The position numbers and the translations under genes were made by a program. A stretch of 36,614 nt of DNA, from assembly GCF_013415325.1 (NCBI RefSeq), contig NZ_JACBYE010000045.1:1-36614 (forward strand). The letters run 5' to 3'. The DNA is from Sanguibacter inulinus. Its GTDB lineage: Bacteria; Actinomycetota; Actinomycetes; Actinomycetales; Cellulomonadaceae. The notes beneath the pieces were generated by a model, which made no database searches, had not been told where the DNA came from, and saw only the letters and a list, made by a program, of their open reading frames with translations. Below are positions 1 to 36,614 of this stretch, one piece after another. Positions within the stretch are counted from its first letter, which is position 1. Each line of letters starts with the position of its first letter.

Positions 1-473
1 TCGTCACCCCGCCCGTCGTGACGCCTCCTGTCGTGACCCCGCCCGTGGTCAAGCCCCCCGTCACGCCGCCGCCGTCGACAGGTGGCAGCTGGCGCGGCAG
101 CGCCGCGCAGGGCCAGGCGGCCGTCGACTGGGCGAAGACCCAGACCGGTCTGCCCTACGTCTGGGGTGCCAACGGACCGAGCGCCTACGACTGCTCGGGC
201 CTCACCTCGAAGGCCTGGGGCAACGCCGGTCTCTCGATCCGCCGGACCTCGCGCGACCAGTACACGCAGTCGGCCAAGGTGAGCCTCGACGCCATGCGTC
301 CGGGCGACCTGGTCTTCTGGGCCTCGAACCCCAACGACCCGTCGACCATCTTCCACGTGGCCATGTACGCCGGCAACGGCCAGATCGTCGAGGCCGCCGA
401 GCCCGGCGTCCCCTCCCGCGTGACGCACATGCGCTGGAACAAGACGCTCGTCCCCGTCGCCGGTCGCCCCTGA
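1..473 (+). CDS. NlpC/P60-family peptidoglycan hydrolase, C-terminal part (5' end outside window)
   Basis: This is the last ~157 codons of a secreted cell-wall hydrolase; the reading frame enters at base 3. It opens with a Pro/Thr/Val-rich stretch (repeated TPPVV units) that looks like a flexible linker, followed by a complete NlpC/P60 domain. The catalytic cysteine lies in YDCSGLT (Cys codon at 192) and the histidine in FHVAMYAG (His codon at 354). The motif RPGDLVFW is also typical of the family. NlpC/P60 enzymes are papain-like endopeptidases that cut gamma-D-Glu to diamino-acid bonds in peptidoglycan stem peptides. The missing N-terminus probably holds a signal peptide and perhaps coiled-coil or binding domains, as in RipA-type proteins; that is inference. 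The gene converges on ppa and ends at a strong hairpin. Confidence 0.9.
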   Translation, partial: VTPPVVTPPVVTPPVVKPPVTPPPSTGGSWRGSAAQGQAAVDWAKTQTGLPYVWGANGPSAYDCSGLTSKAWGNAGLSIRRTSRDQYTQSAKVSLDAMRPGDLVFWASNPNDPSTIFHVAMYAGNGQIVEAAEPGVPSRVTHMRWNKTLVPVAGRP

Positions 474-516
474 CCGATCCGGGCCTCTGCAGGCATCTGC
501 GGGCATCTGCCCAGCA

Positions 517-572
517 CAGCAGGTACGACGAAGGGCGGCTCCCGCGGGAGCCGCCCTTCGTCGTACCTGCTG
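517..572. terminator. Bidirectional terminator, perfect 28-bp inverted repeat
   Basis: Bases 517-572 form an uninterrupted palindrome centred between 544 and 545, with arms of 28 bp. It sits between two convergent genes, the NlpC/P60 gene and ppa, so it can stop transcription from both sides. There is no U-tract, as is usual in high-GC actinobacteria. Part of the right arm is repeated just downstream at 576-592, giving an alternative outer pairing (see findings). Confidence 0.8.
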
Positions 573-632
573 CGTGTCGTACCTGCTGTGCTCTGGTGCT
601 GCGCGAGCCGGGGTCACCGGCCCGCGGCGGCC

Positions 633-1130
633 TCAGTGGTTGTAGTAGCCCGCGTCCTTGGCCCGCTGGAAGGAGCGCTCGATCTCTGCCTCGGCCTCGG
701 CCTTGCCGGTCCAGTGGGCGCCCTCGACGGACTTGCCCGGCTCGAGGTCCTTGTAGACCTCGAAGAAGTGCTGGACCTCGAGACGGTGGAAGTCCGAGAC
801 GTCGTCGATGTCCTGGCGCCACGCGGCGCGCTGGTCGCCCGTCGGCACGCAGAGGACCTTGTCGTCGCCGCCGGCCTCGTCGCGCATGCGGAACATGCCG
901 AGCGCGCGGCAGCGGATCAGGCAACCGGGGAAGGTCGGCTCCTCGAGCAGGACGAGCGCGTCGAGCGGGTCGCCGTCCTCGCCGAGCGTGCCCTCGATGA
1001 ACCCGTAGTCGTCCGGGTACCGCGTAGAGGTGAAGAGCATGCGGTCCAGACGGATGCGACCGGTCTGGTGGTCGACCTCGTACTTGTTGCGCTGACCCTT
1101 GGGGATCTCGATCGTGACGTCGAACTCCAC
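633..1130 (-). CDS. ppa: Inorganic pyrophosphatase, family I
   Basis: The 165-residue protein hydrolyses pyrophosphate to two phosphates in the cytoplasm and so pulls nucleotide, aminoacyl-tRNA and polymer synthesis forward. Family I features are visible: [13 protein letters not shown] near the N-terminus, the DYGFIEGT segment, and the metal-binding run GDPLDALVL. It ends YYNH. Its length matches bacterial soluble pyrophosphatases. I chose the GTG at 1130 (protein begins with [11 protein letters not shown]) because GGAGG lies 8 nt upstream on the minus strand; longer frames running upstream lack family similarity. It is divergent from dacB, as ppa is in mycobacteria, and converges on the NlpC/P60 gene. 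Confidence 0.95.
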
Positions 1131-1194
1131 TGTTCTTTCCTCCAGTAGCACCGTTCCCGTGGCAGACGGTGCGCCGGGGAGTGCGGTCGTGATG

Positions 1195-1212
1195 CGGCCT
1201 GTCGACAGGCCG
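1195..1212. promoter_or_regulatory. Perfect 18-bp palindrome between ppa and dacB
   Basis: The sequence CGGCCTGTCGACAGGCCG reads the same on both strands. It lies in the 264-bp divergent intergenic region, about 65 bp upstream of the ppa start. A symmetric site in a shared regulatory region could be an operator, but no regulator is identified and it could also be chance in GC-rich DNA. Confidence 0.35.
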
Positions 1213-1234
1213 ACGGTCGGTGTGTCCACTCGCC

Positions 1235-1240
1235 AGGGTA
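1235..1240 (-). promoter_or_regulatory. Possible -10 element for ppa
   Basis: On the minus strand this reads TACCCT, fitting the actinobacterial TANNNT -10 pattern. It would give a leader of roughly 95-100 nt before the ppa GTG. No convincing -35 is seen, so support is weak. Confidence 0.3.
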
Positions 1241-1294
1241 GACGACAACCTGTCGGATCGGGGTGGGAGATCGCCCGAGGTGCCCTGAGTGACC

Positions 1295-1300
1295 TAGTCT
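1295..1300 (+). promoter_or_regulatory. Possible -10 element for dacB
   Basis: TAGTCT fits TANNNT. Transcription starting about 7 nt downstream would give a leader of close to 90 nt before the dacB ATG. No clear -35 hexamer is visible. Confidence 0.4.
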
Positions 1301-1394
1301 GACCGCACGGTGTGCGCGAGAGCACGCCACGGCGCCCACGCGAGCGAGTGCGGGACGCCGGCAGCCGCGAGACCGACCAGAGGACACGACGAGC

Positions 1395-2804
1395 ATGGCG
1401 CTGATGGCCCGAGTAGTCACGGGGACTGTCGCGGCAGCCCTCGTCGTCACGGGTGGGTATGCCTGGGCCGACATCCACGACTTCGTCCCCGGCATCCTCA
1501 CGATCGGCCCAGAGCCCGCCCCGCCGGCCCCGTTCCCGACAGCCCCGGGAGCCACCCTCGGTGCTGCGCCCACGAGCGTGGTCAGCACCCTCGACCCTGC
1601 CGCGCCGACGCCCGGGGCCGCGGCGCTGCAGGCAGCCGTCGACGCCGTCGTGGCAGACCCTCGCCTCGGTCCCTCTGTCGGGGTCGTCGTCTCGGACGCG
1701 CTGACCGGCGAGGTCCTCGCCTCCTCGACCCCGGGCACGCCACGGGTCCCGGCGTCGATCCAGAAGCTCTTCACGGCCGCCGCGGCGCTGAGCACCCTCG
1801 ACCCCGACTCAGTCCTGACCACCACGGTGACGCAGGCTGCGTCAGGGCGGCTCACGCTGGTCGGCGGCGGAGACATGATGCTCGCTGCCGGTGCGGGCGA
1901 CCCCGCAGCCGTCAACGGGCGTGCCGGGCTCGACGACCTCGCGGCGCAGGTCGCCGAGACCCTCAGGCTCACCGGCGGCACGACGGTCCAGCTCACGCTC
2001 GACGACTCGCTCTTCACGGGATCGGCGACGGGCCCCTGGGCCGACGACATCCCGGGCCTGGGCTTCGCGGCACCGGTCGCCGCCGTCGCCGTGGACACCG
2101 GGCGGCTCAGCGCGGGGGAGTACGCGCCGCGGACCGACGACCCGGCCATGGCCGCCGCACGCACCTTCGCCGCGGCCCTCGGCCAGCACGGCGTCACGGT
2201 CGAGGGCGAGCCGACCCGTGGGACGTCGGGGGCTGGCGACACCGTCCTCGGATCGGTCGACTCCGCACCCCTCGGCCAGGTGGTCGAGTACTTCTTGCAC
2301 ACCTCGGACAACACCATCACCGAGGTGGTCGGCCGGCTCGTCGCGATCGAGGCCGGTCTCCCGGCGTCCTTCGGGGGCGCGACCCAGGCCGTCGCCCAGC
2401 AGCTCGACAGGCTGGGGGTCGACACCGAGGGCCTCACGCTCGCCGACGCGAGCGGGCTCGGTGACGGGTCCAGGGCCTCGGCGACGACGCTGGCAGAGCT
2501 CCTCGCCGTGATGTCGAGCCCGTCGCACCCCGAGCTGCGGACCGTCATGACGGGCATGCCCGTCGCCGCGCTCGACGGGACGCTGAGCGACCGCTTCGTG
2601 GCGACCGACGCCGCAGGGCTCGTGCGGGCCAAGACCGGCAGCCTCCCCGGGGTCACCTCCCTCGCCGGGAACCTGCTCACGGACGACGGTCGCGAGCTGT
2701 TGTTCGTCGTCATGGCCGACCAGGCCCCCGGACCCGGGCAGTGGGACGCCCGGGCCGCGATCGACGGCTTCGTGGCTGCACTGACGGACTGCGGCTGCCG
2801 ATGA
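1395..2804 (+). CDS. dacB: D-alanyl-D-alanine carboxypeptidase/endopeptidase (PBP4, class C)
   Basis: The 469-residue serine peptidase trims or cleaves D-Ala cross-links in peptidoglycan outside the membrane. An N-terminal hydrophobic segment (about residues 5-25) is an uncleaved anchor or signal peptide, followed by a Pro/Ala-rich stretch. All three penicillin-binding motifs are present: SIQK (Ser121, Lys124), SDN (304-306) and KTG (413-415). The large gap between the first two motifs matches the PBP4/DacB inserted domains. The start is the ATG at 1395; an ATG nine bases downstream is possible. It is first of four tightly linked genes (DUF2342, tilS, hpt) and its stop overlaps the next start as ATGA. 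Confidence 0.93.
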
Positions 2805-3907
2805 GCCAGCAGGACCAGCAGCCTGGGAGGCAGGCCCGCGAGCTCGTCGACTGGGAGGACGCTGCCCAGATCGCCGGCAGGCTCGCGAGCCCCGGACCTG
2901 TCGCGAGCCGGGACGATCTCGAGGCCCTCGTCGCGTCGCTGCGCGGGGCCGCGGCCCGGGCCGTCGACCCGGTCCTGGAGATCACCCGGATGACCGCGGC
3001 CGATGGTCGCGACCTCTCCGCGACCGGGCTCTCCGGGGTCCTCGTCCTCGACAGGCCGGGATGGGCCCGGGCGAGCGCCCGCTCGATGCAGTCGATGACC
3101 GCCGGTGCGCTGCGCCTGCCGACCCGGACCGTCCCGCTCGCCGCCGAGCTCCTCGCGAGTGCCGAGGTCGGCGCGACCCTCGCGCTGCTCTCGACCAAGA
3201 TCCTCGGCCAGTTCGACCCCTTCGGCCCTGCCGACGGCAACCTGCTGCTGGTCGCACCGAACGTGCTCCAGACCGAGCGGGACCTGCGCGTGCGCCCCGA
3301 GGACTTCAGGCTCTGGGTGTGCCTGCACGAGCAGACGCACGCCCTCCAGACCGCGGCTGCGCCGTGGATCGCCGACCACCTCCGCGCGAAGACGCAGACG
3401 CTCCTCGCGGACCTCAGCACCAGCACGAGCGACCTCCGGCAGGCACCCGCCCGACTCCTCGGCGCGGCACGCGCGGTCGTCTCGGCCGTGCGGGGCACGA
3501 CGGGGCCCGACGGGCAGACGCTGTCTCTCGTCGACGGCGTGCTGACCCCCACGCAGCGCCAGGCCCTCGACGAGGTCGGCGCCGTCATGGCTCTGCTCGA
3601 GGGGCACGCCGACGTGGCCATGGACGCCGTCGGCAGCTCGGTCGTGCCCACGGTCCGCAGCATCCGCCGGAAGTTCAGCGCCCGCCGCTCGGCCGGCGGC
3701 ACCAGCACACCTGACCGGGTCCTGCGCAGGCTCCTCGGCATGGACGCGAAGATGGCGCAGTACCGCGACGGCGCGGCCTTCGTCCGGGGCGTCACGCGCG
3801 TCGTCGGGACCGACGGTGTCAACGCCGTCTGGAGCGGACCCGACGCCCTGCCCTCCCCGCGCGAGATCGCCGACCCCGTCGCGTGGGTCCGTCGTGTGCA
3901 CGGCTGA
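2801..3907 (+). CDS. Zinc-dependent metalloprotease-like protein, DUF2342
   Basis: The 368-residue protein belongs to the actinobacterial DUF2342 family, often annotated as zinc metalloprotease or F420-biosynthesis-associated; its substrate is unknown to me. It contains an HEXXH zinc-binding motif, HEQTH at residues 176-180, in the segment WVCLHEQTHALQT. A second acidic region, ALLEGHADVAMD, probably supplies another metal ligand, as in other families of this fold. I chose ATG 2801 because it overlaps the dacB stop in ATGA and gives a normal start (MSQQDQQ). Its fixed place between dacB and tilS is conserved in other actinobacteria and suggests a cell-envelope or housekeeping role. The link to F420 is a label, not something shown here. 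Confidence 0.85.
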   Translation: MSQQDQQPGRQARELVDWEDAAQIAGRLASPGPVASRDDLEALVASLRGAAARAVDPVLEITRMTAADGRDLSATGLSGVLVLDRPGWARASARSMQSMTAGALRLPTRTVPLAAELLASAEVGATLALLSTKILGQFDPFGPADGNLLLVAPNVLQTERDLRVRPEDFRLWVCLHEQTHALQTAAAPWIADHLRAKTQTLLADLSTSTSDLRQAPARLLGAARAVVSAVRGTTGPDGQTLSLVDGVLTPTQRQALDEVGAVMALLEGHADVAMDAVGSSVVPTVRSIRRKFSARRSAGGTSTPDRVLRRLLGMDAKMAQYRDGAAFVRGVTRVVGTDGVNAVWSGPDALPSPREIADPVAWVRRVHG

Positions 3908-3922
3908 GCCAGGCGCCCTCGG

Positions 3923-4945
3923 GTGAGCGGACCGCCACGGGCCGTCGCCCTCGCGCGGCTGCACGTGCGTGCAGCTCTCGCGCCGCTGGCCGTCGAGCAC
4001 CCGGGTGCCCTGGTGCTGGTCGCGTGCTCGGGCGGCGCCGACTCGCTCGCGCTGGCCGCCACGACAGCCTTCGTCGCGCCGCGGCTCGGTCTGCGCGCCG
4101 GGGCCGTCGTGGTCGACCACCGGCTCCAGGACGGCAGCGACCAGGTGGCAGCGGACGCCGCCGCCCGCTGCCGCGCGCTCGGGCTCGACCCCGTCGAGGT
4201 ACGCACCGTCCAGGTGGCCCGGGGCCCGGGGTCCGGCGGACCCGAGGGTGCGGCCCGCGACGCCCGCTACGCGGCGCTGGGGGAGGCTGCCGACCAGAGG
4301 GGGGCCGTCGCCGTCCTGCTCGGCCACACCGCGGACGACCAGGCGGAGTCTGTGCTGCTCGGGCTGGCCCGCGGGTCCGGGGCGCGGTCGCTCTCGGGCA
4401 TGCGCGCCGAGGTCGGGCGCCTGCGCAGACCGCTGCTCGCCCTGCGGCGCTCCGAGACCGAAGAAGTCTGCAGCGCAGCCGGGGTCGACTGGTGGACCGA
4501 CCCGACCAACGCCGGGGACGGTCCTGACGCCCCGCTGCGGTCGAGGGTGCGGGCCACGGTCCTGCCGCTGCTCGACGACGTGCTCGGACCTGGCGTCGTG
4601 GACGCCCTCGTCCGCACGGCCGACCAGCTGCACGACGACGACGCCGCGCTGTCGGCCCTGGCCCGAGATCTGCTGTCCGCGGCGCTCGTCGACGAGGACG
4701 GTCCGGGCCGCGTGCTCCTCGACGTCGCGGTCCTCGAGGCCGCGCTCCCGGCGCTGCGGACCCGGGCGCTGCGCCTGGCGGCGCTCGCCGCAGGGTGCCC
4801 GGCGGGAGCCCTCGGTCGGGAGCACGTGCTGAGCCTCGACGGGCTCCTGACGCGCTGGCGCGGGCAGGGCCCTCTCCACCTGCCGGGGGGCGTCACGGCC
4901 ACCAGGGTGTGTGGCAGGCTTGTCCTCGAACCCCCCCACCACTGA
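3923..4945 (+). CDS. tilS: tRNA(Ile)-lysidine synthase
   Basis: TilS uses ATP to attach lysine to cytidine 34 of the CAU-anticodon tRNA-Ile so that it reads AUA; the enzyme is essential in nearly all bacteria. The PP-loop ATPase motif SGGADS lies at residues 36-41, followed by VVVDHRLQ and the family segment [22 protein letters not shown]. The 340-residue length fits actinobacterial TilS with a short C-terminal part. The start is a GTG at 3923, 15 nt after the DUF2342 stop, with no strong Shine-Dalgarno sequence, so translation may depend on coupling. hpt follows 17 nt downstream, the common tilS-hpt-ftsH order. Confidence 0.94.
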
Positions 4946-4962
4946 CTCAAGGAGCCCTCCCC

Positions 4963-5517
4963 GTGGGATCTGCCCAGGCTGGCGACATCCATCACATCCT
5001 GCTGAGCGAGGAGGAGATCGCTGCGAAGCTCGACGAGCTCGCGCTGCGCATCGACGCCGACTACGCAGGCAAGGACCTCCTGCTCGTCGGGGTCCTCAAG
5101 GGCGCCGTCATGGTGATGGCCGACCTCTCGCGCCGCATCGAGCACCAGGGTGTCGAGATGGACTGGATGGCCGTGTCGTCCTACGGCTCCGGCACCAAGT
5201 CCTCGGGTGTCGTGCGCATCCTCAAGGACCTCGACGCCGACCTCTCCGGCCGCCACGTCCTCATCGTCGAAGACATCATCGACTCCGGCCTGACGCTGTC
5301 CTGGCTGATCTCCAACCTGCGCAGCCGGGGGCCTGCGTCGGTCGAGGTCGCCGCGATGCTGCGCAAGCCCGACGCCGCCAAGGTCGAGGTCGACGTCCGC
5401 TACGTGGGCTTCGACATCCCCAACGAGTTCGTCGTCGGCTACGGCCTCGACTACGCCGAGAAGTACCGCACGCTGCCCTTCGTGGGCACGCTCGCGCCGC
5501 ACGTCTACGAGAGCTGA
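4963..5517 (+). CDS. hpt: Hypoxanthine phosphoribosyltransferase
   Basis: The 184-residue enzyme salvages hypoxanthine and guanine by transferring the ribose-phosphate of PRPP to give IMP or GMP. The PRPP-binding signature is IVEDIIDSG (residues 101-109). Other family segments are LLVGVLKGAVMVMADL near the N-terminus, SSYGSGTKSSG in the flexible loop, and VGYGLDYAEKYRTLP near the C-terminus. I chose the GTG at 4963 because AAGGAG sits about 8 nt upstream; earlier in-frame starts would overlap the end of tilS. Neighbours tilS and ftsH are the classical arrangement in Gram-positive bacteria. Confidence 0.95.
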   Translation: MGSAQAGDIHHILLSEEEIAAKLDELALRIDADYAGKDLLLVGVLKGAVMVMADLSRRIEHQGVEMDWMAVSSYGSGTKSSGVVRILKDLDADLSGRHVLIVEDIIDSGLTLSWLISNLRSRGPASVEVAAMLRKPDAAKVEVDVRYVGFDIPNEFVVGYGLDYAEKYRTLPFVGTLAPHVYES

Positions 5518-5522
5518 GCCGA

Positions 5523-5539
5523 GCGCTGCCGAGCAGCGC
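5523..5539 (+). terminator. Short hairpin after hpt
   Basis: GCGCTG and CAGCGC arms (6 bp) flank a 5-nt loop a few bases after the hpt stop. There is no U-tract. It may be a weak terminator or 3'-end stabiliser before the ftsH promoter region. Confidence 0.4.
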
Positions 5540-5551
5540 AGGCACCACCCC

Positions 5552-5613
5552 TGACCCCTCCGGTCGGCCCCGATCGTCCTGCCCTGGGCGAACAGGCCTG
5601 GTCGGAGGGGTCA
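5552..5613. repeat. 11-bp inverted repeat flanking a 40-nt spacer between hpt and ftsH
   Basis: TGACCCCTCCG at 5552-5562 is the exact reverse complement of CGGAGGGGTCA at 5603-5613. The RNA could fold into a long-stem structure with a 40-nt loop that has its own short internal pairings. It may end hpt transcription or act just upstream of the ftsH promoter. Confidence 0.5.
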
Positions 5614-5631
5614 ATCTTCAGGGTCGCCGTG

Positions 5632-5637
5632 TATTTT
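5632..5637 (+). promoter_or_regulatory. Possible -10 element for the ftsH-fol operon
   Basis: TATTTT is a strikingly AT-rich hexamer in this GC-rich intergenic region and fits TANNNT. A start near 5644 would leave a leader of about 46 nt before the ftsH ATG. I see no good -35 at normal spacing. Confidence 0.45.
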
Positions 5638-5689
5638 CGACGACGTACCAGTGTGCGAGCGGAAGGATGCGGGGCGTGCCCCGTCGTCG

Positions 5690-7762
5690 ATGAACATGAA
5701 ACGCATTGTGAGCGGACCGTTCCTGTGGATCGTCCTCGGTCTGGTGATCGTCGGCTTCGCCCTCAGCACGCTGTTCGGTGAGAAGGTCTCCAAGATCGAC
5801 ACCTCGGACGGGCTCACGCTCCTCGCGGGGGACACTGTCGAGCAGGCCCTCGTCGTCGACGGAGACCAGCGCGTCAGGCTGACGCTGACCGAGCCCTTCA
5901 CGGTCGACGGCGACGACAAGGGCAAGAGCGTCGAGTTCTACTACGTCGAGCCCCAGGGCGAGCAGGTCGTCGACGCTGTCGTCAAGGCCGACCCCGAGAA
6001 GGGCTACAACTCCGAGGTGGCCCGAGCCGGCTTCCTCTCGTCGATGCTCTCGATCATCATCCCGTTCCTCATCATCGGCGTGATCTTCTACTTCATCCTC
6101 TCGCGCATGCAGGGCGGCGGCTCGCGCGTCATGGGCTTCGGCAAGTCGAAGGCCAAGCTCGCGACCAAGGACACCCCGCAGGTGACCTTCGCCGACGTGG
6201 CCGGTGCTGACGAGGCCGTCGAAGAGCTCCGCGAGATCCAGGAGTTCCTCTCAGAGCCCGCCAAGTTCCAGGCCGTCGGTGCCAAGATCCCCAAGGGCGT
6301 GCTGCTCTACGGCCCTCCCGGGACCGGTAAGACCCTGCTGGCCCGCGCCGTCGCCGGCGAGGCCGGCGTCCCGTTCTACTCGATCTCCGGATCGGACTTC
6401 GTCGAGATGTTCGTCGGTGTCGGTGCCTCCCGTGTCCGCGACCTGTTCGCGCAGGCCAAGGAGAGCGCCCCGGCGATCATCTTCGTCGACGAGATCGACG
6501 CCGTCGGCCGGCACCGTGGTGCCGGCATGGGCGGCGGCCACGACGAGCGCGAGCAGACGCTCAACCAGCTCCTCGTCGAGATGGACGGTTTCGACGTCAA
6601 GGCGAACGTCATCCTCATCGCCGCGACCAACCGCCCGGACATCCTCGACCCCGCCCTGCTGCGGCCGGGTCGTTTCGACAGGCAGATCGCCGTCGAGGCC
6701 CCCGACCTCCAGGGCCGCGCCGACATCCTCGCCGTGCACGCCAAGGGCAAGCCGATCGTCGAGGGCGTCGACCTGCGCGCCGTCGCCCGTCGGACCCCCG
6801 GGTTCTCGGGCGCCGACCTCGCGAACGTCCTCAACGAGGCCGCGCTGCTCACAGCACGCAGCGGAGCCCAGCTGATCGACGACCGCGCCCTCGACGAGGC
6901 GATCGACCGCGTGATCGCGGGACCGCAGAAGCGCACCCGCATCATGAACATCAAGGAGCAGAAGATCACGGCGTACCACGAGGGTGGTCACGCCCTGGTC
7001 GCCGCTGCGATGCGCTACACGGACCCCGTCACCAAGGTGACGATCCTGCCGCGCGGCCGCGCCCTCGGCTACACGATGGTCATGCCGTCGGAGGACAAGT
7101 ACTCGACCACCCGCAACGAGCTGCTCGACCAGCTCGCCTACGCGATGGGTGGCCGCGTCGCCGAAGAGCTCGTCTTCCACGACCCGACCACGGGTGCGTC
7201 GAACGACATCGAGAAGGCGAGCGCCACAGCCCGCAAGATGGTCACCGAGTTCGGCATGAGCGAGCGCCTCGGTGCGATCAAGCTCGGGCAGAGCGCCGGC
7301 GAGCCGTTCATGGGCCGCGACATGGGGCACCAGCGCGACTACTCCGAGGCTGTCGCCGGGACCGTCGACCACGAGGTGCGTCGCCTGGTCGAGGCTGCGC
7401 ACGACGAGGCGTGGTCCGTCCTCGTGGAGTACCGCGACGTGCTCGACCACCTGGTCCTCGAGCTCCTCGAGAAGGAGACGCTCAACCAGGCCGAGCTCGC
7501 CGCCATCTTCGAGCCCGTCGTCAAGCGCGAGCCGCGCGAGGTGTGGCTCTCGAGCGAGCAGCGCGCCGTCTCCGACCGCGGACCCGTCCTCACCGAGGCC
7601 GAGAAGGCCGTCCAGGGTGACGCCCCGGTGATCCCCGAGGACGAGGCCGCCGCAGCCCGCGACGAGCACCCGGCCGAGGCCGTGGGCGAGGTCCCGCCGG
7701 GCGGGACCGTCGGACCTGTCGACCTCGCCAAGCCCGGCGCGAGCGACGAGACGGGCGCATGA
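5690..7762 (+). CDS. ftsH: ATP-dependent zinc metalloprotease, membrane-anchored AAA+
   Basis: FtsH degrades misfolded or short-lived membrane and cytosolic proteins; the hexamer is held in the inner membrane. Two membrane segments (about residues 8-26 and 118-140) flank a small extracytoplasmic domain. The AAA+ module has Walker A GPPGTGKT from residue 208, Walker B with Asp267-Glu268 in FVDEIDAVG, and the second region of homology ending RPGRFDRQ. The zinc site is HEGGH (430-434). About 70 C-terminal residues are acidic and low-complexity. The start is uncertain: ATG 5690 gives [13 protein letters not shown], as is typical. The Shine-Dalgarno-like GGAAGGA is 22 nt away but a small hairpin lies between them. 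GTG 5651 is the upstream alternative. The stop overlaps folE. Confidence 0.96.
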
Positions 7763-8367
7763 GCGACGTGACGGACGAGAGCGGCGTGCACGCCGAGCAC
7801 GCGCCGGTCGACCTCCCGCGCGCCGCCGCGGCGGTCCGCGAGCTCTTGATCGCCGTCGGCGAGGACCCGGACCGTGAAGGCCTGCTGGACACCCCGGCCC
7901 GGGTCGCCCGGGCCTACGCCGAGACCTTCGCAGGGCTCCGGCAGGACCCGGCCGACGTGCTCAACGCGGTCTTCGACATCGGCCACGAAGAGATGATCCT
8001 CGTGCGCGACATCGAGGTGTACTCCACCTGCGAGCACCACCTGGTGCCCTTCCACGGGGTCGCCCACGTCGGCTACATCCCCGGGGTCGACGGTCGGGTC
8101 ACCGGGCTGAGCAAGCTGGCCCGCCTGGTCGACGTCTTCGCCAAGCGCCCGCAGGTCCAGGAACGTCTGACCGCGCAGGTCGCCGACGCGCTCGTCGAGC
8201 ACCTGGCGCCGCGCGGCGTGATCGTCGTGATCGAGTGCGAGCACCTGTGCATGTCGATGCGCGGCGTGCGCAAGCCTGGCTCGCGGACCGTCACCTCTGC
8301 GGTCCGTGGCCAGATGCGCGAGGCCGCCACCCGGGCTGAGGCCATGAGCCTCATCGTCGGGCGCTGA
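7759..8367 (+). CDS. folE: GTP cyclohydrolase I
   Basis: FolE converts GTP to 7,8-dihydroneopterin triphosphate, the first step of folate synthesis. The zinc ligands are recognisable: Cys91 in [12 protein letters not shown] and Cys164 in [16 protein letters not shown], with the histidine of the first motif. The segment [14 protein letters not shown] near residue 40 is also typical. The 202-residue length is normal. Its ATG overlaps the ftsH stop as ATGA, which indicates translational coupling. folP and folBK follow, so the operon encodes the pterin branch in pathway order except for aldolase and kinase coming after the synthase. Confidence 0.96.
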
Positions 8368-8378
8368 CGGCCCAGGCC

Positions 8379-9425
8379 ATGCCTCTGCCGACGAACGCCG
8401 GCTCCACGGCCCTACCGGGTCCGGAGCCGCTGCCCGCGTCCCTGCGAGGGCGTGACCGGACCCTCGTCATGGGTGTCGTGAACGTGACCCCTGACTCGTT
8501 CTCCGACGGCGGCGAGTGGTTCGAGCCCGGGGCAGCGATCCGTCACGGACGCGAGCTGCTGGCCGAGGGCGCCGACGTCCTCGACGTCGGCGGTGAGTCG
8601 ACGCGTCCGGGGTCGGCGCGGGTGAGCGTCGAGGACGAGCTCGCGCGGGTGCTGCCCGTGGTGCACGCGCTCGCCGCCGAGGGTGCCGTCATCTCGGTCG
8701 ACACGACCCGGGCCGTCGTCGCCGAGCAGGCCGTCGCCGCGGGTGCGCTCGTCGTCAACGACGTCTCGGGTGGCCTCGCCGACCCCGCCATGGCTGAGGT
8801 CGTCGCACGGACCGGGGTCGTCTACGTCGTCATGCACTGGCGTGGGCACGCCGACGTCATGGACAGCCTCGAGCACTACGACGACGTGGTCCTCGACGTC
8901 CGCCGCGAGCTCGCCGAGCGGGTCGACGCCCTCGTCGCCGCAGGCGTGCGCCGCGAGCAGCTCGTCGTCGACCCCGGGCTCGGCTTCTCCAAGGCCGGGT
9001 CGGCCAACTGGCCGCTGCTCGCCGGGCTCGACGAGCTCGCGTCGCTCGGTCTCCCAGTGCTCGTCGGAGCCTCGCGCAAGAGGTTCCTCGGGCACCTGCT
9101 CGCAGGCGCGGACGGGGAGCCTGTCGCTCCGCTCGAGCGTGACCACGCGACAGCCGCCGTGAGCGCCCTCGCGGCCGCAGCGGGCGCCTGGTGCGTGCGC
9201 GTCCACGAGGTGAAGAGCACAGCAGACGCCGTCCGGGTTGCCCAGGCATGGGTCGGTGCCGGACGATCACTGGACCGCTCGGGGACACCCGGGCCAGATC
9301 TTCCTGGAGGCGGGACCGTGCTCGACGACGAGCGCGGCGCCGTAGACCAGGCTCCGGGCGCCGCGGCGCCGCACGACCACACGACAGCACCACGACGGAC
9401 GACGAAGGACGGGGAGAGCGCATGA
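8379..9425 (+). CDS. folP: Dihydropteroate synthase
   Basis: FolP joins hydroxymethyl-dihydropterin pyrophosphate to p-aminobenzoate; it is the sulfonamide target. The core (about residues 20-300) shows MGVVNVTPDSFSDGG, DVGGESTRPGS, NDVSGG, VDPGLGFSK and GASRKRF in the right order. The remaining ~45 residues are a low-complexity Pro/Gly/Asp tail absent from typical FolP proteins. The ATG at 8379 is 11 nt after folE with no strong Shine-Dalgarno sequence. The stop overlaps the FolB start (ATGA at 9422). A start at the conserved MGVVNVTPDSF would be too short at the N-terminus. Confidence 0.95.
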   Translation: MPLPTNAGSTALPGPEPLPASLRGRDRTLVMGVVNVTPDSFSDGGEWFEPGAAIRHGRELLAEGADVLDVGGESTRPGSARVSVEDELARVLPVVHALAAEGAVISVDTTRAVVAEQAVAAGALVVNDVSGGLADPAMAEVVARTGVVYVVMHWRGHADVMDSLEHYDDVVLDVRRELAERVDALVAAGVRREQLVVDPGLGFSKAGSANWPLLAGLDELASLGLPVLVGASRKRFLGHLLAGADGEPVAPLERDHATAAVSALAAAAGAWCVRVHEVKSTADAVRVAQAWVGAGRSLDRSGTPGPDLPGGGTVLDDERGAVDQAPGAAAPHDHTTAPRRTTKDGESA

Positions 9426-12400
9426 GCACCTTGGTGCAACGATCGGTCCTGGACGCGAGCGGCTTCCCGCTCGACCAGATCCAGATCCTCGGGATCGCGG
9501 CACGAGGCTTCCACGGCGTGCTCGAGAGCGAGCGCGAGGCGGGCCAGGACTTCAGCGCCGACGTGACCCTCTACCTCGACACCCGTGCGGCTGCGCGGGA
9601 CGACGACCTCGACGAGACCGTGAACTACGCGCTCGTCGCCCAGGACGTCGTCGACATCCTCACCGGTGCCCCGGTCGACCTCATCGAGACCGTCGCGGAG
9701 CAGATCGCCGCAGCGATCCTCGACCGCCCGCTCGTGGCCTCGGTCGACGTCACCGTGCACAAGCCGCAGGCCCCGATCCCCGTGCCTTTCTCCGACGTGA
9801 CCGTGACGATCAACCGCGACAGGCTCAACGTGCCCGTGGTCGCGTCGCCGGTCGCCCCTGCACTCGACGAGATCCCGCTGGTAGACCGTGCCGCTGAGCC
9901 CGTGGCCCTGCCGGTCGAGGGCGATGCGCCGCAGCCCGTCCCGGGGCTCCCCGCCGGGGTCGAGGAGCCTGCCGTCGCGCTCACGGCGCTGCCGGCCGTC
10001 GTGCCTGCCCCGGCCGATCTCCCCGAGGCCTTCGAGCCCGTCGCGCTCCGGGTCGACGAGGTCGACCACGCACCCGAGGCCGAGGCGCCGCAGCCGTCGG
10101 CCAACCCGACGCTCGACCTGCCCCTCGGGGTCCTCACGGCTCCGGTCGCCGCCCGCGAGGCCGACCCCGCGAGCTACGGCGAGTCCGAGCTTCACCTCGA
10201 GTCCGACCTGGTCCACGAGGGTGAAGAGACGTCTGAGGACTCTGCGCCTGCGTCGCCTGCAGGCACCGCGAGTGCTGGTGCACCGTCTGGTCTGCCGGAG
10301 GTCGCCGCCGTCCCGCCCCTCGACGAGGCAGCCCTCGCCGAGCAGGCACGCCTCTCGGAGGAGGTCCGCAGGCCTGAGGTCTTCGGTCTGCGTCCGCGCA
10401 CCGAGGTGCACGACAGGTCTGAGCCGAGCGTCAGCCCCGCCGTCGACCCTGAGGACGACGTCCGCGGGACGTCGACGGGCCAGGACGCCGAGCCGGCACA
10501 GGATGCCGTGGACGAGACGGTCGACGTCACCTCGTCGGCCGCTGCACCGGACGAGGCCGAGGTCCCTCCAGCACACGAGGGCCTGGAGACCGACGAGAGC
10601 GCTCGAGCCGCCGGTGATGCACCCGCCGTGGACGGGCGAACCGTCGGCACGACGGGTGAGGAGCCCACAGCGACCGAGCGTCCTGGCGGGCGTCAGCCGA
10701 GTGCCGCCTTCTTCGCCGCGGCGAGCGCCGCGGTGCTCAACGCGAGCCGTGAGCGCGCCCCGCTGAGCTTCGAAGAGCTGCTCAACCCGACTGCTGCCAC
10801 AGCGCCGTCGGAGGTCGCAGCCTCGGAGCAGGCTCCGGATGCAGATGCAGATGCAGATGCAGCCGCAGTCGCGTCGCGCCGCGACGAGAGCTCGGCTGTG
10901 GAGCCGACCCAGGTGGTGCCGACGTCACCGGGCGACGAGGACGGCGCCCGCGACGACGCAGCTGACGAGACTGACCACGAGCACGGCGCTCCGACCGACG
11001 CTGCGGGTCTCGTCTCCGCGGACGAGGACGATACAGAAGCCGAGACCGCCCACGGCGAGCCTGTTCACCACGAGGCTGCGTACGAGCAGGTAGCGCACGA
11101 GCAGCCAGCGCACGACGAGACTGCGCACGAGCAGCCAGCGCACGACGAGACTGCGCACGAGCAGCCAGCGCACGACGAGGCTGAGCACGACGACGCTGCT
11201 CACCACATCGCTGGTCTCGACGGCTCGCCGCACTCGGGTGCGGCGGCTGAGGAGACGGCCGTCGGCTCTGCGCCTGAGGATGCTGATACCCCGCCCTCCG
11301 AGGCCGGAGACAGTGCACGCCTCGACGAGACCCAGGTCATGGCCCCGGTCCGCGACGAGCTCGTGAGCGCGGCGGTCGTCGAGCAGGACGGTGACGGCGA
11401 CGTCTACGCCCCTGACGACGACCACGCCGAGCAGGTCACGTCTCCTGCCTCGGAGGACGACGCACCCTACGTGCCGGAGTTCGCCCTGGCGCCACTGGCC
11501 CCGTTCACCCCGCCGACCGCGGTCGTTCCGACCGAGGCTGAGCAGCAGACTGTGCCCGGGTGGACACCTGAGCACAGAACCGACGAGGCGCAGACCGGTG
11601 CGCTCGACACTCACGGGATCCCTGCCGACACCGACGAGGCCCTGACCGGCTCCGGTGAGGCCTGGTCCGAGGATCTCGGCTCGGACCGGACGAGCATCGA
11701 CGAGCACACAGAGCACACAGAGCACACCGAGCACACCGAGCAGACCGAGCAGACCGAGCACACCGAGCACCTCGACCACACCGAGGACGCCGGAGACGAC
11801 GACAGCGTCGACGGCGAGGACGGTCACCTCGCTGCTGACGACTCTCCCGCGGCTGAGGCGTCCGAGCCCGAGCGCACCGGCAGCGGGTCTGTGCCCGAGG
11901 CTCCCGCCGTCGACCACGAGTCGGCAGTAGACCAGCTGACGACCCCGACGGCGCCGGTCCCCGTCGTCACGGCGACCCCGGGCGAGGGCCTGCCGACGGA
12001 CGAGACCGGTGCTGCGACCTCCGCACCGGCAGGTGTCCCGAGCCTCGGCCTCGGGACCCAGACTGTCGCCGGTCCCTTCGGCGACCTGTCCGAGCCCGAG
12101 GACGCGCACCAGATGCCGCTCCAGCTCGACCGCATGGACGCCCGGCCGGACGAGCCTGTCGACGCCGTGCTCGCGCTCGGCGCCAACCTGGGCGACGCCC
12201 AGGGCACCCTGCGTCGCGCCGTCGCCGAGCTCGGGACCCTCACCGGGGTCGACGTGGTCGAGGTCGGGCCGCTCGCCCGCACCGCAGCCGTCGGTGGACC
12301 CGAGCAGCCCGACTTCCTCAACACCGTCGTGATCGTCCGCACCACCCTCTCGCCGCGCGAGCTGCTGCTCGGCTGCCAGTCGGTCGAGGCCGGCAACGGG

Positions 12401-12997
12401 CGGGTCCGTGACGTCCGTTGGGGCCCGCGCACCCTCGACATCGACATCGTCGTGTACGGCGACGTCATCGGGTCTGCCCCGGACCTCGAGCTCCCGCACC
12501 CTCGCGCCAACGAGCGCGCCTTCGTGCTGGCGCCCTGGGCCCACCTGTCGCCCGATGCGCACCTGCCCGGCCTGGGTGGTGGACCTGTCGCTGCCCTCGC
12601 CGCCACGGCCCACGACCGCGAAGGGATCCGCTGGCTGGCCCTCGACTGGTTGCACGACGCCGAGGTCCCCACGGCAGCCCAGGTGCGGCGTCCCGCGACC
12701 GTCGCCCCGGCGCTGACCGCCGTGCAGGTCGTCTCGGTCCCTCAGCCCGAGACCGACCAGGCGGTCGACCAGGTGCCCGACGGCGAGGACGCCGGTCAGA
12801 CGGGGTACCAGCCCGAGGCCGCAGCAACCGCCGGTGCCGTCGAGCCCGATCCCGCCAGCGCCGACCACGAGCACGCCACGGATGGTCTCGCCGGAACTTC
12901 TGACGAGGGCTTCGGCTGGCCCGGGGGGCCGCCCGTGATCGAGCACCCCGAGCTGCAGGACGACGACAGCCCGGCCTCGCCGGACCGCCCGGTCTGA
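9422..12997 (+). CDS. folBK: FolB-FolK fusion with an exceptionally long acidic linker
   Basis: The 1,191-residue protein carries two folate enzymes. Residues 1-137 are dihydroneopterin aldolase (FolB): GIAARGFHGVLESEREAGQ, a catalytic segment ETVNYALVAQDV, and a C-terminal VDVTVHKPQAP. Residues ~912-1080 are the pyrophosphokinase (FolK): LALGANLGD, the segment ending RWGPRTLDIDIVVYGD, and LPHPRANERAFVLAPW. Between them lie ~770 residues rich in Glu, Asp, Ala, Thr, Pro and Ser, with tandem repeats at 473-480, 561-590 and 761-781; ~110 similar residues follow FolK. Stand-alone FolB and FolK are about 120 and 160-170 residues, so most of this protein is extra. The start ATG overlaps the folP stop, and the long frame stays open with normal G/C at third positions. 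I infer intrinsic disorder; any scaffold or localisation role is unknown. Confidence 0.92.
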   Translation: MSTLVQRSVLDASGFPLDQIQILGIAARGFHGVLESEREAGQDFSADVTLYLDTRAAARDDDLDETVNYALVAQDVVDILTGAPVDLIETVAEQIAAAILDRPLVASVDVTVHKPQAPIPVPFSDVTVTINRDRLNVPVVASPVAPALDEIPLVDRAAEPVALPVEGDAPQPVPGLPAGVEEPAVALTALPAVVPAPADLPEAFEPVALRVDEVDHAPEAEAPQPSANPTLDLPLGVLTAPVAAREADPASYGESELHLESDLVHEGEETSEDSAPASPAGTASAGAPSGLPEVAAVPPLDEAALAEQARLSEEVRRPEVFGLRPRTEVHDRSEPSVSPAVDPEDDVRGTSTGQDAEPAQDAVDETVDVTSSAAAPDEAEVPPAHEGLETDESARAAGDAPAVDGRTVGTTGEEPTATERPGGRQPSAAFFAAASAAVLNASRERAPLSFEELLNPTAATAPSEVAASEQAPDADADADAAAVASRRDESSAVEPTQVVPTSPGDEDGARDDAADETDHEHGAPTDAAGLVSADEDDTEAETAHGEPVHHEAAYEQVAHEQPAHDETAHEQPAHDETAHEQPAHDEAEHDDAAHHIAGLDGSPHSGAAAEETAVGSAPEDADTPPSEAGDSARLDETQVMAPVRDELVSAAVVEQDGDGDVYAPDDDHAEQVTSPASEDDAPYVPEFALAPLAPFTPPTAVVPTEAEQQTVPGWTPEHRTDEAQTGALDTHGIPADTDEALTGSGEAWSEDLGSDRTSIDEHTEHTEHTEHTEQTEQTEHTEHLDHTEDAGDDDSVDGEDGHLAADDSPAAEASEPERTGSGSVPEAPAVDHESAVDQLTTPTAPVPVVTATPGEGLPTDETGAATSAPAGVPSLGLGTQTVAGPFGDLSEPEDAHQMPLQLDRMDARPDEPVDAVLALGANLGDAQGTLRRAVAELGTLTGVDVVEVGPLARTAAVGGPEQPDFLNTVVIVRTTLSPRELLLGCQSVEAGNGRVRDVRWGPRTLDIDIVVYGDVIGSAPDLELPHPRANERAFVLAPWAHLSPDAHLPGLGGGPVAALAATAHDREGIRWLALDWLHDAEVPTAAQVRRPATVAPALTAVQVVSVPQPETDQAVDQVPDGEDAGQTGYQPEAAATAGAVEPDPASADHEHATDGLAGTSDEGFGWPGGPPVIEHPELQDDDSPASPDRPV
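10838..10861 (+). repeat. 6-bp tandem repeat (GATGCA x4) inside folBK
   Basis: Four perfect copies of GATGCA encode Asp-Ala four times (residues 473-480). Because the unit is a multiple of three, changes in copy number keep the reading frame. Confidence 0.9.
11101..11190 (+). repeat. 30-bp tandem repeat x3 inside folBK
   Basis: Two identical 30-bp copies (11101-11130 and 11131-11160) are followed by a third (11161-11190) with two substitutions; a degenerate half copy precedes them. Each unit encodes ten residues, QPAHDETAHE, at residues 561-590. The near identity at the DNA level indicates recent duplication. Confidence 0.95.
11702..11770 (+). repeat. 9-bp tandem repeat (Glu-His/Gln-Thr) inside folBK
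   Basis: Seven copies of a 9-bp unit, GAGCACAC(A/C) or GAGCAGACC, and a partial eighth encode EHT x4, EQT x2, EHT, EH at residues 761-782. The frame is preserved for any copy number. Confidence 0.95.
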
Positions 12998-13479
12998 TGG
13001 GGCGCACCCGGTCGTCGACTCTCGCCCTGGTCGCCGCGGCCACGGGTGCTGTGACCTGGGGCGTGCTCAGCCTCCTCGACTCACGCGGCACCCATCTGGC
13101 CCCTGTGCTCTGGGTGGTGGCCCCCGTCCTCGTGGTGGTGGCCGCGCTCGTGCTGTGGGCGGCGAGCGCGGTCCGCTCGTTCCTGCGCGGGCGACGTCCC
13201 TCGCTCGACCCGATCCGGGCAGCGCGGACCGCTGCGCTCGCCAAGGCGTCGTCGCTGACCGGCGCGCTGCTGGCCGGCTGGTACGCAGGCCAAGCCCTGC
13301 TGACCCTCCCGCACCTGCACGTCGAGGCTCAGCAGGGTCGAGCCTGGAGCGCTGGCGCAGCCGCGGTCGCGGCCGTCGTCCTGGCCGTCGCGGGGCTCGT
13401 CGCCGAACGGTTCTGCGAGCTCCCGCCCCCGGGAGACGGCGAGCCGACGCAGATGCGAGAAGATGGTGCCCATGACTGA
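12997..13479 (+). CDS. DUF3180 membrane protein
   Basis: The 160-residue protein has four predicted membrane segments: about residues 6-27, 32-55, 80-103 and 118-141. A basic loop (SFLRGRRPSLDPIRAARTAALAKASS) lies between the second and third. It matches the DUF3180 family, which sits directly after folK in many actinobacteria. No biochemical function is known to me. Start and stop overlap the neighbours: TGATG with folBK upstream, and the downstream PH-domain gene begins 8 nt before this stop. The placement suggests a conserved envelope protein that is co-expressed with, but not clearly part of, folate synthesis. Confidence 0.82.
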   Translation: MGRTRSSTLALVAAATGAVTWGVLSLLDSRGTHLAPVLWVVAPVLVVVAALVLWAASAVRSFLRGRRPSLDPIRAARTAALAKASSLTGALLAGWYAGQALLTLPHLHVEAQQGRAWSAGAAAVAAVVLAVAGLVAERFCELPPPGDGEPTQMREDGAHD

Positions 13480-13987
13480 CCAGACAGGACCTCGGGGCGT
13501 CTCGCCCTTCGACCCCGACGGCATCGAGTGGCAGCGCGTGTCGAGCAGGCTCGCGACGGCGCGCTTCGTGCTGCTCGGGATCTTCCTCGGCCTGCCGCTG
13601 GTCGCCCTCGTGGTGCTCGCTGTCCTGCTGCCCCAGGCGGGCCCGTGGTTGTGGGCCTCGGCCGCGGTCCTCGCCGTGGTCGTCGCATGGTCGGCCGCCG
13701 TCGTCTCGCGCCAGGTCCGTGCGATCGGCTACGCCGAGCGCGACGACGACCTGCTCATCCGCAAGGGCGTGATGTTCCGCAGCCTCGTCGTGGTCCCGTA
13801 CGGGCGCATGCAGTTCGTCGACGTGACAGCCGGTCCGCTCGCCCGTCGCCTCGACATCTCCTCCGTCCAGCTGCACACAGCGTCCCCGGGCACCGACGCG
13901 ACGATCGACGGCCTCCAGCCTGCCGACGCCGCCCGCCTGCGTGACCGCCTGGCGTCGCGCGGCGAGGCCCGGCTGGCGGGACTGTGA
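13472..13987 (+). CDS. Bacterial PH-domain membrane protein, YdbS-like
   Basis: The 171-residue protein has two adjacent membrane segments (about residues 33-52 and 57-80) followed by one bacterial PH (bPH2) domain with RKGVMFRSLVVVPYGRMQFVDV, the typical signature after the second helix. I chose ATG 13472 because GAGAAG lies 9 nt upstream; the ATG at 13463 would abut that sequence. It overlaps DUF3180 by 8 nt and the next PH-domain gene through GTGA. Such small-plus-large pairs (YdbS/YdbT in Bacillus) probably form one membrane complex. Their role is poorly known; tolerance of membrane-active compounds has been proposed for related proteins. Confidence 0.84.
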   Translation: MTDQTGPRGVSPFDPDGIEWQRVSSRLATARFVLLGIFLGLPLVALVVLAVLLPQAGPWLWASAAVLAVVVAWSAAVVSRQVRAIGYAERDDDLLIRKGVMFRSLVVVPYGRMQFVDVTAGPLARRLDISSVQLHTASPGTDATIDGLQPADAARLRDRLASRGEARLAGL

Positions 13988-15459
13988 CCAGCGTCGGACC
14001 GAGCGCCGACGACCGCCCGGACACACTAGAGACCGAGCCCGCGGTCGAGACCGGCGCTGACGCCGTCCCGCCGGCCGAGCTCGAGTGGCGGCGCCTGCAC
14101 CCTGTCACCCCGCTCGTGCGCGGCTGGGCCGTGCTCGCGGTCATCTTGTTCATGGTCGGGCGGCAGTCGATCGAGAGCATGCCCGAGGGCGACATGAGCC
14201 TGGCGACGGACCACTGGGGCTTCGTCGTGCTCGGGATCCTCGGTGTGGGGCTCGTCGGCGGGGTCTGGGCCTGGTTGTCCTGGCGCATGACGCGCTACGC
14301 CTACGACCGCGACGCCGTCTACGTGCACTCCGGCATCCTCTTCAGGCAGCAGCGCAAGGTCCGCCTCGACAGGCTCCAGGCCGTCGACATCGTCAAGCCT
14401 CTGCTTGCACGCTTCTTCGGCCTGGCCGAGCTCAAGCTGAGCGTGGCCGGGGGCGGCGACTCGGGCGCTCGTCTCGGGTTCTTGCGGGACGCGGACGCGA
14501 ACCAGCTCCGCAACCTGCTGCTCGCCCGTGCGGCCGGGGTCGAGACCGCCGACGGCACAGACCCCGTCGAGGAGGCTCCGGAGAACGCCGTGCTCGAGGT
14601 CCCCGTGGGCCGGCTCGTCGGGTCTGTGCTGCTCAACGCCGCGACGATCGTCCTGCTCGTGGGGGTCGTAGCCGCCGTGACGACAGCGATCGTCATCCGT
14701 CAGGTGGCCCCGCTGTTCACGGTCCTGCCGATCGTCTTCGGGCTCGGGGCCTACGTGTTCTCGCGCTTCTCCGGCGGCTTCGGCTTCACAGGGGCGATCT
14801 CGCCCGACGGGATCCGGCTCCGGCACGGGCTGCTCGAGACGAGGTCACAGACCATCCCTCCGGGGCGGGTCCAGGCGATCCGCATCCAGCAGGGGCTGCT
14901 GTGGCGCGCAGCCGGCTGGTGGCGCGTCGAGGTCAACGTGGCCGGCTACGCGGAGTCGACCGACGGAGAGCAGGCCGGAGCCGTGCTCCTGCCCGTCGGC
15001 AGCCGCGACGACGCGCTGCGTGCCCTGTGGCTGGTGCTCCCCGACCTAGGCGCCGACGACCCGACGGCCGTGCTCGACGCGCTGCTGAGCGGGTCCGGGG
15101 ACGATCTCGGCTTCGTCACGAGCCCACGACGGGCGCGCTGGCTCGACCCCCTCGCGTGGCGTCGCAACGGCTACGCGGTGACAGGTCGCGCGCTCCTGAT
15201 CCGACGCGGTCGTCTCGTCCGCACGGCGGAGGTCGTCCCGCACGAGCGCACGCAGTCCCTCGGCCTCGACCAGGGTCCGCTGCAGCGTCGCCTCGGCCTG
15301 ACCAGCTTCGTGCTGCACTCGACCCCCGGACCCATCGGTCCGCGTGTGGTCCACCTCGGCGACGACGAGGCCTCGCGCCTGCTCGCCGACCAGGCGTCGC
15401 GGGCCCGTGCCGCCCGCACGTCGGCCGGACCGGAGCGATGGATGCAGGCCGCCGGATGA
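13984..15459 (+). CDS. Bacterial PH-domain membrane protein, YdbT-like, multiple PH domains
   Basis: The 491-residue protein appears to hold three bPH2 units. The first follows two N-terminal membrane helices (about 50-66 and 78-100) and shows VHSGILFRQQRKVRLDRLQAVDIVKP. The second follows another helix pair (about 217-262) and shows LLETRSQTIPPGRVQAIRIQQ. The third, near residues 400-460, shows RRGRLVRTAEVVPHERTQSLGLDQGPLQRRLGL, cut here to its features: basic start, HERTQ turn, QRRLGL end. The GTG start overlaps the preceding stop (GTGA). It is the large partner of the YdbS-like protein and shares the operon with folate and pantothenate genes; the connection between them is not evident. Confidence 0.84.
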   Translation: MTSVGPSADDRPDTLETEPAVETGADAVPPAELEWRRLHPVTPLVRGWAVLAVILFMVGRQSIESMPEGDMSLATDHWGFVVLGILGVGLVGGVWAWLSWRMTRYAYDRDAVYVHSGILFRQQRKVRLDRLQAVDIVKPLLARFFGLAELKLSVAGGGDSGARLGFLRDADANQLRNLLLARAAGVETADGTDPVEEAPENAVLEVPVGRLVGSVLLNAATIVLLVGVVAAVTTAIVIRQVAPLFTVLPIVFGLGAYVFSRFSGGFGFTGAISPDGIRLRHGLLETRSQTIPPGRVQAIRIQQGLLWRAAGWWRVEVNVAGYAESTDGEQAGAVLLPVGSRDDALRALWLVLPDLGADDPTAVLDALLSGSGDDLGFVTSPRRARWLDPLAWRRNGYAVTGRALLIRRGRLVRTAEVVPHERTQSLGLDQGPLQRRLGLTSFVLHSTPGPIGPRVVHLGDDEASRLLADQASRARAARTSAGPERWMQAAG

Positions 15460-16394
15460 GCGAGACGACAGGGTCCCGGCGCCCCGGACGGCTCGGTGTC
15501 GGGATCGTCGGCGCAGGCCGGGTGGGAGCCGTGCTGGGCAACGCGCTGCGCTCGGTCGGCCACGCCGTCGTCGGTGTGTCGGCGATCTCCGAGGCCTCCC
15601 GCGAGCGAGCCGGGGCCATGCTGCCCGGTGTCCCGGTCCTCGACGTCCGTGACGTCGTCGAACGCTCCGAGCTCGTGCTGCTCACGGTCCCGGACGACGC
15701 CCTCGGGCCGCTCGTGTCGGGTCTGGCCGACCTCGGGGTCTGGCAGCCCGGCCAGATCGTCGTGCACACCTCAGGCCGCTACGGCACCGACGTGCTCGCG
15801 CCGGCCCGGGCCCAGGGCGCGATCCCCGTGGCGATCCACCCCGCGATGACCTTCACGGGGACGTCCCTCGACCTCGGCAGGCTCGAGGGGACGACCTTCG
15901 CGGTCACGGCGCCGGGGCCCGTCCAGCCGATCGGCCTCGCGCTCGTCGTGGAGATCGGCGGGGAGCCTGTGGTCATCGCCGAAGAAGACCGTGGTCTCTA
16001 CCACGCAGCCCTCGCGCACGGCGCGAACCACCTCGTGGTGCTCGTCGCGCAGGCGGCGCAGGCGCTCCAGGTCGCCGGGATCGACGACCCGGGCCGCGCG
16101 CTCGCGCCGCTGCTGCACGCCGCGCTCGACGGCGCGCTGCGTGCGGCGGACGGCGTGGGAGACCCCGTGCAGACCCTCACCGGGCCCGTCGTGCGCGGTG
16201 ACGCGGGCACCGTCGAGACGCACCTCACCGAGCTCGCGTCCCTGGCCGCGCACCGCGACGCGACCGACACCGTCGACAGCTATCGCGCCCTCAGCAGGGC
16301 AGCCACCGTGCGTGCGCTCGCCGCAGGCCGGATCAAGGACGGGCAGGCGCAGTCCCTGCTCGACGTCCTGAACGCCCCCCAGAAGGAGAACTGA
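15456..16394 (+). CDS. Rossmann-fold DUF2520 oxidoreductase-like protein
   Basis: The 312-residue protein starts with a nucleotide-binding glycine motif, GIVGAGRVG (residues 16-24), as in ketopantoate reductase and NADP-oxidoreductase families. This is followed by the DUF2520 helical C-terminal domain, with [19 protein letters not shown] in the middle. Its position immediately before panC and panD is conserved in actinobacteria. Because ketopantoate reductase (PanE) makes pantoate, the other substrate of PanC, a role as a PanE-like enzyme is tempting but unproven. The ATG overlaps the preceding stop (ATGA), and the stop overlaps panC (TGATG). It could equally act on another small carbonyl substrate. 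Confidence 0.83.
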
Positions 16395-17386
16395 TGCTCA
16401 GCGGCCATCCCAGGCCAGTCGTGACCACCACCCGCGCGGACCTCGCGCAGGTGCTCGCCCGTCCGTCCGACGCGCCACCGCGCCGCCGCGCCGTCGTCAT
16501 GACGATGGGTGCTCTGCACGCGGGCCACCTCGAGCTCGTCCGTGAGGCCCGGCGCCTCGCCGACGAGGTGGTCGTGACGATCTTCGTCAACCCCCTGCAG
16601 TTCGGCCCGGGGGAGGACCTCGACAGCTATCCCCGGACCCTCGACGCAGACGTCGCGCTGCTCACCTCGGTCGGCGTCGACGTCGTCTTCGCACCGACCC
16701 TCGACGAGATGTACCCCGACGGACGCCCGATCGTCAGCGTCACCGCCGGCCGCATCGGCACGGTCCTCGAGGGCGCGTCCCGGCCCGGCCACTTCGACGG
16801 GGTGCTGACCGTCGTCCTCAAGCTGCTGCACCTCACCGCGCCCGATGTCGCGGTCTTCGGCGAGAAGGACGCGCAGCAGCTGCTCGCCGTCCGCAGGCTC
16901 GTGCACGACCTCGACGTGCCTGTGACGATCCACGGTGTGCCGATCGTCCGCGACGACGACGGCCTCGCGCTGTCCTCGCGCAACGCCTACCTCTCGGCCG
17001 AGGAGCGGTCCCGCGCGCTCGCGCTGTCCTCGTCGCTCGCCGCAGGCCGCGACGCCGCGCTCCGTGGCGCCCAGGCCGACGAGGTCCTCGAGACGGCCCG
17101 GGGAATGCTCGGGGCTGCCGAGGGCGTTGACGTCGACTACCTGGTGCTCGTCGACCCCGCTACCGTGGACGACGTGCCCCCGGACCACACAGGTCCCGCC
17201 CTGCTGCTCGTCGCGGCTCGCGTGGGCACCACGAGGCTCATCGACACCATGGCGGTCGAGCTCGACGGCGCGGTCTCCGACAGCGCCGGCACCGGCCGAA
17301 CCGGCACCGGCCGATCCGGCGCCGACGGCCCCGCCACCACAGCCAGCACCACCACCCAGCACCGCACCACCGGAGGAACCCCGTGA
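16394..17386 (+). CDS. panC: Pantothenate synthetase
   Basis: PanC joins pantoate and beta-alanine with ATP to give pantothenate. The HIGH-like motif is MGALHAGH (residues 38-45), followed by [20 protein letters not shown], the segment [10 protein letters not shown], and the KMSKS-equivalent region [18 protein letters not shown] departs from the common FGEKDYQQL by Ala in place of Tyr. The 330-residue length exceeds the usual ~280-310 because of a Gly/Thr/Ser-rich C-terminal tail. That tail includes a 15-bp tandem duplication (17286-17315) and may be non-functional drift. The stop overlaps the panD start as GTGA. Confidence 0.95.
17286..17315 (+). repeat. 15-bp tandem duplication in the panC tail
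   Basis: Two copies of CCGGCACCGGCCGA plus one variable base encode part of the Gly/Thr/Arg-rich tail. The unit is a multiple of three, so the frame is preserved. Confidence 0.85.
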
Positions 17387-17838
17387 CGTCTCTGCAGCGT
17401 CCGATGATGATCGGCAAGATCCACCGCGCGACGGTGACCCAGGCCGACCTGCACTACGTCGGCTCGATCACGATCGACAACCTCCTGCTCGAGGCGGCCG
17501 ACCTCTACCCGGGCCAGCAGGTCGACGTCGTCGACGTCACCAACGGCTCACGCCTGACCACCTACGTCATCCCCGGCGAGCCGGGCTCCGGCCAGGTCTG
17601 CATCAACGGCGCCGCAGCCCACCACGTGCACCCCGGCGACACCGTGATCATCATCGCGTACGGCATGCTCGCCGACGCCGAGGCCCGGCACTACCTCCCG
17701 CACGTCGTGTTCGTCGACGAGGACAACCGGATCGTCGAGGTCTCCGACGAGCCCGGTCTGGTCCCGGCAGGCTTCGACCTCGAGCCGAGCGGGCTCGCGA
17801 TCGCGCCGTTCCAGCAGCCGCACGGCGCGCAGGGGTGA
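17383..17838 (+). CDS. panD: Aspartate 1-decarboxylase
   Basis: PanD makes beta-alanine from aspartate, supplying PanC. It is a pyruvoyl enzyme that cleaves itself between Gly27 and Ser28, seen here in HYVGSITID. The segments [12 protein letters not shown] and [20 protein letters not shown] are characteristic. The 151-residue length fits actinobacterial PanD, which has a short C-terminal extension. The GTG start has GGAGG about 7 nt upstream and overlaps the panC stop. nadB follows with another GTGA overlap, so two aspartate-consuming enzymes (PanD and NadB) are made together. Confidence 0.96.
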
Positions 17839-19532
17839 CCACCCTCCTCACGACGCTCGCCGCCCCCGACCCCGGGTGGACCACCGAGGCGGACGTCGTC
17901 GTGGTCGGCTCGGGCATCGCCGGTCTGACAGCAGCGCTCGAGCTGCGGACCCGCGTCCCGCGCGTCCTGCTCGTCACCAAGGACGCGCTGTCGTCGGGCT
18001 CGACGGTCTGGGCCCAGGGCGGCATCGCTGCGGCTCTCGCCCCCGGAGACTCGCCGGCGGCACACCTCGAGGACACCCTGGTGGCCGGTGCAGGCGTCTG
18101 CGACCCCGCAGCCGTCGAGGTCCTCGTCACCGAGGGTCCGGCGCGCGTGCGCGAGCTCGTGGCGCTCGGCGCGCTCTTCGACACCGACGGCGGCGGCGAG
18201 ATGTCCCTGACCCGCGAGGGCGGCCACCACGCCGACCGCATCGCGCACGCGGGCGGAGACGCGACGGGTGCGGAGATCTCCCGCGCTCTCGTGGCCCAGC
18301 TCGAGGCGGTGCGCAACGACCCGGGCATCGAGGTGATCGAGCACGCCCTCGTCATCGACCTCCTGACGAGCGCCGGTCCTGTCACCCCGACGAGCCCCGA
18401 CGGGCTGCGGCGCTCCGTCTGCGGCGTCACCCTGCACGTCAAGGGTGCGGGCAGCCGCGACGGCGTCGGCGCCGTCCGCAGCCGTGCCGTCGTGCTCGCG
18501 ACAGGAGGGATCGGGCAGTCCTTCATGGCCTCGACGAACCCGCCGCAGGCCACGGGCGACGGCACCGCAGCGGCCCTGCGCGCCGGCGCGACGCTGGGCG
18601 ACATGGAGTTCGTGCAGTTCCACCCGACGGTGCTCTGGCTGGGCTCGGGCGCCAAGGGGCAGCTGACGCTCGTGTCCGAGGCCGTGCGCGGCGAGGGTGC
18701 GTACCTGGTCGACGTCTTCGGTCACAGGTTCATGCCCGCGGTCCACCCCATGGCCGAGCTCGCGCCGCGCGACGTCGTCGCCCACGCCATCGTCCGGCAG
18801 ATGGCGGCGACAGGCTCCGACCACGTGCTGCTCGACGCCCGCCACCTCGGTGCGGACTTCTTGCGGCGCCGGTTCCCGACGATCACCGAGCGTCTGCTCG
18901 AGCAGGGCTTCGACATCACCGAAGAGCCCGTCCCCGTCGCGCCCGCCCAGCACTACCACTCGGGGGGTGTGGTCACGAACCTCGACGGTCGCTCGGCGGT
19001 GCGTGGCCTGTACGCCGTCGGCGAGGTCGCCTGCACTGGCGTGCACGGCGCCAACAGGCTCGCGTCCAACTCGCTGCTCGAGGGCCTGGTCTTCGCGCAC
19101 CGCGCCGCCGAGGACATCGCGAGCAGGATGGCAGCCGGCGAGCTGCCGCTGCTCGATCCGGTCCCGCGCCCAGGGCCCACGGGCCTCGTCATGGCCGCGA
19201 GCCGGACACGGATCCAGCGGGTCACCTCGACGGGCAGCGGCGTGATCCGCTCGGCGGAGAGCCTCGCCGTGGCCGCCGAGAAGCTGGCCTCGGTCCGCAC
19301 CGACGCGAACCTTCCCGAGGCTGTGGCCGGGGACCTCAGCGCGCAGCCGCAGACCGCCGAGTGGGAGACGAGCAACGTGCACCAGGTGTCGACGGTCCTC
19401 ACCGCGACGGCAGCACGCCGCGAGGAGAGCCGCGGCGGTCACTTCCGCTCCGACTTCCCCGAGCGCGACGCGGCCTGGGAGCGCCGCGTCGTCGCCTCGC
19501 TCGCCGAGGACGGGACGCTGCTCGTCGACTGA
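17835..19532 (+). CDS. nadB: L-aspartate oxidase
   Basis: NadB oxidises aspartate to iminoaspartate, the first step of de novo NAD synthesis, using FAD. The dinucleotide-binding motif GSGIAG begins at residue 25, followed by [21 protein letters not shown], and the C-terminal FAD segment [22 protein letters not shown], quoted only in part here. The 565-residue length is a little longer than E. coli NadB. I chose the GTG at 17835 because it overlaps the panD stop (GTGA) and precedes the FAD motif by a normal distance. nadC follows 37 nt later with its own promoter. nadA, which normally sits with nadB and nadC, is absent from the window. Confidence 0.94.
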
Positions 19533-19557
19533 CGCCGGTGCGCTGACCAGCGTCGGC

Positions 19558-19572
19558 TACCGTGGGCGCGTG
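19558..19572 (+). promoter_or_regulatory. Leaderless promoter-start module of nadC
   Basis: TACCGT at 19558-19563 is followed by exactly 6 nt and then the nadC GTG at 19570. This spacing would place transcription initiation at or next to the start codon, so the mRNA would have no leader. No Shine-Dalgarno sequence is seen. Confidence 0.6.
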
Positions 19573-20544
19573 ACTTCAGCAGCCCCCGAGAACCAGCCCA
19601 CCGTCGGCGCCGAGAGCGCCGCCGTGCCCACCACCGCAGCTGCTGTGCAACCTGCGGTGGTCCCCGGCCTCGACCACGCGTGGGTCGTCGACGTCGTCCG
19701 ACGGACCCTCAGCGAAGACCTCGGGGGAGACCCCGGCCGCGACGTGACGAGCCAGGCGACCATCGCGGTGTCCTCGGGTGCTGTCGCCCACCTCGTCGCC
19801 CGCCAGGCCGGTGTGGTCGCCGGGCTCGTCGTCGTGCACGAGGTCGTCGCCCAGGTCTCGGCACGCTTCGGCCTCGGGCAGGTCACCGTCGAGCTCGACG
19901 TCCAGGACGGGACGCGGGTCGAGGCAGGGCGCAGGCTCGCTGTGCTGACAGGCCCGGTCCAGGTCCTGCTGATGGCCGAGCGGTCGCTGCTCAACCTCGC
20001 GAGCCGCGCCTCGGGTGTCGCGACCGCGACCCGGGCGTGGGCCGACAGGCTCGACGGGACCGGTGCGACGGTCCTCGACACCCGCAAGACGACCCCGGGC
20101 CTGCGCGCGCTCGAGAAGTACGCGGTCCGGGCCGGTGGTGGGACCAACAAGCGCATGGGGCTGTACGACGTCGCGATGGTCAAGGACAACCACGTCGTCG
20201 CCGCAGGCTCGGTGACCGCGGCGGTCGCGGCGGTCCGCGCAGCCTTCCCCGACGTCCTCGTCCAGGTCGAGGCGGACACCCTCGACCAGGCCCTCGAGGC
20301 TGTCGCCGCGGGCGCGACCTTCTTGCTGCTCGACAACATGCCCACCGACGTCCTCGCGGCGACTGTCGCAGCGGTCCGGGCGGGTGAGGCGACGACAGGC
20401 CGGATCGAGCTCGAGGCGACAGGCAACCTGACGCTCGACCGCGCGGCCGAGGTCGCCCGCACGGGTGTCGACTACATGTCTGTCGGCGGGCTCACGCACT
20501 CGGCGCCGATCCTCGACCTCGCGCTCGACCTCGTCGCGCGCTGA
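19570..20544 (+). CDS. nadC: Nicotinate-nucleotide pyrophosphorylase (quinolinate phosphoribosyltransferase)
   Basis: NadC combines quinolinate and PRPP, releasing CO2, to give nicotinate mononucleotide. Visible family segments are LSEDLGGDPGRDVTSQA, the active-site DTRKTTPGLR (Asp170-Thr171-Arg172-Lys173), RAGGGTNKRMGLYDVAMVKDNH, and EATGNLTLDRA near the C-terminus. The first ~30 residues are variable and Ala-rich. The GTG at 19570 is supported by the -10 element six bases upstream. It acts two steps after NadB; quinolinate synthase (NadA) must be encoded elsewhere or be replaced. The coaX gene that often follows panD or nadC in relatives is also missing here. Confidence 0.95.
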   Translation: MTSAAPENQPTVGAESAAVPTTAAAVQPAVVPGLDHAWVVDVVRRTLSEDLGGDPGRDVTSQATIAVSSGAVAHLVARQAGVVAGLVVVHEVVAQVSARFGLGQVTVELDVQDGTRVEAGRRLAVLTGPVQVLLMAERSLLNLASRASGVATATRAWADRLDGTGATVLDTRKTTPGLRALEKYAVRAGGGTNKRMGLYDVAMVKDNHVVAAGSVTAAVAAVRAAFPDVLVQVEADTLDQALEAVAAGATFLLLDNMPTDVLAATVAAVRAGEATTGRIELEATGNLTLDRAAEVARTGVDYMSVGGLTHSAPILDLALDLVAR

Positions 20545-20635
20545 CCATCCCGTCGAGAACCGCCGGGTGACCAGGGTCTCCGACGTGCCCGCACCGCGAG
20601 ACCTCCGCGGCGGTCTGCGGGTCGCGCGGCTCCAC

Positions 20636-20650
20636 TAGGATGGCGGGGTG
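20636..20650 (+). promoter_or_regulatory. Leaderless promoter-start module of lysS
   Basis: TAGGAT at 20636-20641, six spacer bases, then the GTG at 20648. The geometry is the same as at nadC. The preceding ~100 bp hold no gene and no clear -35 hexamer. Confidence 0.65.
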
Positions 20651-22180
20651 ACTTCTGAGCAGACTCCCGCGCCCGCAGACCCGACCGTGACGACCGGGGA
20701 GTCTGACCTCCCCGAGCAGCTGCGGGTGCGTCGCGAGAAGCGCGACAGACTGCTCGAGCGGGGCGTCGAGGCTTACCCCGTCGAGGTGCCCCGCACCCAC
20801 ACGATCGCTCAGGTCCGCGCTGCGTACGCGCACCTGGAGACCGGGGAGGAGACCGACGACGTCGTGGGTGTCGCCGGTCGTGTCGTGTTCCTGCGCAACT
20901 CCGGCAAGCTCTGCTTCGTATCGCTGCAGGACGGCGAGGGCAACCGTCTCCAGATCATGCTGAGCCTGGCAGCCGTCGGCGAAGAGTCCCTCGCCGCCTT
21001 CAAGTCTGACGTCGACCTCGGCGACCACTTGTTCGCGCACGGCCGGGTCGGCAGCTCGCGCCGCGGTGAGCTGAGCATCTTCGCCGACTCGTGGCAGATC
21101 GCCGCCAAGGCGCTCCGCCCGCTCCCGGTCCTGCACAAGGACCTCTCCGAGGAGGCCCGCGTCCGCCAGCGCTACGTCGACCTCATCGCGCGCCCGGCTG
21201 CCCGTGACGCGGCCCGCCTGCGCTCGGGAGTGGTCCGCTCGCTGCGCGAGAACTTCCACGAGCGCGGATTCATGGAGATCGAGACCCCGATGCTCCAGAC
21301 GATCCACGGCGGCGCCGCTGCGCGCCCGTTCACGACCCACATGAATGCTTTCGACATCGACCTGTTCTTGCGGATCGCGCCCGAGCTGTTCCTCAAGCGG
21401 GCCGTCGTGGGCGGTATCGAGCGCGTCTTCGAGATCAACCGGAACTTCCGCAACGAGGGGGCCGACTCGACCCACTCTCCAGAGTTCGCGATGCTCGAGG
21501 CGTACGAGGCCTACGGCGACTACAACACGATGGCCGTGCTCACCAAGAATCTCGTGCAGAAGGCGGCTCTCGACATGTTCGGGACCACTCTCGTGACGCT
21601 CGCCTCGGGTGAAGAGTACGAGCTCGGCGGTGACTGGACCGAGCTCACGATGTACGGCTCTCTGTCCGAGGCTGTCGGTGAGGAGATCACCCCGCAGACC
21701 TCCGTCGAGAGGCTGACCGCACTTGCTGACGCAGCCGAGATCTCGCTCGACCCCAAGCGTGTGAGCCACGGAAAGCTCGTCGAAGAGCTCTGGGAGCACC
21801 ACGTGGGTGATTCTCTCTACGCACCGACCTTCGTCCGTGACTTCCCCGTCGAGACCTCGCCCCTCACCCGCGACCACAGGACGGTTCCCGGCCAGGTCGA
21901 GAAGTGGGACCTCTACGTCCGCGGCTTCGAGCTCGCGACGGCCTATTCTGAGCTTGTCGACCCGGTGATCCAGCGCGAGCGGTTCGAGGCTCAGGCTCTC
22001 CTGGCGGCTGCCGGTGACGACGAGGCCATGGTCCTCGACGAGGACTTCCTCACCGCGATGGAGTACGCGATGCCCCCGAGCGGTGGCATGGGGATGGGCG
22101 TCGACCGTCTGCTCATGGCGCTCACAGGGCTCGGGATCCGCGAGACGATCCTGTTCCCGCTGGTCAAGCCGCAGCGCTGA
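20648..22180 (+). CDS. lysS: Lysyl-tRNA synthetase, class II
   Basis: The 510-residue enzyme charges tRNA-Lys. An N-terminal OB-fold anticodon-binding domain (about residues 55-170) is followed by the class II catalytic domain. Motif 1 is near [21 protein letters not shown]; motif 2 is [20 protein letters not shown] (20 residues); motif 3 is [15 protein letters not shown] close to the C-terminus. The GTG start is supported by a -10 element at leaderless spacing. Its neighbours nadC and lsr2 match the mycobacterial order panC-panD-...-lysS-lsr2. No frame disturbance is seen. Confidence 0.96.
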
Positions 22181-22211
22181 CGAGGGTGACCCGAACCGTG
22201 CAGCACCGTCG

Positions 22212-22226
22212 TAGGCTGGTCCTGTG
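22212..22226 (+). promoter_or_regulatory. Leaderless promoter-start module of the small membrane protein gene
   Basis: TAGGCT at 22212-22217, six bases, then GTG at 22224. It supports the small gene being real and separately transcribed from lysS. Confidence 0.6.
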
Positions 22227-22415
22227 AGCACCTTCTGGACTTCTGTCGCCGCCCTCGTCCCCTCGATCGGGGTGGGCGTCCTGTTCTACTTCGCGATGCG
22301 ATTCATCATTCGCGCCGACAGGAACGAGCGGGCGAATCTCGCACGGCTCGACGCCGAAGAAGATGCGCGCGAGGCCGCTGTCACGGCGTCCAAAGAGCCT
22401 GGCGTCACCCCGTAA
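22224..22415 (+). CDS. Small single-pass membrane protein
   Basis: The 63-residue product has one clear membrane helix (about residues 7-29, VAALVPSIGVGVLFYFAMRFII) followed by a charged tail with Arg, Asp and Glu (RADRNERANLARLDAEEDAREAA in composition). I do not recognise a named family. Reasons to accept it are the promoter-start module at exact spacing, a well-formed helix with positive residues just inside, and a separate place between lysS and lsr2. Similar small membrane genes occur at this position in related actinobacteria, as far as I recall. Function unknown. Confidence 0.7.
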   Translation: MSTFWTSVAALVPSIGVGVLFYFAMRFIIRADRNERANLARLDAEEDAREAAVTASKEPGVTP

Positions 22416-22509
22416 ATCCTCCGGATATCTGTTCTCCAGTTGACGTGCAATCAGAAATGATGCGAGCATGAAGTCCCCTGCAGTGAAACAGAAGCGTGAG
22501 GTATCTCAG
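22416..22509 (+). promoter_or_regulatory. AT-rich lsr2 promoter region
   Basis: This is one of the most AT-rich short stretches in the window (about 55-60% A+T between 22413 and 22472). TTGACG at 22440-22445 resembles a -35 hexamer, and GAGCAT at 22464-22469 is a possible -10 at 18-bp spacing. Lsr2 prefers AT-rich DNA, so self-binding here is plausible. GAGG at 22498-22501 is the likely ribosome site. Confidence 0.5.
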
Positions 22510-22842
22510 ATGGCACAGAAGGTCCAGGTAATTCTGGTCGACGACCTCGACGGCGGAACAGCCGACGAGACGGTGACGTTCTCCCTCGACGGCGTCTCCT
22601 ACGAGATCGACCTCTCGACCGACAACGCGTCGGCATTCCGTGACTCGCTGGCGAGCTGGGTCGGTCACGCACGCAAGGTCGGGCGTTCCGCTGCTCGTCC
22701 GGCAAAGCGTTCTACCCGTTCTTCCTCGGGTGGCACGTCCGCGAACGACATCCGCGAGTGGGCTCGTGCCAACGGGCACACCGTGAACGAGCGAGGCCGT
22801 ATCTCGGCCGAGATCAAGGCTGCCTACGAAGCAGCTCACTGA
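22510..22842 (+). CDS. lsr2: Lsr2 nucleoid-associated protein / xenogeneic silencer
   Basis: Lsr2 is the actinobacterial functional analogue of H-NS: it oligomerises and binds the minor groove of AT-rich DNA, silencing foreign genes. The 110-residue product begins MAQKVQVILVDDLDGG and has the N-terminal oligomerisation part (residues 1-50), a basic Ser/Arg-rich linker, and a C-terminal DNA-binding domain. That domain contains WARANGHTVNERGRI; the RGR tripeptide is the AT-hook-like contact. I chose ATG 22510, with GAGG 8-9 nt upstream, over the ATG at 22468, which adds 14 atypical residues. A strong hairpin lies about 85 nt after the stop. Confidence 0.96.
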   Translation: MAQKVQVILVDDLDGGTADETVTFSLDGVSYEIDLSTDNASAFRDSLASWVGHARKVGRSAARPAKRSTRSSSGGTSANDIREWARANGHTVNERGRISAEIKAAYEAAH

Positions 22843-22927
22843 CGTTCTTCGGCGTATGCCGCTGACGCCTCACGGCGCGGTCGGCCAGCGTCGCTCGGCG
22901 GTGCGAGGAACGATCTCGCAGCGCCGG

Positions 22928-22966
22928 CCAGAAGGGCGGTGGACCTCAGGTCCACCACCCTTCTGG
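22928..22966 (+). terminator. Terminator after lsr2
   Basis: Two 18-nt arms with a single mismatch (C opposite A) surround a 3-nt loop. The hairpin lies between lsr2 and the downstream lactonase-family gene, which has its own promoter, so it probably ends lsr2 transcription. Confidence 0.75.
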
Positions 22967-22990
22967 CATCTCCGGGAGCGGTGCGGCATC

Positions 22991-23005
22991 TAGGCTGAGG
23001 GCGTG
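22991..23005 (+). promoter_or_regulatory. Leaderless promoter-start module of the lactonase-family gene
   Basis: TAGGCT at 22991-22996, six bases, GTG at 23003: the same hexamer and the same spacing as upstream of the small membrane protein gene. Confidence 0.65.
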
Positions 23006-24112
23006 ACCACGGACTCCGCACCCCAGCAGCGACTTCTCGTCGGAACATATCCAGCCTCGGGAGAGCCAGGGTCGGGTGAAGGGATCTGGTCGCTCGACCT
23101 CGATCTCGGTTCCGGGGAGCTCTCCGGAGCTCGGCAGCTGGTCGAGGCCGTGTCACCGTCGTTCCTCGCCCTGAGCCCGGACCGTGACGTCGTCGTCGCG
23201 GTGTCCGAGACCGCCCATGGGCGCGTGCGGACCTTCGCTGTCGACGGAGACGAGCTGGTCGCCACCTCCGACGCCTCGACGGGCGGAGAAGACCCCTGTC
23301 ATCTGGTCGTCGGTCGAGGTGACGTCCTCGTCGCGAACTACAGCACGGGGAGCCTCGCGGTCCTGCCCACCTCCGCCGACGGGCGCCTCGGTGGATCTGT
23401 GGCGACCTTCGCCCACACAGGTTCCGGGCCGGTCCGTGACCGGCAGAGGTCACCCCACGCGCACTTCGTCCTCGAGGTGTCGGAGCGGTTCGTGTGGGTG
23501 AGCGACCTCGGGACCGACGAGATCCGCCGCTACCGCAGGACGTCGACACCGGGGGTCCTGGTCGCCGACGGGGTGGCCGTGACCTTCCCGCCCGGCACCG
23601 GCCCCCGTCACATTGCGCTGGGGGCCGACGGCACCGCCTTCGTCGTCGGTGAGCTGGACTCCCAGGTGCACGTGGTGCGCACGGCATCAGACGGGAGCGG
23701 CGTCCTGGTCGCCAGCCTCCCCGCCTGCTCGACCCCCGCGACCGAGAAGGGCAGCTTCCCCTCGCACATCGCTCTCTCGCAGGACGGTACCCGGCTCTAC
23801 GTGGCGGTCCGCGGTCCTGACGTCCTGGCAGCCTTCGCGGTCGAGGCCGGCGACGGCGAGGTCCCTGTCGTGCGTCACCTGGCAGACTCGCCCTCCGGTG
23901 TGGTCTGGCCTCGTCACCACGCCGTCCTCACCTCGTCCGCTGCTCGGGTCGAAGGTGAGGAGCCGGACGGTGGCCCTGTCTCCGACCTCGTCGTAGTCGC
24001 CGGGCAGACCTCGGGTGACGTGACAGCGCTCAGGGTCGACCGGGAGACGGGGATCGCCGACCTCGTGTCGTCCGTGCCGCTGCCAGCACCGGCCTGCATC
24101 ATGACGGTCTGA
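23003..24112 (+). CDS. Lactonase-family seven-bladed beta-propeller protein (6-phosphogluconolactonase type)
   Basis: The 369-residue protein resembles the lactonase / YbhE (Pgl) family, which hydrolyses 6-phosphogluconolactone in the pentose phosphate pathway in some bacteria. Typical segments are LLVGTYPASGEPGSGEGIW at the start, PSFLALSPDRDVVVAVSE, HLVVGRGDVLVANYSTGSLAV, PHAHFVLEV, and GTGPRHIALGADG; each repeats the blade pattern. No signal peptide is visible. A related enzyme acting on another lactone cannot be excluded. The gene is monocistronic: it has its own promoter, and its stop codon lies within an 8-bp tandem repeat leading into a hairpin. Confidence 0.82.
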   Translation: MTTDSAPQQRLLVGTYPASGEPGSGEGIWSLDLDLGSGELSGARQLVEAVSPSFLALSPDRDVVVAVSETAHGRVRTFAVDGDELVATSDASTGGEDPCHLVVGRGDVLVANYSTGSLAVLPTSADGRLGGSVATFAHTGSGPVRDRQRSPHAHFVLEVSERFVWVSDLGTDEIRRYRRTSTPGVLVADGVAVTFPPGTGPRHIALGADGTAFVVGELDSQVHVVRTASDGSGVLVASLPACSTPATEKGSFPSHIALSQDGTRLYVAVRGPDVLAAFAVEAGDGEVPVVRHLADSPSGVVWPRHHAVLTSSAARVEGEEPDGGPVSDLVVVAGQTSGDVTALRVDRETGIADLVSSVPLPAPACIMTV

Positions 24113-24152
24113 CGGTCTGACGGTCTGACGGTCTGACGGTCGCCTGACCGTC
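24103..24152 (+). repeat. 8-bp tandem repeat spanning the stop codon, leading into a hairpin
   Basis: GACGGTCT occurs four times in a row (24103-24134), then GACGGTCG (24135-24142), followed by the complement GACCGTC at 24146-24152. The lactonase-family stop codon TGA (24110-24112) is part of the first unit boundary. The last copy and the complement form a terminator-like stem; the other copies can pair with the same arm. Confidence 0.85.
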
Positions 24153-24275
24153 TGTCGGCCTCACGCGTGCGGGTGGCTGGACCCGTCCCGCACGCCACTG
24201 GCCTGGTGTCCTACCGGCCCCGACCCCCGCGTGCCGCGCCCCGCATCGTCCGCCCCGCGTGCTCGCTCACGCTGC

Positions 24276-25043
24276 TCAGGTGAGGATGACCGCGACGCCG
24301 TGCGCGCGCAGTGCGCCGACGAGCCCGTCCGGCGCGTCTGCGTCGGTGACGAGGGTGTCAACCTGGGCCAGGTCGGCGAAGCTGACCGTCGCGTCCCGGC
24401 CGAGCTTGGTCGAGTCGGCGAGCACCACCACGTGCCTCGCGGCGCGGACCAGAGCGGCCTTGACCGCTGCCTCGTCGGCGTCAGGGGTCGAGAAGCCGTG
24501 GTCGACGCTGATGCCGTTCGCGCCGAGGAACGCGACGTCGACCCTGAGCCGTCCGATCGATCGCACGGTCTCGGCGCCGACAGCAGCCTGGGTAGGGGTC
24601 CGCACCCTGCCGGGCAGGAGGTGGAGCTGCACGTGCGGCAGGACAGCGACCCGCGACGCGACGGGGACCCCGTGGGTGAACACGGTGAGTCGCGCGTCGC
24701 GGGTCAGGAGGGCCGCGAGCCTGCTGGTGGTGCTGCCCGCATCGAGGACGACGCTCCCGCCGGAGTCCGGGAGCAGGTGCGTCGCCGCTCGGGCGATGCG
24801 TTCCTTCTCGCCCGCACGTGTCAGGTCTCGCTCGTCCAGCCCGCTCTCCACGACCGTCGGGACGGGCGTGAGGACCGCACCTCCGTGGACACGACGTACG
24901 ACCCGTGCCGCAGCAAGAGCGCTGAGGTCGCGCCGGACCGTCTCTGTCGTGACGGCGAACTCGAGGGCCAGCTCGGCGACGGATGCCCGTCCAGACGACC
25001 TCACGAGATCGGCGATAGCCTGCTGGCGTTCTTCTGCGTACAC
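24276..25043 (-). CDS. DeoR-family transcriptional regulator of sugar metabolism
   Basis: The 255-residue regulator has an N-terminal DeoR winged helix (residues ~3-55: ERQQAIADL, then VAELALEFAVTTETVRRDL as recognition helix, and RVHGGA ending the domain). The C-terminal DeoRC sensor domain includes VLDAGSTTSRLAALL, the phosphosugar-binding part, and VVLADSTKLGRDATVSF. Members usually repress sugar operons and are released by sugar phosphates. I chose the GTG at 25043, since AGGAGG lies 5 nt upstream on the minus strand. It is 56 nt downstream of the dehydrogenase gene and probably co-transcribed with it. The likely target is the divergent PTS gene and this operon. Confidence 0.9.
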   Translation of the reverse strand: MYAEERQQAIADLVRSSGRASVAELALEFAVTTETVRRDLSALAAARVVRRVHGGAVLTPVPTVVESGLDERDLTRAGEKERIARAATHLLPDSGGSVVLDAGSTTSRLAALLTRDARLTVFTHGVPVASRVAVLPHVQLHLLPGRVRTPTQAAVGAETVRSIGRLRVDVAFLGANGISVDHGFSTPDADEAAVKAALVRAARHVVVLADSTKLGRDATVSFADLAQVDTLVTDADAPDGLVGALRAHGVAVILT

Positions 25044-25099
25044 AGGTCCTCCTCGGTGAGTCTTCTCGTCTGCCTGGCGGGCGATGCCGTCGACCGGGC

Positions 25100-26158
25100 T
25101 CAGGGGTTGACTGTCACCTTGATCGCCGTGCCGCTGCGCACCAGGTCGAGGGCGCTGAGTGCGTCCTCGAGGGGGATGCGGTGGGTGATGAGATCGGCGA
25201 CAGGTACCTGCCCTGTCGAGATGTACTCGAGCGCCCGCTTGTTGTGCTCGGGCGCAGAACCGTTCGCCCCGTGGATGTGCAGCTGGCGGTAGTGGACGAC
25301 GTTCGAGTCGCAGCCGATCACAGGGTCGGTCTTCGGGAGTCCTCCGAAGAACGAGATGCGACCGTTGCGCGCGGCCATCGCGATGGCCTGCTCCTGGGCG
25401 ACCTTCGCGGCCGTCGCGGTGATGACGACATCGGCTCCACGGCCACCGGTCAGCTCCATGACTCGTGCGACGACGTCGACCTCTGACCCGTCGATGACCT
25501 CGTCCGGGCGTGCGAAGGCCGCAGACATCGCGAGCCTGTCGGCGTTGACGTCGACGAGGTACACGGGTCCGCAGCCGTGGACGCCGCGCGCCACGCGGAT
25601 GTGCATGCACCCGATCGGGCCGGCACCGAAGACGACCACGACGTCACCCTTCTCGATGCCGAGCTGCTCCTGGGCGTTGATCGCGCAGGCGAGCGGCTCC
25701 GCAGCCGAGGCCTCGTCGAGGGTGACGCCGTCGGGCACGCGGTTGAGGCCGTCGACCTTGAGGACCTGGCGGGGGACGACCATGTACTCGGCGAACCCGC
25801 CCTCGTACTGGTAGCCCATCGAGGTCTGGTTCTCGCAGACCGCCATCCATCCCTTGCGGCACTCGTAGCAGTCCCCGCACGGCACGGCGGCGATGACCTG
25901 GACGCGGTCACCGATCTCCCAGTGCTGGTCGAAGGTCGCCTCGACCGCTGAACCGACCTCGACGACCTCGCCGGCGATCTCGTGGCCGATCGTGCGGGGA
26001 GGGGTGAGGTTCTGGTGGCCGTTGTGGAAGATCTTGACGTCCGTGCCGCAGGTCGAGCAGCTGCGGACCCGGATCTTGACCTCGTCCGGTCCGCACTCAG
26101 GCTCGGGCCGCTCCTCCAGGCGTACATCTTCGGGCGCATAGAAACGTAGAGCCTTCAT
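25100..26158 (-). CDS. Zinc-dependent medium-chain dehydrogenase, polyol or polyol-phosphate type
   Basis: The 352-residue enzyme is a medium-chain (GroES-like) dehydrogenase. Catalytic zinc ligands are Cys37 in CSTCGTD and His59-Glu60 in GHE; structural zinc cysteines are at 94, 97, 100 and 108 (CGDCYECRKGWMAVC). The NAD-binding motif is VFGAGPIGCMHIRVA. The family includes sorbitol, galactitol-phosphate and threonine dehydrogenases. Its neighbours, a mannitol-type PTS and a DeoR regulator, suggest that it oxidises the phosphorylated polyol taken up by the PTS; the exact substrate cannot be read from sequence. AGGAGG lies 5 nt before the ATG. No MtlD of the usual mannitol-1-phosphate dehydrogenase family is present here. 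Confidence 0.88.
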   Translation of the reverse strand: MKALRFYAPEDVRLEERPEPECGPDEVKIRVRSCSTCGTDVKIFHNGHQNLTPPRTIGHEIAGEVVEVGSAVEATFDQHWEIGDRVQVIAAVPCGDCYECRKGWMAVCENQTSMGYQYEGGFAEYMVVPRQVLKVDGLNRVPDGVTLDEASAAEPLACAINAQEQLGIEKGDVVVVFGAGPIGCMHIRVARGVHGCGPVYLVDVNADRLAMSAAFARPDEVIDGSEVDVVARVMELTGGRGADVVITATAAKVAQEQAIAMAARNGRISFFGGLPKTDPVIGCDSNVVHYRQLHIHGANGSAPEHNKRALEYISTGQVPVADLITHRIPLEDALSALDLVRSGTAIKVTVNP

Positions 26159-26184
26159 CGGTCCTCCTCGTGGCGGGTGGGTGC

Positions 26185-26200
26185 CGACCTCCGAAGGTCG
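26185..26200. promoter_or_regulatory. Candidate operator 1 in the divergent mtl-type intergenic region
   Basis: CGACCTCCGAAGGTCG has 6-bp inverted arms around a 4-bp centre. The first ten bases recur at 26235-26244, exactly 50 bp away. It lies just downstream of the predicted dehydrogenase -10 element, where a repressor could block transcription. Confidence 0.5.
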
Positions 26201-26208
26201 ACTTCTGC

Positions 26209-26214
26209 ATCATA
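26209..26214 (-). promoter_or_regulatory. -10 element for the dehydrogenase-deoR operon
   Basis: The minus strand reads TATGAT, close to the ideal TATAAT. It would give a leader of about 45 nt. The -35 region falls on the second candidate operator. Confidence 0.55.
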
Positions 26215-26234
26215 ACCACAAGATCGGACATGTA

Positions 26235-26248
26235 CGACCTCCGAGGTA
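26235..26248. promoter_or_regulatory. Candidate operator 2 in the divergent mtl-type intergenic region
   Basis: CGACCTCCGAGGTA shares CGACCTCCGA with the site at 26185 and contains ACCTC-C-GAGGT as an inverted repeat. It overlaps the predicted -35 of the dehydrogenase promoter and lies next to TTGGCA (26250-26255), a possible -35 for the PTS gene. Confidence 0.5.
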
Positions 26249-26249
26249 G

Positions 26250-26281
26250 TTGGCATCGGTACCGTTTGTCGGCTTTACTGT
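26250..26281 (+). promoter_or_regulatory. Possible promoter of the PTS permease gene
   Basis: TTGGCA (26250-26255) and TTTACT (26274-26279) are spaced 18 bp. The region is less GC-rich than its surroundings. A start near 26287 would leave about 65 nt before the ATG. TACTGT at 26276 is an alternative -10 at a longer spacing. Confidence 0.4.
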
Positions 26282-26353
26282 GGGGAGTCGTGCTCGACCG
26301 TTGTCGCTGCCCAGGCAGCCACGTGCGGCGGCCACCCGTCTCAAGGAGGAGAT

Positions 26354-28435
26354 ATGCCCGAAGACCTCGACCTGCGCCCGGCCAGGGGAGGAGTGAGGGT
26401 CACCGTGCAGAAGCTCGGGACCGCGCTCTCGACGATGGTGCTGCCCAACATCGGTGCCTTCATCGCCTGGGGACTCATCACCGCCCTCTTCATCGAGACA
26501 GGGTGGGTGACGCTCGTCGGTGACGCCCTCGGCTACGACGGCAGCTACGGCCTCGTCGAGCACATCGGCGGGTGGGGAGCAGGGGCGGAGGGCACAGGGA
26601 TCGTCGGACCGATGATCAGCTATCTGCTGCCGATCCTCATCGGCTACGCGGGTGGCCGGATGGTCTACGACGACACGGTCCGCGGCGGCGTCGTCGGAGC
26701 CATCGCGACGATCGGTGCGGTCACCGGCGCCGACGTACCGATGTTCCTCGGTGCGATGGTCATGGGGCCGCTCGGCGGCTGGACGATGAAGCGCCTCGAC
26801 CTGCTCTGGCAGGACAAGATCCGGCCCGGTTTCGAGATGCTCGTCAACAACTTCGCCGCAGGCATCTGGGGCATGGTGCTCGCCATCGTCGGCTACGTGG
26901 TCGCAGGACCGTTCGTCGAGGCCTTCTCCACGGCTGCCGAGAAGGTCGTCGACTTCCTGGTCGAGAACAGCCTCCTGCCGCTCACCTCGGTCTTCGTCGA
27001 GCCGGCCAAGGTGCTGTTCCTCAACAACGCGATCAACCACGGGGTCTTCACCCCGCTCGGCACGGCTGAGGCGACCCGCGACGGTGAGTCGATCCTGTTC
27101 CTCATCGAGGCGAACCCGGGACCGGGGCTGGGGCTGCTCCTCGCCTTCGCGGTCTTCGGCTCTGGTGTCGCGCGCGCCTCCGCGCCCGGCGCCGCGATCA
27201 TCTCCTTCGTCGGGGGGATCCACGAGATCTACTTCCCGTACGTCCTCATGAAGCCGAGGCTCATCCTGGCTGTCGTCGCCGGCGGCATGGCAGGCGTCGC
27301 CACCAACCTGGTCTTCGGCTCAGGCTTGCGCGCCCCGGCTGCCCCAGGCTCGATCATCGCGGTGCTCATCCAGTCACCCGTGGGCAGCCTGGTCGGGGTC
27401 ATCGCGTCCGTGGTCGCCGCAACGGGTGTGACCTTCGCCGTGGCGGCGGTGCTGCTCAAGCTCGACAGGTCAGGTTCTGACGACCTCGCTGCCGCCACCG
27501 CAGACATGGAGTCGAGGAAGGGCCGCTCGTCAGTCGCCTCTGCTGTGCTCGGACGTGCCCCGGCCACGACTACGGGCACCGGTCAGATCCGGAGCATCGT
27601 CTTCGCCTGCGATGCCGGGATGGGGTCTTCGGCGATGGGTGCCTCGGTGCTGCGCAAGAAGGTCCGGGAGGCGGGCTTCGACTCGGTCACGGTCGTCAAC
27701 AAGGCGATCTCGAGCCTCACCGACACCGTCGACCTGGTCGTCACGCACCAAGACCTCACCGAGCGCGCGATGCAGCGCACCCCGAGCGCGATCCACGTGT
27801 CCGTGGACAGCTTCATGGCGAGCCCGCGGTACGACGACGTCGTCCAGATGCTCCGGCAGGGGGCGGCCGGTGCAGGCTCCCCGGCGCCGGCGCCCGCGCC
27901 CGCCCCGGCACCGTCGACCGGGACCACCGACGAGGCCGGTCCGAGCGCCGGACGTGACGGGAACCGACAGGCCGACGACACCTCCAGGGTCTCCGCCCCG
28001 GCCGTGCTCGCCCTCGACTCGATCGTCCTGGAGGGCCGGGCGGCCACCCGGGACGCGGCGATCGAGGAAGCAGGACAGCTGCTGGTCGCCGAAGGTGCTG
28101 TGCCAGACGCCTACGTGCTCGCGATGCACGACCGGGAGCGCTCTGTGTCGACCTACATGGGCAACGGCCTCGCGATCCCGCACGGGACAGACGAGGCGAA
28201 GAGACTTGTGCTCCGCACGGCGATCTCCTACGTGAGGTACCCCTCCACCGTGGCGTGGGACGGCGAAAGACGTGCCGAGTTCGTCGTCGCTGTCGCCGGG
28301 ACGGGGGACGACCACCTCAGGGTGCTGTCGAGGCTGGCCAAGATCTTCGTGGACCCCGAGCAGGTGGAACAGCTGCGCCTGGCCCAGACCCCGGAGCAGG
28401 TGCGCGCGCTGCTCGACGGCGTGAGGCCCGGCTAG
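26354..28435 (+). CDS. mtlA: PTS mannitol-type permease, EIICBA in one chain
   Basis: The 693-residue protein imports and phosphorylates a hexitol, most likely mannitol. EIIC (residues ~15-375) is polytopic and has the family segments LPNIGAFIAWGLITALFIETGW, NNFAAGIWGM and FLNNAINHGVFTPLG; the conserved GIHEIYFPYVLM supports mannitol/fructose-class EIIC. EIIB has its phosphorylated Cys419 in ACDAGMGSSAMGA. After a Pro/Ala-rich hinge (~residues 510-545) comes EIIA with His610 in AIPHG. Having all three domains in one chain is as in E. coli MtlA. AAGGAGG lies about 5 nt before the ATG. It is divergent from the dehydrogenase-deoR pair. HPr and EI are not in the window. Confidence 0.93.
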   Translation: MPEDLDLRPARGGVRVTVQKLGTALSTMVLPNIGAFIAWGLITALFIETGWVTLVGDALGYDGSYGLVEHIGGWGAGAEGTGIVGPMISYLLPILIGYAGGRMVYDDTVRGGVVGAIATIGAVTGADVPMFLGAMVMGPLGGWTMKRLDLLWQDKIRPGFEMLVNNFAAGIWGMVLAIVGYVVAGPFVEAFSTAAEKVVDFLVENSLLPLTSVFVEPAKVLFLNNAINHGVFTPLGTAEATRDGESILFLIEANPGPGLGLLLAFAVFGSGVARASAPGAAIISFVGGIHEIYFPYVLMKPRLILAVVAGGMAGVATNLVFGSGLRAPAAPGSIIAVLIQSPVGSLVGVIASVVAATGVTFAVAAVLLKLDRSGSDDLAAATADMESRKGRSSVASAVLGRAPATTTGTGQIRSIVFACDAGMGSSAMGASVLRKKVREAGFDSVTVVNKAISSLTDTVDLVVTHQDLTERAMQRTPSAIHVSVDSFMASPRYDDVVQMLRQGAAGAGSPAPAPAPAPAPSTGTTDEAGPSAGRDGNRQADDTSRVSAPAVLALDSIVLEGRAATRDAAIEEAGQLLVAEGAVPDAYVLAMHDRERSVSTYMGNGLAIPHGTDEAKRLVLRTAISYVRYPSTVAWDGERRAEFVVAVAGTGDDHLRVLSRLAKIFVDPEQVEQLRLAQTPEQVRALLDGVRPG

Positions 28436-28440
28436 AGCAG

Positions 28441-28492
28441 CAGAAGACCAGGTACCACGCGCTCGCTGAGCTGCGTGTCACCTGGTCTTCTG
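28441..28492 (+). terminator. Terminator after mtlA
   Basis: CAGAAGACCAGGT (28441-28453) pairs perfectly with ACCTGGTCTTCTG (28480-28492). After a two-base mismatch an inner stem CACGC/GCGTG continues. It starts 5 nt after the stop. It also lies downstream of the convergent ferredoxin-like gene, so it may serve both. Confidence 0.8.
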
Positions 28493-28504
28493 GTCGGCTC
28501 CAGC

Positions 28505-28522
28505 ACTGGCACTGGCACTGGC
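28505..28522. repeat. Short ACTGGC x3 repeat
   Basis: Three perfect copies of ACTGGC lie between the mtlA terminator and the end of the ferredoxin-like gene. No coding role is visible. Confidence 0.7.
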
Positions 28523-28622
28523 ACCCGCGCCGGCATCCGAGGTTGTGGGAGCCGGTGCTCGCGCCGATGCTCAGAGCTGCTCGCGCCGTCGCTCGCGCAG
28601 GCAGAGATCCGCAGAGAAGGAC

Positions 28623-28658
28623 TCAGCAGCCGCCGCGGAGCGTCAGCAGCCGCCGCGG
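28623..28658. repeat. 16-bp direct repeat duplicating the 3' end of the ferredoxin-like gene
   Basis: TCAGCAGCCGCCGCGG occurs at 28623-28638 and again at 28643-28658, offset by 20 bp. The second copy contains the stop codon (complement of TCA) and the last four residues, RGGC in part. The inner part AGCCGCCGCGGCGGCT (28647-28662) is a perfect palindrome and can form a hairpin at the gene's end. Confidence 0.85.
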
Positions 28659-28996
28659 CGGCTGAGGGTGACCTCGACGAGGCCGGCCACCGTGGGGAGG
28701 CACGAGCCGCAACCTCCGCCGGCACGGGTGAGCACCTGGACGTCGTCGAGGCTGGAGCACACGCCGGAGCAGACGACACCACGGATCTCGCCAGCGCTGA
28801 CGTTGTTGCACGAGCACACGAGGGTGTCGTCGGTGATCGCGTCGCAGGCCTCCGCGTCGAGCGGGACCACGGGGACGGCGTCTGCCGGGGTCTCGTCGAG
28901 CATGAGGCGCAAGGCGGCCAACGGGTCCAGGGTGCCCGAGGTGTCAGGGGCCACAGAGGCGTCAGCAGCGGGGTAGGTCTGTGCCTGGTTCTCCAT
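28643..28996 (-). CDS. Bacterioferritin-associated-ferredoxin-like (2Fe-2S) protein
   Basis: The 117-residue protein has a variable acidic N-terminal half and a C-terminal BFD-like [2Fe-2S] domain. The cluster cysteines follow the Bfd pattern: [12 protein letters not shown] and, about 32 residues on, [11 protein letters not shown]. Bfd passes electrons to bacterioferritin to release iron; the same domain occurs in nitrite reductases and other redox enzymes, and no bacterioferritin gene is adjacent, so the partner is unknown. Start ATG at 28996: the minus strand has GACGAT six bases before it, similar to the leaderless modules, and GGAGG only 1 nt away, too close to act normally. Three more cysteines (in VVCSGVCSS, and the terminal residue) are present. 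Confidence 0.82.
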
Positions 28997-29121
28997 GCCT
29001 CCATCGTCCCGGACAGGGTGTCAGATCAGGTGGGACCTTAGGCCTCGCGCGCTCGCGCGAGCGGCGCGGCGGAGCGGCCCGCGCGATGGCAGACTGGTGG
29101 GATGGCAGAACGCAGGTGCAC

Positions 29122-30384
29122 ATGAGCGGCGACACCCTCCGGGTGGCGATGCTCTCTGTGCACACCTCCCCGCTCGAGCAGCCTGGCACGGGCGACGCCG
29201 GTGGCATGAACGTCTACGTCACCGAGCTGTCCCGTGCGCTCGCCGCGAGCGGCGCCGAGGTCGAGATCTTCACGCGGCGCACGTCGTCTGCGCAGCCTGC
29301 CGTCGTCGAGGTGGGCGAGGGGATCCTCGTCAGGCACATCACGGCCGGGCCCTTCGAAGGTCTCGACAAGAACGACCTCCCCGGGCAGCTCTGCTACTTC
29401 TCCGCGGGTGTCCTGCGGACCGAGGCGGCGCGCACCGAGGGCTGGTACGACGTCGTCCACTCGCACTACTGGTTGTCCGGCCAGGCAGGGATGCTCGCGG
29501 CCGACCGCTGGAACGTCCCTCTCGTGCACTCGATGCACACGATGGCCCTCGTGAAGAACGGGGCCCTCGCCCCGGGCGACCAGCCCGAGCCCTCGGGGCG
29601 CGTGATCGGCGAGGAGCAGGTCGTCGAGGTCGCCGACGCCCTCGTGGCCAACACGGCGGCAGAGGCCGAAGACCTCGTCTCGCACTACGCGGCCGACCCG
29701 ACCCGGGTGCACGTGGTCAGCCCGGGGGTCGACCTCGAGACCTTCAGCCCGCACGTCCCTGCGGGGAGCGACGGGGCGCGGCCCTCACCCGCCGCCGAGC
29801 GCGCCGCGCTCGGCCTCCCTCTCGACCGCAAGGTCGTCGTCTTCGCAGGTCGGGTCCAGCTGCTCAAGGCGCCCGACGTCCTCGTCCGGGCCCTCGGTGT
29901 CATGGCCGACCACGGCGAAGACCTGCCTCTGCTCGTCGTCCTCGGGGGAGCGAGCGGCCGGCCGACGGCTCTGCGCGAGCTCGAGGCGCTCGCCCACCAG
30001 GTGGGTGTGACCGACGACGTGCTGTTCCACCCTGCTGTCTCCAGGTCCGAGCTGGCCCGCTGGTTCCGGTGCGCCGACCTCGTCGCCGTGCCCTCGCGCA
30101 GCGAGTCCTTCGGGCTGGTCGCCGTGGAGGCCCAGGCCTGCGGGACCCCTGTCGTCGCCGCAGACGTGGGCGGGCTGCGGACTGCTGTCCAGGACGGCCG
30201 GTCCGGTGTGCTCGTGCCCGACCACGACCCGCACCTGTGGGCAGCGGTCCTGCGCGACCTCCTGCGGGACCCGGAGCGGCTCGCCGCGCTCTCGCGCGGA
30301 GCGGTCGAGGTGGCCGCAGGCTTCAGCTGGGAGACGACCGCCGAGCAGACCATCAAGGTGTACGAGCAGTCGCGCAGGGCCTGA
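29122..30384 (+). CDS. mshA: D-inositol-3-phosphate glycosyltransferase (mycothiol synthesis)
   Basis: MshA transfers N-acetylglucosamine from UDP-GlcNAc to inositol-3-phosphate, the first committed step to mycothiol. The GT-B (GT4) hallmarks are the N-terminal [57 protein letters not shown], and the C-terminal [19 protein letters not shown] with its EX7E pattern. The 420-residue length from ATG 29122 is normal. ATG 29086, with GGAG upstream, would add 12 residues and cannot be excluded. In Mycobacterium tuberculosis mshA lies near gpm1-senX3-regX3, as here. The ybjN-like gene I recall between mshA and gpm1 there is absent; only 56 nt separate the two genes. Confidence 0.94.
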
Positions 30385-30428
30385 CGTCCACGGGCCGAAG
30401 GGCCCGAGCACCTGTCGCCGAGATGCGG

Positions 30429-30443
30429 CAGGATGGACTCATG
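30429..30443 (+). promoter_or_regulatory. Possible leaderless promoter-start module of gpmA
   Basis: CAGGAT at 30429-30434 is followed by six bases and ATG 30441. It matches the geometry of the other modules but has C in place of the first T. AGGA within it could instead serve as a ribosome site, so the reading is ambiguous. Confidence 0.4.
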
Positions 30444-31178
30444 ACATACACCCTTGTGCTGCTCCGCCACGGCGAGAGCGAGTGGAACGCGAAGAACCTG
30501 TTCACCGGCTGGGTGGACGTGAACCTGTCCGAGAAGGGCGTCGCCGAGGCCAAGCGCGGCGGCAAGATGCTCACCGACGCCGGGATCCTCCCCGACGTCG
30601 TGCACACCTCCCTGCTGCGCCGCGCGATCACGACCGCGAACCTCGCGCTCGACGCGGCCGACCGCCACTGGATCCCGGTCAAGCGCAGCTGGCGCCTCAA
30701 CGAGCGCCACTACGGTGCGCTCCAGGGCAAGGACAAGAAGCAGACGCTCGCCGAGTTCGGCGAAGAGCAGTTCATGCTGTGGCGCCGTTCCTTCGACGTC
30801 CCGCCGCCCGCGATCGAGCTCGGCTCCGAGTTCTCGCAGGACACCGACCCCCGCTACGCCGACGCCCCCGTCGTCGCGACCGAGTGCCTCAAGGACGTCC
30901 TCGAGCGCGCCCTCCCGTACTGGGACGGCGAGGTCGTGAGCGACCTCCGCGCCGGCAAGACCGTCCTGGTCGCCGCGCACGGCAACTCGCTCCGCGCGAT
31001 CGTCAAGCACCTCGACGGCATCTCGGACGAGGACATCGCCGGCCTCAACATCCCGACTGGCATCCCGCTCGTCTACGAGCTCGACGAGAACTTCGTGCCG
31101 ACCGTCAAGGGCGGCACGTACCTCGACCCCGACGCCGCAGCCGCTGCTGTCGCCGCGGTCGCCAACCAGGGTCGCTGA
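30441..31178 (+). CDS. gpmA: 2,3-bisphosphoglycerate-dependent phosphoglycerate mutase
   Basis: GpmA interconverts 3- and 2-phosphoglycerate in glycolysis. The phosphohistidine motif LRHGESEWN holds His10, followed by [15 protein letters not shown] and [17 protein letters not shown]. The second catalytic histidine lies in [16 protein letters not shown]. The 245-residue length is standard. ATG 30441 is the clear start, since the family begins [11 protein letters not shown]. Upstream mshA and downstream phoU/senX3/regX3 give the conserved actinobacterial order. Two hairpins follow the stop. Confidence 0.96.
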
Positions 31179-31196
31179 CCCTCGAGCACGCCCTCC

Positions 31197-31220
31197 GGGG
31201 CCGGTCCACGGACCGGCCCC
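31197..31220 (+). terminator. First hairpin after gpmA
   Basis: GGGGCCGGTCC and GGACCGGCCCC (11 bp each) are separated by two bases in the sequence, so the tip of the stem must open slightly to form the loop. It begins 19 nt after the stop. Confidence 0.65.
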
Positions 31221-31227
31221 GGACGCA

Positions 31228-31276
31228 CAGACAGGTGTGGGCGCCTTCCCCGCGGGAAGGCGCCCACACCTGTCTG
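31228..31276. terminator. Strong terminator after gpmA, 23-bp perfect stem
   Basis: Perfect arms of 23 bp (31228-31250 and 31254-31276) flank the loop CGC. It lies between convergent gpmA and phoU, so it may act in both directions. Confidence 0.85.
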
Positions 31277-31316
31277 CGTCGACGACCGCGCCGGGTCGTG
31301 TCCGTCAGCGCGCCGG

Positions 31317-31381
31317 TCGATCAGCACAGCTCGATCAGTGCAGCTCGGTCAGCTCACCTCGGTCAGCTCACCTCGGTGAGC
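31317..31381. repeat. 14-bp tandem repeat x4 and hairpin between gpmA and phoU
   Basis: Four units of 14 bp run from 31317 to 31372: two of the type TCGATCAG(CA/TG)CAGC and two identical copies of TCGGTCAGCTCACC. A partial fifth unit then makes the inverted repeat GCTCACC-TC-GGTGAGC (31366-31381). The array lies after the gpmA terminator and about 40 nt from the phoU stop, so the hairpin may end phoU transcription. Confidence 0.8.
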
Positions 31382-31418
31382 GCTGCCGGATGAGCGCAGC
31401 TCGACCCGAGCGCGCGGG

Positions 31419-32090
31419 TCAGGACGCCGTGGCCGGGCGTCCGCGCTCTTCGGCGAAGTCACCGGTGACGAGGTACACCACGCGGCGCGCGACCGACACA
31501 CCGTGGTCGCCGAAGCGCTCGTAGTAGCGGCCGACGAGCGTGACGTCGACGGTCTCCTGCGTGGTGCCGTCCCACGAGTCCGAGAACAGCGACTGGAACG
31601 TGTCCTGGTGCAGCTGGTCGAGCAGATCGTCGTCACGCTGGATGTTGCTCGCGACCTCGAGGTCGCGCGTGGTGAGCAGCGTCGTGGTGCGGCGGGCGAC
31701 GCGGGTCGCGGCGTCCTGCATCGCTGCGAAGGTGCCCTCGACCAGCGGCGACATCGCGTGCTGCGGGAAGCGTCCGCGGGCCACCTGGGCGATGTGCCGA
31801 GCGAGGTCGCCCATCCGCTCGAGCGACGCGCTCATGCGCAGCGCGGACACGACGACCCGCAGGTCGGTCGCGACGGGCTGCTGCTGGGCGAGGAGCAGCA
31901 CGCAGCGCTCGTCCAGGTCTCGCTCGAGCTGGTCGATCCGGCGGTCGTCGGCGATGACCGACTGCGCCAGCTGCAGGTCGGCCGTGAGGAGCGCGACCCC
32001 AGCCCTGCTGATCGCTGACTCGACCAGCCGGCTCATGTCGGCCAGGTCGTCACCGATCTGCTGGAGCTCGGCTTCGAAGATCTCACGCAT
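31419..32090 (-). CDS. phoU: Phosphate signalling regulator PhoU
   Basis: PhoU links the Pst transporter to the sensor kinase and damps phosphate-starvation signalling. The 223-residue protein shows two PhoU helical repeats: MREIFEAELQQIGDDLADMSRLVESAI and SASLERMGDLARHIAQVA in the first; NIQRDDDLLDQLHQD and VGRYYERFGDHGVSVARRV in the second. The E-R-x-G-D and E-R-F-G-D-H motifs are the metal-binding signatures. The ATG is preceded by a GAGAGG-type site. It is divergent from the sensor kinase gene, the usual arrangement in Streptomyces and Micrococcales. PHO-box-like repeats lie 65-93 nt upstream. Confidence 0.94.
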   Translation of the reverse strand: MREIFEAELQQIGDDLADMSRLVESAISRAGVALLTADLQLAQSVIADDRRIDQLERDLDERCVLLLAQQQPVATDLRVVVSALRMSASLERMGDLARHIAQVARGRFPQHAMSPLVEGTFAAMQDAATRVARRTTTLLTTRDLEVASNIQRDDDLLDQLHQDTFQSLFSDSWDGTTQETVDVTLVGRYYERFGDHGVSVARRVVYLVTGDFAEERGRPATAS

Positions 32091-32154
32091 GTCGTCCCTC
32101 TCGTGGTGTGATGGACCACGGTCCCAAGCCCAGGTGTGGCCGCGGGGTCCGACG

Positions 32155-32183
32155 GGTGAACGCGCCGGAGCCGCAAGATGAAC
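32155..32183 (-). promoter_or_regulatory. PHO-box-like direct repeats upstream of phoU
   Basis: On the minus strand GTTCATC (32183-32177) and GTTCACC (32161-32155) lie exactly 22 bp apart, two 11-bp periods, with a degenerate middle unit. GTTCACC with 4-bp spacing is the PhoP/RegX3-type repeat known from Streptomyces, and the same heptamer precedes pstS in this window. Confidence 0.6.
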
Positions 32184-32266
32184 ACTGCGTGACGCGCCGG
32201 CTCGCGAACCGCAGGATCTAGCCCTCCGTGCCGACGCGGCGCACCGAGAACCCCGCGACCTGACCG

Positions 32267-32281
32267 TACCCTGAGCACGTG
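32267..32281 (+). promoter_or_regulatory. Leaderless promoter-start module of the sensor kinase gene
   Basis: TACCCT at 32267-32272, six bases, then GTG at 32279. The geometry is identical to nadC, lysS, the small membrane protein gene and the lactonase-family gene. Confidence 0.6.
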
Positions 32282-33463
32282 GATGGGTACGAGGTCGTCG
32301 TCGTAGGGCTGCTCGGTCTGCTGACCGGGCTGATCGCTGCGCTCGCGTTCCGCTTCAGCGAGCACCAGCAGCGCACAGTGCCGGAGCAAGAGCCGGGTGA
32401 GCTGGACGCCGGGGTGGTCCGGGTGCTCGCCGTGCTGCGCTCTGCCGCGATCGTGCTCGGCCCCGACGACAGGGTCGTCCGGGCGAGCGCCCCGGCCTAC
32501 GCGCTCGGGGTCGTCCGGGACGACGCGATCGTGCACGCCGCGATCCGCGACATGATCGCCTCGGTCCGTCGGGACGGGGTGATCGCCGACGACGAGCTCG
32601 AGCTGCCGCGCGGCCCGATCGGCCGAGGACGCGTCATGCTCCAGGTCCGTGTGGCCAACCTCGACAGCAACCACGTCGTCGTCCTCGCGGAGGACCGCAC
32701 CGAGGCGCGCCGGATCGAGGCGATCCGCCGGGACTTCACGGTCAACGTCTCGCACGAGCTCAAGACCCCTGTCGGCGCGATCGCGCTCCTCGCCGAGACC
32801 ATGCAGGACGCGGCAGACGACCCCGACGCCGTCCGCCACTTCGCAGGGCGCATGCAGAAGGAGTCGATGCGCCTCGGCGCGCTCGTCCACGAGATCATCG
32901 AGCTGTCCAGGCTGCAGGTCGCCGGTGCGCTCCAGGAGGTCGGGGTGATCTGCGTCGACGACGTCGTCCGCGAGTCGGCCGACAGGTCCCGGGTGGTCGC
33001 GCAGGCCAAGGAGGTCACCCTCACCGTCGGCGAGGACACCGGTCTGACCGTCTACGGGGACCACGCGCTGCTCGTCACCGCGGTCCGCAACCTCCTCGAC
33101 AACGCCGTGGCCTACTCGGACGCGGGGACGCGCGTCGGCATCGGCGTCTCGTCCCACGACGGGCTCGTCGAGATCGCCGTCGTCGACCAGGGGATCGGCA
33201 TCTCCGAGGCTGAGCAGAGCCGGGTCTTCGAGCGCTTCTACAGGGTCGACCCCGCACGCTCCCGCGACACCGGCGGCACAGGCCTCGGCCTGAGCATCGT
33301 CAAGCACGTCGCCGCCGACCACGGCGGAGACGTGAGCATCTGGTCCGAACCGGGCCGGGGCTCGACCTTCACGCTGCGGATCCCCGCGGCACACGTCCCG
33401 GCGACTGCCGAGACGTCGACGGCCGGCGACGCCGGCACCCCGGACAAGGAGGTGGATGCGTGA
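32279..33463 (+). CDS. senX3: Phosphate-responsive sensor histidine kinase (SenX3/PhoR type)
   Basis: The 394-residue membrane kinase senses phosphate status through Pst/PhoU and phosphorylates its response regulator. One N-terminal membrane helix (about residues 6-25) is followed by a PAS-like region (about 45-140) and the kinase core. His159 lies in VSHELKTPVGA; the ATP-binding boxes are NLLDNAVAYS, DQGIGI and GTGLGLSIVKHV. The last ~30 residues are a low-complexity tail. Only one membrane helix is evident, whereas some family members have two. The stop overlaps the response regulator start (GTGA). SenX3 and PhoR names are used for orthologues in different genera. Confidence 0.92.
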   Translation: MDGYEVVVVGLLGLLTGLIAALAFRFSEHQQRTVPEQEPGELDAGVVRVLAVLRSAAIVLGPDDRVVRASAPAYALGVVRDDAIVHAAIRDMIASVRRDGVIADDELELPRGPIGRGRVMLQVRVANLDSNHVVVLAEDRTEARRIEAIRRDFTVNVSHELKTPVGAIALLAETMQDAADDPDAVRHFAGRMQKESMRLGALVHEIIELSRLQVAGALQEVGVICVDDVVRESADRSRVVAQAKEVTLTVGEDTGLTVYGDHALLVTAVRNLLDNAVAYSDAGTRVGIGVSSHDGLVEIAVVDQGIGISEAEQSRVFERFYRVDPARSRDTGGTGLGLSIVKHVAADHGGDVSIWSEPGRGSTFTLRIPAAHVPATAETSTAGDAGTPDKEVDA

Positions 33464-34155
33464 CCCGCATCCTGGTGGTCGAGGACGAAGAGTCCTACCG
33501 CGAGCCGCTCACGTACCAGCTGACCCGCGAGGGCTACGACGTCGTCGCGGTCGCCGACGGCACAGCGGCTCTCGCCGCCTACGACGACGGCGGCGCGGAC
33601 CTCGTGCTGCTCGATCTCATGCTGCCCGGGCTCTCGGGCACCGAGGTGTGCCGCGAGCTGCGTCAGCGCGGCGACGTCCCGGTGATCATGCTGACCGCCA
33701 AGGACGGCGAGATCGACAAGGTCGTGGGACTCGAGCTCGGGGCCGACGACTACGTGACCAAGCCGTACTCCTTCCGGGAGCTCCTCGCCCGGGTGCGCGC
33801 GGTCCTGCGCCGCAGGCAGCCTGCCTCGACCGTCGAGGACGAGGACTCCCCGGAGCTCTTCGGTGCTGGGCCGGTCCAGATGGACGTCGACCGCCACGTC
33901 GTCACCGTGCGCGGTGAGCTCGTCTCCCTCCCGCTCAAGGAGTTCGACCTCCTCGAGTTCTTGCTGCGCAACGCGGGGCGGGTGCTCACCCGGGGTCAGC
34001 TCATCGACAGGGTGTGGGGTTCGGACTACGTGGGGGACACCAAGACCCTCGACGTGCACGTCAAGCGTCTGCGCGCGAAGATCGAGGTCGACCCGGCCTC
34101 GCCCGAGCTCCTCCAGACCGTCCGCGGCCTGGGTTACAAGCTCGTCGACGACTGA
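33460..34155 (+). CDS. regX3: Phosphate-responsive response regulator (RegX3/PhoP type, OmpR family)
   Basis: The 231-residue regulator has a receiver domain with the acidic pocket in VVEDEESY and the phosphorylated Asp52 in LVLLDLMLPG, with Lys101 in VTKPYSFREL. An OmpR-type winged helix follows (about residues 130-231), with the segment LPLKEFDLLEFLLRNAGRV and the recognition-helix region TKTLDVHVKRLRAKIE. The GTG start overlaps the kinase stop, so the two are coupled. It should bind the GTTCACC repeats upstream of pstS (34197) and phoU (32155). Starts and length agree with mycobacterial RegX3. Confidence 0.95.
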   Translation: MTRILVVEDEESYREPLTYQLTREGYDVVAVADGTAALAAYDDGGADLVLLDLMLPGLSGTEVCRELRQRGDVPVIMLTAKDGEIDKVVGLELGADDYVTKPYSFRELLARVRAVLRRRQPASTVEDEDSPELFGAGPVQMDVDRHVVTVRGELVSLPLKEFDLLEFLLRNAGRVLTRGQLIDRVWGSDYVGDTKTLDVHVKRLRAKIEVDPASPELLQTVRGLGYKLVDD

Positions 34156-34196
34156 CCGCTGCGACGCGTCGCAGACGGGGCGAGTGTGGTCGCACT

Positions 34197-34218
34197 GTTC
34201 ACCTCCCGTTCACCCGGG
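34197..34218 (+). promoter_or_regulatory. PHO box upstream of pstS
   Basis: Two adjacent 11-bp units, GTTCACCTCCC and GTTCACCCGGG, form the direct repeat expected for PhoP/RegX3-type regulators. A degenerate CACCC follows at 34219-34223. The box is centred about 40 bp upstream of the -10-like TAGCGT (34246-34251), the normal position for activation. Confidence 0.85.
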
Positions 34219-34245
34219 CACCCTCCTCGCGTCATCCTCGGTCCT

Positions 34246-34251
34246 TAGCGT
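34246..34251 (+). promoter_or_regulatory. -10 element of pstS
   Basis: TAGCGT fits TANNNT and lies 27 bp after the PHO box, with no obvious -35, as expected for an activator-dependent promoter. The leader would be about 50 nt. Confidence 0.55.
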
Positions 34252-34306
34252 CTGTCTCGTCAGCAGAACAGACTGCAGACCACAGACTTTGAGGATGGGT
34301 AAGACA

Positions 34307-35446
34307 GTGAAGCGTGTGAACAACCGCAACCTCGCCGCCGTCGTGCTGGCCGGGGCGCTCGCCGCGACCCTCGCCGCCTGCGGCGCCGACGCCACGACGC
34401 CCGCCGCGACCGGCTCCGCCGGTGACGGTGCCTCCTCCGACGCCGCGACGGACCTCTCCGGCAACCTCGCCGGAGCGGGCGCGAGCTCGCAGGAGAAGGC
34501 CATGGGTGGCTGGATGGCCACCTTCACGCAGACCGCCCCGGACGTGGCTGTCAGCTACGACGCCGTCGGCTCGGGCGGTGGCCGCGAGCAGTTCCTCTCC
34601 GGCGGCGTGCTCTTCGCCGGCTCGGACGCCGCTCTCAAGCCCGAAGAGGTCACCTCCGCGCAGGAGCGCTGCTTCGGCGGCGAGGCCATCGAGCTCCCGC
34701 TGTACATCAGCCCCATCGCGGTCGTCTACAACCTCCCGGGCGTCGACACCGACAACATCCAGATGTCCGCCAAGACCATCGCGAACATCTTCAACGGCAC
34801 CATCACCTCGTGGGACGACCCCGCGATCGCCGCGGAGAACGAGGGCGTCGAGCTCCCGGCCACGCCGATCATCCCGGTCAACCGCAACGACGAGTCGGGC
34901 ACGACCGAGAACTTCACCGAGTACCTCTCGGCGGCGTCCGAGGGTGCCTGGACCTACGAGCCGAGCGGCGACTGGCCCATCTCGGGCACGCAGTCCGGCT
35001 CCAAGACCTCGGGCCTCATCGACACCGTCACCGGTGCCGAGGGTGCGATCGGCTACGCCGACGCCTCGCAGGCCGGAGACCTCGGGACCGTCGCCCTCAA
35101 GGTCGGCGAAGAGTACGTGCCGTTCTCGCCCGAGGCTGCGGCCAAGGTCGTCGACGCCTCGCCGCGTGCCGAGGACGCGACCGACAACCGTCTGGTCGTC
35201 GAGCTCGACCGCACCACCACCGAGGCCGGCGCCTACCCGCTCGTCCTCATCTCGTACTCGGTCGCCTGCTCGCAGTACGACAACGAGTCGGACGCCGCGA
35301 ACGTGCGTGCCTTCTTCAACTACATCGCGAGCGAAGAGGGTCAGGCCGTCGCCGCTGACCCGAGCGTCGCGGGCTCGGCCCCGATCTCGGACACCCTCCG
35401 CGAAGAGGTCCTGGCAGCAGTCGACGCGATCACCGTCGCCGGCTGA
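34307..35446 (+). CDS. pstS: Phosphate ABC transporter, substrate-binding lipoprotein
   Basis: PstS binds phosphate outside the membrane and delivers it to PstCAB. The lipoprotein signal peptide reads KRVNNRNLAAVV...LAAC, with the lipid-modified Cys25. Phosphate-binding segments are GAGASSQEKAMGGW, VGSGGGREQFLSGG, GSDAALKPEE and NRNDESGTTENFTEYL. The 379-residue length is normal. I chose GTG 34307 because GAGG lies 12 nt upstream and the signal peptide is compact; ATG 34295 adds four residues but directly abuts GAGG. A PHO box and -10 element lie upstream. Two hairpins separate it from pstC, which likely keeps pstS mRNA more abundant than the channel genes. Confidence 0.95.
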   Translation: MKRVNNRNLAAVVLAGALAATLAACGADATTPAATGSAGDGASSDAATDLSGNLAGAGASSQEKAMGGWMATFTQTAPDVAVSYDAVGSGGGREQFLSGGVLFAGSDAALKPEEVTSAQERCFGGEAIELPLYISPIAVVYNLPGVDTDNIQMSAKTIANIFNGTITSWDDPAIAAENEGVELPATPIIPVNRNDESGTTENFTEYLSAASEGAWTYEPSGDWPISGTQSGSKTSGLIDTVTGAEGAIGYADASQAGDLGTVALKVGEEYVPFSPEAAAKVVDASPRAEDATDNRLVVELDRTTTEAGAYPLVLISYSVACSQYDNESDAANVRAFFNYIASEEGQAVAADPSVAGSAPISDTLREEVLAAVDAITVAG

Positions 35447-35462
35447 CCAGCGCTGACCCACA

Positions 35463-35492
35463 GGCCGCGTCCGGTGCGAACCGGACGCGGCC
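35463..35492 (+). terminator. Hairpin after pstS with GNRA-type loop
   Basis: GGCCGCGTCCGGT and ACCGGACGCGGCC (13 bp, perfect) enclose the tetraloop GCGA. It starts 16 nt after the pstS stop and may act as a partial terminator or an RNA stabiliser within the pst operon. Confidence 0.75.
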
Positions 35493-35495
35493 ACG

Positions 35496-35520
35496 GTGCG
35501 CTCAGGAGGTCTGAGCGCAC
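35496..35520 (+). promoter_or_regulatory. Second hairpin, ribosome-site-like sequence in its loop
   Basis: GTGCGCTCAG and CTGAGCGCAC (10 bp, perfect) enclose the loop GAGGT, so AGGAGGT spans the stem edge and loop. It follows the first hairpin by 3 nt. No start codon follows at normal distance, so it is not an ordinary ribosome site. Confidence 0.55.
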
Positions 35521-35605
35521 AGGGCCCCAGACGGGGCCGGCACGAACCAGCGACACCCTGCACCGACCACCGGGGCCCACGGCCCCACCAGCTGACGGAG
35601 ATCCC

Positions 35606-36589
35606 GTGGCCGTTCTGAGCCCCGCACCGACCAAGAAGTCCCCTGAGGAAGAGCCCGCCGTGAAGCAGAACAAGGGTGGGTTCGCAGGTCGGCTGTTCCA
35701 GTTCCTGTCGACAGCGGCAGGCGTCACCATCTTGGTGACCCTCGCGGCCGTCGCCGCGTTCCTGGTGATCCGCGCCTGGCCGGCCCTCACCGCCTCGCCC
35801 GAAGAGCTCCAGAAGATCTCGTGGTTCAACTCCGACTCGATCCTCGGGTACACGGGGCCGCTGATCTTCGGCACGCTCCTGGCCTCGGTGCTCGCCCTCG
35901 GTATCGCCGTCCCGCTCGCCCTCGGCATCGCGCTGTTCATCTCGCACTACGCCCCTCGCCGCCTGGCGCAGGGGCTCGGCTACGTGATCGACCTGCTCGC
36001 CGCGATCCCCTCGGTCGTCTACGGCCTGTGGGGTGCGCTGTGGCTCGCGCCCGTGCTGGACCCGGTGTTCCGCTGGATGACGGACTTCCTCGGCTTCATC
36101 CCGCTCTTCGCCGGCTACCAGCCGCCCGCCAAGAACATCCTCACGGCGTCGGTGGTCCTGGCGGTCATGATCTTGCCGATCATCACCGCGGTCGCCCGCG
36201 AGGTCTTCCTCCAGACGCCCCGCCTGCACGAGGAGGCCGCCCTGGCCCTCGGCGCCACCCGCTGGGAGATGGTCCGCATGGCCGTCCTGCCCTTCGGCCG
36301 CTCCGGGCTCATCAGCGCCTCGATGCTCGGTCTGGGCCGCGCGCTCGGCGAGACGATGGCTGTGCTGATGATCCTGTCGCCCGGTTTCCTGTACTCCTTC
36401 CACCTGCTCAAGCCGGGTCAGCACCAGTCGATCGCCGCGAACATCGCCTCGAAGTTCCCGGAGGCCTCGGGCCTGTCGGTCAACGCACTCATCGCGACGG
36501 GTCTGGCGCTGTTCGTCATCACCCTCGCGGTCAACATGCTCGCCCGCTGGATCATCTCTCGCCGCAGCGAGTTCTCAGGAGCCAACTGA
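35606..36589 (+). CDS. pstC: Phosphate ABC transporter, permease subunit PstC
   Basis: PstC is one of the two membrane channel subunits of the Pst transporter. The 327-residue protein has a polar N-terminus, then a first helix (about residues 38-58) and about five further helices. The permease coupling motif EEAALALGATRWEMVRMAVLP (EAA loop) is in the second half, and AIPSVVYGLWG is typical of PstC. I chose GTG 35606, which has GGAG 5 nt upstream. The stop overlaps the next start (TGATG), coupling it to pstA. Confidence 0.94.
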   Translation: MAVLSPAPTKKSPEEEPAVKQNKGGFAGRLFQFLSTAAGVTILVTLAAVAAFLVIRAWPALTASPEELQKISWFNSDSILGYTGPLIFGTLLASVLALGIAVPLALGIALFISHYAPRRLAQGLGYVIDLLAAIPSVVYGLWGALWLAPVLDPVFRWMTDFLGFIPLFAGYQPPAKNILTASVVLAVMILPIITAVAREVFLQTPRLHEEAALALGATRWEMVRMAVLPFGRSGLISASMLGLGRALGETMAVLMILSPGFLYSFHLLKPGQHQSIAANIASKFPEASGLSVNALIATGLALFVITLAVNMLARWIISRRSEFSGAN

Positions 36590-36614
36590 TGACCACCGCC
36601 CCCCTGATCTCGAC
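36589..36614 (+). CDS. pstA: First codons of the next gene, probably pstA (runs off the window)
   Basis: ATG at 36589 overlaps the pstC stop, with AGGAG about 8 nt upstream. Only eight codons (MTTAPLIS) are present, too few to identify the product. The assignment to the second Pst permease subunit comes from the conserved order pstS-pstC-pstA-pstB. Confidence 0.7.

Follow-up and report, generated by a model that had tools for sequence, protein, structure and literature searches.

A fast-changing, probably disordered 770-residue linker between FolB and FolK of Sanguibacter inulinus looks like a tether with a short conserved motif

Fusions of folate enzymes have been described in several organisms. 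Excerpts of the respective articles report that FolB (dihydroneopterin aldolase) forms tetramers, two of which pair up into an octamer in some bacteria (PMC4790348), that Bifidobacterium longum has a duplicated FolK fused to FolB (PMC1971073), and that eukaryotes have a folB-folK-folP fusion (PMC4224340). In the DHNA-HPPK of Streptococcus pneumoniae (2cg8) FolB is followed by FolK in one chain, and since FolK occupies residues 122-251 of the 270 residues, this protein is essentially linkerless and has no long tail. A short interdomain linker is typical of FolB-FolK fusions without strictly defining them, and the excerpted open-licence literature on such fusions contained no long FolB-FolK linker. 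In this article, we describe a fusion from Sanguibacter inulinus in which FolB likewise precedes FolK within a single chain. Two parts of this chain matched 2cg8, from which it differs in having a linker of 770 residues and a C-terminal tail of 116 residues.

The gene lies in a cluster with the order ftsH-folE-folP-folBK-DUF3180 within the window, i.e., the whole stretch of 36,614 nucleotides that was analysed. The relevant features are as follows, the limits of linker and tail being set by phmmer domain edges.

7759..8367, plus strand: folE of the same cluster, GTP cyclohydrolase I
8379..9425, plus strand: folP, dihydropteroate synthase, with a 56-residue tail
9422..12997, plus strand: folBK fusion gene, 1191 aa, its ATG overlapping the folP stop as ATGA (9422-9425)
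9452..9826, plus strand: FolB domain, residues 11-135 as delimited here (PF02152 / TIGR00525)
9827..12136, plus strand: acidic linker of 770 residues, predicted to be disordered, residues 136-905
12137..12646, plus strand: FolK (HPPK) domain, residues 906-1075 (Pfam, NCBIfam and fold match)
12647..12994, plus strand: acidic low-complexity C-terminal tail of 116 aa, residues 1076-1191

The initial annotation, made from the sequence alone, had described a single uninterrupted frame from 9422 to 12997 that starts with a complete FolB and ends with a complete FolK. The frame is indeed open over its 1191 codons, contains both domains of a bifunctional FolB-FolK enzyme, and encodes a chain with a predicted mass of 123 kDa. 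Both domains are complete according to Pfam and NCBIfam; the chain, however, continues for 116 aa beyond the FolK domain edge. The Pfam matches, which are nearly full-length relative to the profiles, cover residues 20-130 for FolB (E 3.5e-33) and 916-1044 for FolK (E 2.3e-35), and the scores exceed the curated cut-offs both for FolB (PF02152, 114.9 bits vs 31.8; TIGR00525, 102.2 vs 72.15) and for FolK (PF01288, 121.9 bits vs 25.7; TIGR01498, 132.8 vs 54.1). In fold comparisons FolB matched 1nbu over 117 columns with 47% identity, and FolK matched HPPK structures with TMt of about 0.9. The acidic, repeat-bearing stretch of about 770 residues that had been noticed between the domains was recovered at residues 136-905, with a net charge of -0.195 per residue and with tandem arrays. 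Two other proteins encoded in the window, FtsH (5651-7762) and PanC (16394-17386), likewise finish in short low-complexity tails.

The linker is probably disordered, as the initial annotation had supposed; this prediction draws on pLDDT values below 50 and on the scarcity of order-promoting residues. The linker consists mainly of A (17%), E (12%), P (11%), D (10%), V (8%), T (7%) and S (6%), with 26% of its residues charged, and the share of I, L, M, F, W, Y and C is 8.3% compared to 21.6% in FolB and 20.0% in FolK. Among 80 linkers of the family, 77 have a share of bulky order-promoting residues below the lowest domain value. The AlphaFold model, built from an input of 37 sequences that included two other Sanguibacter, has a mean pLDDT of 53 and values below 50 at 834 of the 1191 FolBK residues, including most of the linker. 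By the charge-hydropathy rule the linker falls on the disordered side with a margin of -0.049 and is one of 25 among the 80 linkers to do so, the number being this small because many linkers are Ala- and Val-rich. The low-order run score of FolBK is 799 in the window and 822 in a sister species (G019). No comparable low-order stretch was found among 269 genes of the latter, of which none scored at least 700, two at least 500 and six at least 300, in a rough survey of 400 kb (20 evenly spaced stretches, about 9% of the chromosome) whose crude codon-based caller yielded several long calls resembling antisense artefacts and at least one resembling a normally folded enzyme.

The fusion is shared by nearly all of the family genomes examined. 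Of 150 family genomes, 146 gave a FolK match and four did not; from the former we took the window and 80 of the 145 other matched genomes, mostly those with better assemblies. FolB and FolK share an open frame in 80 of the 81 genomes. In the lone exception (G052/L076) the two domains are separated by about 360 nt and do not share a frame; since this genome is listed as 81% complete, sequencing indels are likely. The 80 linkers range about fifteen-fold, from 52 to 779 aa with a median of 152 aa, and 53 of them have at least 100 aa. The six Sanguibacter linkers (g1) measure 258, 290, 344, 471, 770 (window) and 779 aa, the last being found at the same place in the single-contig chromosome of G019. 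Linkers longer than 240 aa characterise all sampled members of four genera: Sanguibacter (6/6), g7 (6/6), g8 (7/7) and g23 (4/4). Among named loci, whose species overlap the family set, 77 of the best 80 of 236 relatives are fused, while three gave no FolB; two of these begin less than 350 bases from FolK, and the third is L187 (Cellulosimicrobium cellulans JZ5). In L187, FolK lies near the contig end and the 6 kb upstream contain neither FolB nor FolP, which may possibly reflect an assembly error or another arrangement of the locus.

Other families of the order present a different picture. Sixty genomes were taken from 76 with a match; in 16 of them the genes are separate, neighbouring or overlapping, and lie in different frames, the distance between the domains being -22 to +71 nt. 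The other 44 have the fusion, with a linker of at most 35 aa in 31 and of at least 100 aa in seven. By family, linkers are near-zero in f11 and f17, 12-35 aa in f7, 31-32 aa in f9, 43-70 aa in f13 and 114-219 aa in f20; two f3 genomes have 166 and 264 aa, and outside f13, f20 and these two the range among the 60 genomes is -8 to 76 aa. A gene tree built with FastTree from 88 taxa and 295 columns (rooted at the midpoint, support values not inspected) unites f1, f13, f20 and the two f3 genomes and places the f1 genus g5 (linker 91 aa) outside. In a draw of 60 genomes from the phylum, 58 of which have FolK, the longest FolK-holding open frame besides that of the window has 551 aa. Since other families have separate genes or mostly short linkers, the long linker is apparently derived, and it is most extreme in the window and its sister (770-779 aa). 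The order-wide comparison, together with the 270-residue chain of S. pneumoniae, thus bears out the earlier statement that the linker is unusually long for a FolB-FolK fusion.

Growth of the linker can be traced in its tandem repeats, the longest of which are the following.

11041..11198, plus strand: in-frame tandem repeat of 15/30 bp with a 10-aa unit of HEQPAHDETA type
11701..11785, plus strand: in-frame tandem repeat of 9 bp with an E/H/T/Q unit, 9.4 copies

Within the 15-bp family of the first array, a 30-bp unit is repeated 3.3 times with a 97% match (11093-11190), and a further tandem repeat is found at 10838-10862. Tandem arrays with a period of at least 6 occur in 56 of the 80 linkers compared to 2 of the 80 domain pairs, and their periods are divisible by three in 178 of 181 rows (overlapping rows being counted apart); therefore, the linkers have grown by in-frame duplication. 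The long repeats of the window are absent from the linker of the sister species, and for that reason they look recent. Elsewhere in the window there are a perfect 8-bp tandem repeat, TGACGGTC, in five copies (24102-24141) and a 14-bp tandem repeat in 6.3 copies with a 78% match (31317-31404).

It had further been suggested that the retention of 2 kb of such sequence indicates selection, and that folBK should be compared across the family in linker length, charge and dN/dS. The linker's own frame is free of stops, the two remaining forward frames have 7 and 22, and one of the reverse frames has a single one; none of 1000 mononucleotide shuffles was open (mean 11.9 stops). Because of the reverse frame with one stop, an open frame by itself says little at this G+C content. 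The net charge is negative in 78 of the 80 linkers, and in none of the 80 if their DNA is translated in the +1 or +2 frame. When nucleotides were aligned without regard to frame, 45 of 47 gaps in five closer pairs comprised whole codons, and another pair was gapless; between the window and its sister, 17 of 35 gaps are multiples of three in an alignment that is apparently too diverged to trust. The dN/dS ratio is about 0.24-0.71 for the linker, 0-0.23 for FolB and 0-0.17 for FolK, as estimated from the 12 measurable of 13 pairs, one with saturated dS, the linker values depending on a doubtful alignment. Judged from these sequences, the linker is real coding sequence that is constrained in frame and charge and far less in its letters; the suggested selection therefore holds for frame and charge and is much weaker for the sequence itself.

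Short islands stand out against this diverged background. Those in the window are as follows.

10019..10060, plus strand: LPEAFEPVALRVDE, residues 200-213, common to the sister species and containing F-x-P-V
10325..10360, plus strand: helix predicted by AlphaFold, residues 302-313, just before RRPEVFG
10367..10387, plus strand: RRPEVFG, residues 316-322, invariant in the six Sanguibacter linkers
10706..10795, plus strand: AFFAAASAAVLNASRERAPLSFEELLNPTA, residues 429-458, a second block common to the sister species

RRPEVFG is the only invariant run of at least four residues among the six Sanguibacter linkers, whose mean pairwise identity is 0.34, and in most of them it is preceded by an LxEQARxSE-like segment. 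A degenerate codon pattern for the motif occurs exactly once in each of the six Sanguibacter genomes, always in folBK, and in none of four genomes of other genera. As a family-wide motif it was rejected, being absent from all 74 linkers of other genera and thus restricted to Sanguibacter. The block 301-310, which falls largely on the predicted helix, has a mean pLDDT of 72 and is the only ten-residue block wholly within the linker above 70, and RRPEVFG itself lies in a stretch (316-342) with pLDDT below 50. Other genera have islands of their own, namely PIPVGSVAPALIHGV and VMPPSIPP in g8, and PVGSITPAVLGNV and VMPPSIPP in g23. SFEELL was also considered as a family motif and rejected, since its tight pattern is confined to two Sanguibacter linkers; a looser pattern is found in 8 linkers of five genera compared to 2.05 in shuffles, a weak excess.

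We propose that in-frame duplication has produced a disordered tether, which in Sanguibacter carries a docking-like motif peculiar to the genus, and on balance we consider this reading probable. The adjacent folB and folK genes of the order would have merged into one gene, and in the clade that holds most of the family the junction would have been lengthened by in-frame tandem duplication into a disordered, acidic, Pro/Ala-rich spacer. The main role of this spacer would be that of a flexible tether, which keeps the local concentration of FolK near the FolB oligomer high and leaves FolB free to assemble. Its sequence would be largely free, with the frame, the small number of bulky hydrophobics and the negative charge retained. 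The small helix and RRPEVFG would most likely bind a folded partner, either within the same chain or on a different protein. The computations themselves show the fusion, the predicted disorder, the retention of frame and charge, the growth by duplication and the motif common to the genus; the tethering function and the binding are what we infer. Several observations count against this reading: linker length is not essential to the enzymes, because relatives with near-zero linkers manage without it; most linkers of the family do not fall on the disordered side of the charge-hydropathy rule; and RRPEVFG has a low pLDDT and is confined to one genus.

Neutral growth is a serious rival to the tether, although we hold it to be doubtful. 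It would consist of a ratchet in which duplications lengthen a tolerant, soluble spacer, frame and charge being kept merely to spare FolK and the length itself being useless. Such a process would fit the fifteen-fold length range, the long repeats that the sister lacks, and the fact that 31 of the 44 fusions from other families have linkers of at most 35 aa. The weak constraint is likewise a counterpoint to the tether, since a linker dN/dS of 0.24-0.71 is also expected without any positive function. What a neutral ratchet explains poorly is that motif islands are conserved amid a diverged background, and that whole genera keep more than 240 aa, which a deletion-biased genome should trim, if the bias that we assume exists.

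A second alternative assigns a larger role to the motifs, including those in the tails. Many family members (e.g., L056, L074 and L049) have low-complexity tails of 200-470 aa after FolK with F-x-P-V (FAPV), and the tails of g7 and g15 share a PVFAPV island. In the tails of relatives, F precedes APV 42 out of 247 times, which is 19-fold over the average, and P.F.PV, a pattern picked after ranking many, is present in tails from 10 genera compared to 1.0 in five composition shuffles. These shuffles preserve composition only, and related genera are not independent. The window's own C-terminal tail contains no F-x-P-V. Of the FolP tails at 81 loci, 78 are 2-62 aa long, and the matches of L075, L076 and L078 were set aside as run-on or early-ending; [FW]xPV was flagged in none of the 78 FolP tails of normal length. 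An F/W-x-P-V motif shared by FolP and FolBK was accordingly rejected; the one tail flagged, that of L076, is an 889-aa frame run-on. According to the second alternative, linker and tail motifs (RRPEVFG in Sanguibacter, F-x-P-V elsewhere) would gather folate enzymes into a scaffold or condensate. RRPEVFG with its adjacent predicted helix and the enrichment of F before APV and of P.F.PV in the tails point in this direction, but the clean FolP tails, the lack of F-x-P-V in the window's tail and the limits of the shuffles speak against it, and we consider it unlikely. Condensation by the FolBK linker, which the initial annotation had put forward along with the spacing of an octameric FolB ring from FolK modules and with tethering to FolP, is possible. 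In its boldest form, which we regard as more unlikely still, FolBK would be a scaffold with four or eight long arms projecting from the FolB ring, each bearing FolK and a partner-recruiting helix-RRPEVFG, and within these disordered regions the docking motifs of different genera would have diverged (RRPEVFG, PVGSxxPAL/VMPPSIPP, F-x-P-V). If this were true, a pathway assembly would be organised around a housekeeping folate enzyme.

The linker would never act as a tether if FolB and FolK were made separately, by internal initiation or by proteolysis of the linker. Disordered linkers are prone to protease attack, and in the window Met905 directly precedes FolK as part of a short conserved element.

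12128..12136, plus strand: DRM just before FolK; D-x-[M/L/F] is found at this place in 74 of 80 linkers and D-R-[M/L/F] in 46 of 80

Of the 80 linkers, 27 have Met directly before FolK, 43 have Leu, 8 have Phe and 2 have another residue, and the Shine-Dalgarno match length before FolK is 2.79 compared to 2.66 at random linker positions. Because the residue is mostly not Met and there is no clear Shine-Dalgarno excess, a conserved start just before FolK, one form of the internal initiation that the initial annotation had named as undermining its reading, is not supported; D-x-[M/L/F] is a peptide motif and not a conserved start codon. Separate production of the two enzymes is in our judgement quite improbable, though starts elsewhere in the linker or proteolysis might still lead to it. 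An assembly or gene-model artefact, likewise named at the outset, is hardly credible: the window's genome is a 109-contig draft in which the copy number of short repeats could be wrong, but a 779-aa linker is present in the separate single-contig genome of the sister, FolB and FolK are fused in 80 of 81 genomes, and repeats and gaps come in whole codons.

The disordered tether thus remains the reading that we prefer, and the linker looks like a fast-changing but real tether with a short conserved motif. The order provides a natural length series, from 0 to about 780 aa, of one two-enzyme fusion across one bacterial order, which is a ready system for studying the effect of linker length on flux and assembly in a pathway that is an antibiotic target. 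It also provides a case of a disordered region built by whole-codon duplication in a housekeeping enzyme, inside which a genus-specific motif survives.

Among known systems, those most similar to this protein include the FolB-FolK fusions in other families of the same order, in which FolB likewise precedes FolK within a single frame. They differ in their linkers, 31 of 44 being no longer than 35 aa and 7 of 44 reaching at least 100 aa. The best analogue in architecture is fusicoccadiene synthase PaFS, which according to the excerpted text of PMC8190136 has an octameric core joined by a disordered linker to mobile domains of a second enzyme, and for which proximity or cluster channelling is discussed there (PMC8190136). 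The linker described here is likewise predicted to be disordered. In contrast, PaFS is a terpene synthase composed of different enzymes, and its linker (345-413) has about 69 aa compared to 770 aa (PMC8190136, in excerpt). With regard to the mode of growth, the nearest parallel is found in Borg elements, where, as an excerpt of PMC9879509 states, repeat units divisible by three within open reading frames yield fast-evolving disordered regions. Borg elements are archaeal and extrachromosomal, and the proteins concerned are often extracellular or membrane proteins (PMC9879509, same excerpt), whereas here the repeats lie within a bacterial housekeeping enzyme.
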